A stretch of DNA of 64,000 bases from Weissella coleopterorum (lineage in GTDB: Bacteria; Bacillota; Bacilli; Lactobacillales; Lactobacillaceae). Every line of letters begins with the position of its first letter. Position 1 is the first letter of the stretch. Shown in pieces: positions 1 through 64,000 of this stretch. The position numbers and the translations under genes are program-made. Location of the stretch: assembly GCF_011304355.1 (NCBI RefSeq), contig NZ_CP049888.1, positions 434,001 to 498,000 of the forward strand. Reading direction: 5' to 3'. The notes under the pieces are model-generated. The model ran no database searches, was not told the DNA's origin, and worked only from the letters and a program-made list of their open reading frames with translations.

Positions 1-84
1 TATAAATTGAATTATATATAATACTGTTGATATGAATGAATAATAAATGAAAAAAGGTTTTAATGTTACTTTTTAAGTTACAGG

Positions 85-330
85 TTGTTACTATTGTAAT
101 TATATTGTAAAATAAGAGTCAGTAATGAAAAATAATAAATTTAAAATCATGGACCTTAAAACTAAGGTAATGTTTAAAACTTACTTGGTCTGATAATTAG
201 CCAGTCATGAATTTAATCAAACCATCAACATGGTTAAGGATTATCGCGTGTACTTTAACTAGTTCAATAAAAATTAAAATAAATCCATTTAACTGATGTA
301 GCAGTCACTTAAATGTCTTGAGGTTTTGGA
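85..330 (+). promoter_or_regulatory. candidate promoter and 5' leader of murA
   Basis: TTGTTA (85-90) and TAAAAT (108-113) are separated by 17 bases and could form a sigma-A promoter. The roughly 210-base leader that follows holds two perfect small hairpins, ACCTTA/TAAGGT (153-158/163-168) and AACCAT/ATGGTT (220-225/230-235), with similar four-base loops AAAC and CAAC. No ORF of note is visible in 1-330. The promoter call is inference from sequence alone. Confidence 0.4.
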
Positions 331-1608
331 ATGAAGAAATTAATTATTCACGGCGGACGCCGATTAAGTGGAGAAGTAACCATTGGTGGAGCAAAGAATT
401 CAACGGTTGCTTTGATTCCGGCATCAATTTTGGCAGACTCAGTTGTTAATTTTGATAGTGTACCGGATATTTTGGATGTTTATAACCTTCAAATTATTAT
501 GCGCTCAATGAATGTTCAATCAAGTTTTGCTAATGGAGAACTAATGATTGACCCAACGGCAATTGAAGAAGCAGAACTCCCTTCAACAGCAATTAAGAGT
601 CTTCGGGCTTCTTATTACTTCATGGGTTCTTTATTAGGACGTTTTGGACGTGCCGTTGTGACGTTCCCAGGTGGTGATAATATTGGTCCACGTCCAATTG
701 ACCAACACGTTAAGGGATTTGAAGCATTAGGGGCTGAAGTTGAATACGACGATGATACAGTACGTATTACTGCACCCAATGGATTGCATGGGACACGTAT
801 TTATATGGATATGGTTTCCGTGGGAGCGACGGTCAACACGATTTTGGCAGCTGTTAAGGCAGAGGGAACGACCATCCTAGAGAACGCTGCTAAAGAACCT
901 GAAATTATTGATTTAGCGACTTTCTTAAATAATATGGGAGCTAAAATTCGTGGAGCTGGAACGGATACAATCCGTATTGTTGGTGTTGAAAAGTTGATCT
1001 CAAACAACGTTCACACAGTGATCCCTGATCGGATCGAAGCGGGAACCTATTTGTCCATGGCAGCGGCGCAGGGCGATGGAGTCTTAGTAAAGAATATTAT
1101 TCCAGAACACTTGGAGGCTTTCATTGCTAAAATGATTGAAGCTGGTGTGAAATTGGATGTCCATGAAGATAGTATTTATGTTCCGAAGACAGACCATTTT
1201 AATGCGATTAAAATTAAAACGACACCTTTCCCGGGATTTGCGACTGATCTGCAACAACCCATTACACCTTTATTGACCCTAGCGGATAAAGAAAGTGTAA
1301 TCACTGAAGAAATTTATCCAGAACGGACACGGCATATTCCAGAGTTGAATAAATTAGGGATGGATATTGATAATCTTTCTCATGGGTTAATTGCAATTCG
1401 ACCTAGCACTCAGTTGATGGGAAATAGTGTTTCGGCGGCCGAGATTAGAGCAGGGGCATCACTAGTCATCGGTGGTTTGATGGCGGATGGTCAAACGGTA
1501 ATTAAAAATTCTGAGCACATTCTGCGCGGATATGACCGTTTGATTCAAAAAATAACGCAATTAAATGGTGATATTCGGATTGAAGAGTCAGATGAACCAA
1601 TGCATTAA
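331..1608 (+). CDS. murA: UDP-N-acetylglucosamine 1-carboxyvinyltransferase (MurA)
   Basis: This 425-residue cytoplasmic enzyme transfers enolpyruvate from PEP to UDP-GlcNAc, the first committed step of peptidoglycan synthesis. The N-terminus has the family K22-N23 pair (GGAKNS) and the length is typical. The flexible active-site loop reads PGGDNIGPRPID, so residue 116, which aligns with the catalytic Cys115 of the E. coli enzyme, is Asp (codon GAT at 676-678). Natural Asp variants are known in mycobacteria and chlamydiae and are insensitive to fosfomycin. The ATG follows a weak GAGG. A terminator lies directly downstream, so the gene looks monocistronic. Lactobacilli usually carry two MurA paralogues and I cannot tell which one this is. 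Confidence 0.95.
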   Translation: MKKLIIHGGRRLSGEVTIGGAKNSTVALIPASILADSVVNFDSVPDILDVYNLQIIMRSMNVQSSFANGELMIDPTAIEEAELPSTAIKSLRASYYFMGSLLGRFGRAVVTFPGGDNIGPRPIDQHVKGFEALGAEVEYDDDTVRITAPNGLHGTRIYMDMVSVGATVNTILAAVKAEGTTILENAAKEPEIIDLATFLNNMGAKIRGAGTDTIRIVGVEKLISNNVHTVIPDRIEAGTYLSMAAAQGDGVLVKNIIPEHLEAFIAKMIEAGVKLDVHEDSIYVPKTDHFNAIKIKTTPFPGFATDLQQPITPLLTLADKESVITEEIYPERTRHIPELNKLGMDIDNLSHGLIAIRPSTQLMGNSVSAAEIRAGASLVIGGLMADGQTVIKNSEHILRGYDRLIQKITQLNGDIRIEESDEPMH

Positions 1609-1622
1609 TCATAAATTTTAAA

Positions 1623-1656
1623 AAAAGAGGTCGTTTCTTTGGAAACGATCTCTTTT
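1623..1656 (+). terminator. intrinsic terminator after murA
   Basis: A 15-bp stem (1623-1637 with 1642-1656, one G-T pair) closes a TTTG loop, and its 3' arm ends in four T. The A-rich 5' arm would also allow some function on the other strand. Confidence 0.85.
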
Positions 1657-1860
1657 ATACTATGTAACAATGATGCATCGAAATGAGCATGCTTATTTAC
1701 TTGCGATTTAGCCAGTCATGATTAAAACACCTTGTAATTTGTGATTATAAAGGGTAAACTAAATAGGTTGTAAAAAATGCCTTGCCAAAGGTCAATTCGT
1801 TATTAAGTCACCGGATTGTGACCAGGTTGACTCTTTGTTCAAAGCATTTTCATTTAGTAC

Positions 1861-1879
1861 GCGATACGAGATTTATCGC
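1861..1879 (+). promoter_or_regulatory. hairpin in the cshA leader just before the ribosome binding site
   Basis: GCGATA (1861-1866) and TATCGC (1874-1879) form a perfect 6-bp hairpin ending five bases before the GGAGGAA ribosome binding site at 1884-1890. Such a structure could tune translation of the helicase. This is inference. Confidence 0.35.
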
Positions 1880-1894
1880 AATTGGAGGAAGATT

Positions 1895-3469
1895 TTGAAG
1901 TTTTCAGAATTAGGTCTCACAAAAGACCTACTTACAGCCATTGAAAAACATGGCTATGTCGAGGCAACACCAATTCAAGCCGAAACAATTCCCTTAACGC
2001 TAGCCGGTAAGGATGTCATCGGTCAAGCTCAAACCGGAACTGGTAAAACAGCTGCGTTTGGGTTGCCTATTTTAGAGATGATTGATAGTAGTCGTCAAGT
2101 TCAAGCTTTGGTAGTTTCACCAACGCGTGAATTAGCGATTCAAACGCAAGAAGAATTATTTAAATTAGGACGCGACAAGCGTGTCCGCGTGCAAGCTGTC
2201 TTTGGTGGAGCTGATATTCGCCGCCAAATTGATGGTTTGAAGCGGGGAGTCGACATCGTTGTTGGAACTCCTGGTCGCTTAATTGACCATATCCGTCGTG
2301 GAACCATTGACCTTTCACATGTCCGGACTTTAGTTTTGGATGAAGCTGATGAAATGTTAAATATGGGATTCTTGGAAGATATTGAATCAATTTTGAAGGC
2401 TGTGCCAAGTGAACGACAAACTTTGTTGTTCTCAGCAACGATGCCACCGGCAATCAAGCGGATTGGTGTTCAGTTCATGACGGAACCTGAACACATTCAA
2501 GTAGCTGCTAAAGAATTGACAACGGACTTAGTTGATCAATACTATGTTCGAGTACGCGAGCCGGAAAAGTTTGATACTTTGACTAATATTTTGGCTGTGC
2601 AACAACCAAAATTAGCAATTTTGTTTGGTCGGACAAAGCGCCGAGTTGATGAATTAACTCGTGGCCTAGAATTACGCGGCTTTAAAGCTTCAGGAATTCA
2701 CGGTGACCTAACGCAACAAAAGCGTACCCAAGTTTTGAAGTCTTTCAAAGCTGGTGAGATTCAAATCTTAGTGGCAACCGACGTTGCTGCACGTGGATTA
2801 GATGTTTCTGGTGTAACGCACGTTTATAACTTTGATATTCCACAAGAATCAGAATCATACGTTCACCGAATTGGTCGGACAGGACGTGCTGGGTCTCACG
2901 GAACTTCAGTTACGTTTGTTACTAATTCTGAATTAGATTACTTAAAGGACATTGAGAAGCTTACTAAGAAGCGGATGTTGGCCTTGAAGCCTTACTCACA
3001 TGAAGAAGCTGTGGCTGCTCGAATGAAGACTGCAGTCCAAGATGTGGATGCTGTGGTCAAAACGGTTGATGCAAACTTAGTTTCAGAAGAAGTTGATGAG
3101 CTATTAGAAAAGTATGATATTCGTACTTTGGCTGCAGCTGCATTGGCTGCTTCAGCTAATATCGCTGAAATTGATGCTGAATTTGATTTGACCCGTGAAC
3201 GTCCATTGCCAAACAAACGCTTTGGTCGTGGTGGATCACGTGGTGGTGGATCACGCGGTAACTACCGTGGTGGCAATCGTCGTTCTGGTAGTGGTGGTGG
3301 ATCACGCGGTGGTCGTCGTGAAGAAAATGGTAACCGTGGTGGTGGTCATGATTCAGAACGTCGTAAGTCATATGACCGTGGTTCACGGACTGGATCAGGA
3401 GACCGTTCACAACGTGGTTCACGCCCAGTTGGACGTCGTAAGTTTGTAATTCGCGAGAATGATAAATAA
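1895..3469 (+). CDS. cshA: DEAD-box ATP-dependent RNA helicase CshA
   Basis: This 524-residue RNA helicase belongs to the CshA family, which acts in mRNA turnover and cold growth. Motif I AQTGTGKT (about residues 45-52), DEAD (about 150), SAT and HRIGRTGR are all present. The last 80 residues are an Arg/Gly-rich basic tail (GGSRGG-like repeats), probably for RNA binding. I chose the TTG at 1895 because GGAGGAA lies 5 bases upstream and FSELGL follows, as in the family. The longer frame from 1835 has no ribosome binding site. In other lactobacilli cshA usually follows murF; here it follows murA, and murF lies 35 kb away on the other strand. Confidence 0.95.
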   Translation: MKFSELGLTKDLLTAIEKHGYVEATPIQAETIPLTLAGKDVIGQAQTGTGKTAAFGLPILEMIDSSRQVQALVVSPTRELAIQTQEELFKLGRDKRVRVQAVFGGADIRRQIDGLKRGVDIVVGTPGRLIDHIRRGTIDLSHVRTLVLDEADEMLNMGFLEDIESILKAVPSERQTLLFSATMPPAIKRIGVQFMTEPEHIQVAAKELTTDLVDQYYVRVREPEKFDTLTNILAVQQPKLAILFGRTKRRVDELTRGLELRGFKASGIHGDLTQQKRTQVLKSFKAGEIQILVATDVAARGLDVSGVTHVYNFDIPQESESYVHRIGRTGRAGSHGTSVTFVTNSELDYLKDIEKLTKKRMLALKPYSHEEAVAARMKTAVQDVDAVVKTVDANLVSEEVDELLEKYDIRTLAAAALAASANIAEIDAEFDLTRERPLPNKRFGRGGSRGGGSRGNYRGGNRRSGSGGGSRGGRREENGNRGGGHDSERRKSYDRGSRTGSGDRSQRGSRPVGRRKFVIRENDK

Positions 3470-3493
3470 ACTTTTAATTAACTAATAACAGAG

Positions 3494-3537
3494 GCTCAAC
3501 TATTTCAATGTGTTACATTGATGGTAGGGCTTTTTTT
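3494..3537 (+). terminator. intrinsic terminator after cshA
   Basis: An imperfect long stem with an inner perfect part TCAATG/CATTGA is followed by seven T. Confidence 0.75.
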
Positions 3538-3634
3538 GTGGAATAATTGAGAATTTAAATAAGGGCTGATTAGCAAATTCTAGCCGAATCTTCCGTTGAA
3601 AATATGATAAAATTGAGTAATTAAATCCGATTAA

Positions 3635-3670
3635 TAGCGTTGATCAATTTCAATTGATTCGATGACGCTA
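3635..3670 (+). promoter_or_regulatory. nested inverted repeat upstream of acpS-alr
   Basis: TAGCGT (3635-3640) pairs with ACGCTA (3665-3670), and inside it ATCAAT (3643-3648) pairs with ATTGAT (3653-3658). The element ends 24 bases before the start codon, so it is either an operator or an mRNA hairpin. No known motif is recognised. Confidence 0.4.
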
Positions 3671-3694
3671 AGATGATCAATAAGGGGAAATTTC

Positions 3695-5187
3695 ATGATA
3701 TTTGGTAATGGGATTGATATTCAAGAAATATCGGCAGTAGAAGAATTAGCATTGAGACAGCCAAACTTTATTCAAAAAATTTTAACACCCACTGAAATAG
3801 ATTTGTATGCGGATAAGTCGGGAAAGCACCAGGCAGAATTTTTAGCAGGACGCTATGCTGCTAAAGAGGCATACAGCAAAGCTCTTGGGACGGGATTAGG
3901 CGCTGAGGTGAACTGGCAACAGTTAGAAGTTTTAAATGATGAACATGGTAAGCCATATTTTAAAATGCACCCCCGGCACAATGATTTAATTGTGCACCTT
4001 TCGATTTCGCATTCCGGTAATCTAGTTAAAACGGAAGTATTACTTGAAAATTTCCCAAATACAGAAATCCCGATCAGTACCCATCGTTCGGCATGGATTG
4101 AAGTTTCCCAGGCGGCGGTGGCCCATAATATTAAGATGGTCAAAGAAATTAGTGGCGCCAAACGCTTTATGGCCATTTTAAAGGCGAATGCTTATGGACA
4201 TGGAATGCCACAAATGGTTGAAGCTGCGCGGAATGGAGGAGCTGATGCTTTTGGAGTAGCGACTTTAGATGAAGCAATTTGGTTACGTCATTTTGGAGTT
4301 CAAGAACCAGTTCTTGTTTTAGGAATTATCGAACCCGAACAAGTTCAGTTAGCTCGACAACATCAAATTATTGTTCCAGTGGCTAATTTAGCATGGCTAA
4401 ACGCTGCACAGAAGTGGTTACCAGACGAAGTAGGTGGTAGCCCATTACTGATAGCATTAGCAGTAGATACAGGTATGACTCGAATCGGAATTAGAACGGC
4501 AGTCGAATTAGATCAGACTTTGAAAACCATTAATGCCGATCAACGATTGAAGTTGCATAGTATCGGAATGCATTTTGCAACTGCTGATACTAAGAATGAG
4601 GCATATTTTGAAAAGCAATTAGCACGTTGGCATGTTCTAACCGATGATCTCGATTTGCCAGAAGGGATTTGGCGCCATTTAGCAAACTCCGGGACAGCTT
4701 TGTGGCACTCCAATCCTTCGACTGATGTTATACGGATTGGTGCAGCAATGTATGGTTTCGATTCTTCACAAGGCAACTTAGCCCATCGTGATTTAAAACC
4801 CGTTTTGAGCTTAAAAGCTAAATTAGTACAAGTTAAACAAGTGGAAGCCGGTATTTCGGTTTCATATGGAGCGACATATACAACTAAAGATAAAACATGG
4901 ATAGGGACAGTTCCATTAGGGTATGCCGATGGGTATTTACGTAAGCTTCAAGGGGCTACGCTCTCTTACCAGATGGGCGTCATGTGGAAGTGATCGGACG
5001 GATTGCGATGGATCAGTTAATGGTGGCATTACCCCAAGAAATGCCGGTTGGGACGGTGATTACATTAATTGGATCAGCAGGCGATCAGCATGTGACGTTA
5101 GAAGACTTAGCTGATCGTTTGGGCACCATTCCGTATGAAGTTGCGACGAGTTTATCTGTGCGCTTGCCCCGGTATTTAGTTGATTAA
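3695..5187 (+). pseudogene. fused holo-ACP synthase / alanine racemase (AcpS-Alr), frameshifted as read
   Basis: Residues 1-120 are a complete holo-[acyl-carrier-protein] synthase with D8 (GNGIDI) and E58 (AAKEAY), which loads phosphopantetheine on ACP. Without a stop, and after a linker of about ten residues, a full alanine racemase follows (SAWIEV from about 132). It carries the PLP lysine K163 (ILKANAYGHG) and the catalytic tyrosine motif VSYGATY. Between the domains there is no in-frame ATG, GTG or TTG, so Alr cannot start on its own. The frame breaks between about 4947 and 4973, after GYLRKLQG. The missing end (DGRHVEVIGRIAMDQ onward) continues in another frame to 5187. One added base would restore 497 residues. 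Alr makes D-alanine for the cell wall and is normally essential, so a sequence error is plausible. GGGGAAA at 3684-3690 is the ribosome binding site. Confidence 0.85.
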
Positions 5188-5206
5188 TTAATAAATGAGG
5201 GATAAA

Positions 5207-5584
5207 ATGCAGGAGAATAAGCAGAAAATCAAAGAAATTCGTTGGGGTGAAATTTGGTACGCTAATTTGGAAAATGGCCGCATTGGTTCTGAGCAAGGTG
5301 GCATTCGACCGGTTTTAATTGTGCAAAATAATGTGGGGAATTTATATGCCCCAACTACGATTGTTATCCCGATTTCGACTAAGAAAATTAAAAAAAGTCT
5401 TCCAACACATGTGAAATTAGCGGCCGAATTAACAGGAACGGGCATTAATCGAAATTCGACCTTGTTGATAGAACAAATTCGGGTCGTTGATAAAAAAAGA
5501 TTGCAGGATCGTTTAGGCAGGTTAGCCGAGCCTCAAATGGCTGCGGTACGTACTGCGTTAGCAGTTAGTTTAGGCTTTGATTAA
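5207..5584 (+). CDS. mazF: MazF/PemK-family endoribonuclease toxin
   Basis: This 125-residue protein has the MazF pattern: IRWGEIWYANL, then GGIRPVLIVQN, then TTIVIPIST and a late LLIEQIRVVDK. Family members cleave mRNA at short sequences and are held in check by a MazE-type antitoxin. The position just after alr is conserved in many Firmicutes, where an antitoxin gene usually sits between them. Here only 19 bases separate alr from mazF, so no antitoxin fits. I chose the ATG at 5207 because GAGGG (5197-5201) precedes it; the ATG at 5195 lies inside that Shine-Dalgarno region. Confidence 0.88.
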   Translation: MQENKQKIKEIRWGEIWYANLENGRIGSEQGGIRPVLIVQNNVGNLYAPTTIVIPISTKKIKKSLPTHVKLAAELTGTGINRNSTLLIEQIRVVDKKRLQDRLGRLAEPQMAAVRTALAVSLGFD

Positions 5585-5641
5585 ACATATATTATTATTA
5601 AAAATTTATAACGGACGAGAGCGTCTAGAAGGTAGGAAAAT

Positions 5642-6658
5642 ATGACTGAGCAAAAAGTATTATTAACTGGAGACCGGCCAACTGGTAAATTACACATAGG
5701 ACACTATGTGGGTTCGCTTAAAAATCGGGTGGCAATGCAAAATTCAGGCGAATATAATCCGTATATTATGATTGCTGACAAGCAGGCCTTTACAGATAAT
5801 GCTCGTGATCCACAGAAAATTCATAATTCTTTATTGGAAGTGGCATTAGATTATTTAGCTGTGGGGATTGATCCACAAAAAACCACGATCTTTGTCCAAT
5901 CTGCGATTCCAGAACTGTCTGAATTAACGGAATATTTTTTAAACTTAGTTTCTATTGCACGCCTACAACGGAATCCAACTGTTAAAACGGAAATTCAACA
6001 AAAAGGGTTTGGTGAATCAATTCCGGCAGGTTTCTTTATTTATCCTGTATCACAAGCTGCCGACATTGCGCTCTTTAAGGGTGAAGTGGTACCAGTAGGT
6101 GATGATCAGGAACCAATGTTGGAGCAAACCCGTGAATTAATTCGAACTTTTAATCGAACCTACGATGTTGATATTCTAAAAGAACCGCAAGGAATTTTTC
6201 CGCCAAAGGGGCAGGGAAGGATTCCGGGACTAGATGGTGTGAAGATGTCTAAGTCTTTAGGGAATGCTATTTACTTGAGCGATTCTCAAGATGAATTATG
6301 GAATAAAATTAAGTCAATGTATACTGATCCAACCCATGTTAAAGTGGATGATCCAGGTCATGTTGAAGGGAATATGGTCTTTACTTATCTTGATATTTTT
6401 GATCCTGATACTAGTAAGGTAGCAGAGTTGAAGGCACAATATCAACAGGGCGGATTAGGCGATATGAAATTAAAAAAATATCTATTTGAAGTTTTAGATG
6501 CTGAACTAACACCAATTCGGGAACGCCGGGCTGAATTTGCGGCAGATCGCGAAGCGGTCCTAGCTATGCTGGCAGAAGGATCAAAACGAGCGCGCCAGAC
6601 AGCACAGACCACAATGCATGAAATTCGTGAAGCAATGGGGATTGAATACTGGAATTAA
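5642..6658 (+). CDS. trpS: tryptophanyl-tRNA synthetase
   Basis: This 338-residue class I synthetase charges tRNA-Trp. The HIGH-type motif is GKLHIGHYVG near residue 16, and the KMSKS loop is GVKMSKS near residue 199. Length and N-terminus (VLLTGDRPTGKL) fit the bacterial TrpS family. The ribosome binding site GAAGGTAGG lies just upstream. The 57-base gap after mazF shows no clear terminator, so the two may share a transcript. I see no T-box leader in that gap, unlike many Firmicute trpS genes. Confidence 0.96.
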   Translation: MTEQKVLLTGDRPTGKLHIGHYVGSLKNRVAMQNSGEYNPYIMIADKQAFTDNARDPQKIHNSLLEVALDYLAVGIDPQKTTIFVQSAIPELSELTEYFLNLVSIARLQRNPTVKTEIQQKGFGESIPAGFFIYPVSQAADIALFKGEVVPVGDDQEPMLEQTRELIRTFNRTYDVDILKEPQGIFPPKGQGRIPGLDGVKMSKSLGNAIYLSDSQDELWNKIKSMYTDPTHVKVDDPGHVEGNMVFTYLDIFDPDTSKVAELKAQYQQGGLGDMKLKKYLFEVLDAELTPIRERRAEFAADREAVLAMLAEGSKRARQTAQTTMHEIREAMGIEYWN

Positions 6659-6678
6659 ATTTAATTTGAGGTAATAAC

Positions 6679-7629
6679 ATGGGTTATTTAGCAATTGTAG
6701 ATTTAGGTTCAAACTCAACCCGTTTTGTAATTGAAAAATTACAGGCGGATGGGACTTTTCAAGAGATTGAGCGCATTAAAAGAGACACTCGTTTGGCTGA
6801 AGGCATGGAACAAAACGGCGGACGATTAACAGAAGTTGCGATGCAGAGAGTTTTCGATGCGGTCGCCGAATTTCAAGCAATTGTGCAGACTTATCAAGAT
6901 TTAGAAATCATCGGGATAGCTACTGCCGCCGTTCGCGAGGCCAAAAATCAGGCACAATTTGTCAAACGGTTACAAGAAAATTACCAATTTGAAATTCGGG
7001 TCCTGACCGGTGATCAAGAGGCGTACTATGATTATTTAGGAGCGATGTCTGCCTTGAATCATATTAACAATGCTTGGCTTCTGGATACTGGCGGGGCTAG
7101 TATTGAATTAGTTGGGATTGAGGATCGAATGGCCGTTAATTTCATTAGTTTACCCTTTGGGGCAGTTAATTTAGCGGAACGGTTTAATCTTAATGGTCCC
7201 GAATCCATTGATGGCGTGGCTCTCACTGAGGCTGAGCAATATATAGATCAGGAATATGATGTTTTACCTTGGCTAGAATGTGATCAACAACCCATTATTT
7301 TACTAGGGGGGGCTAATCGGACCTTAGCACGTTTAGATCGGATGAGACAAGGTTATGAAGATTATGGAAGTTTTCACGGCTATCAGATGGCAGTTGATCA
7401 AGTGCAAACGATCTTTGATGATTTACGTAAAATGAATCATCAGGAACGCGCCGCCATATTGGGGGCGGAAGCGAATCGAGCTGACATTATTATCAGTGGT
7501 TTGTTACCACTAATGCAGCTTGTCGAAGTCACAGGGACGACGAAAGTGATTTTTTCATCATCAGGGGTTCGTGAAGGAATTTTGCAAGAGTATCGACTGG
7601 AGCATGACACAATAATTAGCAACCTATAA
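6679..7629 (+). CDS. ppx: Ppx/GppA-family exopolyphosphatase
   Basis: This 316-residue protein belongs to the ASKHA phosphatases that hydrolyse polyphosphate or pppGpp. It opens with IVDLGSNSTRFVIEKL, the family phosphate-1 loop, has LLDTGGASIELVG (about 135-147) as phosphate-2, and ILLGGANRTLARLD as a later nucleotide-site element. It is a short, single-domain type without the HD-like C-terminal domain. It follows trpS after 20 bases with GAGG as the ribosome binding site, so the two probably form an operon. Whether the substrate is polyphosphate or pppGpp cannot be told from sequence. Confidence 0.88.
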   Translation: MGYLAIVDLGSNSTRFVIEKLQADGTFQEIERIKRDTRLAEGMEQNGGRLTEVAMQRVFDAVAEFQAIVQTYQDLEIIGIATAAVREAKNQAQFVKRLQENYQFEIRVLTGDQEAYYDYLGAMSALNHINNAWLLDTGGASIELVGIEDRMAVNFISLPFGAVNLAERFNLNGPESIDGVALTEAEQYIDQEYDVLPWLECDQQPIILLGGANRTLARLDRMRQGYEDYGSFHGYQMAVDQVQTIFDDLRKMNHQERAAILGAEANRADIIISGLLPLMQLVEVTGTTKVIFSSSGVREGILQEYRLEHDTIISNL

Positions 7630-7637
7630 TTGAACAC

Positions 7638-7667
7638 AAAAAGGTAACTTGGAAAAGTTGCCTTTTT
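7638..7667 (+). terminator. terminator after ppx
   Basis: A 13-bp stem (7638-7650 with 7655-7667, one wobble) closes a GGAA loop and ends in five T. Confidence 0.88.
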
Positions 7668-7713
7668 GATTAAAAATAAATTAAAAAATCGAAGCAAAAA
7701 TGAGATCAAACTA

Positions 7714-7742
7714 TTGAAAGCGATTACAAAGGATGCTATAAT
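7714..7742 (+). promoter_or_regulatory. strong promoter of the 7749-8221 transcript
   Basis: TTGAAA (7714-7719), a 17-base spacer and TATAAT (7737-7742) with an extended TGC before the -10 make one of the best promoter matches in the window. The predicted start is near 7749. No conventional gene lies downstream on this strand before the terminators. Confidence 0.75.
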
Positions 7743-7748
7743 ATAGAT

Positions 7749-8221
7749 ATTCCAAAGAAAGGTGGTAAAGAATTTGGAAGAATCTAAAACTTCAACTGAA
7801 TCGACTTTAACTAAACCATTCTTACACAGGAGCATATCACAGTAATGAATTAGGATATAGCGTATCATTTAAAGATAAACATCAGGCCATGAGTAGGTCA
7901 ACCTAATGTCATTAGCAATCAGATTTATTACCAAACATCATAGTCATACAGCTTTACGCCTAGAATGATGTAAGTATATGTTTTCGATAATAAACTGCTC
8001 CGGATATGACTTAATTATTTTTGATTAAGATGTGTCAGTGTGGGACTTGTTGAAGTAGATTTGGTTTAGGTAATATCAACGACAGGTGTTTAGGACTGCA
8101 GCCTAGACCTTTGGTATTATCAAATGACAATTGAATATAGGGTGGTAAATAGTCCTTCCTTGAAAATATCAATCACGTATTTTCTAAAGTGGCACGCGGG
8201 TCAATGTACCGGCGTGTTTTT
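7749..8221 (+). ncRNA. candidate long structured non-coding RNA, class unknown
   Basis: A strong promoter and a terminator bracket about 470 bases without a convincing gene. Visible stems are CTTAAT/ATTAAG around 8008-8027, GGTAATATC/GGTATTATC (9 bp with two wobbles, near 8068-8122) enclosing GTTTAGG/CCTAGAC, GGACT/AGTCC bracketing that domain, and GAAAATA/TATTTTC near 8162-8184. A small frame starts at TTG 7774 behind AAAGGTGG but stops after 23 codons. A second open stretch in another frame runs to 7906. It is not tmRNA, RNase P RNA or SRP RNA by any motif I know. Partial resemblance to T-box motifs (AGGGTGGTA, TGGCACGCG) is noted, but no downstream gene exists to be regulated. Confidence 0.5.
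8193..8221 (+). terminator. terminator of the candidate ncRNA
   Basis: CACGC (8193-8197) pairs with GCGTG (8212-8216), with an inner GGT/ACC and a trailing run of five T. Confidence 0.75.
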
Positions 8222-8227
8222 AATTGC

Positions 8228-8265
8228 AAAAAAAAGCTGAATACTTCTAGTATTCAGCTTTTTTT
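8228..8265. terminator. bidirectional terminator between the ncRNA and nnrD
   Basis: GCTGAATACT (8236-8245) and AGTATTCAGC (8249-8258) form a perfect 10-bp stem with eight A before it and seven T after it. It serves nnrD on the minus strand and backs up the ncRNA terminator on the plus strand. Confidence 0.9.
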
Positions 8266-8294
8266 GTTATTTGACTAGCATTGTATACCCGGGA

Positions 8295-9149
8295 TTAATC
8301 GACTTCCGGGAGATTTGTATTAATGCGGGCCATATAGTTAGGCACAAAATCAGCAATGAAGCTTGGGCGGACAACCCAATTATGTTCGGCTAATTCTTGA
8401 GCAATGGCACTATGCGCGTACACTGCTGCTTCAGTGGCACGGCGTGGTTCGGCGAATTGCCCTACAAAACCAGCAATCAGACCTGCAAGAGTGTCGCCCA
8501 TGCCACCAGTAGCTTGATATGGGCCACCCAGTAATAACTCCATTTGACGATTTTCGCTTAATATTACTGTGTGGTGCTTTTTAAGAACTAATACATCGAT
8601 ATTTAATGTTTTTCGTTGTAAATCATTTAATTCCATCGAGTCTTGGTATGGAATCATGACACTTGATAACTGAGCCCATTCACCTTGATGAGGTGTTGCG
8701 ATAGTAAAGACGTTTGTTGGAATCATAACATGTTTATCTGCAATGATCCCAAGCGCGCTGGCATCTAGTATCAAAGTTTGATTTTCCCGCATCGCGCGCA
8801 TAGTTGATCGGAGTAACTCAATTGCATCTTCAGAGTTGCCCAGTCCTGGTCCGATTAAGACAACGGAACTTTTGCGAACCTGTTCTAAAACAGTGCCATG
8901 ATTATCCCAGTCGAGTGCCATAGCTTCGGGATTGCGAATATGCAAAGGGGTGATGTTGGTATTGTGTGTTGCCACAGTGACTAAGCCTGCACCCGAACTG
9001 ACGGCTGCGGAAGCAGCCATCAAAATGGCACCACCAAATTGTTCATTTCCACCAATTAAAAGAATATTTCCAAAATTGGTTTTATTAGTTGTGACCGGTC
9101 GTTTTTGGATGACCTCATGTAAAATATCAGCTTTAAGTTCAGTGACCAT
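8295..9149 (-). CDS. nnrD: ADP-dependent (S)-NAD(P)H-hydrate dehydratase
   Basis: This 284-residue ribokinase-fold enzyme repairs damaged NAD(P)HX, using ADP. The family elements appear in order: GNILLIGGNEQFGGA, the glycine-rich LIGPGLGNS, LILDASAL, TPHQGEW and the catalytic GGMGDTLAG. The frame is open to 9332, but I start at ATG 9149. GAGAGG lies 9 bases upstream of it (9159-9164), and MVTELKADIL is a normal NnrD start. No NnrE epimerase domain is fused, as in other lactobacilli. It is monocistronic with its own terminator. Confidence 0.9.
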   Translation of the reverse strand: MVTELKADILHEVIQKRPVTTNKTNFGNILLIGGNEQFGGAILMAASAAVSSGAGLVTVATHNTNITPLHIRNPEAMALDWDNHGTVLEQVRKSSVVLIGPGLGNSEDAIELLRSTMRAMRENQTLILDASALGIIADKHVMIPTNVFTIATPHQGEWAQLSSVMIPYQDSMELNDLQRKTLNIDVLVLKKHHTVILSENRQMELLLGGPYQATGGMGDTLAGLIAGFVGQFAEPRRATEAAVYAHSAIAQELAEHNWVVRPSFIADFVPNYMARINTNLPEVD

Positions 9150-9440
9150 TGCCAAAAACCTCTCAAATCGTAAGGATGATAAACTATTCTTTAATTTTAG
9201 CACATAATATTTAAGTCTTAACGAATTAAATTTTGAGATTTTAAAAATGGGCACAATTATGTCCAAATTTGGTGTCTTTTGTGGTATCCGATGTGGTGTT
9301 AAAGTAGTTGTTGGTGTGTTACAATTGATCATATTAATAGTGACTGATTATGGGGTTAGCACGGCTTGGATACAAGTTATCAACCCGTAAGTATCAATTG
9401 TCACCAACTAAAAAATAATGATAAAAGGGTGAATTAAAAA

Positions 9441-11807
9441 ATGGCAAATCCAGTAAGACAAATGATAGAAAGTGATCGGGGAACGCTCCGCCATTTAAAA
9501 CACATTGCAACTAAAGTTGATTCATATTCCAGTGCAATGGAGGCGTTAAGTGATGAAGAATTACAAGCTAAGACGCCATATTTTCGTGAATTATTAGCAA
9601 ATGGTAAAAGTTTGGATGAAATTTTACCAGAAGCATTTGCTGTTGTACGGGAGGGGGCCCGCCGGATTTTAGGTTTGTATCCATTTATCGTGCAAATCAT
9701 GGGTTCTATTGCGTTGCACCAAGGAAACATTGCTGAAATGAAAACTGGTGAAGGTAAGACCTTAACAGCTACAATGGCTGTTTATTTAAATGCACTCCCA
9801 CAAAAAGGGGTACATGTTGTGACAGTTAATGAATATCTTTCACAACGTGATGGAACCGAAATGGGAGAACTTTATCAATGGTTAGGTCTAACGGTTGGAA
9901 TTAATTTAGCTGATCAATCCGCTGATGAAAAACGGGCAGCCTATCAAGCGGATATTACGTATTCAACCAATTCTGAAATCGGGTTTGATTATTTGCGCGA
10001 TAACATGGTTTCGCGGCGTGAAGATCGGGTCCAACGGCTATTGAATTTTGCGTTGGTTGATGAAACCGATTCGATTTTGATCGATGAGGCACGAACTCCT
10101 TTGATCATCTCAGGAGCGCCAGCCCAAGAGTCAACTCAGTTATATGTTCGAGCTGATCGATTTGTTAAATCCTTAATTCGAGATGTTGATTTTGAAGTTG
10201 ACTTGGAAGCTAAGGCAGTCTTACTTCATGATGAGGGGATTACTAAGGCTGAACGTTATTTCAATTTGCCAAACTTGTATGGTTCAGACAATATCGCATT
10301 GACGCACCATATAGATCAAGCGCTTCGTGCCAATTACACGATGGAAAATAATAAAGATTATGTCGTGCGAAATGGCGAAGTCATGTTGGTCGATGCCTTT
10401 TCTGGACGTATTCAAGATGGGCGCCGTTTCTCAGACGGACTACATCAGGCACTAGAGGCTAAAGAGCAGGTACAAATTCAAGAGGATAATCGTGCGATGG
10501 CGTCGATTACTTATCAAAATTTATTCCGTCGCTATAAAAAGCTTTCTGGAATGACGGGAACAGCCAAGACTGAAGCTGAAGAATTCCGCGAAATTTATAA
10601 TATGGAAATTGTCAGCATTCCGACTAATCGACCAAATGCCCGAGTAGATGAGCCTGATTTACTTTATCCTAATTTACAAGCGAAATTTAAAGCGGTGATT
10701 GAATTAGTACAAAAGCTTCATGCTAAAGGACAACCGATCTTGATTGGTACGGTTGCGGTGGAAACATCTGAATTATTAGCGCAGTTATTAAATCGTCTAA
10801 ATGTACCGCATAATGTTTTGAATGCTAAAAATCACGCTAAAGAAGCCGAAATTATTGCAAATGCTGGACAACGTGGTGCTGTGACAATTGCTACAAATAT
10901 GGCTGGACGTGGAACAGATATCAAGTTGGGTCCTGGTGTGGCTGATCTAGGTGGTTTAGCTGTCATTGGTACTGAGCGACATGAATCGCGGCGTATTGAT
11001 AATCAGTTACGAGGACGTTCTGGCCGGCAAGGTGATCAAGGTTATTCGCAATTCTTTCTTTCTTTGGAAGATGATTTGATGCTCCGCTTTGGTGGGGAAA
11101 AAATTAAAGCGATGATGGATCGAATGAACTTGGAAGACGAAGACGCCGTGATTCGAAACCGTTTGATTACACGTTCAGTTGAGTCAGCACAAAAACGGGT
11201 TGAAGGAAATAATTATGATGCTCGAAAGAACGTTTTACAGTATGATGACGTCATGTCACAACAGCGAGAAGTATTCTATCGTGATCGAAATGCCGTGATT
11301 GATGCTGATAAATCACTGGAAGCAGTGTTATTACCCATGGTAGAACGAACTATTAATCGAGTAGTAGATGCTAATACGATGGGTACTACTAAAGAATGGG
11401 ATCTAGATGTCATTGCGCAATTTATGCGAGCGGTTTTGATGCCGGAAGAAATGGTCCATGTTGAGCAATTAGAGAATAAGACCAAAGATGAACTGAAAGA
11501 ATACTTGAATAATCAAGCTTTGACGGTTTATGCGGATAAAGTTAGTGCCCTGAGAGATGAGGAACAATTATTGCAATTTACGCGAGTTGTCATTTTACGG
11601 GTCTTAGATGAACAATGGACTGATCACATGGAAGCGATGAACCAACTGCGCGATTCCATTCAATTACGTGGGTATGGTCAATTAAATCCATTAATTGAGT
11701 ATCAAAATGAAGGCTTCGCTATGTTTGAGGAAATGATCTCAAGTATTGAATATGAGGTTACCCGACTCTTTATGAAGGCGGAAATCCGGCAAAACTTAAC
11801 CGTTTAG
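9441..11807 (+). CDS. secA: protein translocase ATPase SecA
   Basis: This 788-residue motor drives preproteins through SecYEG at the membrane. Walker A is [14 protein letters not shown] (about 97-110) and the DEAD-like motif is [14 protein letters not shown], with Thr where most SecA have Val. [10 protein letters not shown] and RGRSGRQGD mark the second nucleotide-binding half. The C-terminal zinc-binding tail is absent, as usual in lactobacilli. RBS AAAGGGTGA precedes the ATG. In many Firmicutes hpf comes before secA and prfB after it; here prfB follows but hpf is absent. Confidence 0.97.
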
Positions 11808-11856
11808 TGAGCATTGTTTGAAAGAACCATTAAACGAAAGAAGACTGATGAAATTA

Positions 11857-11897
11857 AATAAGGGGGTTGGAACATTTAGTGTCCCAACCCCCTTATT
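11857..11897 (+). promoter_or_regulatory. very strong hairpin between secA and prfB
   Basis: A perfect 14-bp stem (11857-11870 with 11884-11897) contains a run of five G and a run of five C. GGAACA/TGTCC can extend it with a bulge. No T-run follows, so it is not a classical terminator. It could pause polymerase, protect or define mRNA ends, or modulate prfB translation, whose start lies 26 bases further on. Confidence 0.55.
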
Positions 11898-11922
11898 GAT
11901 CAAATTAGAAGGGAATTTAGGA

Positions 11923-13038
11923 ATGGAATTAGTTGAAATTCGGCATGAACTGGAAGTCATTAAAATAGAAGTTACCAATCTCGGTGAAAATCTAGATTTA
12001 GACGCCTTAAATGATCAAATTGCGGCCAACGAAGATCTGATGGGGCAGCCAGATTTTTGGAATGATAATGTGGCGGCCCAGGCTTTAATTGATGAAAACA
12101 ACGATGTGAAACAGCGACGAGATAATTATCTCCAGTTGCAAAACGGGATTGAATCAGTGGAAACTTCACTTGAATTATTAAGTGAAGTTGCTGATCCAGA
12201 AATGGAAACGGAGCTGGAAGTTGAGTTTCAAGCATTACAAAGTCAACTAGAGCAATACCGTTTAGAACAACTACTCAACGAGCCGTATGATGCTAATAAT
12301 GCGATCTTAGAAATTCATCCGGGCTCAGGGGGAACTGAGTCTGCTGATTGGGGGGCAAACTTGCAAAGGATGTATACCCGCTGGGCTGAGAAGCATCGTT
12401 TCCATGTGGAAATCTTAGACTATCATCCGGGGGATGTGGCAGGAATTGATTCGGTGACATTAAAGATTTCGGGGCATAACGCTTTTGGCTATTTACGGTC
12501 TGAACGTGGAGTTCATCGATTTGTACGAATTTCCCCTTTTGATTCTGCTGGACGGCGTCACACTTCTTTTGTGTCGGTCGATATTATGCCAGAATTGGAT
12601 GAATCGATTGAAATTGATATTAATCCAGCTGATGTTAAAATGGATGTTTATCGGGCGTCGGGGGCTGGTGGTCAACATATTAATAAAACCTCTTCAGCGG
12701 TTCGTTTGACCCACTTGCCCACGGGAATTGTTGTTGCATCACAACAGCAGCGTTCCCAATTTCAGAATAAAGATACAGCTTATGGTATGTTGAAAGCCAA
12801 ACTTTATCAATTGGAGATGGACAAAAAAGAAGCTGAACGCGCTGAAATATCAGGTGATCACTTGGATAATGGCTGGGGATCACAGATTCGGTCGTATGTT
12901 TTTCAGCCATATCGGATGGTCAAAGATCATCGGACTAATTATGAAAATGGAAATCCACAGGGTGTGATGGACGGAAATTTGGATGGGTTTATGAATGCAT
13001 ATTTACAGTGGAAACTAGGTTTATTAAACCCAGAATAA
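11923..13038 (+). CDS. prfB: peptide chain release factor 2
   Basis: This 371-residue factor recognises UGA/UAA stops (SPF motif in VRISPFDSAG) and triggers peptide release through GGQ (SGAGGQHINK). The reading frame extends upstream to 11818, but that part crosses the strong hairpin and has no family similarity. ATG 11923 with MELVEIRHEL is the normal N-terminus. The usual programmed +1 frameshift (CTT TGA C near codon 25) is absent: the corresponding LGENLDLDAL is encoded in one frame. UGA-dependent autoregulation is therefore missing. Confidence 0.95.
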   Translation: MELVEIRHELEVIKIEVTNLGENLDLDALNDQIAANEDLMGQPDFWNDNVAAQALIDENNDVKQRRDNYLQLQNGIESVETSLELLSEVADPEMETELEVEFQALQSQLEQYRLEQLLNEPYDANNAILEIHPGSGGTESADWGANLQRMYTRWAEKHRFHVEILDYHPGDVAGIDSVTLKISGHNAFGYLRSERGVHRFVRISPFDSAGRRHTSFVSVDIMPELDESIEIDINPADVKMDVYRASGAGGQHINKTSSAVRLTHLPTGIVVASQQQRSQFQNKDTAYGMLKAKLYQLEMDKKEAERAEISGDHLDNGWGSQIRSYVFQPYRMVKDHRTNYENGNPQGVMDGNLDGFMNAYLQWKLGLLNPE

Positions 13039-13040
13039 TA

Positions 13041-13072
13041 AAAAAAGCTTACCAGTTTGGTAAGCTTTTTTT
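13041..13072. terminator. bidirectional terminator between prfB and femX
   Basis: AAGCTTACCA and TGGTAAGCTT pair perfectly around a GTT loop, with A6 on one side and T7 on the other. It serves both convergent genes. Confidence 0.9.
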
Positions 13073-13091
13073 ATTTACATAGCTCGAACAA

Positions 13092-14105
13092 TTAGTAGCC
13101 CATCTCATGATAAGTTGCTTCATCAAAGACGACATCAATTTCACCAATATATTCACGTGGTTCAGCTTTGACAAAATTATGCTTGAAAGCATATAATCCA
13201 TCAGAATTATCTGCCTCGCCGATTCCACCCATATCATAAGCCGCCAAATGTTCATCAAGGGCCCATTGAATCATGGCTGTCTGGACAGCATAAGGGGCAT
13301 AATAAGTATTTCCATCCACAGATCCGGCGTACATATACCAGATTCTATTACCATAGTTAAAGCCAATCCCAGTTGATAATAATTCACCTTCGCGTTCAGC
13401 TAAATAAATTCGCATTACGTCACTGTCACCAAATGAAGCGAGGAGTCGTTCAAAATAGCTTTTTGGGCGGTATGAAATACCATGACGTTTAGCCATTTCA
13501 GAATATGAGGTGAAAAAGGCATCTAATTCAGAATCTGTGTTTCCAAATCGGACGGTAACCCCATCGCGAATTGGCCGCTTGAGTTTACTTTTTACTTTTG
13601 ATGGATAGAGGTCAAAGGTTTCTTTAGCATCAGGCCATTCTGTTAAGTCAATTACCATATTTCGACGTGGTTGAATGGTACCGTGCATGCCTAATGCATC
13701 AACATTACGGTTCCGTGTAACAAAGCCATGGACTTGTAAAGTATCATTCAATTCTTGTGAAAAGTCGACTTCAGGGTCAAAGCGAAGAAGATAGACATTA
13801 TCGTTTTTTAAAGCTTTTTTGGCCTCTTCAACCAGTTCTAGTAGCATTTCAGTATTATTAATATCTACAACTGGTCCTTTGGAAGCATACGCAAACTTTT
13901 TACCATTTGAAACCGTGCTCAAAAGCATGGACATAGCAGCTGTGATCGCTCCGGTTGCATCGGTTAAATAGACATAACGTGGTTCCCAATTATTTTTAAC
14001 ATGTGACCAGCGAAGATCTTGGGTAATTCTTCCAAATTCTGAATTTTGAATAAAATTTTGGTATTTTTCAACTGCAACACTATCATTTAAATCTAAAACT
14101 GGCAT
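13092..14105 (-). CDS. femX: FemX-type UDP-MurNAc-pentapeptide aminoacyltransferase
   Basis: This 337-residue protein uses aminoacyl-tRNA to add the first interpeptide-bridge residue to the peptidoglycan precursor. Length and sequence (start MPVLDLND, then VKNNW, KFAYASKGPV, VTRNRNV, WYMYAGS, GNTYYAPYAVQ) strongly recall the crystallised Weissella viridescens FemX, which adds L-Ala. The lysine in VKNNW (residue 37) corresponds to its UDP-MurNAc contact. Two GNAT-like domains are expected, and the coiled-coil of larger Fem proteins is absent. I start at ATG 14105 (AAGAGA upstream) rather than the frame start at 14150. The gene is monocistronic. Confidence 0.93.
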   Translation of the reverse strand: MPVLDLNDSVAVEKYQNFIQNSEFGRITQDLRWSHVKNNWEPRYVYLTDATGAITAAMSMLLSTVSNGKKFAYASKGPVVDINNTEMLLELVEEAKKALKNDNVYLLRFDPEVDFSQELNDTLQVHGFVTRNRNVDALGMHGTIQPRRNMVIDLTEWPDAKETFDLYPSKVKSKLKRPIRDGVTVRFGNTDSELDAFFTSYSEMAKRHGISYRPKSYFERLLASFGDSDVMRIYLAEREGELLSTGIGFNYGNRIWYMYAGSVDGNTYYAPYAVQTAMIQWALDEHLAAYDMGGIGEADNSDGLYAFKHNFVKAEPREYIGEIDVVFDEATYHEMGY

Positions 14106-14320
14106 GATAATCTCTTTTCTTTTGTATTTTATAGTAATTAATTTTAGCATAATATCAATATTAAATTGGAAATATGTCTTAATTTGTAAAGAGTTTGGTC
14201 AGAGTTGATTAGGTAGATTTAATATAATTTTTGGGGCAGAGGGGACATTGTAACCGTTTTTTCGATCTGGATCTAACGGATGTAAAGTAAGTAATCCTAG
14301 GGTTTAGCCGACGGATAGCG

Positions 14321-14332
14321 TATAATAAGATT
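14321..14332 (+). promoter_or_regulatory. -10 box placed for a leaderless methyltransferase mRNA
   Basis: TATAAT (14321-14326) ends six bases before the ATG at 14333, so transcription would begin at or next to the start codon. No Shine-Dalgarno sequence lies in between. No good -35 is seen. Confidence 0.5.
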
Positions 14333-15100
14333 ATGGAAAAAATAAACTCAAATCAAAATGCCCGTGTTAAAGCATGGGCCAAGTTACAAACGAAAAAAGG
14401 ACGTCAAGCTAGTCAAACTTATTTGTTAGATGGTTGGCACCTGGTTCAAGAGGCGATTCACGCTGATGGGAAGATTCGGGCGATTATTGCGACCGAAAGT
14501 CAGTATGAATTACATCAAGAAGAACTTCCCCTTGGGGTTCCCGTTTTTGTAATTTACGACGATATTGCTAAAAAACTATCAGATTTAGTAACTCCGCAAG
14601 GAATTTTTGCTGAAGTTTCCTTACCAAACTTTAATCGCGCACCAAAGTATATTCATGAAGGAGCATGGCTATTCTTGGATGCGATTCAAGATCCAGGAAA
14701 CGTCGGTACAATGATCCGAACGGCAGATGCAGCTGGATTTACAGGAGTCGTCTTTGGTCAAGGATCTGTTGATCCTTATTCACCTAAGGCCGTTCGAGCT
14801 ATGCAGGGATCACAATTCCACTTGCAGCTAGCAAATGGTGATTTACACGAATGGATTCCTGAATTTGTTCGGAATGATTTCCAAGTATATGGAACGCAAT
14901 TAAATCCAGAAGCAGCAAATATCTTCGAAACGATCCCAGCACAAAACTTTGCGCTGGTGATGGGGAATGAAGGTCAGGGTATGGCTGATGATTTGGCAGA
15001 TATGACAAGTAAAAACTTATATATTCCACTGAGTGGTCATGCTGAATCTTTGAATGTAGGGGTTGCAGCTGGGGTAGCGATGTTTACCCTGAAGCATTAA
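14333..15100 (+). CDS. TrmH/SpoU-family RNA methyltransferase
   Basis: This 255-residue SPOUT enzyme is likely an rRNA or tRNA 2'-O-ribose methyltransferase. An N-terminal substrate-binding domain (NQNARVKAWAKL, TYLLDGWHLVQEA) precedes the knotted domain with motif 1 QDPGNVGTMIRTADAAGF, motif 2 LVMGNEGQGM and motif 3 IPLSGHAESLNVGVA. The start is fixed by alignment: family members begin only a few residues before this SxxNxxVK motif. That places the ATG directly behind a -10 box without a ribosome binding site. The target nucleotide cannot be predicted. Confidence 0.92.
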   Translation: MEKINSNQNARVKAWAKLQTKKGRQASQTYLLDGWHLVQEAIHADGKIRAIIATESQYELHQEELPLGVPVFVIYDDIAKKLSDLVTPQGIFAEVSLPNFNRAPKYIHEGAWLFLDAIQDPGNVGTMIRTADAAGFTGVVFGQGSVDPYSPKAVRAMQGSQFHLQLANGDLHEWIPEFVRNDFQVYGTQLNPEAANIFETIPAQNFALVMGNEGQGMADDLADMTSKNLYIPLSGHAESLNVGVAAGVAMFTLKH

Positions 15101-15193
15101 TTTTAAAATGATTTAATAGAAGTTAATTTGAGCTAGTGGATGGTCTAAGATGACAATGTTATATTTTTAACATTGCTAACGAGGAGGCAAAGC

Positions 15194-15697
15194 GTGCAAA
15201 AAGATGCCTGGCAGAGTGATCGCGCTTATCGCGATATTGTCGATGATTTATTACAGCAGCCAGCCGTACAAGAGTTGGCAAATTATACACAACATCATCA
15301 TTCGGATCGTTTAACGCATTCGATTATGGTCTCATATTGGAGCTATCGTTTAGGACTTCGGTTGGGTTTGAATGCTACGGCGTTGGCCCGGGCTGGGATC
15401 TTACATGATTTGTTTTATTATGATTGGCGTGAAACTAAATTTGAACTTGGAACGCATGCTTTTATTCATCCGCGGGTAAGTCTGCGAAATGCTGAAAAAA
15501 TAACGCCCCTATCAAATATGGAAAAAGATATCATTTTGAAACATATGTGGGGTTCCACATGGGCAATGCCTCATTATTGGGAGAGTCTTTTACTTAATTT
15601 GGTGGATGATGAAACTGCAGTGATGGATTTCTTTAATCCGGTTGTGGATCGTTTTAAAGCCTTGAAAACTTTACATTGGATTAAACGTGAATTGTAA
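15194..15697 (+). CDS. HD-domain hydrolase
   Basis: This 167-residue protein has the metal-binding HD pattern: HSDRLTHS, then GILHDLFYYDW, HPRVSLRNA and KHMWG. HD hydrolases of this size act on nucleotides or phosphoesters, but the substrate is unknown. I start at GTG 15194, which has GAGGAGG upstream, rather than at the ATG at 15173. It is followed 39 bases later by an HxlR regulator. Confidence 0.78.
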   Translation: MQKDAWQSDRAYRDIVDDLLQQPAVQELANYTQHHHSDRLTHSIMVSYWSYRLGLRLGLNATALARAGILHDLFYYDWRETKFELGTHAFIHPRVSLRNAEKITPLSNMEKDIILKHMWGSTWAMPHYWESLLLNLVDDETAVMDFFNPVVDRFKALKTLHWIKREL

Positions 15698-15736
15698 TAA
15701 CTTAAAAACGTGAGTGCATTAAGGAGGAGAATCATA

Positions 15737-16063
15737 ATGGCATCAGCTGAAACTAAAACAGCGGCTAGTATTTGTCCAAAGTTTATTGCCACTTTTGAAA
15801 TATTAGGTCGTAAATGGAACGGCTTAATTGTTGAGGTGCTCCTTATTGATGGACCCAAACGCTTTAAAGACTTGGCTGTGGCGATTGAAACATGTTCCGA
15901 CCGCGTGTTAGTCGAACGTCTGAAGGAACTTGAAGAAGCCCAGATTATTGAAAGAATCCCTGTATCGGAATCAACGCGCCATGCTTATCAGTTAACTGAA
16001 CGGGGTGAGGCAATGCGTCCAATGATGTCAGCGATTCATACTTGGGCTGACCAGTACAATTAG
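15737..16063 (+). CDS. HxlR-family winged-helix transcriptional regulator
   Basis: This 108-residue DNA-binding protein fits the HxlR family: C near the N-terminus (ASICPKF), LGRKWNGLIVEVLL, RFKDLAVAIE and a wing after VLVERLKELEE. Such proteins often sense redox or aldehyde stress through the N-terminal Cys. The ATG at 15737 follows AAGGAGGAG. A terminator lies downstream. Its regulon is not evident from the neighbours. Confidence 0.88.
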   Translation: MASAETKTAASICPKFIATFEILGRKWNGLIVEVLLIDGPKRFKDLAVAIETCSDRVLVERLKELEEAQIIERIPVSESTRHAYQLTERGEAMRPMMSAIHTWADQYN

Positions 16064-16106
16064 TTTTCGACTATAGTATTGAGCAAATTAAATTAATTTT
16101 AGATGA

Positions 16107-16139
16107 AACGAATTCCTTAATTTTGGAGTTTGTTTTTTT
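16107..16139 (+). terminator. terminator after the HxlR gene
   Basis: AACGAATTCC pairs with GGAGTTTGTT (10 bp with wobbles) and is followed by a run of seven T. The rest of the 16064-16308 gap is AT-rich and shows no gene. Confidence 0.7.
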
Positions 16140-16308
16140 GTTAATAATAATTTAAAAGATCATGGATGGTCGAATTGATGATACTCAATGCAAAAACGAT
16201 TCAGGAATAGAACTACGAAAATTTTAACAGCAACTCTGGCTTTAAATATACGATGAGTTCATATTTTCATGCTAAAATGGGAAGGAACGTAAAAACGAGG
16301 AGACAACT

Positions 16309-17133
16309 ATGACAGTCATTAATTTAGATAACACTGAGCTAAAAACAGCATTTGCTAATTTTAAAACGGTTCAGACCCCTGAATTGCAAACACAATTTGA
16401 ATTGGCCCTTTTGAATGCGCATTTTTTAGTCCCAGTCCAAGCTCCGGAGAATTTGGTTCCTGATGCAGAGGGAAATTTGAATTTAGCAGCTGGTCAACAG
16501 CTAGCTTTTGTTTCATTGATCGATCCAAATGAAGAAAATTTTTTACCAATCTTTACAGATAATGAAAATTATCAAAAAAATCCTGATCATTGGGAACAGA
16601 ATATTATGGTGGTAGAATTTCCATTTACTCAATTTATTGAAATGTTTAAAAAAGATGCTACTTTACAAAATTTAGTCATGAATCCGTTTATTTCGCAAGA
16701 GACATTGCAAATTAGTCGCGATAATATTGAATATTTAATGCAAAATTATGAATATCATCAAGGTGAGCCACAACCCATTCAAAATATGATGGAAAATTCA
16801 GAGCCAGGTACTGATCAAGCGATTGAAATCCGGGTTCCCGACGAAGTACCAACGAAATTACAAGCTAATTTAATGGGCTTGGCAGATGATGCAAAGGGAA
16901 TTGTGGATAAAATGTATCTTCTTTGGATGCAGGGAGCTGGCGGAAGACAAGGACGTTTCTTATTACTATTAGATGGACCGGACTTGGGCCAGGTGAAGGA
17001 CCAAATTCCAAATTTCAAGGACGTCTTCCCCAAGACACTGGGTGAAAAAATCACCGGTGAAGTAGTCTTAACCCAAGAAATCGCTGGTCTAGATTTGAGT
17101 GAATTCCAAGCTTTTTATCAATATCAAATGTAA
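16309..17133 (+). CDS. SseB-family protein
   Basis: This 274-residue cytoplasmic protein has an N-terminal SseB-like region (about 20-140, QQLAFVSLIDPNEENFLPIF) and an SseB C-terminal domain (about 165-274, EIRVPDEVPTKLQANLM and GRFLLLLDGPDLGQVKDQI). The family is named after a serine-sensitivity enhancer and its biochemistry is unknown. RBS GAGGAGA. It lies 20 bases ahead of the ferredoxin reductase gene and is probably co-transcribed with it. Confidence 0.8.
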   Translation: MTVINLDNTELKTAFANFKTVQTPELQTQFELALLNAHFLVPVQAPENLVPDAEGNLNLAAGQQLAFVSLIDPNEENFLPIFTDNENYQKNPDHWEQNIMVVEFPFTQFIEMFKKDATLQNLVMNPFISQETLQISRDNIEYLMQNYEYHQGEPQPIQNMMENSEPGTDQAIEIRVPDEVPTKLQANLMGLADDAKGIVDKMYLLWMQGAGGRQGRFLLLLDGPDLGQVKDQIPNFKDVFPKTLGEKITGEVVLTQEIAGLDLSEFQAFYQYQM

Positions 17134-17153
17134 AATCAGAAAAGGTGGCTAAA

Positions 17154-18176
17154 ATGGTGAAGACCAAAGAAGTGGATTTAGTAATCATTGGTGCCGGTCC
17201 CGTGGGCCTGTTTGCGACATTTTACGCCCGATTGAGAGAATTAAATGTCGTTCTTATTGAAAGTCTTGATATTACTGGTGGACAACCTCAAAATTTATAT
17301 CCCCAAAAACAAATTTTGGATGTACCCGGCTGGTTAGGATTAGATGGAACTAATTTAACGAGTCAACTCCAAGCTCAAATGGAACAGCTACAACCAGAAG
17401 TATATTTAGGAACAACCGTTACAAATGTTTCAAATCTCACTGAGGCGGTCTTGGTTAAAACGGATCGACAAATTGATTTTAAAGCGGCTGCTGTCCTAGT
17501 TGCGACGGGTAAAGGTGCTTTTGAACCTCGAAGATTGACGAGTGATTTAGAACAAAATTTTGAAAATCATGGTTTATATTATTTTGTGCAAGATTTACAG
17601 CAATTTAAAAATCAACGGGTCACGGTGCTTGGGGGCGGAGATTCTGCGGTTGATTTGGCCAATCAACTGAGCACGATTGCAAAAGATGTAACCATTGTTC
17701 ATCGACGGAATAATTTTCGGGCTTTGGAACATGCTTTGGTGACTTTGGCAGAAAATAAAGTGCATAAAATGACACCATATACTATTCAACGCATTGCGCG
17801 ACAAGCGGATCAAAGTTTCAAATTAGACTTACAAACCACACGCGGCCATGAAGAGAGACAACTAACGACCGATGCCATTATTGTTAGCTATGGGTTTCAG
17901 TCTGAGAATAAAATTGTTGAAGGTTGGTCAATTGATCCGGTAATGGCTCGCCAAAAAATGGTGGTTGATCAAAATATGCGGACTTCAGTTGAACGGGTTT
18001 TTGCAATTGGGGATGCCGCTGAATTTGAACACAAAGCGGAATTAATTGTAACAGGATTTGGGGACGCCCCTGTAGCCATTAATACAATTATTGATCAATA
18101 TCTTCAAACCCATCAAGGGGTGTTACATTCTTCAAGCATTAAAATCAAAGACGGGCAGCTGCATATCGAAAAATAA
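17154..18176 (+). CDS. ferredoxin/flavodoxin--NADP+ reductase (type 2, TrxB-like)
   Basis: This 340-residue flavoprotein has the FAD motif GAGPVGLFATFYAR at the N-terminus, GGQPQNLYPQK typical of YumC-type reductases, the NADPH motif VLGGGDSAVDLANQL (about 160-175) and the late FAD motif VFAIGDAAEFEHK. It lacks the CxxC of thioredoxin reductase. ATG 17154 lies 8 bases after AAAGG. The alternative GTG at 17145 overlaps that site. It likely supplies electrons to flavodoxin or ferredoxin. Confidence 0.9.
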   Translation: MVKTKEVDLVIIGAGPVGLFATFYARLRELNVVLIESLDITGGQPQNLYPQKQILDVPGWLGLDGTNLTSQLQAQMEQLQPEVYLGTTVTNVSNLTEAVLVKTDRQIDFKAAAVLVATGKGAFEPRRLTSDLEQNFENHGLYYFVQDLQQFKNQRVTVLGGGDSAVDLANQLSTIAKDVTIVHRRNNFRALEHALVTLAENKVHKMTPYTIQRIARQADQSFKLDLQTTRGHEERQLTTDAIIVSYGFQSENKIVEGWSIDPVMARQKMVVDQNMRTSVERVFAIGDAAEFEHKAELIVTGFGDAPVAINTIIDQYLQTHQGVLHSSSIKIKDGQLHIEK

Positions 18177-18261
18177 TGGATATAAAATCTAATTATTCGC
18201 ATTCGACACAAAATTTTGCTATAATGTTCACATATTAATTTTTGAAAGAGGGTATTTATTA

Positions 18262-18981
18262 ATGGCTAAATTAGTTTTAATTCGTCATGGTCAATCAGAA
18301 TGGAATGCATTGAATTTATTTAATGGATGGGTTGACACTAAGTTGTCAGATAAAGGAATTGCACAAGCTAAAGCTGCTGGGGAAATGTTGGCCAAAGAAG
18401 GAATCGAATTTGACCAAGCATATACATCAGTCTTGACTCGTGCTATCACGACTTTGCACTATGCTTTGGAAGAAGCAGGGCAAATGTTTATTCCAGAGAC
18501 TAAGTCTTGGCGTTTAAACGAACGGCATTATGGTGCCCTTCAAGGTTTGAATAAGGCTGATGCTGCAGCTAAATATGGGGATGAACAAGTGCATCAATGG
18601 CGTCGTTCATATGACGTATTACCTCCTCTTTTGACGGAGCAAACAAAGACTGTTGAAGTTTTGGGAAAGACTTATCCTGCCTTTGATCGTCGGTATGCAG
18701 ATGTTCCAGAAGGTCAACTACCATTTGGAGAAAATTTGAAGGTTACTTTGGAACGTGTTTTGCCATTTTGGGAAACTAATATTTCAAAGGACTTGGCTGC
18801 CGGGAAAAATGTAGTGATTGCTGCACATGGTAATTCATTGCGTGCCTTGGTTAAGCATATTGAAAATATTTCAGATGATGATATCTTGGGTGTTGAGATT
18901 GCGAATGGTCAACCATTAGTTTACGATTTTGACCAAGATTTGAAAGTTCTATCAAAGGATGTTTTGACTAGTGAAAACTAA
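18262..18981 (+). CDS. gpmA: 2,3-bisphosphoglycerate-dependent phosphoglycerate mutase
   Basis: This 239-residue glycolytic enzyme interconverts 3- and 2-phosphoglycerate. The catalytic histidine lies in [10 protein letters not shown], and [23 protein letters not shown] and [13 protein letters not shown] are all present. An extended -10 (TGC TATAAT, 18217-18225) and RBS GAAAGAGG precede it, and a terminator follows, so it is monocistronic. Confidence 0.97.
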
Positions 18982-19001
18982 TTAAAACAGATAAAAGAAT
19001 T

Positions 19002-19037
19002 AGGCATTGGATACGTGAGTATTTCAATGCTTTTTTT
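19002..19037 (+). terminator. terminator after gpmA
   Basis: GGCATTG pairs with CAATGC(T) and is followed by seven T. Confidence 0.8.
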
Positions 19038-19093
19038 GTATAATAATTTGGCATTTGAATCCAATTAACGCAAGTACCTTGAAATTATACAAA

Positions 19094-19142
19094 TTTATCA
19101 AAGCGTGATAAACTGGGAATTAGCGCAAGGTAAGCGCTTACA
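19094..19142 (+). promoter_or_regulatory. lac control region: inverted repeat plus cre-like site
   Basis: TTTATCA (19094-19100) and TGATAAA (19106-19112) form a perfect inverted repeat with a 5-base spacer, suggesting a specific operator. GGTAAGCGCTTACA (19129-19142) matches the CcpA cre consensus except at its first base. This suggests carbon-catabolite repression of lacL/lacM. No lac repressor gene is adjacent. Confidence 0.6.
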
Positions 19143-19183
19143 TTGAACGTGTTTATTTTATGGAAACGGGATGGAGGTTTGAA

Positions 19184-22008
<2,825 letters not shown>

Positions 22009-22030
22009 TAACCTTGAATCTACTGATAAT

Positions 22031-22088
22031 AAAAAAGAGCTTCAATTGGTCTACCATCTAAAAAATGGGCGCCAAGAAACTCTTTTTT
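22031..22088. terminator. bidirectional terminator between lacM and the SHOCT gene
   Basis: AAAAAAGAG and CTCTTTTTT bracket an imperfect stem containing TTGG and CCAA. It lies between convergent genes. Confidence 0.65.
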
Positions 22089-22100
22089 ATTAACTAATTA

Positions 22101-22787
22101 CTACCAAGGTACGGTAACATCATCACTCACCGTCCAACCATTTTCAGGATCAACAGTTCCAGTTCGAATCTCAACATTCTGTCCGTCAGCACGATCAGTG
22201 ACCAAAGCCTTGGAATATGAACCATCTTCATTCGTTGGTCCGACGAATACAAAGCCATTACCGGTATCACTCTGATAGGTCCAGGCTACGCCAGTTGTAT
22301 CATTTTGAGTCAAGGCACTTTGGGCACTTGTGGCATCTACTGCGGTAGTTTCCGAAGTTGAATCAGCTGTAGTAGAACTAGCGCTTGATGTATCAGCCGA
22401 CTCTTTCTTGGTTGAACTTGCCACTTTAGTTGTTTTTTTGGTAGATGTTTGGGTTTGAGCAACTGCATTTTGCTCATTCTTTTGGATGAGTCTTTTGCCA
22501 TTATCTTGATGCCATTGCAAATACGCATAACCACCTAGCAAAAGAAGGAGAAGTAGTAATAAATAAAGCAACCACTTAAGCCAGGGTAACCCTTTTTTTT
22601 GGCGGGCTTGAGTTTTATTACGAGACTCCGTAATGGGCTGGGGCTTTTGAGCTTGTTCTAGATCCAGAGCAATCATCTCTACTTGCAAAAAGCGATCTTT
22701 TAATTTTTCATATTCACTGGGTGCTAGGACGCCTACATCCAACAGCTCCTTGTAGCGTTTTAATTGTTGGAATTGTTCATCAGTCAT
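22101..22787 (-). CDS. SHOCT-domain single-pass membrane protein with Ser/Thr-rich extracellular part
   Basis: This 228-residue protein begins with a SHOCT-like helix pair (residues 5-32, LKRYKELLDVGVLAPSEYEKL). A basic stretch and one long Leu-rich membrane segment (about 69-92) follow. Next comes a low-complexity Ser/Thr/Ala region (about 115-165) and a compact C-terminal domain with Trp-Thr motifs. The topology is probably N-terminus inside and the C-terminal domain at the cell surface. The function is unknown. It is divergent from the IS element. Confidence 0.65.
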   Translation of the reverse strand: MTDEQFQQLKRYKELLDVGVLAPSEYEKLKDRFLQVEMIALDLEQAQKPQPITESRNKTQARQKKGLPWLKWLLYLLLLLLLLLGGYAYLQWHQDNGKRLIQKNEQNAVAQTQTSTKKTTKVASSTKKESADTSSASSTTADSTSETTAVDATSAQSALTQNDTTGVAWTYQSDTGNGFVFVGPTNEDGSYSKALVTDRADGQNVEIRTGTVDPENGWTVSDDVTVPW

Positions 22788-23029
22788 GTAAAATCACCTG
22801 TTACCTTAAATCGAAATTAGATTTTCAAATCTTGCTTTTCATTATAGCGTACTCCATGCTTTTCGTTAGTTTTTTTCATAAAAATATATAATTATTTAAA
22901 CTTTAAGTGGTTAAGTAAGTACGTTACTTCCTATATATTTACAAACTGTCTGATCAGTAAGGCTCGGCTCCTATGATGGAATTACGGACAAATTGTTCGA
23001 TATAATACATCATAAAGGAGCTTTTTATT

Positions 23030-23281
23030 ATGGTTATCAAATATTCAAATGACTTTAAAGAATCGATCGTAAGCTTGCATAAAGTTGGTCGTTCAGCTAA
23101 TTCATTAGCAAAAGAATACAACGTTAGTGTTTCAACGGTTTCTAAATGGGTTAATCAAGCCGATCCTAACAATACGAAAGTATTGTCAGCAAATGAAAGG
23201 GCATTGATTAAAGAAAATAAACAACTAAAAGAAGAACTTGATATTTTAAAACGAGCAGCGGTGCTTATGGCGAAAAATTGA
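23030..23281 (+). CDS. IS3-family transposase OrfA
   Basis: This 83-residue protein has a helix-turn-helix (SANSLAKEYNVSVSTVSKWV, residues 22-41) and a C-terminal leucine-zipper-like helix (LIKENKQLKEELDIL). It binds the IS ends. It ends at AAAAATTGA, overlapping orfB by four bases in the -1 frame. The A-run is a likely site for the programmed frameshift that makes the OrfAB transposase. RBS AAAGGAG. Confidence 0.92.
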   Translation: MVIKYSNDFKESIVSLHKVGRSANSLAKEYNVSVSTVSKWVNQADPNNTKVLSANERALIKENKQLKEELDILKRAAVLMAKN

Positions 23282-24099
23282 TCATCAAAGGACGTATTCC
23301 TACCTTAAAAATTATTAATGACAATCTACAGGTTGGGCACCGCATTACTAAAATTTTGAACGTCCTCAGAATTCCACGATCGACTTATTATGGCTATATA
23401 CATTGGAAGCCTGGTAAAACCCTTCTTCGTCGCAATTTCATTAAGCAAAAGGTATTAGATGCATGGTTAAAATATCCTATGTATGGATACCCGCGATTAA
23501 CAATTTTATTAAATCGTCAGTTAAAAATTAAAATTAGCCAGCGTATGGTTTATAAACAGATGTACGCTTTAAAAATTAGGTCTAGGATGACTAAACGAAT
23601 TAATAAGCCTAAAACACATACTGAATATGATCAACGACCAAATCTAATTAAAGGATTACCTGATCAATCCAATATTCTTTTAACAGATATTACGTATATT
23701 CCCGTTAAAAATACTTGGGTTTATCTAGCTAGTGTGTACAATCCCGTAACCCGGCGGGTTATTTCTTATAAAGTTGGAAGTCATATGACTAAGGAATTAG
23801 CAACCGACGTCATTAATCAAGTCGCAGTAAAGTCTGTTAAACCAAGCATTATTCATAGCGATATGGGGAGTCAGTATACAAGCGATTTATTTGAAAGTAC
23901 TTTAACTCGTTTTGGGATTAAGCATTCTTATTCTCGTAAAGGACAACCTGGTGATAACGCAAGAATTGAGAGCTTTCACTCAATTTTGAAGCGTGAATAC
24001 ATTAATTTTCAAGAATTTAAGACAATTAATGAAGCAATAGCTGGCATTGATAGCTATATTCGCTGGTATAACAGTGATCGAATTTCCCTTGTAGCGTAG
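23278..24099 (+). CDS. IS3-family transposase OrfB (DDE integrase domain)
   Basis: This 273-residue catalytic part carries the DDE triad: LLTDITYIPV, HSDMGSQYTS and the Glu in ARIESFHSILKRE. A HTH_21-type region (RSTYYGYIHW, YGYPRLTILL) lies before it. The end, IRWYNSDRISLVA, is a common complete C-terminus in LAB members. It is probably expressed by -1 frameshifting from orfA. The TTG at 23278 is only the first start-like codon. Confidence 0.92.
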   Translation: MIIKGRIPTLKIINDNLQVGHRITKILNVLRIPRSTYYGYIHWKPGKTLLRRNFIKQKVLDAWLKYPMYGYPRLTILLNRQLKIKISQRMVYKQMYALKIRSRMTKRINKPKTHTEYDQRPNLIKGLPDQSNILLTDITYIPVKNTWVYLASVYNPVTRRVISYKVGSHMTKELATDVINQVAVKSVKPSIIHSDMGSQYTSDLFESTLTRFGIKHSYSRKGQPGDNARIESFHSILKREYINFQEFKTINEAIAGIDSYIRWYNSDRISLVA

Positions 24100-24446
24100 C
24101 TACAAATAAATCATATTAATATCCCGTTTAAAACGATAAGTATAGACGGGTTGTTTAGAATGGCATGGAAACATTAAAGGATGCACTTTTTTAGATAAAT
24201 CACATACTTTACCAGTACGTTAAATAATTAAAACGTTTTTCAAAATTTATTCGTATTTTTATGTCCGAATTATTGACATAGGAGCCCTCTTTCAAAGTTT
24301 AAACTAATTGAAAGATAAATCAGCAATCATCAATTTGTGATATGAAGTTCGTTCATTTGGCGGTATAATGATATCTATTGTTATTTTTATCAATTCATTT
24401 AGCTAATAAATATTATTCACACCGTTTTTTGCACCGAAACGCTACC

Positions 24447-24483
24447 ATTATCGAAATATAATTTTTACGAATATTTCGATAAT
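24447..24483. promoter_or_regulatory. 13-bp perfect inverted repeat upstream of the YhgE gene
   Basis: The arms 24447-24459 and 24471-24483 (core TTATCGAAATAT) are perfect complements around an 11-base spacer. The repeat is AT-rich with a central TCGA-like core. It lies about 185 bases ahead of the start codon. It may be a TetR-type operator, since YhgE genes are often under TetR control, or an mRNA hairpin. The rest of 24290-24668 shows no gene. Confidence 0.45.
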
Positions 24484-24668
24484 AAAAACGTTTTAATTTG
24501 GTTGTTTTCGACCGCTGAAGGGTTGATGTATAACGTTTTGCCAATTAGAAGAGTTCAAAAAGTGTAATAGAATTCTCACTTGATCTTTGGAATAAAATGG
24601 ACTAAGCTGTTGATTATGATGAAAACAAACATCAATTTTAAGTGTGAGAAAGGACAGAGTAACAAATC

Positions 24669-27368
24669 ATGAAGATGATTAAAAATGAATTCAAATTTAT
24701 CTTCGCAAACCGATTAATTAGAATATCACTGATTGCAATTATGTTTATTCCATTTTTATACAGTGTGTTCTTCTTACGTTCAGTTTGGAATCCGTATGGA
24801 AGTACGGGAAACTTACCCATTGCGGTGGTGAATGAAGATGAGCCAGTGACCTACCAAGGTCAAAATATGCATGCCGGGGCCGATATGGTCAAACAATTGA
24901 AGAATAATCATCAATTGGGATGGCGCTTTGTTTCTAAGGAGCAAGCGGATCAAGGTGTGAAGGAGCAAAAGTATTATACAGTTGTGACCCTTCCCAAGGA
25001 CTTCTCTGCTAACGCTGCTACTGTATTAGATGCTCATCCTAAAAAGATGGAAATCAAATACAAGACGAATGATTCTTTGAATTATATTGCCACAGTGGTC
25101 AGTGATACTGGGGCTGCACAATTAAATAGTCAAGTTAAAGAAGCTGTCACCACAGCATACACGAAGGTGATGTTCGATCAGGTGATGGAAGCTGGAAAAG
25201 GCTTTAAAGATGCAGCTACGGGAGCCCAAAAGTTAAATGATGGTTCAATCGCGCTATCTGATGGGTTAAATGTTTATACTGGGGGAGTAGCTCAAGTTAA
25301 TGATGGAATTATGACTATGAAGCTAGGGGTTTCTCCTTTGGCTAGTGGTGTTAATCAATTAACGGGTGGTTCAAGTACCTTGAATAATGGGTTGCAAACC
25401 TTAAACAGCAAAACTGGCGCATTAGCTGGTGGAGCGAGCCAATTGGCTGGCGGAGCGAGTCAATTGAATGCGGGATTGCAAACCTTAAATGGTAAAACTG
25501 GTGAATTAGCTGGTGGAGCGAGCCAATTGGCTGGCGGAGCGGGTCAATTAAATTCAGGATTAAGTGAATACACCAAGGGTGTTTCGAATCTTAATGGGGG
25601 ACTAAACCAATTAAATGCTAATAATAGTGATTTGAACTCAGGTGCAAAAGAATTAAGTGATGGTTCAAATAAATTACAAGCCGGAAGTCAACAACTGGAT
25701 GATGGTCTGAAGCAAATTCAGGGCGAACTGAATGCAGTTCCTTTTGATCACTCATTAGGTGAAGTTCAATTTATGCAAGATAAGTTAAATGAGTTAACAC
25801 CATTGTTAGCTAATTTGGACAAAACTTTGAGCGGATTGGTAGCAATCTCAGTGATGGCCACACCATCTTCGACGTATATTAGTGATGTAGAGCAAGCCAT
25901 GGCTGATGCTGGTAATCCATTGACAGCTGAACAAAAAACGGCGTTTGAATCAGCATCAAAAAAATCATATCAAGCGTATGGGACAGCCGTCGGGAACAAC
26001 ATTAAAACTGGTGTTGAAACTCAAATGAATTCCAAAATTAGTTCTGCTGACTTAACCAGAATGCAAACTAATCTTGATCAAACTAAGGAGTTGTTGACAA
26101 AAGTTCAAACTTTGAGTCAAAAATTTAATGCTCCAAAGGGATTAGTTGCTGGTATGGACGAACTTAATAATGGCTTGAAAACGGCTGTTAATGGATCAGC
26201 TACCTTACAAGCCGGTTTGGCAAAGTATACTGGTGGTGTTTCTGAGGCAACTAAGGGATCTGCTAAATTAACAGCTAACAATGGTCAATTAACTTCAGGG
26301 TCACAACAGTTGGCAGACGGTACGAAGAAATTAAATGCACAAGTACCACAATTGATGTCTGGTGTTAGCCAACTAGCTAATGGTTCACAACAATTAGCTA
26401 CTGGAACGAGTCAATTAAATGCACAAGTACCACAATTGACGTCTGGTGTTAGTCAATTAGCTGCTGGATCCAATATCTTATATGGTGGATTGAGTCAATT
26501 ACAAGCTCAAATTCCAACCCTAACTTCTGGGGTTGATCAATTAGCCCTTGGAACGAGTCAATTAGCAGATAATTCTGACGCTTTGCTAGATGGTGCGAAC
26601 CAATTGAAGGATGGAAACGGAACCTTAGCTTCAGCTCTTCAAGCAGGAGCTGATAAAGCGGGTGGTATTAAGATTACAGACCGTAATATTAAGCAATTCG
26701 TTTCACCTGCTAAACTATCACATTCGAAGTATAGTTCAGTACCAAACTATGGATATGCTTTGGCACCATATGTTTTGTCGCTTGCTTTGTTCGTTGGAGC
26801 AATTGTCTTTAACTTTGCATTCCCAATTCGTAAGGTTTCAACTCCGGGGCAATCAGCTACGGCTTGGTTCTTCAGTAAGGTGACAATCGGAACGATTATG
26901 GCAATTGCAATGGCAGTGATTGAGCCACTCTTAATGATGTTGGCTGGATTAAAGGCAGAGCATCCAGTACAGATGTTTATGGTAACGATTATTTTCTCAT
27001 TGACTTCGATGGCGATCGTTATGTTCCTATCAATGGTCTTTGATAACCCTGGTCGTTTCCTTGCAATGGTACTTTTGATGCTACAACTTGGTGGTTCTGG
27101 TGGAACCTTCCCAATGGAAATGACAAGCAATTTCTATAATGTCATTCACCCATTCCTACCAATGACATACTCAATTCTTGGATTGCGTCAAGCGATGACA
27201 TCTGGATTAGGGGTTGGTCAGGTTTGGCATTCAATTGGTATCTTATGCATCTTTATGGTTATTTCAGTTCTATTATTGTGGCTTGGAATGTACTTCTTGC
27301 AAAAGCACGGAAAAGCTGGTAAATCTCAATTGGATAATAACCAAGCATTACAAGCAGTTGAAAAATAG
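24669..27368 (+). CDS. YhgE/Pip-family membrane protein
   Basis: This 899-residue protein has one N-terminal membrane segment (about 15-40), a long extracellular region and five C-terminal segments (about 695-720, 737-765, 770-792, 798-815, 853-876). The extracellular part is built of repeats such as LAGGASQLAGGASQL and LNDGSxALxDG, expected to form long helical coiled coils. The family includes phage infection protein (Pip) of Lactococcus and exporters resembling type VII or ABC-2 permeases. RBS GAAAGGA. Two separate 84-bp duplications lie inside the gene. A terminator follows. Confidence 0.88.
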   Translation: MKMIKNEFKFIFANRLIRISLIAIMFIPFLYSVFFLRSVWNPYGSTGNLPIAVVNEDEPVTYQGQNMHAGADMVKQLKNNHQLGWRFVSKEQADQGVKEQKYYTVVTLPKDFSANAATVLDAHPKKMEIKYKTNDSLNYIATVVSDTGAAQLNSQVKEAVTTAYTKVMFDQVMEAGKGFKDAATGAQKLNDGSIALSDGLNVYTGGVAQVNDGIMTMKLGVSPLASGVNQLTGGSSTLNNGLQTLNSKTGALAGGASQLAGGASQLNAGLQTLNGKTGELAGGASQLAGGAGQLNSGLSEYTKGVSNLNGGLNQLNANNSDLNSGAKELSDGSNKLQAGSQQLDDGLKQIQGELNAVPFDHSLGEVQFMQDKLNELTPLLANLDKTLSGLVAISVMATPSSTYISDVEQAMADAGNPLTAEQKTAFESASKKSYQAYGTAVGNNIKTGVETQMNSKISSADLTRMQTNLDQTKELLTKVQTLSQKFNAPKGLVAGMDELNNGLKTAVNGSATLQAGLAKYTGGVSEATKGSAKLTANNGQLTSGSQQLADGTKKLNAQVPQLMSGVSQLANGSQQLATGTSQLNAQVPQLTSGVSQLAAGSNILYGGLSQLQAQIPTLTSGVDQLALGTSQLADNSDALLDGANQLKDGNGTLASALQAGADKAGGIKITDRNIKQFVSPAKLSHSKYSSVPNYGYALAPYVLSLALFVGAIVFNFAFPIRKVSTPGQSATAWFFSKVTIGTIMAIAMAVIEPLLMMLAGLKAEHPVQMFMVTIIFSLTSMAIVMFLSMVFDNPGRFLAMVLLMLQLGGSGGTFPMEMTSNFYNVIHPFLPMTYSILGLRQAMTSGLGVGQVWHSIGILCIFMVISVLLLWLGMYFLQKHGKAGKSQLDNNQALQAVEK
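25395..25562 (+). repeat. 84-bp tandem duplication inside the YhgE gene
   Basis: The unit beginning CAAACCTTAAA recurs exactly 84 bases later (25395 and 25479) with few mismatches. It encodes a 28-residue repeat, four heptads, of LQTLNxKTGxLAGGASQLAG type. Confidence 0.85.
26331..26498 (+). repeat. second 84-bp tandem duplication inside the YhgE gene
   Basis: Units beginning TTAAATGCACAAGTACCACA lie at 26331 and 26415 and both end in GAGTCAA. The period is again 84 bases (28 residues), now encoding LNAQVPQLxSGVSQLA repeats. Confidence 0.85.
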
Positions 27369-27403
27369 GTAATAACTTCAAGTTAATTAATATATGCTTG
27401 ATC

Positions 27404-27434
27404 GGTCGAAACTTAATTGTTTCGGCCTTTTTTT
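27404..27434 (+). terminator. terminator after the YhgE gene
   Basis: GGTCGAAAC pairs with GTTTCGGCC (one wobble) around TTAATT and is followed by seven T. Confidence 0.88.
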
Positions 27435-27502
27435 AATTCACGCAGCATAAATTGAACATTTATGCGGAGCGTGCTAGAATAAGACTATAATTAAATATTT
27501 TA

Positions 27503-27581
27503 TTCACTAGGGGAGCATTTGCTGAGACGGTTAACCGGACCCTTTGAACCTGATTAAGTTAAGACTTGCGGAGGGAAGTGA
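27503..27581 (+). promoter_or_regulatory. TPP (THI-box) riboswitch
   Basis: The conserved elements appear in order: TCACTAGGGG, GCTGAGA, ACCCTTTGAACCTGATT and GGGAAGTGA. TCACT/AGTGA forms P1. The aptamer precedes a strong terminator and thiM, so binding of thiamine pyrophosphate should switch off the thi operon. Confidence 0.95.
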
Positions 27582-27602
27582 CATATTAACTGAGAATAAA
27601 AT

Positions 27603-27650
27603 AAAACTCAATTAATTTGTGACGGCGACGTGGCAAATTAATTGAGTTTT
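27603..27650 (+). terminator. riboswitch-controlled terminator before thiM
   Basis: A perfect 17-bp stem (27603-27619 with 27634-27650) is followed by a T-run. It is placed as the expression platform of the TPP riboswitch, acting by transcription termination. Confidence 0.88.
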
Positions 27651-27698
27651 TTAATTATTAATGAGATCAATTAATTTTCTTAAAGTGGAGGAGATGTA

Positions 27699-28478
27699 AT
27701 GTTATTGGAAGCAGTTAAACAGCAAAAACCATTGATTTTAAACTATGCTAATACTGTGACGCAGCAACACGTGGCCGATGGAATTAGTATGATTGGGGCC
27801 TCACCGTTGATGACGCAAGAAGTGCTAGAAGTTCCAGAATTGGTTGAAATTGCGCAGGCAGTCGTGATTAATATTGGTACTTTACAGGAAAAAGACTTAC
27901 CAATGGTTATTTTAATGGGACAAATGGCGAATCGAGCTGGGAAGCCAGTCATTTTAGATCCAGTAGCGGTAGCGATGCCTTATCGGAGTTCATTTATTCA
28001 ACGATTAAGGGTAGCAGTAAAATTTGACATAATTCGAGGTAATGCGGCTGAAATAGCTTGGTTTGCCGAATCAAAAGGTCAAGGTCAAGGGATTGATGCC
28101 GATACACAGGCATCGTTGCAGATAAATATTCCGCAACGCGCAGCGCAATTAACGGGCGCCGTGATTATTCAAACGGGGGTTGTTGATGTGATTACGGATG
28201 GTGAAAAAACTTGGTTGGTGGAGAATGATAATCCTTTATTGGCGGTGAATGTCGGAGCGGGTGATCTATTGAGTGGTCTTGTTGGTTGCTTTGCTGCAGT
28301 CACCCAAGATTATGTTCAAGCAGGGTTGACGGCGACCATGCTGATGGCGACAGCTGGTACATTAGCAAGTGATCAGGTTGAGCATCAACCAGGGCAACTG
28401 ATGCCGGTCTTAATGGATCAATTATATAAAATGACATGGACAAAGATGCAACAGATCAGTGAGGTGAAGCAAGGATGA
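27699..28478 (+). CDS. thiM: hydroxyethylthiazole kinase
   Basis: This 259-residue ribokinase-fold enzyme phosphorylates the thiazole alcohol in thiamine salvage. HVADGISMIGASPLM, the GxAEIAW motif and the catalytic NVGAGDLLSG (about 187-196) are present. It is the first gene of the riboswitch-controlled operon, RBS GTGGAGG. The end overlaps thiD by four bases. Confidence 0.95.
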   Translation: MLLEAVKQQKPLILNYANTVTQQHVADGISMIGASPLMTQEVLEVPELVEIAQAVVINIGTLQEKDLPMVILMGQMANRAGKPVILDPVAVAMPYRSSFIQRLRVAVKFDIIRGNAAEIAWFAESKGQGQGIDADTQASLQINIPQRAAQLTGAVIIQTGVVDVITDGEKTWLVENDNPLLAVNVGAGDLLSGLVGCFAAVTQDYVQAGLTATMLMATAGTLASDQVEHQPGQLMPVLMDQLYKMTWTKMQQISEVKQG

Positions 28479-29275
28479 TTGAGATACCACAAGTAGTGAC
28501 CATCGCGGGAATTGACTCGAGTGGCGGTGCTGGAATTAATGCCGATTTAAAAACTTTTCATAATCAAAGAGTCTATGCTGCGACAGTTGTCACAGGAATT
28601 ACCGCACAAAATACACAAGGGGTTCAGGCAATTGAACCAACTCAGGCGGATATCATTTTGGCACAGTTCAAATCAATTTTTACGGATTTGGATATTACCG
28701 CGGCTAAAACGGGTGCCCTCTTTGATCAAATTCGCGTTCAAGCTGTCATTGATGGGCTTCATCAATTTCCGGTTAAACATTTAGTTGTTGATCCCGTGAT
28801 GGTGGCAAAGGGTGGAGTACCATTGTTGGAAACAGCGGCAATCGAATTAGTTAAGTACGAACTAATCCCACTAGCCGAAGTTATCACTCCTAACCTAGCT
28901 GAAGCGGAAGTTCTCTTAGAACGTGAAATAAAGAGTGATCAAGAGATGGAGCGGGCAGCAAAGGATTTACAAAATTTGGGAGCCCAAAATGTATTAGTTA
29001 AAGGCGGTCATCAAGCCGGCACGCTGGTGCGAGACTTAATGTTATTTGCAGATGGAACGATGACTTGGTATGAAGCGCCACGTATCGCAACAAATCGGAC
29101 TCACGGAACCGGGGATACGTTGGCAGCGTTTATCGTAGCTGGATTAGCACGGGATGAAGATTTGGCTGTGATTATGCCCCGAGCAAAAATGTTTATGAAT
29201 CAAGCGATTCAAGAAACCATTCGAGTGGGGCATGGACATGGTCCGTTAAATCATTGGGTGACGGGGGAAAAATGA
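28475..29275 (+). CDS. thiD: hydroxymethylpyrimidine/phosphomethylpyrimidine kinase
   Basis: This 266-residue kinase phosphorylates HMP and HMP-P. Typical parts are TIAGIDSSGGAGINADLKTF, VVDPVMVAKGG and the catalytic HGTGDTLAAFI (about 210-220). It is coupled to thiM and thiE by ATGA overlaps, so the operon is translationally tight. Confidence 0.95.
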   Translation: MIEIPQVVTIAGIDSSGGAGINADLKTFHNQRVYAATVVTGITAQNTQGVQAIEPTQADIILAQFKSIFTDLDITAAKTGALFDQIRVQAVIDGLHQFPVKHLVVDPVMVAKGGVPLLETAAIELVKYELIPLAEVITPNLAEAEVLLEREIKSDQEMERAAKDLQNLGAQNVLVKGGHQAGTLVRDLMLFADGTMTWYEAPRIATNRTHGTGDTLAAFIVAGLARDEDLAVIMPRAKMFMNQAIQETIRVGHGHGPLNHWVTGEK

Positions 29276-29918
29276 AAAAATCACAATTACGATGTTATTT
29301 AGTTGCAGGGCCACAAGACTATCCTGGCTTAACGTTAGTTGAATTCACAGAAAAAATTATCGTTTTAATGCAGGCAGGAATAACAGCGTATCAATTCCGA
29401 GATAAGGGTTTCCATTATCAGAGCGCTACGGAACGTTTGGAGGTCGTCCAAATATTACAAAAAGCGGCTAAAAAGTGGCAAATACTGTTTATTATTAATG
29501 ATGATATAGAGCTTGCTCAATTAATTCATGCTGATGGGTTGCATGTGGGGCAGAGTGATCAAGTTCAAGCGGCCCTAGCACTCCCACAGACGACATCGAT
29601 GTTGATCGGTCTGTCAGTCTCAAATGCAACAGAATTGCAAGCTGCTCAAAAGAGCGGAGCAGATTATTTGGGGATTGGGCCAATTTTTGCGACACAATCC
29701 AAAGTTGATGCCGCACCAGCCATTGGGCTCACCAAATTAAAAACGTTGCTAATGGAGAATAAACTACCGATTGTAGCCATTGGGGGATTACCGAGCAAGT
29801 TGTACCAGCATTGGCCCAACTTGCTTTGGATGGCGTGGCAGTAATTTCACTCCTAACGCAGGCGACAACGCCTAAATTAACCATTGAAGCGATCAAAGGA
29901 GCGTGGTATGAAATTTAA
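29272..29918 (+). pseudogene. thiE: thiamine-phosphate synthase, frameshifted as read
   Basis: ThiE joins HMP-PP and thiazole phosphate. The N-terminal part (QFRDKGF, FIINDDIELA, DGLHVGQSD, LGIGPIFATQSK) is intact. After VAIGGLPSK, near 29800, the frame breaks. The true end VVPALAQLALDGVAVISLL follows in another frame and stops at 29918. One extra base restores 215 residues, the normal length. The start at 29272 overlaps thiD by four bases. The end overlaps tenA by 11 bases, as expected of an intact operon. Confidence 0.88.
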
Positions 29919-30537
29919 TCAGTATTTATTATCAAAATCAAAAGCAAAACGACAAACGATTGCTGGCACTGCTTTTGTTCAAGCGTTAATTAATGGAACC
30001 TTATCACAAAATGCTCGCAACTATTATGTCGCACAAGATCATTTTTATGTAGATAAATTTGATGCTTTTTTTCAGACGGTGACTCAAAAACTACCTCAAA
30101 CGCTCCAAGCGCAACAACCCCATGGCAATGGTTTGGAAGCAGAGGCCCATCAAGCTTTAAAACCAGATGAGGATTTGTCAAATATTTCAGTGGGAGACCA
30201 CAATTTAACCTACTTAAAGCATATTGAAGTTGCAGTTAGTCAGTCAGATCCCGTTGCCGGAATTTTAGCGTTGTTACCCTGTACAGAGTCCTACCATTTG
30301 TTGGCACGTGAGTTTTCCGAGCAAGCCGCGCTACCATTTCAAGATTGGTTTAATTACTATACCAGTCAAGATTATATGGCAACAACCCATTGGCTATGGC
30401 AGACTCTGAATACCTTGGTTCCAGATATTGGCGTTCTTTCGGTTGAACAATTGGCAGCGTGGACGAAAATTTATCAGCAAGCATACGAAGATGAAATTAA
30501 TTTTTGGCAAGCCGTTCCAATGACTAAAGATAATTAA
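29908..30537 (+). CDS. tenA: TenA-family thiaminase II
   Basis: This 209-residue protein salvages pyrimidine from degraded thiamine by hydrolysis. It has the C-containing motif LLPCTESYHLLA (about residues 121-132) and the late EDEINFW motif. I start at ATG 29908, eight bases after AAAGGAG, inside the end of thiE. With thiM, thiD and thiE it completes a salvage route; no thiC or thiG is nearby. A terminator follows. Confidence 0.9.
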   Translation: MKFNQYLLSKSKAKRQTIAGTAFVQALINGTLSQNARNYYVAQDHFYVDKFDAFFQTVTQKLPQTLQAQQPHGNGLEAEAHQALKPDEDLSNISVGDHNLTYLKHIEVAVSQSDPVAGILALLPCTESYHLLAREFSEQAALPFQDWFNYYTSQDYMATTHWLWQTLNTLVPDIGVLSVEQLAAWTKIYQQAYEDEINFWQAVPMTKDN

Positions 30538-30550
30538 GCTAATTTAATTA

Positions 30551-30580
30551 AAATCCAGTTCGCTACGACTGGATTTTTTT
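30551..30580 (+). terminator. terminator after the thi operon
   Basis: AAATCCAGT pairs perfectly with ACTGGATTT and is followed by a T-run. The remaining 30581-30836 is AT-rich with no gene seen. Confidence 0.9.
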
Positions 30581-30836
30581 ATTACTTTTTTAATTATTTT
30601 AGCTGGATCGTCAAAAACAGACCAAAAATTATATTTTAGTGGAATTCGGTTTAATCTTCCAATTTAAATTTAATTTATTTAGCAAAAAACTGTATTTAAA
30701 TACATTTAACCGTTTAATATTCGTGATTAGGTTGTAAAATAGCGTATTTTTAACAAAACAACGTTGAAAAGTTCGTGATTTATTAGTAAGCTAATAGATA
30801 GATTGAATGTTAATTACAAAGGAATGGAGGAAAGGT

Positions 30837-32411
30837 ATGCAAGTAAAAATTCTATCAACCTCTGATATACATGGTTATTTTAATGCCGATGACTTTAGAC
30901 GACCATTAAAAAATCATGGGTTTGGTTTAACACGAGCAGTTGAAGCCATGCAAAAAGAAGCAGATCAGTTAGGTATAAATGATTTAATAATTCGAATTGA
31001 TAATGGTGATTTTATTCAAGGTTCCCCTTTAACAAATTACCTTGAAAAGAAAGAACCACAATTTTTGCCGCTCTATGATGATTTAGCTAAATTAGCACGT
31101 TACGATGTTCGAATAATCGGTAATCATGAATTTAACTATGGTCGTGATTATTTGGAACGTGCTCTCCAAGCAAATAATGTTTTAAATGCCAATATTATTG
31201 ATCAAGCGACCCAAAAACCGTTTATTGGACAGCCTTATCAGATTTTTAGCAAAGGTAAGGTTAAAGTGGGTGTTATTGGGTTGACAACCAAATTTATTCC
31301 AAATTGGGAACCGCTTAAAAATATACAAGGTCTAATTTTTGAGGATCCAGTGTTAATTGCCCAAAAATATATTAAAATTGTACAGCCTCAAGTGGATCTC
31401 TTAATTTTGGCTTATCACGGTGGATTTGAACGTGATTTGGAAACGGGTGAGGCCCTAGGACATGTTACAGGGGAGAATCAAGGTTATGAACTCAGCCAAC
31501 TATCAGGTGTTGATGCACTTGTCACAGGACATCAACACCGTTTAATTGCCCAGCAAATTAATGGTCTCGTTGCCACCCAACCGGGCTATCGTGGAGAAGC
31601 CATAGGTGTGATGGATTTTACTTTGAATGCAGGGCAGTTGCAAACTAGTCGTGCACGGTTAATCGCAACTAAATCCTTTCCGGAAGAGCCACGTATTTTG
31701 ACTCAAATTCAACCTTTACAATCCAAAATTAACCAATGGTTGGATCAACCAATTGGGCGAGTGGGATTGAATATGAAAATTATTAATCATCATCTAGCCC
31801 GAATTGAAAGTCATCCTTTTGTTGCGTTCGTGAATCAAGTTCAAATGAAGTTTGGGAAGACGCAAATTGCGAACACAGCTATTTTTAATAATGAAGTGCG
31901 GGGCTTACCTAACTGTGTGACTAGACGGGATATTATGACCAACTACCTTTATCCGAATATCGTGGTAGTTGAGAGTTTAACAGGGCAAGAAATTGTTGAT
32001 GCAATTGAAGTGAGTGCCCGTTATTTTCAACTAAATCGTGCCTTAGAGTTGGGTGTAAATCACCACTTTATGCGGCCCAAGGTGCAACACTATAATTATG
32101 ATCTTTGGAGTGGAATAGAATATACCATCGATATGCGTCAACCGATGAATCAACGTGTCAAAGACGTATTTTTTCAGGGACGCCCCCTGCAACTAGAGCG
32201 TCACTATGAAGTCGCTTTGAATAGCTATCGAGCTAACGGGGCGGGTAATTTTAAAATGTATCAAGCTAATAAGATTGTACGTGAAGTTCCTGTCGAGATC
32301 ACTGATTTAATGGCAGACTATTTAGAAGCGTATCCTGATCTTGAAATCAATCCGCCACATAATATTAAAGTGATTGGTTATCAAAAATTAAGTTCTAAAC
32401 CAGACGGATAA
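30837..32411 (+). CDS. 5'-nucleotidase / cyclic phosphodiesterase family metallophosphatase
   Basis: This 524-residue two-domain enzyme has the calcineurin-like metal motifs STSDIHGYF, DNGDFIQGSP, GNHEFNYG, AYHGGFERD and VTGHQHR in the first 240 residues. A 5'-nucleotidase C-terminal domain follows (NTAIFNNEVRG, VVVESLTGQEIVDAIE, NSYRANGAGNF). There is no signal peptide, unlike UshA and most 2',3'-cyclic-nucleotide esterases, so it should act in the cytoplasm. ATG 30837 follows GGAGGAAAGG. It heads the operon with the Ugp-like importer, which suggests it hydrolyses an imported phosphoester. The substrate is unknown. Confidence 0.85.
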   Translation: MQVKILSTSDIHGYFNADDFRRPLKNHGFGLTRAVEAMQKEADQLGINDLIIRIDNGDFIQGSPLTNYLEKKEPQFLPLYDDLAKLARYDVRIIGNHEFNYGRDYLERALQANNVLNANIIDQATQKPFIGQPYQIFSKGKVKVGVIGLTTKFIPNWEPLKNIQGLIFEDPVLIAQKYIKIVQPQVDLLILAYHGGFERDLETGEALGHVTGENQGYELSQLSGVDALVTGHQHRLIAQQINGLVATQPGYRGEAIGVMDFTLNAGQLQTSRARLIATKSFPEEPRILTQIQPLQSKINQWLDQPIGRVGLNMKIINHHLARIESHPFVAFVNQVQMKFGKTQIANTAIFNNEVRGLPNCVTRRDIMTNYLYPNIVVVESLTGQEIVDAIEVSARYFQLNRALELGVNHHFMRPKVQHYNYDLWSGIEYTIDMRQPMNQRVKDVFFQGRPLQLERHYEVALNSYRANGAGNFKMYQANKIVREVPVEITDLMADYLEAYPDLEINPPHNIKVIGYQKLSSKPDG

Positions 32412-32464
32412 ATTGATATAAGCGTAATTTATTTCCAAAGGTAACGAAAGGGCGGGAAAAGATT

Positions 32465-33529
32465 GTGGAAGTTAGTTTTAAACATGTAACATTATCGTAT
32501 GATCAAAAAAATGAAATTTTGCATGATATGGATTTTGTCATTCCATCAGGGAAATTGATTGCTCTATTAGGACCATCAGGAGGTGGTAAATCAACGACTC
32601 TTAATTTGATTTCCGGCTTATTGCAACCCAGTCAAGGTGAAATTTTTTTTGGTAGTGAAAATGTAACTAAACAGGATGCACTAAAACGGGGAGTGGGGAT
32701 GGTCTTTCAAAATTATGCATTATATCCTCATTTAACCGTTCTAGATAATATTATTTTTCCGATGAAAATGGCGAAAATCCCTAAAAAAATTAGACAAGAA
32801 AAAGCATTGGCACTAGCAAAATTAGTACGTGTTATGCCTCAAATCAATCAAAAACTAGCCGCGTTATCTGGAGGGCAGCAGCAACGAGTAGCAATTGCCC
32901 GAGCATTAGCGAAAGAACCAACTTTACTTTTATTAGATGAACCACTATCGAATTTAGATGCACGCTTACGAGTAGAGATGCGTGAAGAAATTCGCAGGAT
33001 TCAGATTGCAACTGGCGTGACCACGATTTTTGTAACGCATGACCAAAATGAAGCACTACATGTGGCTGATCAAATTATGGTCTTAAATGAAGGGATTGTT
33101 CAACAATTTGGCGCCACACAGACGTTATATACCAATCCGATAAATCAATTTGTCGCCGAATTTATTGGAGAACCACGGTTAAATGTGATTCCGGTTCAGG
33201 CGCTGCGCACTGCAGTAGGCGGAATTTTTGGGACTGGGGCCGCACAAATTGAACGGTTGGGGATTCGAGCTGAAGCATTTTCACTAAAACCGATGGCTCA
33301 ACCGCATATTCAAATCCCGATTGAGATTAATCAAATTCAGTATTTTGGTCAAGAACAACGCATCGACTTGCAATTAAACGGTTATCAGGTAATTGCCAAT
33401 CAAATGGAATCAGAACATCAAAAATTGGGAAAAACAATGGGTTATGTTCCAATTGATCAAATCTATGGCTTTGATGCTAAAGGTCGAAGAATCTATGCTG
33501 AACAAAGTAGGGAGGTTCAACATGCTTAA
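32465..33529 (+). CDS. ugpC: ABC importer ATPase, UgpC/MsmK type
   Basis: This 354-residue ATPase has Walker A GPSGGGKST (about 37-45), Q-loop VFQNYALYPH, signature LSGGQQQR, Walker B LLLLDEP and H-loop VTHD, followed by a C-terminal TOBE-like domain. It energises the carbohydrate-type importer encoded downstream. The GTG start lies behind AAAGGGCGGG. It overlaps the next gene by eight bases. Assignment to glycerol-3-phosphate rather than sugars rests on the binding protein and context. Confidence 0.88.
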   Translation: MEVSFKHVTLSYDQKNEILHDMDFVIPSGKLIALLGPSGGGKSTTLNLISGLLQPSQGEIFFGSENVTKQDALKRGVGMVFQNYALYPHLTVLDNIIFPMKMAKIPKKIRQEKALALAKLVRVMPQINQKLAALSGGQQQRVAIARALAKEPTLLLLDEPLSNLDARLRVEMREEIRRIQIATGVTTIFVTHDQNEALHVADQIMVLNEGIVQQFGATQTLYTNPINQFVAEFIGEPRLNVIPVQALRTAVGGIFGTGAAQIERLGIRAEAFSLKPMAQPHIQIPIEINQIQYFGQEQRIDLQLNGYQVIANQMESEHQKLGKTMGYVPIDQIYGFDAKGRRIYAEQSREVQHA

Positions 33530-34418
33530 GATTGGTAGACCAACTTGGCGTGAGACCATTAAAGGTTGGTTATATGTTTTACCCATGTTGCTGATTGTGT
33601 TGGTATTTGGAATTTATCCGATTATCGCTAGCTTTACCATGAGTTTTTTTACAGAATATAATTTCTTTACGAATGAAGTTTTAGCGACTGGTTGGGGTAA
33701 TTTCATGGATTTGTTCCTGGATCCTAATTTCCAATTAGCTTTAAAAAACACATTTATTTTTGTCTTAGGTGTCGTTCCTTTGGAAATCGGATTATCTTTA
33801 CTAATCGCGACATTGTTGAATCAGATTACTTGGTTAGCAGGGTGGTTTAGAACCATCTACTTTCTTCCCTTTGTGACTTCCGTGGTAGCAATCGCAATGG
33901 TTTGGCGTTGGATCTACAATAAAGATGCGGGCCTACTTAATCACGGGCTAGGCTGGTTGGGAATTCAACCGATTGATTGGTTAAACGATCCACATTTTGC
34001 ATTATTGGCTTTAATTATTTTAGCCATTTGGAAAGGATTAGGCTTTAACATAATGCTATTTTTAGTGGCATTAAATAATGTGGACCAACGTTTGTATAAT
34101 GCAGCTAAATTAGATGGAGCTAAGCCGTGGCAGCAATGGTGCTATATTACCATCCCCATGATTTCACCCATGACTTTACTAGTAACTGTTAATGCGGTGA
34201 TTGCTGCATTTAAAGTTTTTGATGAAGTATATGCATTATTTGGCGGACAACCGGGACCAGCGAATGCAGGAATAACATTGGTATATTATCTGTATCGGGC
34301 TTTTTATGAACAAAATCAATATGGTCAAGCTGCCGCTGCGGGCGTTATCTTATTCTTGATTATCTTATTGGTGACCCTCATCCAATTTTCGATCAGTAAA
34401 CGTCATGTCCATTACTAG
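33522..34418 (+). CDS. ugpA: ABC importer permease, UgpA/MalF type
   Basis: This 298-residue protein has six predicted membrane segments and the EAA loop GAKPWQQWCYITIPMI. ATG 33522 overlaps the end of ugpC and is preceded by GGGAGG. It pairs with the next gene to form the membrane channel of the importer. Confidence 0.88.
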   Translation: MLKIGRPTWRETIKGWLYVLPMLLIVLVFGIYPIIASFTMSFFTEYNFFTNEVLATGWGNFMDLFLDPNFQLALKNTFIFVLGVVPLEIGLSLLIATLLNQITWLAGWFRTIYFLPFVTSVVAIAMVWRWIYNKDAGLLNHGLGWLGIQPIDWLNDPHFALLALIILAIWKGLGFNIMLFLVALNNVDQRLYNAAKLDGAKPWQQWCYITIPMISPMTLLVTVNAVIAAFKVFDEVYALFGGQPGPANAGITLVYYLYRAFYEQNQYGQAAAAGVILFLIILLVTLIQFSISKRHVHY

Positions 34419-34427
34419 GAGGATAAG

Positions 34428-35249
34428 ATGAAAATATCGGTGAATAAAATATTCATTTATTTAGTTTTAAGTATTGGGGCGTTTTCGATGCTACTACCCT
34501 TTTATTGGATGATCACAACGGCTTTTAAAACGGGTTTTGAAAGCCTACAAACTCCCATTACGTGGTGGCCTAAAAAATTGATTTGGCAAAATTGGAGTCA
34601 TGCCTGGCAAGCCGCCCCATTTCTGCAATATTTAATTAATTCCGTGATTGTGGCCTTAGCGACAACGGTGGGCCAAATTTTTACGGCGATTTTAGCTGCC
34701 TTTGCCTTTTCTAAATTGAATTTTAGTGGTAAAAAAGTGCTCTTTGGTCTTTTACTAATGACAATGATGGTGCCCATTGAGATACTAATTATTCCAAATT
34801 TTGTGACCTTATCCCAAATGAAACTCATCAATACTTATGGAGCGTTGATTATTCCATGGTTAGGGAGTTTCTTTGCCGTCTTTACCCTGCGGCAAAGTTT
34901 CAATATGATTCCAGAACAACTTTATTTTGCAGCGCGTTTAGACGGCGCATCAGATTGGCTTTTTTTATGGCAAATTTTAGTGCCAAATGCAAAATCATCG
35001 ATCACAGCCATCTTGCTCCTTCAAATGATTGGTTCGTGGAATTCATTTATGTGGCCATTAATTGTGACCAATACCGAAAATCTCAGAACATTACCAGTTG
35101 GATTACAAGCGTTTTCAACAGATTCAGGGGTGAATTATCCGGAACTAATGGCGGCTTCAACCTTTGTGATTTTACCGATGGCACTCTTATATGTGTGCTT
35201 CAATAAATACGTTGTAATTGGTATTAGTAATAATGGCTTAAAAGGTTAG
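34428..35249 (+). CDS. ugpE: ABC importer permease, UgpE/MalG type
   Basis: This 273-residue second permease has six membrane segments, the EAA loop RLDGASDWLFLWQILVPNAK and a MalG-like C-terminus. It follows ugpA by nine bases with AGGAGG as the ribosome binding site. Confidence 0.88.
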   Translation: MKISVNKIFIYLVLSIGAFSMLLPFYWMITTAFKTGFESLQTPITWWPKKLIWQNWSHAWQAAPFLQYLINSVIVALATTVGQIFTAILAAFAFSKLNFSGKKVLFGLLLMTMMVPIEILIIPNFVTLSQMKLINTYGALIIPWLGSFFAVFTLRQSFNMIPEQLYFAARLDGASDWLFLWQILVPNAKSSITAILLLQMIGSWNSFMWPLIVTNTENLRTLPVGLQAFSTDSGVNYPELMAASTFVILPMALLYVCFNKYVVIGISNNGLKG

Positions 35250-35257
35250 TTTGCACA

Positions 35258-35386
35258 GATCACTTTTATGAGTGGTCATTAGGAATATGGAATTATATTT
35301 TTAATGACTGCTGATAAAGGCTTAATCTGATTAAGGGCCCGATCAGACTATGACCACAGCAGCCTAGTTGATTTGAATCGGCTAGG
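35258..35386 (+). promoter_or_regulatory. two hairpins between permease and binding-protein genes
   Basis: GATCACT/AGTGGTC (35258-35264/35271-35277) and a nested hairpin CCTAG..GATT-TG-AATC..CTAGG (35363-35386) occupy the 191-base gap. Such structures often stabilise mRNA ends, so the binding protein can be made in excess over the permease. There is no T-run terminator. Confidence 0.5.
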
Positions 35387-35440
35387 GAGGAGTAGCAATA
35401 TTTATCGTTTTCTTGGAATTTTGAAAGGATCTGGTTAGTC

Positions 35441-36724
35441 ATGAATCAAACATTCAAAAAATTAGCAGTCTCATCGGCAGTCATGGTGATGACCTTCGCA
35501 GGAATTTCGGTCAGTCTGACTAATGTTGTCAGCGCCGCTAAAAAACCAACCAAAATTACAGTTTGGCATGCTATGAATGGTGTTTATAATGATGCTTTAA
35601 AGGATGAAGTCGCAGATTTTAATGCTTCACAAAAGGACTATAAAGTTGAAATCACCGGTCAAGGGGACTACACGACTTTAAATCAGAAGGTGATGGCGGC
35701 AGCTAAGTCAAAAACTTTACCAACGGTGGCACAAGCGACCTATACCCAAGTTCCGGATTATGCCAAAAATGGAATTGTCAAAAATTTAGATCAACAGGTC
35801 AAAGGGAAACAAGGCTGGAGTAAAAAAGATTTGAAAAATATTTATCCAGGCTTCTTAGCACAAACTAAATATAAAGGGCATTATTATGCGATGCCGTTTT
35901 CAGCTTCGGTCCGAATCATGCTTTACAATAAAACTTTATTAGATCAATATAATTTGAGTGTGCCTAAAACTTGGGATGATATTCAAGCTATGGCACCTAC
36001 ATTAGCCAAAGATGGCATTGCAACCGTTGGCTTTGATAAGTCTTATGATATGGAGTTAAATGGGTTAATGCACGCAGTTGGTGTCGAAGGAGTGGATGCT
36101 AAAGGCAAGATTCACATTGACGACCCCAAAGCGGTTAAGGCGGCTGATATGTTAAATCAACTGTTACAACAAGGTTATGCCAAGTCTGCTGGTTCTGATA
36201 TGTATGGTACCAATAACTTTGTCAATGGTAAAACGGCTTTGAGTTTTACCTCTTCTGCCGGAATTGCGGCTACCAAGCAAGCCGCTCCTGATGGCATGGA
36301 GTGGGGTACAGCGGTAGTCCCTTCTTATCAAGGTAAAACAGCAACCCAGTTTGCTGGCAATAATCTCGTTTTGACTTCTCAAGCCAATAAAAAACAAGCG
36401 GCCGGGGCCTTTGCCTTTATGAAATATGTCATGTCTGATAAAGAAACGGTGAAATGGGCTAAAGCTACAGGATATTTACCTGTAACTAAGAAGGGGGCCG
36501 CTTCTAAGGATTACAAGAAGTATTTGCAAGCTAATCCGATGGCGCAAGCCGGTTCAAATTCCTTAAAGTATGGCTTTTCTGATCCAGCCTTTACTGGTTT
36601 TCAAGAATATCGTAATCAATTGTTAGCAGCGGTCGACCAAATGATTACGAAGCAAACTCCAGCGAAGGACGCCTTGAAGACTTTGAAGCAACAAACGCAA
36701 AAAATCGTGAAGGAAGCTAAATAA
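35441..36724 (+). CDS. ugpB: extracellular solute-binding protein, UgpB-like
   Basis: This 427-residue cluster B binding protein has ITVWHAMNG after the signal, the family start of UgpB (FWHSM in E. coli). It also has YAMPFSASVRIMLYNKTLLDQY and a late GYLPVTKK. The N-terminus is a signal peptide of about 31 residues ending VVSAA. No Cys is present, so there is no lipobox and anchoring must be different. RBS AAAGGA. The ligand is perhaps glycerol-3-phosphate or a glycerophosphodiester, by family and context. Confidence 0.82.
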   Translation: MNQTFKKLAVSSAVMVMTFAGISVSLTNVVSAAKKPTKITVWHAMNGVYNDALKDEVADFNASQKDYKVEITGQGDYTTLNQKVMAAAKSKTLPTVAQATYTQVPDYAKNGIVKNLDQQVKGKQGWSKKDLKNIYPGFLAQTKYKGHYYAMPFSASVRIMLYNKTLLDQYNLSVPKTWDDIQAMAPTLAKDGIATVGFDKSYDMELNGLMHAVGVEGVDAKGKIHIDDPKAVKAADMLNQLLQQGYAKSAGSDMYGTNNFVNGKTALSFTSSAGIAATKQAAPDGMEWGTAVVPSYQGKTATQFAGNNLVLTSQANKKQAAGAFAFMKYVMSDKETVKWAKATGYLPVTKKGAASKDYKKYLQANPMAQAGSNSLKYGFSDPAFTGFQEYRNQLLAAVDQMITKQTPAKDALKTLKQQTQKIVKEAK

Positions 36725-37930
36725 ATGCAAACAACGGTCCAATTTTTAAATGGCCTCGATACAATTGGTGGAAATGTGGTGTCATTTGTTAATGGAACCA
36801 CGCGATTGGTGATGGATTTAGGAATTAATTTTAATCCGGAGCAGCAAGCTAATGCCGATGGGTATGCGATCGGATACTTCCCGAAATTACCAACCTTATT
36901 TACGGATCAACAAGCAGATGAATTGAAAACTTTTGTTTTTATTTCGCATCTACATATTGATCATATGGGGGCTTTAAGCTATTTAAAGCAAAATACCTTA
37001 GTTTATATGAGCCAAGCTAGTTATGATTTATATCAAGTTTTATTAACATTGGGTTGGGAAAAGCCGACCGTGGCCAATATTAAGGTTTTGGAGTCTGAAG
37101 TGGCAATGAGCTTTGGTCCCTTTACAGTGACGGGATATGTGACAGATCATGATATTCAAGGCGCTATGATGTTTAAAATTTCAGATGGGACACATCTCTT
37201 TGTCCATAGTGGCGATGTTCGTTGGGACGGAGATCAGGCGGATTTGGTCACTCACTGGGTGCACGCTTTGCAAAATGAAACGGTGGATTTACTTTTGATG
37301 GAGGGAACGGAATTTAGTTTTCCCAAGTCACAAAATTTGCAACGAAATACTGAGATGCAACTTCAACAGCAATTTCAACAAAAGATGTTGCAAACCGATC
37401 AATTAATTGTTATAAATCCGTATGAACGGAACGTACGTCGACTAGTTGCGTTGTACAATTCAGCCCAAGCTGCTGGTCGACAAATGGTCTGGGAACCTGA
37501 ATATGCTCAGATTTTAAAAAAATTGGATAGTTTTGCGGGGCTCGTTTTAGGTAGCGATATTAGTTGGCAAATGATCAAAGAAACTCCGCAACGGTTTGTG
37601 GTACAAAATCGTTTTCATAACCTCGCACAATTGAGCCAGTTGAGAGCTCCGTTTATTTATTTGCATATGAACGGTGAACCACTGGGACGCTATGATGAAC
37701 GGTTTTCACAAATGGAACATTTTTTACAGGAACAGCAGGGTACATTAATTGAATTAGGCGCTAGTGGACATGCCACGCGTACTGATCTAACTAAAATTGC
37801 ACACCTCGTCAATGCTAAAGTAACGGTTCCATGGCATACTTTTAAGTCGAGTTTAATGGCTGATCAGTTACGAAAAGTCGGGTTAACGGTAAAACAACCT
37901 GAAAAAAACGAAACGTTGAATTTTGAATAG
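36725..37930 (+). CDS. metallo-beta-lactamase-fold hydrolase, RNase J-like
   Basis: This 401-residue protein carries the zinc motif SHLHIDHMG (about 74-82), then TDHDIQGAM and a late WHTFKSS that fits the beta-CASP type ending. The start follows the ugpB stop directly, with AAGGAAG inside ugpB as the ribosome binding site, so it is translationally coupled. It could be a phosphodiesterase acting on the imported compound, or an RNase J relative. No more can be said from sequence. Confidence 0.78.
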   Translation: MQTTVQFLNGLDTIGGNVVSFVNGTTRLVMDLGINFNPEQQANADGYAIGYFPKLPTLFTDQQADELKTFVFISHLHIDHMGALSYLKQNTLVYMSQASYDLYQVLLTLGWEKPTVANIKVLESEVAMSFGPFTVTGYVTDHDIQGAMMFKISDGTHLFVHSGDVRWDGDQADLVTHWVHALQNETVDLLLMEGTEFSFPKSQNLQRNTEMQLQQQFQQKMLQTDQLIVINPYERNVRRLVALYNSAQAAGRQMVWEPEYAQILKKLDSFAGLVLGSDISWQMIKETPQRFVVQNRFHNLAQLSQLRAPFIYLHMNGEPLGRYDERFSQMEHFLQEQQGTLIELGASGHATRTDLTKIAHLVNAKVTVPWHTFKSSLMADQLRKVGLTVKQPEKNETLNFE

Positions 37931-37950
37931 CTCTAAGATTTGATCTAGCA

Positions 37951-37987
37951 AGGTCGATGGTGGGGAAACCAACTATCGATCTTTTTT
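37951..37987 (+). terminator. terminator after the Ugp-like operon
   Basis: AGGTCGATGGT pairs with ACTATCGATCT with wobbles and is followed by six T. Confidence 0.78.
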
Positions 37988-37997
37988 GTTTACAATG

Positions 37998-38031
37998 AAA
38001 AAACCAGGACATTGATAAAAATGGTCCTGGT
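37998..38031 (-). terminator. terminator after murF
   Basis: ACCAGGAC (38003-38010) and GTCCTGGT (38024-38031) pair perfectly. On the minus strand the stem runs into the T-run made by the A-run at 37998-38002. Confidence 0.8.
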
Positions 38032-38050
38032 CGTTTAGTTTTTGAGAGTA

Positions 38051-39418
38051 TTAATCCGTTAGGGCGGTTACAATTCGTTCTAAGTGCAGTCCGTGGGAAG
38101 CTTTGAGCAGTATTTGATCATGTGGGTTGAGTTGGTTTTGCAAATCTAAAATAAGTTGGTTCATGTCCGCTTCTGAGAAGGTTTGCAGGTGCATATCTGG
38201 CGCTTGTTGTAAAATAGCTTTTGCTAAGTTTTGCATTATTGGACCAACCAGGTAAACTGCATCTGGTTTGGCAGCAATTATATCTGGTGCAAGCTCAGCA
38301 TGTAATTTAGGACCGGCCGCACCTAATTCGAGCATATCACCAAGTACGATGATTTTTTTTCCAGTTTTTTGAATCGATGCAAAACTTTTCAAGACTTCCC
38401 GAACGGCCGTTGGGTTGGAATTATAAACATCACTAAGAATTTGACCGTCAAAATTACCGGTTAACCATTCAGTACGATTTTCCGTAATCATCGTTTTTTG
38501 GAGGGCAGTTTGCATTGAAGGGACTGGAATTTTTAGCAATTGTCCCACACTAATCGCAGCTAGCGCGTTACTAACATTGTAATTACCAGTTAATGGGATC
38601 TGGAATTGTTCAGAAAATTGGTTGGTTTTAAAATGTGCGTGCTGCGCGTTCAAGCTGATTTCTGAAGCAAAGAGGTCATTTTGTTCACTTAATCCAAAGG
38701 TTTTGGTTTGGTAGCTTTGGTGCGTGGCGCGTTCAATCAGGAGCGGTTCGTCTCCGTTATAAACTAAAGTCCCATTTTGGTTCAAACCGTTAACAATTTC
38801 CATTTTACCATCAGCAATGCGTGCACGGGTTTTAAAGAATTCAATATGTGCCTCACCAATCATCGTCAGTATGGCAATATCTGGATTTACTAATTTGGAA
38901 AGGACATCTAAGTCATGGGGATGATCCATCCCCAATTCGATGACCAAAACTTCAGTATCAGATGGCATGCCTAAAATCGTTAGCGGCACCCCTAGTTCAT
39001 TGTTGAAATTTTTAGGCGTTTTAACCGTTTGAAAAGTGGTACTAGCGATGGCGGCAATAAAGTCTTTGGTGGTGGTTTTGCCATTGGAACCGGAAACGGC
39101 GATTACTTTTGGTGCAACGGATTTAAGATAAGCTTGGGCTAATTGTTGAAACGCCTTTAGTGTATCTTTTACCAAAATTACTGGAAAGTCTTGGGGTTTC
39201 GTTTCGAGGTGATCTTCGGCCCATAAGGTAGCAGTAGCACCATTATCAATGGCACCTTGAATAAAATTATGTCCATCATTTCCCCATGTGATAGGAATGA
39301 AGAGCGTACCTGGCTTGGCGGTTCGACCGTCAAAGGTGACATCGGTGATCTGACTGTTCTGGGGATTAGATAAATCACCACCGACGATTTGGGCGATTTT
39401 TTCCAACGAGTATTCCAT
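38051..39418 (-). CDS. murF: UDP-MurNAc-tripeptide--D-alanyl-D-alanine (or D-Ala-D-Lac) ligase
   Basis: This 455-residue ATP-dependent ligase adds the terminal dipeptide or depsipeptide to the cell-wall precursor. The ATP loop is VSGSNGKTTTKDF (about 108-120), followed by NFNNELGVPLT and ENRTEWL, typical of MurF. AGGAGA lies before the ATG. In Weissella and Leuconostoc, which are naturally vancomycin resistant, the added unit is D-Ala-D-Lac. No ddl is adjacent. It is divergent from mreB, whereas in other lactobacilli murF usually precedes cshA. Confidence 0.95.
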   Translation of the reverse strand: MEYSLEKIAQIVGGDLSNPQNSQITDVTFDGRTAKPGTLFIPITWGNDGHNFIQGAIDNGATATLWAEDHLETKPQDFPVILVKDTLKAFQQLAQAYLKSVAPKVIAVSGSNGKTTTKDFIAAIASTTFQTVKTPKNFNNELGVPLTILGMPSDTEVLVIELGMDHPHDLDVLSKLVNPDIAILTMIGEAHIEFFKTRARIADGKMEIVNGLNQNGTLVYNGDEPLLIERATHQSYQTKTFGLSEQNDLFASEISLNAQHAHFKTNQFSEQFQIPLTGNYNVSNALAAISVGQLLKIPVPSMQTALQKTMITENRTEWLTGNFDGQILSDVYNSNPTAVREVLKSFASIQKTGKKIIVLGDMLELGAAGPKLHAELAPDIIAAKPDAVYLVGPIMQNLAKAILQQAPDMHLQTFSEADMNQLILDLQNQLNPHDQILLKASHGLHLERIVTALTD

Positions 39419-39594
39419 AAAATTATCTCCTACTGCAATTTTTGTTAATTTTATTTTATCAAAAACCGATTGAGATAAATAGAGTTATAAAAATGAATCA
39501 AAATGATTCGGTTTGAGTTGATTAATGGGATAGGGGGTTAGATTTAATAAATCAATTTAAAAGAATAAAATTCCGGATCAATTTAGAAGAATTA

Positions 39595-39645
39595 CCGAGT
39601 TTCTTTTTGATCGATTCTAAAAACTCGGGTAAATTCTGCTATAAT
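39595..39645 (+). promoter_or_regulatory. mreB promoter with inverted repeat
   Basis: An extended -10 (TGC TATAAT, 39637-39645) precedes mreB. CCGAGTTT (39595-39602) and AAACTCGG (39621-39628), extended by AGAATT/AATTCT, form an inverted repeat spanning the -35 region. This looks like an operator or an upstream hairpin for mreB. Confidence 0.5.
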
Positions 39646-39698
39646 AGGAATTAATCAGCAAAAAATTGATATATTTTAAATGAAGAGGTAAAAAAGGG

Positions 39699-40679
39699 AT
39701 GGCTAAAGAAATTGGAATCGATTTAGGGACTGCAAATGTATTGATTTTTGTCGAGGGTGAGGGCATTGTTTTAAATGAGCCATCCGTTGTGGCTGTCGAT
39801 ATGAAAACGGATAAAGTCTTAGCAGTGGGAACCGAGGCTTACCAGATGGTTGGTCGAACTCCGGGTAATATTCGTGCTGTGCGTCCTTTAAAGGATGGAG
39901 TAATTTCAGACTTTGATATGACAGAAGCAATGCTGGCCTACTTTATTAAAAAGTTGAACGTGAAAGGTGTAATGTCACGACCTAATATTATGGTAGCTGC
40001 GCCGACAAATATCACTGAGATTGAAAAAAAGGCGATTATGCAAGCGGCTGAAAAAGTTGGAGGCGCTAAAGTTTATTTGGAATATGAACCTAAAGTGGCA
40101 GCAATTGGAGCTGGATTGGATATTTTTTCACCAATTTCTTCAATGGTGATTGATATGGGAGGTGGAACTTCTGACATTGCAGTCCTATCATTAGGAGATA
40201 TTGTTTCAGCCCGATCAATTCGCGTCGCGGGTGACAAATTCAATAATGAAATTACCAGCTTTGCCAAACGGAAGCATGGGTTACAGGTTGGAGAACGAAC
40301 GGCAGAACAAATTAAAATTAAATTAGGAAATGCCCTTCAATCTGAAGAACCAGAGACTATGATTATTCGAGGCCGTGACATTTATGATGGAATGCCTAAA
40401 TCGGTTGAAATTAATTCAAATGAAGTGGAATTAGCTTTGCATGATTCATTACAACAAATTGTTAAAGCCGCTCATGATGTTTTAGCTGAAATTCAACCAG
40501 AATTAGCGGCCGATGTAATTGATCGTGGGGTCGTTTTGACAGGTGGTGGCGCATTATTGCGTAATATGGATAAATTAATCTCTTCTGAACTAGGAGTACC
40601 GGTCTTTATTGCGGATCATCCACTGGATAATGTGGCCCGTGGAGCTGGTGAGCTTTTGGAACATATGCACGATAATTAA
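39699..40679 (+). CDS. mreB: rod-shape-determining actin homologue MreB/Mbl
   Basis: This 326-residue cytoskeletal ATPase guides lateral wall synthesis. Actin-fold motifs are IGIDLGTANVLIF (phosphate 1), VIDMGGGTSDIAVLSLG (phosphate 2), VYLEYEPKVAAIGAG and VLTGGGALLRN. Its presence with rodA predicts a rod or elongated cell. RBS AGAGG. It precedes DUF2969 and rodA, the usual elongasome order in Lactobacillaceae. There is no mreC or mreD here. Confidence 0.95.
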   Translation: MAKEIGIDLGTANVLIFVEGEGIVLNEPSVVAVDMKTDKVLAVGTEAYQMVGRTPGNIRAVRPLKDGVISDFDMTEAMLAYFIKKLNVKGVMSRPNIMVAAPTNITEIEKKAIMQAAEKVGGAKVYLEYEPKVAAIGAGLDIFSPISSMVIDMGGGTSDIAVLSLGDIVSARSIRVAGDKFNNEITSFAKRKHGLQVGERTAEQIKIKLGNALQSEEPETMIIRGRDIYDGMPKSVEINSNEVELALHDSLQQIVKAAHDVLAEIQPELAADVIDRGVVLTGGGALLRNMDKLISSELGVPVFIADHPLDNVARGAGELLEHMHDN

Positions 40680-40727
40680 AGTAATATGCTTTTTTTAATA
40701 TATTTAAAATGAAAGAAGGGGAACAAT

Positions 40728-40940
40728 ATGTCAAATCGTAAAAATAAGGCAATTGATGTCGAAATTAAGGCGATCACGGATCAAATCAGTGAAGTTAAAA
40801 TTAATAAAAATACCCTTGGACAAATTGATGAAAGTGGTCAACAAATTCAAGTTCAAATTGGACCAAATCATAAACAAATTGTTAAATCATTTGATGAGGG
40901 CGTGGAAGTTTTAATTGCTGAATATAATCTTCATCACTAA
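40728..40940 (+). CDS. DUF2969 family protein
   Basis: This 70-residue protein lies between mreB and rodA, the standard place of DUF2969 in Lactobacillales. It is charged and shows no signal peptide or membrane segment. The function is unknown, but synteny suggests a link to elongation. RBS AAAGAAGGGG. Confidence 0.8.
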   Translation: MSNRKNKAIDVEIKAITDQISEVKINKNTLGQIDESGQQIQVQIGPNHKQIVKSFDEGVEVLIAEYNLHH

Positions 40941-40948
40941 ACTAAATT

Positions 40949-40970
40949 GTGCTTAACTTAAGTTAAGTGC
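40949..40970 (+). promoter_or_regulatory. hairpin before rodA
   Basis: GTGCTTAAC and GTTAAGTGC (9 bp, two wobbles) enclose TTAA and contain the palindrome AACTTAAGTT. There is no T-run, so it probably moderates read-through or mRNA stability. Confidence 0.45.
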
Positions 40971-41007
40971 TATATGCTGGATGAAGATAAATAAGAGGTA
41001 AAAGAAA

Positions 41008-42201
41008 ATGTTTAAACGAATTTTAGGCGGTAAGGGTGAAGTAGACTGGGGCATTATTTTTGTGGTGTTGATGCTGGCGCTTATTGGGTTAGCATCGATT
41101 TATGTAGCGGTCGTTCATGACTCAAGTGGAGCCAATCCAATGCGGATGATGGTTATGCAAGGAATTTGGTACATTTTGGGGATCTGTGCAGTCATTTTCA
41201 TCATGCAATTTGATTCTGAAAGATTATGGCGGATCTCGCCATATATCTTTGCCGTTGGGGTCTTTTTAATGGTGGCAGTGCTAATATTCTATAGTCGCTC
41301 GTATGCTATGACAACTGGAGGTAAATCTTGGTTTGCCTTAGGACCGCTAACGTTTCAACCGTCCGAAGTAATGAAGCCAGCCTTCGTTTTAATGCTGGCC
41401 CGCGTCATTGCAGTGCACAATCTGGAATATAGTGAACATACTTTAGCAAATGACTTGTTGCTTTTACGTAAAATTGTTATGTGGAGTTTACCCATTATCA
41501 TTCTTGTCTTGTTGCAACATGACTTTGGAACGATGCTAGTCTTTTTAGCAATTATTTTTGGAATGACGCTTGTCTCGGGAATTTCATGGCGTATTTTAGG
41601 TACTGTGATAGGAGCGGGTGCTGTTTTAGGTGGTGGAGCCATTGCATTGGTAGCATCAGATGTCGGTCGGCATATTTTAGGTAAATTTGGCTTTCAAGCA
41701 TATCAATTTGCGCGTATTGATGCATGGCTGAAGCCGCAGGGGGATACTTCTAACTCGGCCTATCAATTATGGCATTCGATGACGGCGATTGGATCTGGTG
41801 GATTAACGGGAACGGGTTTTAATGTCTCACACGTGAATGTGCCCGTTCGTGAATCAGATATGATCTTTTCAGTGATTGGTGAAAATGCTGGTTTTGTAGG
41901 TTCGTTAATTGTTTTGTTATTATATTTCCTTTTGATCTATCGAATTTTTCAAGTTGTGATGGAGACTTCAAATCAATTCTATGCTTATATTGGAGCAGGA
42001 ATTATCATGATGTTAGTGTTCCATATTTTCGAAAATATTGGAATGAGTATTGGATTAGTACCGTTAACTGGAATCCCCCTACCCTTTATTTCCCAAGGAG
42101 GTTCCGCATTAGTTGGAAACATGATTGGAATTGGTTTGATCATGTCAATGAGCTTTCATAATCAAAAGTACACCTTATCAGAAAGGGAGGGCTTCGCATA
42201 A
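41008..42201 (+). CDS. rodA: peptidoglycan glycosyltransferase RodA (SEDS family)
   Basis: This 397-residue membrane protein has about ten segments and polymerises glycan strands in elongation. SEDS signatures are GGKSWFALGPLTFQPSEVMKP and the late PLTGIPLPFISQGGSALV. It begins with VDWGIIFVVLMLALIGLASIYV as its first membrane helix. Its stop overlaps the proC start by one base. Confidence 0.94.
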   Translation: MFKRILGGKGEVDWGIIFVVLMLALIGLASIYVAVVHDSSGANPMRMMVMQGIWYILGICAVIFIMQFDSERLWRISPYIFAVGVFLMVAVLIFYSRSYAMTTGGKSWFALGPLTFQPSEVMKPAFVLMLARVIAVHNLEYSEHTLANDLLLLRKIVMWSLPIIILVLLQHDFGTMLVFLAIIFGMTLVSGISWRILGTVIGAGAVLGGGAIALVASDVGRHILGKFGFQAYQFARIDAWLKPQGDTSNSAYQLWHSMTAIGSGGLTGTGFNVSHVNVPVRESDMIFSVIGENAGFVGSLIVLLLYFLLIYRIFQVVMETSNQFYAYIGAGIIMMLVFHIFENIGMSIGLVPLTGIPLPFISQGGSALVGNMIGIGLIMSMSFHNQKYTLSEREGFA

Positions 42202-42998
42202 TGTTTAAAATTGGATTTATTGGTGCTGGAAATATGGCTCAAGCTATGATGCAGGGCTGGTCAAAGTTAGATGCTAATCAGGTGACGCAAGGCGCTTACG
42301 TTCGCCATCAATTACCAGAACAGACGCAAGCTTGGCAAGTGGAGCCATTCCAGAGTATTAGTGAGGCGGCCTTAGTGAGTGATATGTTGGTCTTAGCAAC
42401 ACCACCCACCGCTTTGACGGCGATTGCTGATGAGCTCAAGCCCATTCTGGCGGCGATGCCTCATAAAATTGTGGTTTCCGTCTTGGGTGGGATCTCAGTT
42501 TCGATGCTTGAAGAAGCATTGGGTCGCCAAGCTAAGATTGTTCGTGCCCTACCCAATGTTAACGTGGCGGTAGGACAAGGTTATACCGCGATGTATGCTG
42601 GATCACAAATTACAGCGGAAGAAAAAGGTGCAGTCTTTGCACTTTTGGCAGAACTGGGACGGGTGGATGAAATGCCCGAAGCTGAGTTTGGAGCAGTAAG
42701 TGCTCTAGCTGGTTCTGGTCCCGCTTTTGTCGCTGGATTTATCCAAGCGCTGACCGAAGCTGGTAAAGCGGCCGGTTTAGATGAAGAAATGGCAGCCAAG
42801 CTAAGCGTACAAACTTTCCGTGGTACTGTTGATAAAATGAGACAAGATGATTTAAAGGCCCTTGATTTGGCTCAGTTGGTGATGACACCAGGTGGATCAA
42901 CCGCGGCCGGTTGGGAAGTAATGCAAGCGGGTAATTTGAATGGCTTAGTGACGAATGTGATTCACGCCACCATGCAAAAAAATGCTGAATTTGAATAA
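42201..42998 (+). CDS. proC: pyrroline-5-carboxylate reductase
   Basis: This 265-residue enzyme makes the last step to proline with NAD(P)H. FIGAGNMAQAMMQGW is the nucleotide motif, MLVLATPPTAL follows, and the C-terminal signature is VMTPGGSTAAGWEVM. The ATG overlaps the rodA stop, so proC is co-translated with the elongation genes without an obvious functional link. Confidence 0.94.
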   Translation: MFKIGFIGAGNMAQAMMQGWSKLDANQVTQGAYVRHQLPEQTQAWQVEPFQSISEAALVSDMLVLATPPTALTAIADELKPILAAMPHKIVVSVLGGISVSMLEEALGRQAKIVRALPNVNVAVGQGYTAMYAGSQITAEEKGAVFALLAELGRVDEMPEAEFGAVSALAGSGPAFVAGFIQALTEAGKAAGLDEEMAAKLSVQTFRGTVDKMRQDDLKALDLAQLVMTPGGSTAAGWEVMQAGNLNGLVTNVIHATMQKNAEFE

Positions 42999-43023
42999 AT
43001 TTAAATTTATTTTCAAAAAAGAC

Positions 43024-43052
43024 TTGCCAAGCATTCTAATTCTTGGTATTAT
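43024..43052 (+). promoter_or_regulatory. promoter of tRNA-Glu(TTC)
   Basis: TTGCCA (43024-43029), 17 bases, TATTAT (43047-43052). Confidence 0.7.
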
Positions 43053-43085
43053 ATTATTTGTTGTTAAGCGACAACAAGTAATTAT

Positions 43086-43157
43086 GGCTCATTGGTCAAG
43101 CGGTTAAGACTCCGGTTTTTCACACCGGCATCCAGGGTTCGACTCCCTGATGAGCTA
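43086..43157 (+). tRNA. tRNA-Glu (anticodon TTC)
   Basis: The 72-base cloverleaf has acceptor GGCTCAT/ATGAGCT, D arm GGTCAAGCGGTTAAGAC, anticodon stem CCGGT/ACCGG with loop TTTTCAC (anticodon TTC) and T arm CAGGGTTCGACTCCCTG. CCA is not encoded. It has its own promoter and terminator. Confidence 0.97.
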
Positions 43158-43163
43158 TTATTT

Positions 43164-43199
43164 AAAACGACATCTTGTAAATAAAGGTGTCGTTTTTTT
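43164..43199 (+). terminator. terminator after tRNA-Glu(TTC)
   Basis: AAAACGACA and TGTCGTTTT pair perfectly and are followed by T. Confidence 0.88.
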
Positions 43200-43274
43200 A
43201 TACAAATTATGTATTGATTCATAATATGGTATTATTGTATTAAAAGATTGTATCCACACATTGAGAGGTTAAAA

Positions 43275-43997
43275 ATGTTAATTTTACTATTTATTGGAGT
43301 TGTCTTATTAGGACTAGCTGGAATTACATATTTCCGGCATAAGATTGTACGGTGGAGCCTAATCATCATTGGAGCCATTTTAATGATCGGTAGTGCGGTT
43401 GGAATTTCAATGGCCCCTAGTAATCATTGGTTTATGGAACATCAAGTATTGAATAAAACGATTAAAATGGATGCTAAAACGAAAGTTGGTGATAATTCAT
43501 TTATCGTGACAACTAAGGCAAAAAATTCTAAGTTTGAATATCACTACAAGTGGGATAACAAAAATTATCGTATTACACCCAAAACTGGAACGACGCATGT
43601 TGTGAAGGGAAAGACCGCAGAAGTAAAAGAGCATATTAGTAACTATCAGGCCAAGAGTTTCTTTGCGAAATTTATGTTGATTGGTTTGCCAACGACTACA
43701 GAACCAGATGTTAAATATACATTTGTCTTACCTGAAAATTGGTACATTATCTCAAATGAACAAGATCAAGAAATTCAAGATAAGATTAAAGCTTCCAACT
43801 CTGGCTTAGAAGATAAGATTAAAGAAAACGTTACTGAAGCTGTTCAAGCGGAAGTTAAAAAGAATCCAGACTATTTAAATGATAAGGATGCACAAAAAAA
43901 GACTCAAGATGAAATCGTGCAATCAGTAACGAGTGATATTAATCAAAAATTAGCGAATGATGTTAATAATATGTTAAATGACTGGCATTTGAAATAG
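43275..43997 (+). CDS. membrane-anchored protein, DUF4811-like
   Basis: This 240-residue protein has two N-terminal membrane segments (about 1-18 and 25-45) followed by a Lys-rich outer domain and a charged helical C-terminus (about 165-240, QDKIKASNSGLEDKIKENV). It resembles DUF4811 proteins of lactobacilli, whose role is unknown. ATG 43275 follows GAGAGG. It is followed by the FGGY-like gene after 25 bases. Confidence 0.6.
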   Translation: MLILLFIGVVLLGLAGITYFRHKIVRWSLIIIGAILMIGSAVGISMAPSNHWFMEHQVLNKTIKMDAKTKVGDNSFIVTTKAKNSKFEYHYKWDNKNYRITPKTGTTHVVKGKTAEVKEHISNYQAKSFFAKFMLIGLPTTTEPDVKYTFVLPENWYIISNEQDQEIQDKIKASNSGLEDKIKENVTEAVQAEVKKNPDYLNDKDAQKKTQDEIVQSVTSDINQKLANDVNNMLNDWHLK

Positions 43998-44022
43998 GAC
44001 GGCTTAACGGGAGTGTACCGAG

Positions 44023-44730
44023 ATGAAATATACGTTAGAAATCCGAATGACCGGTGAGCAAATCGTGGGAATTATCGAAGATGAAAATGGTAATCAGCAC
44101 GAGGTCAACGAATTCTATCAACATTCGTGGGATGAACAGCTCCAAATCATGGATCTAAAAGCAATGGGACGATTTTTTCAAGCATTTGTAGTGCGGATTA
44201 CGAACCACTTACCAGAACGTTCTGAGATCACCAAAATTCAGTTACATGATAATATTGACGGCTGGGCGTTCCTAGATGCCAATGGGCAGACTTTACAAGC
44301 AGGAAATTACCGTGCTGAGTTGCAGCCGCAATTTAAAGGTTATTTAAAAGCCATGCGCCTGAATGGAATTGCGGGTCAATTAGAACGTAAAGCTGGAGCT
44401 GAATTTTCTTTGAATACTCCATTGTTGGCGGCTTTATGGTTTAAAAATGAACATGCGGATCAATATGAACAATTAGCTTATTTTGCTAGTTTTCAAGAAT
44501 ATCTCCATTACCTATTTACAGGCAAAAACCAAATTATGCCTCATTTAGCGGCACGAACAGGACTATACGACTTGGGACATGCCCAATGGGATTCACAAGC
44601 CTTAGCATTGGTTGGGTTAACAGAAGGTATGTTGCCAGATGTAGTGAATGTAGATGGATTTGAAGATCAAATTTTACCTGAATTTAGTCGTCTGCTAGGT
44701 TTGAATAAAGATACCAAAATTAAGTGGTAG
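44023..44730 (+). CDS. degenerate FGGY-kinase-like protein (N-terminal domain only)
   Basis: This 235-residue protein follows the N-terminal half of FGGY sugar kinases: PLLAALWFKNEHADQYEQ, ASFQEYLHYLFTG and ARTGLYDLGHAQWDSQALALVGLTEGMLPDVV match kinases such as gluconokinase. However, the phosphate-binding GIDxGT near the start is replaced by EIRMTGE, and the whole C-terminal ATPase half is absent (family length is about 500). No kinase activity is expected. It could be a sugar-binding or regulatory protein, or a decaying gene, although the frame is clean and has a weak RBS (GGGAG). Confidence 0.6.
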   Translation: MKYTLEIRMTGEQIVGIIEDENGNQHEVNEFYQHSWDEQLQIMDLKAMGRFFQAFVVRITNHLPERSEITKIQLHDNIDGWAFLDANGQTLQAGNYRAELQPQFKGYLKAMRLNGIAGQLERKAGAEFSLNTPLLAALWFKNEHADQYEQLAYFASFQEYLHYLFTGKNQIMPHLAARTGLYDLGHAQWDSQALALVGLTEGMLPDVVNVDGFEDQILPEFSRLLGLNKDTKIKW

Positions 44731-44734
44731 AGCG

Positions 44735-44740
44735 TATAAT
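44735..44740 (+). promoter_or_regulatory. -10 box of the hairpin-array RNA
   Basis: TATAAT at 44735-44740 lies directly after the FGGY-like stop codon. The -35 is poor. The predicted start is near 44747. Confidence 0.5.
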
Positions 44741-44746
44741 ATAATT

Positions 44747-45014
44747 GTTACCGGGGATGCAACTAGTCAAGGAGTTAAGGAACCTAGGACTGTTTGATTG
44801 AATTCAAAAGGGTGCGATGCCCTGTTGTCCGGTAATGACTAAATTCGAGGGTTGAAGGCCTCGAATTTAGTGGGAGAATGGTCAAGTGTGATGGCTTGAC
44901 CAGATGGAAAAAAGTTTAGTTGTCGTGGTGGATCAACTAAACTTATTATGGTGAAATAAGGTGGGGACACCTTATCAGAAAGCACACACTCATTTAGTGA
45001 GCAGTGCTTTTTTT
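44747..45014 (+). ncRNA. candidate structured small RNA with tandem perfect hairpins
   Basis: From a TATAAT box to an intrinsic terminator this 268-base stretch has no ORF but at least five strong stems in a row. They are 44748-44754/44829-44835 (7 bp, closing a branched domain with GGG..CCC and AGTC..GACT), 44839-44850/44859-44870 (12 bp), 44879-44886/44895-44902 (8 bp), 44912-44922/44934-44944 (11 bp) and 44956-44963/44968-44975 (8 bp, GGGA tetraloop). All these stems are perfect. The loops of the second to fourth stems are G-rich (GTTGAAGG, TGTGATGG, TCGTGGTGGAT). It is not 6S, tmRNA, SRP or RNase P RNA by structure. The class is unknown to me. Confidence 0.65.
44979..45014 (+). terminator. 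terminator of the hairpin-array RNA
   Basis: AAAGCAC and GTGCTTT pair, with an inner CTCA/TGAG, followed by a run of T to 45014. Confidence 0.85.
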
Positions 45015-45114
45015 GTATCGCATTGGATTAGCTTGTGTTTTGGATGGGGATTTTATTTGCACAATGAATTGAATTTGGTATGCTTAAGACACGTTAAATA
45101 TGGGAGGAATCATT

Positions 45115-45939
45115 TTGGAATTTATATCGTGGAATATTGATAGTTTAAATGCGGCAGTGGAACATACATCAGCTCGTGGGGAAATGACTTGGTCAGTCTT
45201 GCAAGAAATAGCAGCAAAAAAACCCGCTGTTTTTGCGATTCAAGAAACCAAAGCTAAAAAAACCGGATTGACTAAAAAACAAACTGAGGTAATGGGCGAA
45301 TTATTTCCAGATTATTTTCAATATGCAAATATTAGTATGGGGCGTCCAGGTTACGCTGGAACGTTAATGTTGAGCCAGCAAGAACCATTGCAGGTCGACT
45401 ATCCGACTATTGGTGCGCCAGGTGACATGGATTTGGAAGGCCGCATAATTACGCTTGAATTTGAAGAATATTTTGTGACCACAGTGTATACTCCTAATTC
45501 TGGTTCAGAGTTAGCTCGTTTAGAAGATCGCCAAGCATGGGACCACGCTTTTAAAATTTATTTGGAAAGCTTGGATCGTCAAAAGCCGGTTATTGTGAGT
45601 GGCGATTTTAATGTTGCTCATCAAGCGATTGATCTTAAAAATCCACAAAGTAATCACCATTCTGCAGGATTTACGGATGAGGAACGAGCTAGTTTTACTG
45701 AGTTATTAGAAGCCGGATTTATTGATACTTTTCGAACTTTGAATCCCACGAAAGAACAAATTTATACTTGGTGGGCGCAAATTAGTCGAACGGCAAAGCA
45801 GAATAATAGTGGATGGCGGATTGATTATTATCTAGCTTCACAGCGATTACGGTCGCAATTAAAAGATTTTACAGTGTTAGACACTGGTGAGCGGCGCGAT
45901 CATGCTCCCATTAAAGTGGTTTTTGATTTTAAATCGTAA
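45115..45939 (+). CDS. exoA: exodeoxyribonuclease III (AP endonuclease)
   Basis: This 274-residue Mg-dependent nuclease cuts DNA at abasic sites. Its motifs are SWNIDSLNAAV, AIQETKAKK (metal Glu), SGDFNVAHQAIDL, GWRIDYYLAS and DHAPI (catalytic His). I start at TTG 45115 because GGGAGGA lies just before it; the ATG at 45100 contains that sequence. It is somewhat longer than E. coli Xth owing to inserts. Confidence 0.94.
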   Translation: MEFISWNIDSLNAAVEHTSARGEMTWSVLQEIAAKKPAVFAIQETKAKKTGLTKKQTEVMGELFPDYFQYANISMGRPGYAGTLMLSQQEPLQVDYPTIGAPGDMDLEGRIITLEFEEYFVTTVYTPNSGSELARLEDRQAWDHAFKIYLESLDRQKPVIVSGDFNVAHQAIDLKNPQSNHHSAGFTDEERASFTELLEAGFIDTFRTLNPTKEQIYTWWAQISRTAKQNNSGWRIDYYLASQRLRSQLKDFTVLDTGERRDHAPIKVVFDFKS

Positions 45940-45944
45940 AACTG

Positions 45945-45973
45945 TTGACTAAAATATAATATTCCTGTATATT
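45945..45973 (+). promoter_or_regulatory. promoter of tRNA-Glu(CTC)
   Basis: TTGACT (45945-45950), 17 bases, TATATT (45968-45973). Confidence 0.7.
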
Positions 45974-46003
45974 TATATATTGTTGTTGAGTAATCAACTC
46001 AAT

Positions 46004-46075
46004 GGCCCAATGGTCAAGTGGTTAAGACGTCGCGTTCTCAGCGCGGAATCCAGGGTTCGATTCCCTGTTGGGCTA
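46004..46075 (+). tRNA. tRNA-Glu (anticodon CTC)
   Basis: The 72-base cloverleaf has acceptor GGCCCAA/TTGGGCT, D arm GGTCAAGTGGTTAAGAC, anticodon loop TTCTCAG (anticodon CTC) on TCGCG/CGCGG and T arm CAGGGTTCGATTCCCTG. CCA is not encoded. It is a second Glu isoacceptor with its own promoter. Confidence 0.96.
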
Positions 46076-46090
46076 TAAATGATACATTTT

Positions 46091-46146
46091 AAAAAAGTCG
46101 TTGTACAGCGTTTATCGTTGATATGACGGCTTTTTTGTAGCTTTTT
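46091..46146 (+). terminator. terminator after tRNA-Glu(CTC)
   Basis: AAAAAAGTCGT pairs with ACGGCTTTTTT (one wobble), with the T-run in the 3' arm. Confidence 0.7.
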
Positions 46147-46199
46147 ATGTCGTAATAGATTGTGATTAAATACGGTCTTTTTTTGCAGTTGGGGCTACA

Positions 46200-46244
46200 A
46201 AAAAGACTCAAGACTTTCTGTATTTCGAACGTCTGAGTCTTTTT
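46200..46244. terminator. terminator for the LacI-family gene
   Basis: AAAAAGACTCA (46200-46210) and TGAGTCTTTTT (46234-46244) pair perfectly, with an inner GAC/GTC. It can act on both strands. Confidence 0.85.
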
Positions 46245-46247
46245 AAA

Positions 46248-47240
46248 TTATAATGAATGCCTTAATTCTAGCTCTGCTGCAATGCGAATATTTTGAGGCT
46301 TCATCGGTGTTTTATTTTGAAGTTGATCCAGCAAATATTTAGCCGCGGTTTGCCCAATTTGGTGTGGATTTTGTTTGATGACTGAAATACCGGGCTGAAT
46401 TAGATCGGCAAAATTATCATCATCATAGCCAATTAAACCAACGTCTTTGGGATAAATAATCTGATTTTTTTGTAAAAAACGGACAACTTCCCATAAAACT
46501 TGCCCATTTAAAGCAAAAATAGCTGTTTTTTGAGGTTGTTCGATAAATTGCATGACTTTGGTGTGCCAATCAGAATCCAAGTCAATTTCAATTAAACTCA
46601 CTGAGATATTACTCTCAGTTAGCGCGTTTGACAGGCCATCAAAGCGATTCATCCGACTGCTAATACCAGAAATTTGATTGGCTAATACCAGAATTTGCTC
46701 ATATTGTTTGGCTTGGACTAGATCGGCAATCTCTAATGATTTCTGAAAATTATCGGAGACAATCGCTGGAAAAGTAAATGGTTCAACATAGCGATCCACT
46801 TGAATCACAGGTAGGCCTTGATCAACTAATAATTGATATTGGCTAGGAATATGGGAGAGTGGCTGTAAAATTATGCCATCAACATTTTCATTTAGTAGCA
46901 CCTGGATATTATTGATTTCACGTTCTTGGTGATTATCCGCGTCCATAATTAAAAGTTGGTAATTTGTATCCTGAAAAGTTTGACTAATTCCTTTTAGAAG
47001 CCGAGAAGTATATAAATTTGATAAATCGGCAACTGAAATACCGATCGTTAAGGAAGACTGAGTTTTCAGAGTCTGAGCCTGTCGATTAGGTTGATAGTCG
47101 TATTCTTGAATAGTTCTTTCGATTTTTTCTTTGGTAGCTTGAGACATATTCTCGAATTTTTGATTTAAAAATCGTGAAACTGTTGTTTTTGAAACATTGG
47201 CAATTTTAGCAATCTCATTAATTGTAATTTTTTTATTCAT
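46248..47240 (-). CDS. LacI-family transcriptional regulator of the kgu-like operon
   Basis: This 330-residue repressor has the N-terminal LacI helix-turn-helix and hinge (ITINEIAKIANVSKTTVSRF, about residues 4-23) and a periplasmic-binding-protein-like effector domain (IGISVADLSN, GIILQPLS, ALNGQVLWEV, VGLIGYDDDNFADL). It is divergent from the sugar-acid operon, with GAAACCGGTTTC-type operators in between, so it most likely controls that operon. I start at ATG 47240, which suits the family. The frame is open to a TTG at 47267. No good ribosome binding site is seen. Confidence 0.88.
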   Translation of the reverse strand: MNKKITINEIAKIANVSKTTVSRFLNQKFENMSQATKEKIERTIQEYDYQPNRQAQTLKTQSSLTIGISVADLSNLYTSRLLKGISQTFQDTNYQLLIMDADNHQEREINNIQVLLNENVDGIILQPLSHIPSQYQLLVDQGLPVIQVDRYVEPFTFPAIVSDNFQKSLEIADLVQAKQYEQILVLANQISGISSRMNRFDGLSNALTESNISVSLIEIDLDSDWHTKVMQFIEQPQKTAIFALNGQVLWEVVRFLQKNQIIYPKDVGLIGYDDDNFADLIQPGISVIKQNPHQIGQTAAKYLLDQLQNKTPMKPQNIRIAAELELRHSL

Positions 47241-47273
47241 ACGGTAATTATACGATAAATGTAGCAAAAATGT

Positions 47274-47336
47274 TTGACAAAAACATTGTAAGCGGTTACT
47301 ATATATTTTGGAAACCGGTTTCGTAAACCGGTAAAC
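47274..47336 (+). promoter_or_regulatory. kgu-like operon promoter with cre and LacI-type operators
   Basis: TTGACA (47274-47279), 17 bases and TACTAT (47297-47302) form a promoter. TGTAAGCGGTTACT (47287-47300) matches the cre consensus except at the last base and overlaps the -10. Downstream lie the perfect palindrome GAAACCGGTTTC (47311-47322) and a near copy GTAAACCGGTAAAC (47323-47336), probable tandem operators of the adjacent LacI-type regulator. Confidence 0.7.
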
Positions 47337-47374
47337 AAAAAACGAACTCTTCCTTCAAAATTGAGGTATGGATA

Positions 47375-48127
47375 ATGATAAATTCAAATTTAGTGTTAAA
47401 TAACTTGGTATTTGCTAGTCAAAGAGAACAAGGTATGCAACAAACAGAAATGTTGCAAATGGCTTCCAATTTGAAAATTTCGGCGGTTGAATTACGTCGT
47501 GAATATTTTGATCAGATTAAAAATGAGACTTCATCCATTCAGAAAATGATGCTCACAACGCCCATACGTTTATTTTACTCAGTACCTGATGAATTATTTG
47601 TGAATGGGAAATTAAATCCACGTTTGGAGCAATACTTTCATGAAGCTCAACAATTAGGTATTTATGCTATCAAATTTAACATTGGTGAGTTTCAAGGCTT
47701 TAATAACGAAATCATCGCGGAATTGAAAAAATGGCTGATGTTAGGTATTCAAATTAATGTGGAAAATGATCAAACACAAACATCTGGTCGGTTAGCTGTG
47801 ATTAAAAAGTTCATGGATGCTGTGGCTCAAGCTGGTTTAGATCTTGGATATGTTTATGATATGGGGAATTGGCGGTTTGTGGGTGATGATGAATTGGAGG
47901 CAGCAAAAGTACTAGCTAAATATGTTCGCTATATTCATGTAAAAGATGGGACTGGATTCAAACAGACCGCCCAAACGGTTTTGCTTGGTGCAGGCGAAAT
48001 TATGTGGCAAAATATTTTAGAAGTTTTACCCCAAACTGTTCCCGTCGCTTTAGAGTATCCCACTGCAGATCTGCAAATTCTGCAAAAGGGGATTTCGATG
48101 CTTAATGATAATTTAGGAGCCCATTGA
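47375..48127 (+). CDS. KguE-like sugar-phosphate isomerase/epimerase (TIM barrel)
   Basis: This 250-residue protein belongs to the xylose-isomerase-like TIM-barrel family: IKFNIGEFQG, INVENDQ, YVYDMGNW and IHVKDG carry the usual Glu/Asp/His metal positions. Family and operon position match KguE, whose exact reaction in 2-ketogluconate use is unsettled. GAGG lies 8 bases before ATG 47375. The next gene starts one base after its stop. Confidence 0.78.
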   Translation: MINSNLVLNNLVFASQREQGMQQTEMLQMASNLKISAVELRREYFDQIKNETSSIQKMMLTTPIRLFYSVPDELFVNGKLNPRLEQYFHEAQQLGIYAIKFNIGEFQGFNNEIIAELKKWLMLGIQINVENDQTQTSGRLAVIKKFMDAVAQAGLDLGYVYDMGNWRFVGDDELEAAKVLAKYVRYIHVKDGTGFKQTAQTVLLGAGEIMWQNILEVLPQTVPVALEYPTADLQILQKGISMLNDNLGAH

Positions 48128-48128
48128 A

Positions 48129-49406
48129 ATGACAAACATTATTATTAGTAGTTTATTATTGATCACATTCATCCTCTTCATAGGCTATATCATTAAGGGT
48201 GGCAATTTATTAATTGGCTTCTTTGGCATGACAATTCTTTGGTCAGTGATTGGCCTAGTTCCATTTTCAACCTTTATGGAGAAAGTTATTGCGCAACCGG
48301 CCTTGAATTATGGACCTACCATTATTTATATTGTTTTTGGATCTTGGTTTGGTCGAGTCTTAGTAGAGTCAGGAATTGCCGCATCTATTTCGGCTCAGAC
48401 TGAAAAAATTGGACGAAAAGCGCCAGTTTTGGCAGCCATCATTATTGTCTTAGTGACAGCACTAATTTTTTCATCTGCGTATGGTGTCGGTTCCGTGATG
48501 GCGATGGGAGTAATCTTAATACCAATCATGTTATCCATCGGAGTTCCAAAGAAGGTCGCCATTCCTGCGTTTACCATGGCGATTGGAGCGCCAATGTATA
48601 TTAATGTGGTGTTATTCAATCAAATTAAAGCATTTTTCCCTTCCGTTAGTTTTTCGGGAAAATACTTAATCTTTGGTATTTTAGCAATGATCATTCAACT
48701 GCTTGCAGTGATTATTTTTATCATACTAAATCGACGCAGTATCTTAGATGAACATATTGATACATTAGCGACGGAAGTAAGCACCACTGTCATTCAAAAA
48801 GCTCATCCAGTAACGTATGTGATTCCAATTTTACCGGTTGTTTTTAATATGTTATTTCATTGGGATGCAATCCCATCGTTATTATTGGCTACGCTTTTAG
48901 CACTTTTGATAACTGGTAAAATGCGATCATGGCATAAATTAATTGACTTTATTAATATGACAACCACTAAAGCCATTAATGATATTTCGGGATTAATTTT
49001 CTTTTTGATGGCCTTAATTATGTTTGTGGGTGCAGCCTCAATTAATGTACCAAGATTTAAAGGGATGATTGAGGTGATTGTTCCACACAGTCCGTTAGTT
49101 TTGGCGTTAGCAATTGGATTACTAGCACCGCTAGCTTTATTTCGAGGACCACTTCATGTTTGGGGAGCTGGAGCTGCAACGGCTTCCGTATTAGCAGCCA
49201 CCGGGATTTTTTCACCAAATCTTTTGTTACCGTTACTGTACACAGCTAGTATTATGGCGGTATCAATCGATTTGACGCAGTCATGGAATACATGGGCATT
49301 GAATTATTCGCAGTTAGACGCAAAAACGTATTTGAAGATGGGTGTCCCGGTCATGTGGATTGTGTCTATAATCAATGCATTATTGGGTTTCGTCTTTTTT
49401 GGATAA
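48129..49406 (+). CDS. GntP/CitMHS-like sugar-acid permease
   Basis: This 425-residue protein has about eleven to twelve membrane segments. Features such as IVFGSWFGRVLVESGIA and a polar central re-entrant region resemble the gluconate and citrate ion-transporter superfamily. No signal peptide. It is coupled to the epimerase gene. The substrate is probably a sugar acid such as 2-ketogluconate, inferred from the operon. It differs from the MFS transporter KguT of pseudomonads. Confidence 0.7.
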   Translation: MTNIIISSLLLITFILFIGYIIKGGNLLIGFFGMTILWSVIGLVPFSTFMEKVIAQPALNYGPTIIYIVFGSWFGRVLVESGIAASISAQTEKIGRKAPVLAAIIIVLVTALIFSSAYGVGSVMAMGVILIPIMLSIGVPKKVAIPAFTMAIGAPMYINVVLFNQIKAFFPSVSFSGKYLIFGILAMIIQLLAVIIFIILNRRSILDEHIDTLATEVSTTVIQKAHPVTYVIPILPVVFNMLFHWDAIPSLLLATLLALLITGKMRSWHKLIDFINMTTTKAINDISGLIFFLMALIMFVGAASINVPRFKGMIEVIVPHSPLVLALAIGLLAPLALFRGPLHVWGAGAATASVLAATGIFSPNLLLPLLYTASIMAVSIDLTQSWNTWALNYSQLDAKTYLKMGVPVMWIVSIINALLGFVFFG

Positions 49407-49435
49407 TTAAATGAATTTTTGAGGAGAGAAATGAA

Positions 49436-50386
49436 ATGAGTGAATTATTGACATTGGGTGAACCAATTGTAACGTTTATGGCAAAGGATGTTGATCAGGG
49501 ACTAATTGATAGCATTAATTATTACAAATTTTTAGGGGGAGCAGAGCTAAATGTTTTAATCGGAGCCAGTCGTTTGGGTCATACAACTGATTACATTTCA
49601 CAGGTAGGGCATGATCCGTTGGGACAATTTGCGATCCAAGAAATTCAAAAATACGGTGTAGGGCATCAATACATTTCCGAAGATCCAGTAAACTGGACGG
49701 CCTTTCAACTAAAAGAGTTGATCAGTCAGGGAGATCCCCAAACGTATAATTTCAGACGTAATTCAGCAGCTGCACATTTAAGTCCGGATAAGATTGATCA
49801 AATTGATTTTTCAGAAGTCAAAATGGTACATCTATCGGGTATCTTTCCGGCTATTTCAGATCAGGCAGAGCAAACCTTTCGCTATTTTGCTAAAACAGTT
49901 GTTGAACGAGGGATCAGAACGACATTTGATCCTAATTTAAGACCGGCCTTATGGGCTTCATCCGAAAAGATGATTCAAACAATTAATGATTTAGCTAAAT
50001 ATGGGGAAATTATTTTACCTGGGATTAACGAAGGTGAAATTTTAGTCGGTACTCGTGATCCGGAAAAAATTGCTGACTTTTATCTTAATAACAGTGACTT
50101 AACGCAAACCATAGTTGTTAAATTAGGAGCAGCCGGTGCTTATGTCAAAAATAAAAATGGTTCAAGTTACGTAGTCGAAGGTTTTCATGTTGAAAAGGTG
50201 GTGGATACAGTTGGTGCTGGAGACGGATTTGCGCTGGGATTAATTACAGGGTTATTAGAAGGTCTTTCGGTGGAACAAGCAGTTATTCGAGCGAATGCCG
50301 TCGGAGCACTTCAAGTTCAAACCATGGGGGATAACGATGGATATCCTGATCAACAACAATTAACTCAATTTTTAACACATAAATAA
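49436..50386 (+). CDS. PfkB-family sugar-acid kinase (2-ketogluconate or 2-keto-3-deoxygluconate kinase)
   Basis: This 316-residue ribokinase-type enzyme has GGAELNVLIGASRLG at the N-terminus, TFDPNLRPALW, PGINEGEIL, and the catalytic DTVGAGDGFALG (about 255-266). It groups with KdgK/KguK-like kinases. No KDPG aldolase gene is in the operon, while a reductase is, which favours 2-ketogluconate over KDG. RBS GAGGAGAG. Confidence 0.82.
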   Translation: MSELLTLGEPIVTFMAKDVDQGLIDSINYYKFLGGAELNVLIGASRLGHTTDYISQVGHDPLGQFAIQEIQKYGVGHQYISEDPVNWTAFQLKELISQGDPQTYNFRRNSAAAHLSPDKIDQIDFSEVKMVHLSGIFPAISDQAEQTFRYFAKTVVERGIRTTFDPNLRPALWASSEKMIQTINDLAKYGEIILPGINEGEILVGTRDPEKIADFYLNNSDLTQTIVVKLGAAGAYVKNKNGSSYVVEGFHVEKVVDTVGAGDGFALGLITGLLEGLSVEQAVIRANAVGALQVQTMGDNDGYPDQQQLTQFLTHK

Positions 50387-50398
50387 CGGAGGAAAATC

Positions 50399-51331
50399 AT
50401 GACTAAAGTATTACTACCTGACTCAATTCCAGCCGAAGGTGAACAAATTTTAACTGACGCAGGTTTAGAGATAATTCATGGGACTGGTCGCAGTGCCAAG
50501 CAGATGATGCAAGAAGGCGCTCAAGCGGCGGCGGTCTTAATTGGAACCCAAATATTTGATGCTCCTATTATGGATGCTATGCCGAATTTAAAGGTAATAG
50601 CTCGAAATGGGGTGGGTTATGATGCTGTAGATATGCCAGCAGCAACGGCCCGTGGAATAAAAGTTGTCAATACTCCGTTTGCATTGAATGATTCAGTGGC
50701 AGAAACAGCGGTAACTGAATTATTAGCAATTAGTAAAAATATTTTTTGGAATACGAAATCGATTTATGATGGACAATGGAACTATAAAAAAGCTCATCCC
50801 GGGAATGATGTCATGGGTAAAACGATTGGAATTTTAGGTTTTGGCCGAATTGGACATGCGGTTGCTCAAAAATTAGCCGGGTTTAATGTTAAAATTATCG
50901 CGCATGATCCGTTCGCGCAGGCAATTGAAAATGTGACAATGGTTTCGCGTGAGGAATTATTTGCGAATGCCGATTATGTTTTGGTTCACTTACCAGCAAT
51001 GGATAGTACAAAGCACTCAATCGGAATGGCGGAATTTAAAGCGATGAAATCAACGGCCTATCTTATTAATATGGCCCGTGGAATTATTATCGTTGAAACA
51101 GACCTAGTTCAAGCATTACAAGAGCATGAAATTGCGGGAGCGGCACTGGATGTATTTGAAGAAGAACCGTTACCACTTAATAATCCGTTACTAACTTTAA
51201 ATAATGTGCTACTAACACCACATATTGCATCAAATACTGTGGAAACCAAACGTCAAATGGCTATTGATGCAGCAAATGATATTGTTTCCATTTTAAATGG
51301 AGAAGATGCTATTTCGGTTGTGAATAAATGA
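50399..51331 (+). CDS. D-2-hydroxyacid dehydrogenase, KguD-like
   Basis: This 310-residue NAD(P)-dependent dehydrogenase has ILGFGRIGHAVAQKL (about 144-158), INMARGIII with the catalytic Arg, DVFEEEPLP with Glu and LTPHIASNT with His. In the kgu pathway such an enzyme reduces 2-keto-6-phosphogluconate to 6-phosphogluconate. RBS CGGAGG 12 bases after the kinase gene. A terminator closes the operon. Confidence 0.85.
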   Translation: MTKVLLPDSIPAEGEQILTDAGLEIIHGTGRSAKQMMQEGAQAAAVLIGTQIFDAPIMDAMPNLKVIARNGVGYDAVDMPAATARGIKVVNTPFALNDSVAETAVTELLAISKNIFWNTKSIYDGQWNYKKAHPGNDVMGKTIGILGFGRIGHAVAQKLAGFNVKIIAHDPFAQAIENVTMVSREELFANADYVLVHLPAMDSTKHSIGMAEFKAMKSTAYLINMARGIIIVETDLVQALQEHEIAGAALDVFEEEPLPLNNPLLTLNNVLLTPHIASNTVETKRQMAIDAANDIVSILNGEDAISVVNK

Positions 51332-51343
51332 TGTTTAACCTTG

Positions 51344-51374
51344 AGTCAAATGGTGTGAACCATTTGACTTTTTT
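51344..51374 (+). terminator. terminator of the kgu-like operon
   Basis: AGTCAAATGGT and ACCATTTGACT pair perfectly around GTGA and are followed by six T. Confidence 0.92.
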
Positions 51375-51478
51375 AATCAAAAAAATGAATAATATTTTAA
51401 TAATTGGCTTAGATCAATATCGATTGCATATCATAACATGATATAATAGTAGAAAAGTAACAGTTAGGGGAGTGAATT

Positions 51479-52150
51479 ATGAGCTTTAATCTTTATTTAG
51501 TCCGGCACGGACAAACATACCTCAATAAGTATAGCCGAATGCAAGGGTGGTCAGACGCACCGTTGACTGATAAGGGGATTACAGATGGTTTGGCCGCTGG
51601 AAGTCGTTTAGCAAATGTGAAGTTTGATCACGTTTATTCCTCTGATTTATCACGGGCGGTGCATACTGCCGAATATATTATGCAAAATAACCAAGCTACG
51701 GCAGAAAAATTAAATCCAATCCAATTACCTGAGTTTAGAGAACAATTTTTTGGTTCTTTTGAAGGATTGCCAAGTAGTGAGCTTGCGACTACTATTAAAA
51801 AAAGGTATAACTTACAAAATATTGCCGATTATGGGGATTTAATGCAAGCAATGACTCAAGAAGAAGTTTTAGATGCAATTGCTGCAGCGGATGATGAAGG
51901 AGATGCCGAAAATGCAACAGCTTTTTGGCAACGACTTGAAAATGGCCTAAAATATCTACGTGAACATACGCAAGATGGTGAAAATATTTTGGTTGTGGCC
52001 CATGGAACTTTGATTCGGAATTTGTCAGGAAAATATGCCGGTCGAGAATACACGTATTCAAGTATGTACAATGGCTCAATTTCAAAATGGACCGTTGATG
52101 ATGAACAAATGAATTTAGAAGTTTTCAATGACATTGAGAAAGTTTGGTGA
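51479..52150 (+). CDS. histidine phosphatase family protein (GpmB-like)
   Basis: This 223-residue phosphatase has the catalytic LVRHGQTYLN, RMQGWSDAPLT, SSDLSRAVHTAE and VVAHGTLIRN. It is closer to GpmB/CobC-type phosphatases than to GpmA, and the substrate is unknown. An extended -10 (TGA TATAAT) and GGGGAG lie upstream. hflX follows after four bases. Confidence 0.88.
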   Translation: MSFNLYLVRHGQTYLNKYSRMQGWSDAPLTDKGITDGLAAGSRLANVKFDHVYSSDLSRAVHTAEYIMQNNQATAEKLNPIQLPEFREQFFGSFEGLPSSELATTIKKRYNLQNIADYGDLMQAMTQEEVLDAIAAADDEGDAENATAFWQRLENGLKYLREHTQDGENILVVAHGTLIRNLSGKYAGREYTYSSMYNGSISKWTVDDEQMNLEVFNDIEKVW

Positions 52151-52154
52151 TTGA

Positions 52155-53438
52155 ATGCATGAAAATGAGGAAAACCCTCGCGTAGCTGTCCTGTTAATCG
52201 GTTTAGATCGGAATGATCCGCAATTTGATTATCAGATGACGGAATTAGCTAATTTAACAGAAGCTAATCAAATGGAAGTTATCGCAACCCTTACACAAAA
52301 ATTAGAACGACCGGTAGCAGCGACTTATTTCGGAAAAGGAAAAGTCGAGGAGTTAAAGGAAGCAGTGGCCTTTCATCAAGTTTCGATGGTGGTAGCAAAT
52401 GATGAATTGTCACCATCGCAAATTCGGAATTTGGAAACTCAAATTGGGGTTTCGATTCTGGATCGGACCGCTTTAATTTTAGATATATTTGCCTCACGTG
52501 CCAAAACTCGTTTAGCTCAATTGCAGATTGAAATGGCCCGGTTACAATATCAATTGCCACGCTTGCGTACTAGTATGAATATTCGACTAGATCAACAGAC
52601 CGGTGGTGGGGGTGGTAGTTTCACCAGCCGTGGATCGGGTGAAACTAAATTAGAAACGAACCGACGGTTGATCGAACATCAAATTTCAATGATTAAAAAA
52701 GAAATCACTGATATCGAGGCTGACGACCAAAATCGACGAAAGTATCGGGATAAACAAGCAATTAAGAGTGTTGCCTTGGTGGGCTACACCAATGCAGGAA
52801 AATCAACCTACATGAACCAATTGGTGAAACGTTATGGTGAAAATCAGGAGAAAACGGTTTTTCAAGCAGATATGCTCTTTTCTACCTTGGAGACAGCGGT
52901 ACGGAAATTGAATTTGCCTGACCATCAGAGCTTTTTGCTTTCTGATACGGTCGGTTTTGTATCCAAATTACCACATAACTTAGTCGCGGCATTTCGAGCA
53001 ACTTTAGCTGAAGCTGCTCAAGCTGATTTGTTGCTACAAGTGGTAGATTTCTCGGATCCAAACTATCAAGCAATGATGGATACAACGATGCAAACTTTGA
53101 AGGAAATTGGGATCACTGACTTACCAATGGTAACAATTTATAATAAGGCTGACCGAATAATGGGCAGTGTATATCCTGAGCGTACGGCTGATACACTCAC
53201 ACTTTCGGCATTAGACAACAATTCTTTAGACTTGTTGGTCGAGACACTGCATCAAAAATTATTTGCTGATCTCAAGGAATATACATTATTGATACCATTT
53301 GCTGATGGACAAGTTGTCGCAGAACTAAACGAATCAGCACATGTACTAACGACTGAATATTTAGCTGAAGGTACGCAACTAAAAGTAGTGCTAACGCCCG
53401 TGCAAGTTCAACGGCTAAATCAATACATTCAGAGTTAA
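52155..53438 (+). CDS. hflX: ribosome-associated GTPase HflX
   Basis: This 427-residue GTPase splits stalled or hibernating ribosomes. The N-terminal HflX domain (ATYFGKGKVEEL, FASRAKTRLAQLQIEMARLQ) and the glycine-rich linker (GGGGGSFTSRGSGETKLE) precede the G domain: G1 GYTNAGKST, G3 DTVGFVSKLPH, G4 NKAD. It is probably co-transcribed with the phosphatase gene upstream. A terminator follows. Confidence 0.94.
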   Translation: MHENEENPRVAVLLIGLDRNDPQFDYQMTELANLTEANQMEVIATLTQKLERPVAATYFGKGKVEELKEAVAFHQVSMVVANDELSPSQIRNLETQIGVSILDRTALILDIFASRAKTRLAQLQIEMARLQYQLPRLRTSMNIRLDQQTGGGGGSFTSRGSGETKLETNRRLIEHQISMIKKEITDIEADDQNRRKYRDKQAIKSVALVGYTNAGKSTYMNQLVKRYGENQEKTVFQADMLFSTLETAVRKLNLPDHQSFLLSDTVGFVSKLPHNLVAAFRATLAEAAQADLLLQVVDFSDPNYQAMMDTTMQTLKEIGITDLPMVTIYNKADRIMGSVYPERTADTLTLSALDNNSLDLLVETLHQKLFADLKEYTLLIPFADGQVVAELNESAHVLTTEYLAEGTQLKVVLTPVQVQRLNQYIQS

Positions 53439-53450
53439 TTTATCATAGTA

Positions 53451-53480
53451 AAAAACGAGTTAGGATTAACTCGTTTTTTT
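53451..53480 (+). terminator. terminator after hflX
   Basis: A perfect 12-bp stem (AAAAACGAGTTA with its complement) closes a GGAT loop, followed by T. Confidence 0.9.
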
Positions 53481-53669
53481 ATTATAAAATTTACCATTTT
53501 TTGTCTAATTTTAGGATAAAAATGGTCTGTAGTTGCTAGGTGGAGCTTCATCGCGCTTTTTTAATTAAATTAGGATAAACCGACTTGAATTAATTTTATA
53601 AAAAGGTTAGACTAATCGATACTGTGGTTTTTCAAAGATTTATTCGAAACTAGATAAGGAGAACGTTAT

Positions 53670-55391
53670 ATGGATTTATTAAAACCTTATTTTGGCAAAT
53701 ACAAAAGCGATCTGGCAATCACGATTATATCAGTGATCGTGATGGCCGGAGCTGCACTTTGGCAGCCAAAACTATTACAAGAAGTGATGAAGGCAATTAC
53801 GCAGGATAAGATGAGCCAAGTTAATTCAATTGGAATTGAATTAATTACGGTTGCGGTGATTGGCTTGATTGCGGGGACAATCAATGCGATTTTTGCGGCG
53901 AAGGTTGCACAAAATATTGCGGCCGATGTTCGCGAACAAACGTATCGTAAAATTCAAACTTTTTCATTCGCAGATATTGAGCGATTTTCAGTGGGGAATT
54001 TGGTTGTACGTTTGACTAATGATATTCAACAAATTCAAACTTTGGTTATGACAGCGCTTCAAGCATTGATTCGAATGCCAATTTTATTCATTGGGGCCTT
54101 ATATTTAGCGATTAAAACGTTACCAAATCTTTGGTGGATTATTGTGATTATGGTGATTACTGTGATGTTAATTACTATGTTTGTCTTTACTAAAATGGGA
54201 CCTTTATTTGGTAAGATTCAAGGTCTGATTGAAAAGACTAATAATTTAGCTAAAGAAAATCTCCAAGGTGTGCGCGTGGTTAAATCATTTAATCAAGAGC
54301 AAAATGAACAAAAGAGATTCGATGTTGCCTCGGGTGAATTGAATGCGATCAATGTCAAAATTGGTTATCTATTCTCGGTTATGTCACCTTTATTTACAAT
54401 GGTTAGTCAACTAGCCATTGCAGGTTCAATTTGGTTTGTTGGAAGTCAAGTGGATAAGCATCCTTTGTGGATTGCGAGTGTATCATCATTTACGAATTAT
54501 TTGATGCAAATTATGATGGCCGTCATTATTGGTGGAATGATGATGTCGTTTGCAGCTCGTGGATTGGTTTCAATTAAGCGAATTAAAGAAGTTATTGATA
54601 CTAAGCCAACCATGACCTTTGATCTTGACGCACCAGAGCAGGAATTAAAGGGATCTGTTGAATTTAAAGATGTGTCATTTAGTTATCCAGACGATGACAT
54701 GATGGTTTTAAAGGATATTACATTTACAGCCCAAGCGGGTGAAATGATTGGAATCGTGGGTGCTACTGGTTCAGGTAAGACGACCTTGGCGCAACTTATG
54801 GCCCGTTTATTTGATCCAAGTCAGGGAACGGTGAAAATTGGAGGCGTCGATTTAAAGCAAGTTAATGAAAAATCATTACGCCAAACAGTTTCGTATGTTC
54901 TTCAACGTGCAACCCTCTTTTCAGGTAAAATTGCAGATAATTTACGTCAAGGGAAAAAGGACGCTGATGAAACCGATATGAAACGGGCAACGGAAATTGC
55001 GCAAGCCGCAGAATTCGTGGAACGTTATGAAGATGTTTACGATCATCCGGTTGAAGAACGTTCTTCTAATTTCTCGGGTGGTCAAAAACAGCGTTTGTCG
55101 ATCGCACGGGGAGTCATTGCTGAACCAAAGATATTAATTTTGGATGATTCAACTTCTGCCTTAGATGCTAAGTCTGAAAAATTGGTCAAAGAAGCGTTGG
55201 ATCATGATTTGAAGGATACAACAACTTTCATTATTGCTGAAAAGATTTCTTCTGTGATTAATGCTGACCGGATTTTGGTTCTGGATGAAGGGAAATTAGT
55301 CGGTGTAGGAACGCATCAAGAATTAATCAAAAATTCCGATGTTTACCGTGAAATTTATGCAACACAAAAAGCGCAGGAGGTAAATAACTAA
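53670..55391 (+). CDS. heterodimeric ABC exporter, subunit 1 (degenerate-site half)
   Basis: This 573-residue half-transporter has six membrane segments and a nucleotide-binding domain. Walker A is VGATGSGKT and the signature is FSGGQKQR. Walker B ends LDDSTSALD with Asp in place of the catalytic Glu, and the H-loop is replaced by IAEKIS. These changes mark the non-catalytic site of heterodimeric exporters such as BmrCD, LmrCD or TM287/288. RBS AAGGAGA. Its stop overlaps subunit 2 by one base. Export of drugs or lipids is likely but not shown. Confidence 0.9.
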
Positions 55392-57172
55392 TGGCAGATT
55401 TTTTGAAAGCAATTAAGTTCTTTGCACATTATTTTAAGCGTTTTAAATTGGGGTTGTTTTTGGTAGTGGTTTTCACTGTTCTATCAACATATCTACAAGT
55501 TAAGGCGCCTGTTTATATGGGGAATTCCATACAAGAGATGGGAAATTATCTCTTTGTTAAGCTCAATCCTATGACTGCGGCGCATGCTAACTTAGATAAA
55601 TTCCATCATGCCCTATTGATGATGGTTGCATTTGTTATGATGATGGCAGTTTCAATGTTGATTATGGGGATTATTCAATCTCTAATATCAGCCAATTCTG
55701 TAAATGATATGCGAACGGGTCTCTTTGCAAAATTGCAACGAATGACGATTCGCTACTTTGATGAACATCAAGACGGTGAAATTTTAGCCCGCTTTACTTC
55801 GGATTTGGATAATATTTTTAATGCCATGAATCAAGCAATTTTCCAGTTATTCTCTCAAATTGCTTTAATGGTCGGAATTATCATTATGATGTTCCAACAA
55901 AATGTCAAAATGGCTTGGATTACCATGGCATCAACACCGATTGCACTTTTGATTGCCGTTTTGGTGATTGTTCAAGCTAAGAAATATGTAGATTTGCAAC
56001 AAAGTGAAGTCGGACATTTGAATGGTTACATTAATGAACAAATTAATGGAGAACGAGTAATTATTACTAATGGTTTGCAAGCCGAATCAATTGCCCAATT
56101 TACACAACATAATGATAAAGTGCGAAAAGCTACATTTAAGGGACAAGTCTGGTCTGGAATCTTGTTCCCGTTGATGTCTGGAATGAGCCTAATTAATACG
56201 GCAGTGGTCATCTTTTTTGGTGGTGCAATGGCCTTAAATGGTGATTTATCACGAGCCACGGCACTAGGGTTGATTGTGATGTTTATGTCATTTTCACAAC
56301 AGTACTACCAACCAATTACTAACATTACCTCAACCTATAATATGTTACAGTTGGCGATTACTGGAGCTCATCGTTTATCTGAAGTCTTTGAACAAATTGA
56401 TGAAGTTTCGCCAACGAATGGCCATGTACTAACAGGAATTGAAAAACAAGTTAAATTGGATAATGTTCATTTTGGATATCAAGCAGAACGCGAAATTCTC
56501 CATGGTGTTTCCGTCGATGTTAATAAAGGTCAAATGGTTGCTTTAGTAGGGCCAACTGGTTCTGGAAAAACGACGGTCATGAACCTGCTCAATCGTTTTT
56601 ATGACGTTGATGCGGGGTCGGTTTCATTTGATGGAATCGATGTGCGGGAAATGGACTTAAAGAGTTTACGTGATCATGTGGGAATTGTTTTGCAGGATTC
56701 CGTTTTGTTCTCAGGAACAATTCGGGATAATATTGTCTTTGGAAAACCCAATGCGACAGATGAAGAGATGATTAGTGCTGCCAAGCAAGCTAATATTCAC
56801 GAATTCATCGAAACGTTACCAAAAGGATATGAGACAACTGTGGATGATGAAAATTCGGTTTTCTCAACGGGACAAAAGCAACTCTTATCAATTGCTCGGA
56901 CGATTTTGACTAATCCAGATTTGCTGATTTTGGATGAGGCCACGTCTAATGTTGATACTGTGACCGAAGCCAAAATTCAAAAGGCGATGGAAGCTGTGAT
57001 TCAAGGCCGGACTAGTTTTGTGATTGCACACCGTTTGAAGACGATCTTATCAGCTGATAAAATCGTCGTCCTAAAAGATGGTGAAGTGATTGAACAAGGA
57101 AATCATCAGGAACTCTTAGCCGAAAAGGGATTCTATGCAGAATTGTATACAAATCAAATGGTATTTGAATAA
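55391..57172 (+). CDS. heterodimeric ABC exporter, subunit 2 (catalytic half)
   Basis: This 593-residue half-transporter has six membrane segments, Walker [10 protein letters not shown], a full Walker [11 protein letters not shown] with Glu and the H-loop VIAHRL. Its signature is FSTGQKQ instead of LSGGQ. This fits the pair: the deviant signature faces the deviant Walker B of subunit 1. RBS AGGAGG inside the end of subunit 1. A terminator follows. Confidence 0.9.
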
Positions 57173-57201
57173 AATAAATGTGTTAATAAATTAAAAAATT
57201 T

Positions 57202-57236
57202 AAAAACGAAACTGACAATTACAGTTTCGTTTTTTT
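57202..57236 (+). terminator. terminator after the ABC exporter genes
   Basis: AAAAACGAAACTG and CAGTTTCGTTTTT pair perfectly and run into T. Confidence 0.9.
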
Positions 57237-57386
57237 GATTCGTATGCACAATGAGTTGTGAAGAATGACTAAAATGGTCGATAAATCTAAAGTTATACTA
57301 AAGTAGTGTGTAATGATCCGAAATATAAATCAAAAAATGTTAAGATAAGACCAACCAAATTTCAATCTAAATTTTTGGTAAGTAAC

Positions 57387-57415
57387 TTTACAATGTTGTG
57401 GAGGACTAGTATAAT
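57387..57415 (+). promoter_or_regulatory. promoter of the MacB-like gene
   Basis: TTTACA (57387-57392), 17 bases, TATAAT (57410-57415). The gap 57237-57464 holds nothing else recognisable. Confidence 0.75.
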
Positions 57416-57464
57416 ACGGTTCTTAAACTATTAAAACAAATAATGAAAATAGAGGGGTATGTTG

Positions 57465-59459
57465 ATGGCATATTTAGAGCTACGAGACATTAAGAAATCA
57501 TATTTCTTAGGTCAAGAAGAGTTTCCAGTTTTAAAAGGAATTGATTTAGATTTTGAATTAGGTGAATTTGTTTCGGTACTGGGTGAGTCTGGTGGCGGAA
57601 AGTCGACGTTAATGAACATTATTGGCGGATTGGACCGTAACTTTGAAGGTAGTGTGACAATTTCGGGCGAGAAATTAAATCATCGAAAAGAAAAGATGTT
57701 GGATGCTTATCGTCGAGGTACGATTGGGTACATCTATCAATCATACAATTTGATTTCACATTTAACTGTGTTGGACAATGTTTTGATTTCGCTTGATATG
57801 ACAACTTTAAGTCATAGTGAACGAGAAGCTCGGGCTAAGGAGCTGTTGGAACGAGTTGGATTGGGTGATCAAATGAAAAAGCATCCTAACCAATTATCGG
57901 GTGGACAAAAACAACGAGTGGCCATTGCACGGGCCTTGGCTCCAGATCCAGAAGTCATTATTGCTGATGAGCCAACTGGTGCATTGGATTCACAAAATAC
58001 AGTTGAAGTTTTGGAACTCTTACAAGAAATTGCTGAAGACGGTAAGCTGGTGATTGCTGTGACGCATTCCCAAGATGTAGCCAACCATGGAACTAGAATT
58101 GTCCATTTGGCAGATGGAAAAGTAGATGGAAATTCACGAATTCATGATGCTTATCCAGTGGGACAACGAACAGAAAAAATTCAATCTAAAGCAATGCCAC
58201 TTTCAGCTAGCTTCCAAAATGCCTGGAAGCATTTTTCGCATAACTTCTGGCGTAATTCGTTAATTATGATTGGGACGGCTATTGGCCTCTTTGCGGTTTT
58301 GCTTTTCTCTGGAATTGGGAATGGAGTTAACGCTTATATTCAAAAGCAAGTTGGGGATTTAGCTAATCCCAATTATCCAACCATCATGAAAAATGTGGTT
58401 TCTAATAAAGAAGCCAAGGGTAAAGAATCATCTGAATTAATGCAGAGTACCATGCAAACTATGATGACAGATTATAAAAAAGCAACGATGTCACAAGATT
58501 ACTTGAATCAGATTAAAGATGTTAAGCATGTTAAAAAGGTTACGCCTGGTTACATGTTTACGAATGTGACGGTTTCATATCAAGGAAATGATATTCAAAC
58601 TCCACAATATCAAAGCTGGACACCAGCTTATAGTGATTCAATCATTAAAGCCGGACACGCACCTAAGGATGGAGAAATCGTCGTCGATAAGAAGACATTT
58701 GCCCAAAAGGTTAGTGCAGATAATTGGAAGTCAATTGTTGGCAAAGATGTCGATTTGACATTTGTGGCATACGATGAAAATAATGTGCCAAAACCAATTA
58801 CTAAAACCTTTAAGGTGGCTGGAGTGGCCGAATCACAAACGGGGGCCATGGCTGCTACGACCGAGGCTACGATGCACCAAGTTTTGGAAGAAGCTGGGGC
58901 TAATACCGATTATACGTATGCCTCAGTTGAAATTGCGGACACTAAAAATGTTAAAGCGGCCGTAAAGGATATTAATGCCATTCAAGCTGATGGTCAAAAG
59001 GCATTCTTGGCAATTTCGGTTGGTTCAATTCTAGACACTATTAATACAATTGTGAGTCTAGCAACGAATGTCTTAGCTGCCATTTCAGGAATTTCATTAA
59101 TTGTGTCAGCGCTGATGATCATTGTTACGATGTATATGTCTGTTTCTGAACGGACGAAAGAAATCGGAATCTTAAGAGCTTTGGGGGAATCAAAGCGGGA
59201 TATTCGCCGTTTGTTTACTTCTGAGTCGATTATTATTGGTTTGTTATCAGCGGCATTAGCATTGGTGATGGCATACGGTCTTGGATTCTTATTGAATACG
59301 GCTTTGTATAAAATTGCGAAGTTTAATATGATTCAAGTCAGCGTGTCAAATGTTATCTTTACGATTATAGTCGCTTTGGTCATTTCATTCCTTGCTGCTT
59401 TGATGCCGGCACGACGAGCTTCACGTTTGAACCCGATTGATGCTCTAGCGGCTGATTAG
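57465..59459 (+). CDS. MacB-like ABC transporter (ATPase fused to FtsX-type permease)
   Basis: This 664-residue fusion has an ATPase of about 225 residues (Walker A GESGGGKST, signature LSGGQKQR, Walker B VIIADEPTGALD, VTHS). It then has one membrane segment (about 267-290), an extracellular domain, and three C-terminal segments with the FtsX signature ALMPARRASRLNPIDAL. Such mechanotransmission transporters act in envelope stress or peptide efflux. ATG 57465 lies 7 bases after AGAGGGG. No partner two-component system is adjacent. Confidence 0.9.
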   Translation: MAYLELRDIKKSYFLGQEEFPVLKGIDLDFELGEFVSVLGESGGGKSTLMNIIGGLDRNFEGSVTISGEKLNHRKEKMLDAYRRGTIGYIYQSYNLISHLTVLDNVLISLDMTTLSHSEREARAKELLERVGLGDQMKKHPNQLSGGQKQRVAIARALAPDPEVIIADEPTGALDSQNTVEVLELLQEIAEDGKLVIAVTHSQDVANHGTRIVHLADGKVDGNSRIHDAYPVGQRTEKIQSKAMPLSASFQNAWKHFSHNFWRNSLIMIGTAIGLFAVLLFSGIGNGVNAYIQKQVGDLANPNYPTIMKNVVSNKEAKGKESSELMQSTMQTMMTDYKKATMSQDYLNQIKDVKHVKKVTPGYMFTNVTVSYQGNDIQTPQYQSWTPAYSDSIIKAGHAPKDGEIVVDKKTFAQKVSADNWKSIVGKDVDLTFVAYDENNVPKPITKTFKVAGVAESQTGAMAATTEATMHQVLEEAGANTDYTYASVEIADTKNVKAAVKDINAIQADGQKAFLAISVGSILDTINTIVSLATNVLAAISGISLIVSALMIIVTMYMSVSERTKEIGILRALGESKRDIRRLFTSESIIIGLLSAALALVMAYGLGFLLNTALYKIAKFNMIQVSVSNVIFTIIVALVISFLAALMPARRASRLNPIDALAAD

Positions 59460-59489
59460 TTTTAAATAAGTAAATGGGTTAATTTATAA

Positions 59490-59523
59490 AGCTATCTTGG
59501 TTGGTTAACTAAGGTAGTTTTTT
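59490..59523 (+). terminator. terminator after the MacB-like gene
   Basis: GCTATCTT pairs with AAGGTAGT (wobbles) with an inner GGTT/AACT, followed by a T-run. Confidence 0.65.
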
Positions 59524-59666
59524 ATTATCATTGTTTAGAAATCAGGTTATGATGATGAGATTCATAGTGATTAATTTTGGAAACCATACTTTCCAATAAG
59601 TTCTTGGAAAAATTGCTATAAAAAGTGTAAAATAGTACTTAACATTTATTTTAGAGGAGACTACTA

Positions 59667-61094
59667 ATGAATAAGAATGCATCAGAATGGCTCGCTGAGT
59701 CAATTAAATATGAAGATGATTTATTAAACGATTTGAAGACATTATTGGCAATTCCGTCAGTCCGTGATGATCAGGCGGCAACTCCGGATGCACCACTTGG
59801 CCCAAAGACGAAAGAAGCACTTACTACTTGGGAAAGTATGGCGCAACGGGATGGCTTTAAAACGGGTGATTTTAAGGGGTTAGTGGGATATGCTGAATTA
59901 GGCGATGCCGACGCAGCTGAATCAATTGATGTGATTGGTCATTTGGATGTAATGCCTGAAGGTGAAGGTTGGACGAAAGAACCATTTTCACCAGTTATTG
60001 AAGACGGACGTCTATATGCACGTGGTGCATCAGACGATAAGGGACCTTCAATGATTGCTTATTATGCATTGAAGATGTTAAAAGATATGAACGTTCCCAT
60101 GAAGCGACGTGTCCGTTTGGTCATGGGAATTGACGAAGAGTCTGAGTGGATGGGAATGGAAGAATTCTTTGAAACAAATGGTTACCCTACCATGGGATTC
60201 TCACCAGATGCCGAGTTCCCAATTATTAACGGGGAAAAAGGAAATGTTTCCCAGGTTGTTCGCTTTAATGGGACAAATGGGGGAACTGTTGAATTACGTG
60301 ACTTTAAAGCTGGTCAACGACCAAATATGGTGCCAGGAACAGCGGTAGCACATGTTTCCCTACAAGATCCACAAATGTTAGTTGCCGGATTAGAACGTTA
60401 TTTAGCAAGCGAAAAGCGGGTTAAGGCTGAAATTGAAGTGAACGACCATTTGGCCACTATTACTTTCTACGGGAAGCAAGTGCATGGTGCCTGGCCTGAA
60501 ACGGGATTGAATGCTGGAACATTCTTAGCAAACTATCTACAACAATATGACTTTGGTGGCAATGCCAAAGGCTTCTTAACTTTCTTGGGAACTGCAGTAC
60601 ATGATGACTCAACAGCATTTAGAATCGGGGCCTTAAAGCACGATGACTTAATGGGTGATCTTTCAATGAATATTGGAATCCAACGTTTTGAAGCAGGTGA
60701 AGATGGCTTTATTAACTTGAATTTCCGTTACCCACAAAACACTAACCCTGAAGAAATTGGGAATGCAGTTTCTAGTGCATTGACGCCTGACTTTGATGCC
60801 AAAGTAGCCATTGAAGGTCATGCGCAAGGTCCACATTATGTTTCAGGGGATGATCCACTGGTTACAACCTTGCTCGATGTTTATCGGAAGCATACTGGTT
60901 TACCAGCGGCAGAACGTGTGATTGGTGGCGGAACCTTTGGTCGCTTGTTAGACCGTGGTGTGGCATTTGGAGCAATGTTTGAAGGTGTTCCAGATACCAT
61001 GCATCAACCGGATGAATTTTATCCAGTGGCCGATTTGACACGAGGAATGGCGATTTTTGCGGAAGCCATTTATCGTTTGGCTAATGAAGCATAA
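59667..61094 (+). CDS. pepV: dipeptidase PepV
   Basis: This 475-residue zinc aminopeptidase of the M20 family splits dipeptides, notably beta-Ala dipeptides, in LAB. The metal and catalytic motifs are VIGHLDVMPEG, ASDDKGP, GIDEESEWMG, SPDAEFPIINGEKG and a late GGGTFGRLLDRG. Length fits the Lactobacillus enzyme. RBS AGAGGAGA. Confidence 0.95.
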   Translation: MNKNASEWLAESIKYEDDLLNDLKTLLAIPSVRDDQAATPDAPLGPKTKEALTTWESMAQRDGFKTGDFKGLVGYAELGDADAAESIDVIGHLDVMPEGEGWTKEPFSPVIEDGRLYARGASDDKGPSMIAYYALKMLKDMNVPMKRRVRLVMGIDEESEWMGMEEFFETNGYPTMGFSPDAEFPIINGEKGNVSQVVRFNGTNGGTVELRDFKAGQRPNMVPGTAVAHVSLQDPQMLVAGLERYLASEKRVKAEIEVNDHLATITFYGKQVHGAWPETGLNAGTFLANYLQQYDFGGNAKGFLTFLGTAVHDDSTAFRIGALKHDDLMGDLSMNIGIQRFEAGEDGFINLNFRYPQNTNPEEIGNAVSSALTPDFDAKVAIEGHAQGPHYVSGDDPLVTTLLDVYRKHTGLPAAERVIGGGTFGRLLDRGVAFGAMFEGVPDTMHQPDEFYPVADLTRGMAIFAEAIYRLANEA

Positions 61095-61201
61095 TTAATT
61101 ATAAAGTGAATGAAATCAGACTAGAATCAGTAAAGGTTAGTGATACTGAAGAATAGTTTGGTTTCTTTTTTCACGAAAGATTTAGGCTAAGGATTGAAAA
61201 A

Positions 61202-61771
61202 ATGGCAAATGCAGCAAATCAAAAGGTGCTCGTGATTACGGGAAATACGGGGACCGGTAAAACAACGGTAGCCCGCTATTTAAACGAGAAATATCACTTA
61301 CCGCAGGTAGTTACACATACAACTCGTCCACCGCGTGCTGGGGAAATCGATGGCCGTGATTATTATTTTGAAACTGAAGCTAGTTTTCCTAGTAACCATT
61401 ACTTAGAGGAAGTTGTCTATAGCCACTATCACTATGGTTCATCATATGAGGGTTTAAATCGAGCTTGGGAAAAGGGACCTTTAATTACCATTGTTTTAGA
61501 TACAGCGGGGGCCTTAACCTATGCCCAACAATTAGGGGAAAAAGTAGAAGTATTATATTTATCAGTTGATGATCAAGCCGATTTAACACAACGTCTGATC
61601 AAACGGGGGGATCAGTTGGCACGGATTCAAAAAAGAATAAATAGCGCTGAGTTCGTGCGCGATTTAGCTGTACCACCTGCCCTTCAGCAATATGCACACA
61701 TGGTGGTGAATAACGATTGGATTCAAACCAAAAAAGCAATCGATGGTATTATTAAAAATATGTTAAAATAG
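61202..61771 (+). CDS. guanylate-kinase-like protein
   Basis: This 189-residue P-loop protein has GNTGTGKTTVARYL and the guanylate-kinase hallmark VTHTTRPPRAGEIDGRDYYF. It is shorter and more divergent than the canonical Gmk found beside rpoZ in Firmicutes, so it is probably a paralogue. The lid region (AHMVVNNDW end) resembles Gmk. Its real substrate is uncertain. A terminator follows. Confidence 0.78.
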   Translation: MANAANQKVLVITGNTGTGKTTVARYLNEKYHLPQVVTHTTRPPRAGEIDGRDYYFETEASFPSNHYLEEVVYSHYHYGSSYEGLNRAWEKGPLITIVLDTAGALTYAQQLGEKVEVLYLSVDDQADLTQRLIKRGDQLARIQKRINSAEFVRDLAVPPALQQYAHMVVNNDWIQTKKAIDGIIKNMLK

Positions 61772-61779
61772 ATTAAGTA

Positions 61780-61806
61780 AAGTCGGGGCTTGTTCTCGAC
61801 TTTTTT
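61780..61806 (+). terminator. terminator after the guanylate-kinase-like gene
   Basis: AAGTCGGGG pairs with the TTCTCGACTT arm and is followed by T. Confidence 0.75.
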
Positions 61807-61890
61807 AGAAAAATTTGACAAATATAGCAATATTATGAGAAATTATACAGATAGATGAAGTTATTAATGAATTTTAAGGGGGATTTAATA

Positions 61891-62625
61891 ATGTCGATGA
61901 TTGAATTTAACCACGTTGGTAAGTATTACGGTGATTTTCATGCCTTGAAGGATATTAATTTGGAAGTTGAAGCGGGTGAAACGGTAGTTTTGATCGGCCC
62001 TTCCGGTTCTGGAAAATCAACGTTAATTCGGACGATTAATGGCTTGGAACCAATTCAAGAAGGTCATTTAATTGTGAATGGTTATGATCTGGCTGATCGT
62101 AAAACTGATATGAACAAAATTCGCAAAGATGTTGGAATGGTCTTTCAACATTTCAATCTCTATGCTAATAAGACGGTTCTAGAGAACTTAATGTTAGCTC
62201 CCCGTAAAGTTTTGAAGATGGATGAGGCTGAAAATAAAGCCAATGCGATGAAACTATTAGAAAAGGTGGGGCTGGTTGATAAAGCTGAAAAGATGCCATC
62301 ATCACTTTCTGGAGGCCAACAACAACGAATTGCCATTGCGCGGTCGTTGGCAATGAAACCTAAAGCATTACTATTTGATGAACCGACTTCGGCTTTGGAT
62401 CCAGAAATGATCAACGATGTCTTGATTTTAATGCAAGAGATTGCGGAAGATTCCGATATGACGATGCTAGTGGTGACCCATGAAATGGGCTTTGCCCGTG
62501 AAGTTTCTGATCGTGTTATTTTTATGGCCGATGGTGAAATATTGGAAGATACCCCCACCGCTCAATTCTTTGAAAAGCCTACAGAAGAACGAGCCCAACA
62601 ATTCTTATCACAAATTAAGCATTAA
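61891..62625 (+). CDS. glnQ: polar amino acid ABC importer ATPase
   Basis: This 244-residue ATPase has Walker A GPSGSGKST, VFQHFNLYANKT, signature LSGGQQQR, Walker B LLFDEPTSALDPE and VTHEMGFA, a sequence pattern typical of GlnQ. ATG 61891 follows AAGGGGG. It forms an operon with the binding protein and permease that follow. Confidence 0.92.
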   Translation: MSMIEFNHVGKYYGDFHALKDINLEVEAGETVVLIGPSGSGKSTLIRTINGLEPIQEGHLIVNGYDLADRKTDMNKIRKDVGMVFQHFNLYANKTVLENLMLAPRKVLKMDEAENKANAMKLLEKVGLVDKAEKMPSSLSGGQQQRIAIARSLAMKPKALLFDEPTSALDPEMINDVLILMQEIAEDSDMTMLVVTHEMGFAREVSDRVIFMADGEILEDTPTAQFFEKPTEERAQQFLSQIKH

Positions 62626-62701
62626 CGAGCCATTAATTTTAGAAGTGAACGCACCAAATAGGAGTTAATAAGATGGATAATTAACTGGAGGTTGGAAGGT
62701 T

Positions 62702-63535
62702 ATGAAAAATTTCATAAAAGTTGGAAGTATTTTTGCCATCGCTTTAGGAATAACGCTTAGTATGGGTGGTCGAACTTTTGCGGATCAGCATAAAAATCAA
62801 GTTTTAAATCGGATTGAAAATAAAGATAAGATGGTTTGGGGGACGAAAGCGGATACTAGTCTGATGGGACTAATGAATATTAAGACCGGCCAAGTGGAAG
62901 GCTTCGACGTTGATGTAGCCAAGGAAATTACCCGGCGTATCAATCCTAAAGCGAAACCGGAGTTTGTACAAGTGACGTCAGGGACCCGGATTCCGTTACT
63001 AATTAATGGAAATATTGATGCGATTATTGCAACGATGTCAATTACGCCGGAACGAGCTAAAACGGTTGATTTTTCGAACCCGTATTTTAAAGCGGGGCAG
63101 TCGTTGATGGTTAAAAAATCTTCTGAAATTAAGAATATCAACGACGTTAATAACAAGAGTGTGACTGTTCTAGGCGTTCAGGGATCGACCTCTGTTGAAG
63201 TTATTAAAAAACGAGCACCCCAGGCCCGAGTATTGGCTTTAGCTGATTATGCCACTGCTTTATCAGCTTTGAAAGCGGGACAAGGTGATGTCCTAACAAC
63301 TGATTCAGGTATTTTAGCTGGAATGGCCAAAGATGATTCTAGTCTAAAATTGGTGGGCGGTAATTTCACGCACGAGCCGTATGGAATCGCGGTCAAAAAG
63401 GATAATCCAAAGCTTGTCAAACAAGTCAATCAAGCCATTCAAGCAATGCAGGCAGATGGGACCTATGCCAAATTGATGAAAAAATGGTTTAGTGGAGTCC
63501 CAGGAATGAACTGGAAGGAGATGGCCAAGTTATGA
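62702..63535 (+). CDS. glnH: glutamine/glutamate-type solute-binding protein
   Basis: This 277-residue family 3 binding protein has VEGFDVDVAKEI, the TSGTRIPLLINGNIDAIIATM motif and GVQGSTSVEVIK. It starts with a signal peptide of about 27 residues (ending RTFADQ) without any Cys, so no lipobox is present. The ligand is probably Gln, Glu or Asp. RBS CTGGAGG. The stop overlaps the permease start. Confidence 0.88.
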   Translation: MKNFIKVGSIFAIALGITLSMGGRTFADQHKNQVLNRIENKDKMVWGTKADTSLMGLMNIKTGQVEGFDVDVAKEITRRINPKAKPEFVQVTSGTRIPLLINGNIDAIIATMSITPERAKTVDFSNPYFKAGQSLMVKKSSEIKNINDVNNKSVTVLGVQGSTSVEVIKKRAPQARVLALADYATALSALKAGQGDVLTTDSGILAGMAKDDSSLKLVGGNFTHEPYGIAVKKDNPKLVKQVNQAIQAMQADGTYAKLMKKWFSGVPGMNWKEMAKL

Positions 63536-64000
63536 TTCATTTATTTAATACTTATAGTCATGAATTTTTAGTCGGATTTGGCTGGACGATATTATCAAGT
63601 GTGATTGCGCTATTTGGTTCACTGATCTTGGGAACATTTTTTGCCATTGTTGAAGTGATTCCGAACAAAATTACCCATTATTTGGCACGTCTGTATATTG
63701 AAGTCTTACGCAATGTTCCCTTATTAGTGGTAACTATGTTTTTCTATATTGTAATTGCTAATATTTTGAAAATTAACGGCTTTATGGCGGGTACGATTGG
63801 GTTGATGTTATATACTTCAGCATTTATCGCTGAAACCGTGAAAGCCGGAATTTTTTCGGTTGATCGCGGACAATATGAAGGCGCACGGTCCAATGGATTA
63901 AGTTGGTGGGAGGCAATGCGCTTAGTAGTATTACCTCAAGCTTTTAAATACGTGATTCCGCCGCTCGGGAACCAATTTGTAAATCTAGTTAAGAATTCAT
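63532..64000 (+). CDS. glnP: amino acid ABC importer permease, GlnP type (partial, runs off the window)
   Basis: About 156 residues are visible from ATG 63532 (ATGA overlap with glnH, RBS GGAG at 63516-63519). It has the N-terminal membrane helices and the EAA-type loop beginning YEGARSNGLSWWEAM, followed by LPQAFKYVIPPLGNQF, which is diagnostic of HisM/GlnP permeases. The frame is open at the window edge. Confidence 0.9.
   Translation, partial: MIHLFNTYSHEFLVGFGWTILSSVIALFGSLILGTFFAIVEVIPNKITHYLARLYIEVLRNVPLLVVTMFFYIVIANILKINGFMAGTIGLMLYTSAFIAETVKAGIFSVDRGQYEGARSNGLSWWEAMRLVVLPQAFKYVIPPLGNQFVNLVKNS

Follow-up and report, generated by a model that had tools for sequence, protein, structure and literature searches.

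Our analysis of a 64,000-nucleotide stretch of the Weissella coleopterorum genome (the window) indicates that the interval between a truncated gluconokinase gene and exoA very probably holds a free-standing gene for a structured non-coding RNA, with a conserved promoter element, covarying structure, a terminator-like end and no conserved reading frame. The candidate gene covers window positions 44746-45014 on the plus strand (~268-271 nt, about 270), and the locus reads, 5' to 3', as a –10 box, a four-way junction (D1), four hairpins (H2 to H5) joined by G/A-rich linkers, and a terminator-like hairpin. Our preferred reading, to which comparative analysis gives about an even chance, is a stand-alone, trans-acting, multivalent scaffold or sponge RNA of ~268 nt with a CsrB-like build and a partner other than CsrA. 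Its presence in every examined genome of a food-fermentation genus, its strong covariation and its lack of a catalogued family make this structured RNA a probable core regulator, and it would be a compact setting for testing how multivalent RNA sponges work in bacteria that lack CsrA. A search of the open-access literature, with most subscription papers outside its scope, found no prior description of this RNA.

The initial annotation described a row of perfect hairpins running from a TATAAT box to a terminator, and the stems and loops do lie at that place: the 280-nt stretch folds with a predicted energy of –102.3 kcal/mol (z = –8.1), and none of 200 dinucleotide shuffles was equally stable. 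Its statement that such stems are not expected by chance also stands, the minimum free energy fold of the 271-nt RNA having seven uninterrupted stems of at least 7 bp against a shuffle mean of 3.0, with seven reached in 1 of 300 shuffles. The five stems it listed correspond to helix P1 of D1 and to H2, H3, H4 and H5, with two corrections: the first, 7-bp stem is the outer helix of D1, and the stems are near-perfect rather than perfect, since H4 has a one-base bulge. The four-way junction with its T-loop arm and the restriction of the RNA to Weissella go beyond that first description. Over 27 sequences, fold z averages –6.2 (range –3.0 to –8.3) when the RNA is taken as a whole and –7.4 when the tail is taken alone. 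The opposite strand also folds strongly (z = –10.7), as expected of near-perfect inverted repeats; the plus strand was chosen on the grounds of its –10 box, its T run and the unpaired words conserved along it.

Both ends of the RNA look like transcription signals, judged from sequence and conservation. The –10 box, TATAAT (44735..44740, plus strand), lies without a clear –35 element and takes in most relatives the extended form TGNTATAAT; among 27 relatives the exact hexamer occurs in 25 and TACAAT in 2, and TGN precedes the box in 22. At the other end, the RNA closes with a terminator-like hairpin (44977..45014, plus strand) that bears CACUCAUUUAGUGAG at its apex together with a T run, and its stem shows double changes across 13 sequences. 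A consensus scanner reported neither the promoter nor the terminator of the RNA, the –35 hexamer being poor and the terminator hairpin interrupted by an internal loop. No open frame shared across the genus was apparent by eye; the longest frame of each RNA has 17-57 codons and varies in frame and content among species, and a peptide-coding role was rejected on that ground.

The interval 44735-45014 is flanked upstream by an FGGY_N-only gene (44023..44730, plus strand), whose 235-aa product matches positions 44-231 of the 505 of gntK_FGGY, and downstream by exoA, encoding exodeoxyribonuclease III (45100-45939; TIGR00633). The initial annotation tied the RNA to exoA, and this link was not borne out: W. 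kandleri shares exoA with the window at this place, W. confusa has a gene for a large surface protein, and a tyrS-type gene (cluster c3, named in one locus) lies downstream in 12 of 21 loci. The downstream gene varies, and the RNA is therefore not a leader of exoA. The constant neighbor is the upstream half-gluconokinase gene, which sits next to the RNA at every one of the 21 named loci and lies directly upstream at 20, being on the other side of a rearrangement in the remaining locus (L052); a 6-phosphogluconate dehydrogenase-type gene (cluster c1, named in one locus) is found in 16 of the 21. These associations bear on a cis-acting alternative, in which the RNA would belong to a neighboring mRNA, either as the 3' untranslated region that ends the half-gluconokinase transcript or as leader to the gene that follows. 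The stop codon of the half gene lies 4 nt ahead of the –10 box with no terminator between them by eye, which together with the constant adjacency fits a 3' untranslated region, but the RNA has its own conserved –10 box and terminator-like hairpin and the genes after it differ (exoA, tyrS, surface protein and others), and we consider a cis element very unlikely.

The half gene is an observation in its own right. Homologs in other genera, found in 9 of 14 genomes searched, are open frames of 509-544 aa, and the product of the half gene probably cannot be a kinase; this N-terminal FGGY half is nonetheless kept beside the RNA in all 21 Weissella loci. In three loci we noted T-box leaders under the Rfam cut-off downstream of the RNA (L029:1824-2013, L040:2547-2730 and L041:2558-2748), which possibly belong to tyrS. 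Elsewhere in the window we noted a TPP riboswitch (27499-27593) ahead of what appear by eye to be thiamine genes, a beta-galactosidase-like coding region lying by eye in four open frames (19160-22008), which looks like a broken gene, and an open frame resembling by eye an IS3-type transposase (23278-24099).

The RNA was found in all 28 Weissella genomes searched, as the union of two methods. Blastn recovered it in 14 of the 28, and a covariance model of D1 (R1), run with stricter filters and scoring 10 candidates in each genome, matched 26 of 397 genomes drawn from the family, once each and all Weissella; the two Weissella genomes not among these, G004 and G007, were matched by blastn. R1 gave no match in the other 39 genera sampled. 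The window's own genome, a single contig of 1,618,880 bases, was matched once. A second D1 model (R2) gave five matches, all Weissella, in 395 genomes of the order under stricter filters, and in one genome from each of the 39 other genera its sole match at E≤1 was a tRNA-His. An IUPAC pattern, which was derived from Weissella sequences and thus indicates spread rather than absence elsewhere, retrieved 21 records from GTDB r220 contigs, 19 from named Weissella and 2 from Lactobacillaceae MAGs. Searches of viral contigs, phages and plasmids turned up no match, and an origin from such elements was rejected. We thus found the RNA restricted to Weissella, with no credible match in other genera, although distant relatives with an altered D1 could escape these searches. 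In G007 (W. confusa FS54, loci L011 and L052) the RNA gene is interrupted beyond D1, and its tail, like the half gene, lies elsewhere; either an inversion or faulty assembly would account for this, and the genome is listed as 66% complete.

The head of the RNA, D1, is a predicted four-way junction of 92 nt (44746..44837, plus strand) supported by covariation. It is closed by a 14-bp stem with a four-base bulge, GGAU, made of helices P1 (44746-44754/44829-44837) and P2 (44759-44763/44824-44828). Arm P3 (44764..44792), called from covariation and loop comparison, has the apical loop AGUUAAGGAA in the window RNA; in 12 of 27 relatives this loop reads AGUGAUG(N), with a T-loop-like pentanucleotide. 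Arm P4 (44793..44808) varies in length and sequence, is 94.9% paired and has changes on both sides in 4 of 4 pairs. Arm P5 (44809..44823), AGGG-UGCGAUG-CCCU, is a T-loop hairpin by loop comparison and by alignment to the tRNA T-arm: its loop is UGCRA followed by UK, closed by G-C, in 25 of 27 sequences, and the canonical GGUUCGA (UUCGA) in the other 2. In an alignment fitted to the covariance model, the 31 D1 pairs are paired in 98.4% of cells over 23 distinct sequences, both sides change at 19 of the 31, and double-change cells number 108 against 35.1 in shuffles, none of 500 reaching that count. Pairing falls to 29-51% when the partner is slid by 1-3 columns, and an unfitted MAFFT alignment returns the same D1 structure with double changes at 14 of 31 pairs. 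The count of further pair types in D1 was no higher than in shuffles (282 of 500 as high).

The T-arm resemblance of P5 extends to searches against tRNA genes. With filters off, the D1-only model R2 gave 37 matches at E≤10 over 14 loci holding 45 ARAGORN tRNAs; the top 5, and 16 in all, were tRNAs on the sense strand, and in the window two tRNA-Glu genes ranked second and fourth of 27 matches. These tRNA matches are weak (best 17.8 bits, vs 91.4 for D1). A sequence-only control model (R3) placed 14 of its 22 matches on tRNAs, mostly on the T-arm, with a best score of 7.7 bits, so that much of the tRNA likeness of D1 is that of the T-arm alone. In each of the four R2 alignments inspected, the T-arm falls on P5, while P3 and P4 spread over the variable region, the anticodon and the D-loop, where most of the pairs are not native to tRNA. 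A strict cloverleaf for D1 was dropped because P3 and P4 fall off the native tRNA helices and the R3 control also lands on tRNAs. ARAGORN, over 21 Weissella loci, and RF00005 did not call D1 a tRNA. What we claim from the sequences is a T-arm-like hairpin within a four-way junction, and neither a strict cloverleaf nor common descent.

We weighed on this basis whether D1 could mimic tRNA and attract a tRNA-handling enzyme, be it RNase P, the CCA enzyme or a T-loop pseudouridine synthase; the hairpin tail would then serve as cargo or decoy, roughly as in a bacterial Y RNA. The ranking of tRNAs by R2, the lone tRNA-His match in the other genera and the canonical GGUUCGA T-arm in two relatives all point that way; the behavior of the R3 control, the low scores, the non-native pairs of P3 and P4 and the silence of ARAGORN and Rfam argue against it, as does the distribution of the Ro protein, whose TROVE domain (PF05731) was found in 0 of 28 Weissella genomes and in 1 of 14 control genomes. 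We regard the mimic as quite improbable, and bacterial Y RNA as an identity was rejected because the Ro60/Rsr (TROVE) protein is absent in the genus.

Downstream of D1, the tail on the plus strand is a row of hairpins and unpaired linkers. H2 (44838..44871) has the loop GUUGAAGG in the window and AGGUGAAGGA in many relatives; linker A (44872..44878), GGGAGAA, is of the CGGAGGAAAA type in many relatives; H3 (44879..44902), placed by fold and sequence, has the loop region UGUGAUGG; and linkers B (44903..44911) and C (44945..44955), identified like linker A by sequence comparison, read GAUGGAAAA and AUUAUGGUGAA. Between these two linkers lies H4 (44912..44944), whose hexaloop GUGGUG (44925-44930) contains a core, GUGGU, kept in 27 of 27 sequences. 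H5 (44956..44975) has the loop word UGGGGAC in the window; across the 27 sequences its loop reads GUGGUG in 16, UGGUGG in 6 and UGGGGAC in 5, the window being among the last.

The initial annotation asked for stem conservation among relatives, and D1, H2, H4 and H5 are conserved with compensatory change. In H2, both sides change in 10 of 12 pairs, and 43 double-change cells compare with 14.5 in shuffles (alignment A5, 15 of 27 sequences with a common loop architecture). In H4 and inner H5, both sides change at 13 of 16 pairs, with 39 double-change cells vs 9.7 in shuffles (A4, 19 of 27 sequences); for H4 this count describes the unbulged form, the window's own subgroup being among those left out, namely L031 and seven sequences with bulged or different H4/H5. 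Subsets were used for H4 and H5 because the full-length MAFFT alignment (A1) does not hold H3 to H5 in register across subgroups. A1 contains 13 of the 14 blastn loci and A2 contains 11 of 14 (L011 is broken after D1, and the near-identical L009 and L010 were dropped for A2); L015 is the second piece of the RNA of L006, and A3 covers 27 genomes, with G007 excluded.

Comparison among relatives shows that the stems vary freely while the loops and linkers keep words, mainly GGUG. Among the unpaired letters of the tail, G makes up 44%, A 32%, U 21% and C 3.5%. On average, an RNA has GGUG in 3.16 separate unpaired segments and UGGUG in 2.37, where within-segment shuffles give 0.91 and 0.22, and 0 of 300 shuffles were as high in either case; these counts come from 19 of 27 RNAs, kept after removal of near-identical rows for the word-count and target-pairing tests, and the species are related, hence the counts are not independent. 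AGGUGA and GGAGG words also recur in loops and linkers. The suggestion that three consecutive stems present related G-rich loops was right as far as it went, the H5 loop (GGGGAC) being G-rich too. The companion idea of one binding word presented repeatedly fits the family and is less clean in the window itself, whose RNA has fewer copies of the word than many relatives (H5 loop GGGGAC, H2 loop GUUGAAGG).

These properties are the basis of the sponge reading. The locus would be transcribed as a discrete ~268-nt RNA; the D1 head may anchor or protect it, or dock one partner; and the tail, as a multivalent display, would engage a single partner in several copies, either a protein or a CACC-type RNA, and could thereby titrate or scaffold it, on an architecture comparable to that of CsrB/RsmZ sponges, where loops and linkers carry one repeated word. 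Occurrence in 28 of 28 genomes, covariation of D1 and of three tail hairpins, a fold more stable than chance in the RNA and in its tail, a G-rich and C-poor unpaired fraction with a recurring word and an invariant H4 core, the apparent lack of a shared frame and the varying downstream gene are all consistent with it. Against it, CsrA is absent (PF02599 in 0 of 28 Weissella genomes, with 3 of 14 control genomes positive), the word counts of related species are not independent, the H2 and H5 loops of the window deviate from the word, and unpaired parts rich in G and poor in C could merely avoid pairing with the stems.

The same words could instead be Shine-Dalgarno-like, the G-rich loops and linkers acting as a decoy that engages the anti-SD tail of 16S rRNA on the 30S ribosome. 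Predicted anti-SD pairing is stronger than in shuffles (–655 vs –591 ± 20, 0 of 100 as low), the anti-SD tail is present in the genome, and AGGUGA and GGAGG recur, but the effect is below that for ACCA-type ends, the anti-SD windows rank 9th-11th of 1530 in the rRNA-operon stretch rather than first, and the commonest word, GGUG, differs from the SD core GGAGG. The data thus give an SD decoy only moderate support, and we judge it improbable as the function of the RNA.

A more specific version of an RNA partner is tRNA. A review (PMC7583486) describes a pair of T-loops, AGAGA and UGxRA, which interlock and stack against the tRNA elbow, with UGGN pairing to NCCA. The Weissella RNA could then be a tRNA-binding RNA in which the P3 and P5 T-loops interlock on the elbow and UGGU of H4 and H5 pairs with the 3' ACCA, holding or sensing uncharged tRNA in trans through the two contacts used by T-box leaders and RNase P. 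The P5 loop UGCRA (25 of 27) fits UGxRA; in P3, 15 of 27 loops were judged by eye to agree at their 5' part with AGxRA, which is close to AGAGA, and 18 of 27 contain it at some point; UGGU words occur in loops, and the H4 of two relatives (L036 and L037) has GGGUGGUACC, the T-box sequence. Pairing of loop and linker words with ACCA-type ends was also better than in any of 100 within-segment shuffles, in a test that used two example ends and is non-specific, since GUGGUG would pair with any CACC. The P3 loop departs from AGxRA at its 5' part in 12 of 27 sequences, the window itself reading AGUUA, and the Rfam T-box model is unmatched in the RNA of the window and of six relatives, all of which counts against tRNA binding; we hold both the two-contact geometry and a trans-acting role in holding or sensing uncharged tRNA to be unlikely. 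Its fullest form, a 'tRNA ruler' in which a trans RNA grips the elbow with P3 AGURA and P5 UGCRA while several UGGU loops engage ACCA ends, buffering or reporting uncharged tRNA genus-wide, strikes us as more doubtful. If the T-loop pair and UGGU loops did bind tRNA, the RNA would answer the suggestion in PMC4919913 that new tRNA-handling RNAs with interdigitated T-loops be sought.

The match to a catalogued small RNA class that would have spoken against the initial annotation did not turn up. With Rfam 15, no match overlapped the RNA at E≤10, the two chance matches in 44500-45150 falling outside it, and in six relatives the weak overlaps were far under cut-off (PyrR 27.8 of 54 bits, sR18 17.4 of 45); an Rfam identity was rejected because no family reached its gathering score. 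A T-box leader was rejected because RF00230 is unmatched and the downstream gene varies, and a CsrB/RsmZ sponge proper because the CsrA it requires is missing from 28 of 28 genomes. Canonical 6S RNA was likewise rejected: the 6S model RF00013 matched 0 of 28 Weissella genomes at E≤0.001, and the RNA has no rod with a central bubble. That absence of 6S matches would leave room for our RNA to be a functional substitute for 6S that the Rfam model fails to detect in Weissella, but the missing rod, the proposal of another Weissella locus as 6S and the lack of a RarA match among 21 of the neighbor proteins around the RNA make this extremely improbable.

Set beside known systems, the Weissella RNA shares features with several. 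Weissella has been described as lacking a clear canonical 6S RNA, and a transcribed locus downstream of rarA proposed as a non-canonical one (PMC8414754). Our RNA resembles the 6S RNAs of lactic acid bacteria as a small RNA gene found throughout the genus, with a –10 box at one end and a terminator-like hairpin at the other; its neighborhood and fold differ. With T-box RNAs it shares UGGN-type words and T-loop pentanucleotides close to AGAGA/UGxRA, but it is not a leader, and its UGGU lies in a hairpin loop rather than in an antiterminator bulge. Bacterial Y RNAs depend on the Ro protein and carry a T-arm-like hairpin in a junction of a longer non-coding RNA. D1 resembles Y RNAs and tRNA-like RNAs in having such a hairpin in such a setting, and differs in lacking a Ro/TROVE partner, in escaping ARAGORN and Rfam and in its 14-bp closing stem with a GGAU bulge. 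CsrB and RsmZ are free-standing RNA genes whose hairpins and linkers repeat GGA in unpaired positions and sequester CsrA/RsmA. The Weissella RNA is likewise a free-standing gene, in which one short G-rich word recurs unpaired along successive hairpins and linkers, and differs from them in the absence of CsrA and of an Rfam match, in a word that is chiefly GGUG rather than GGA, and in the conserved four-way junction at its head.
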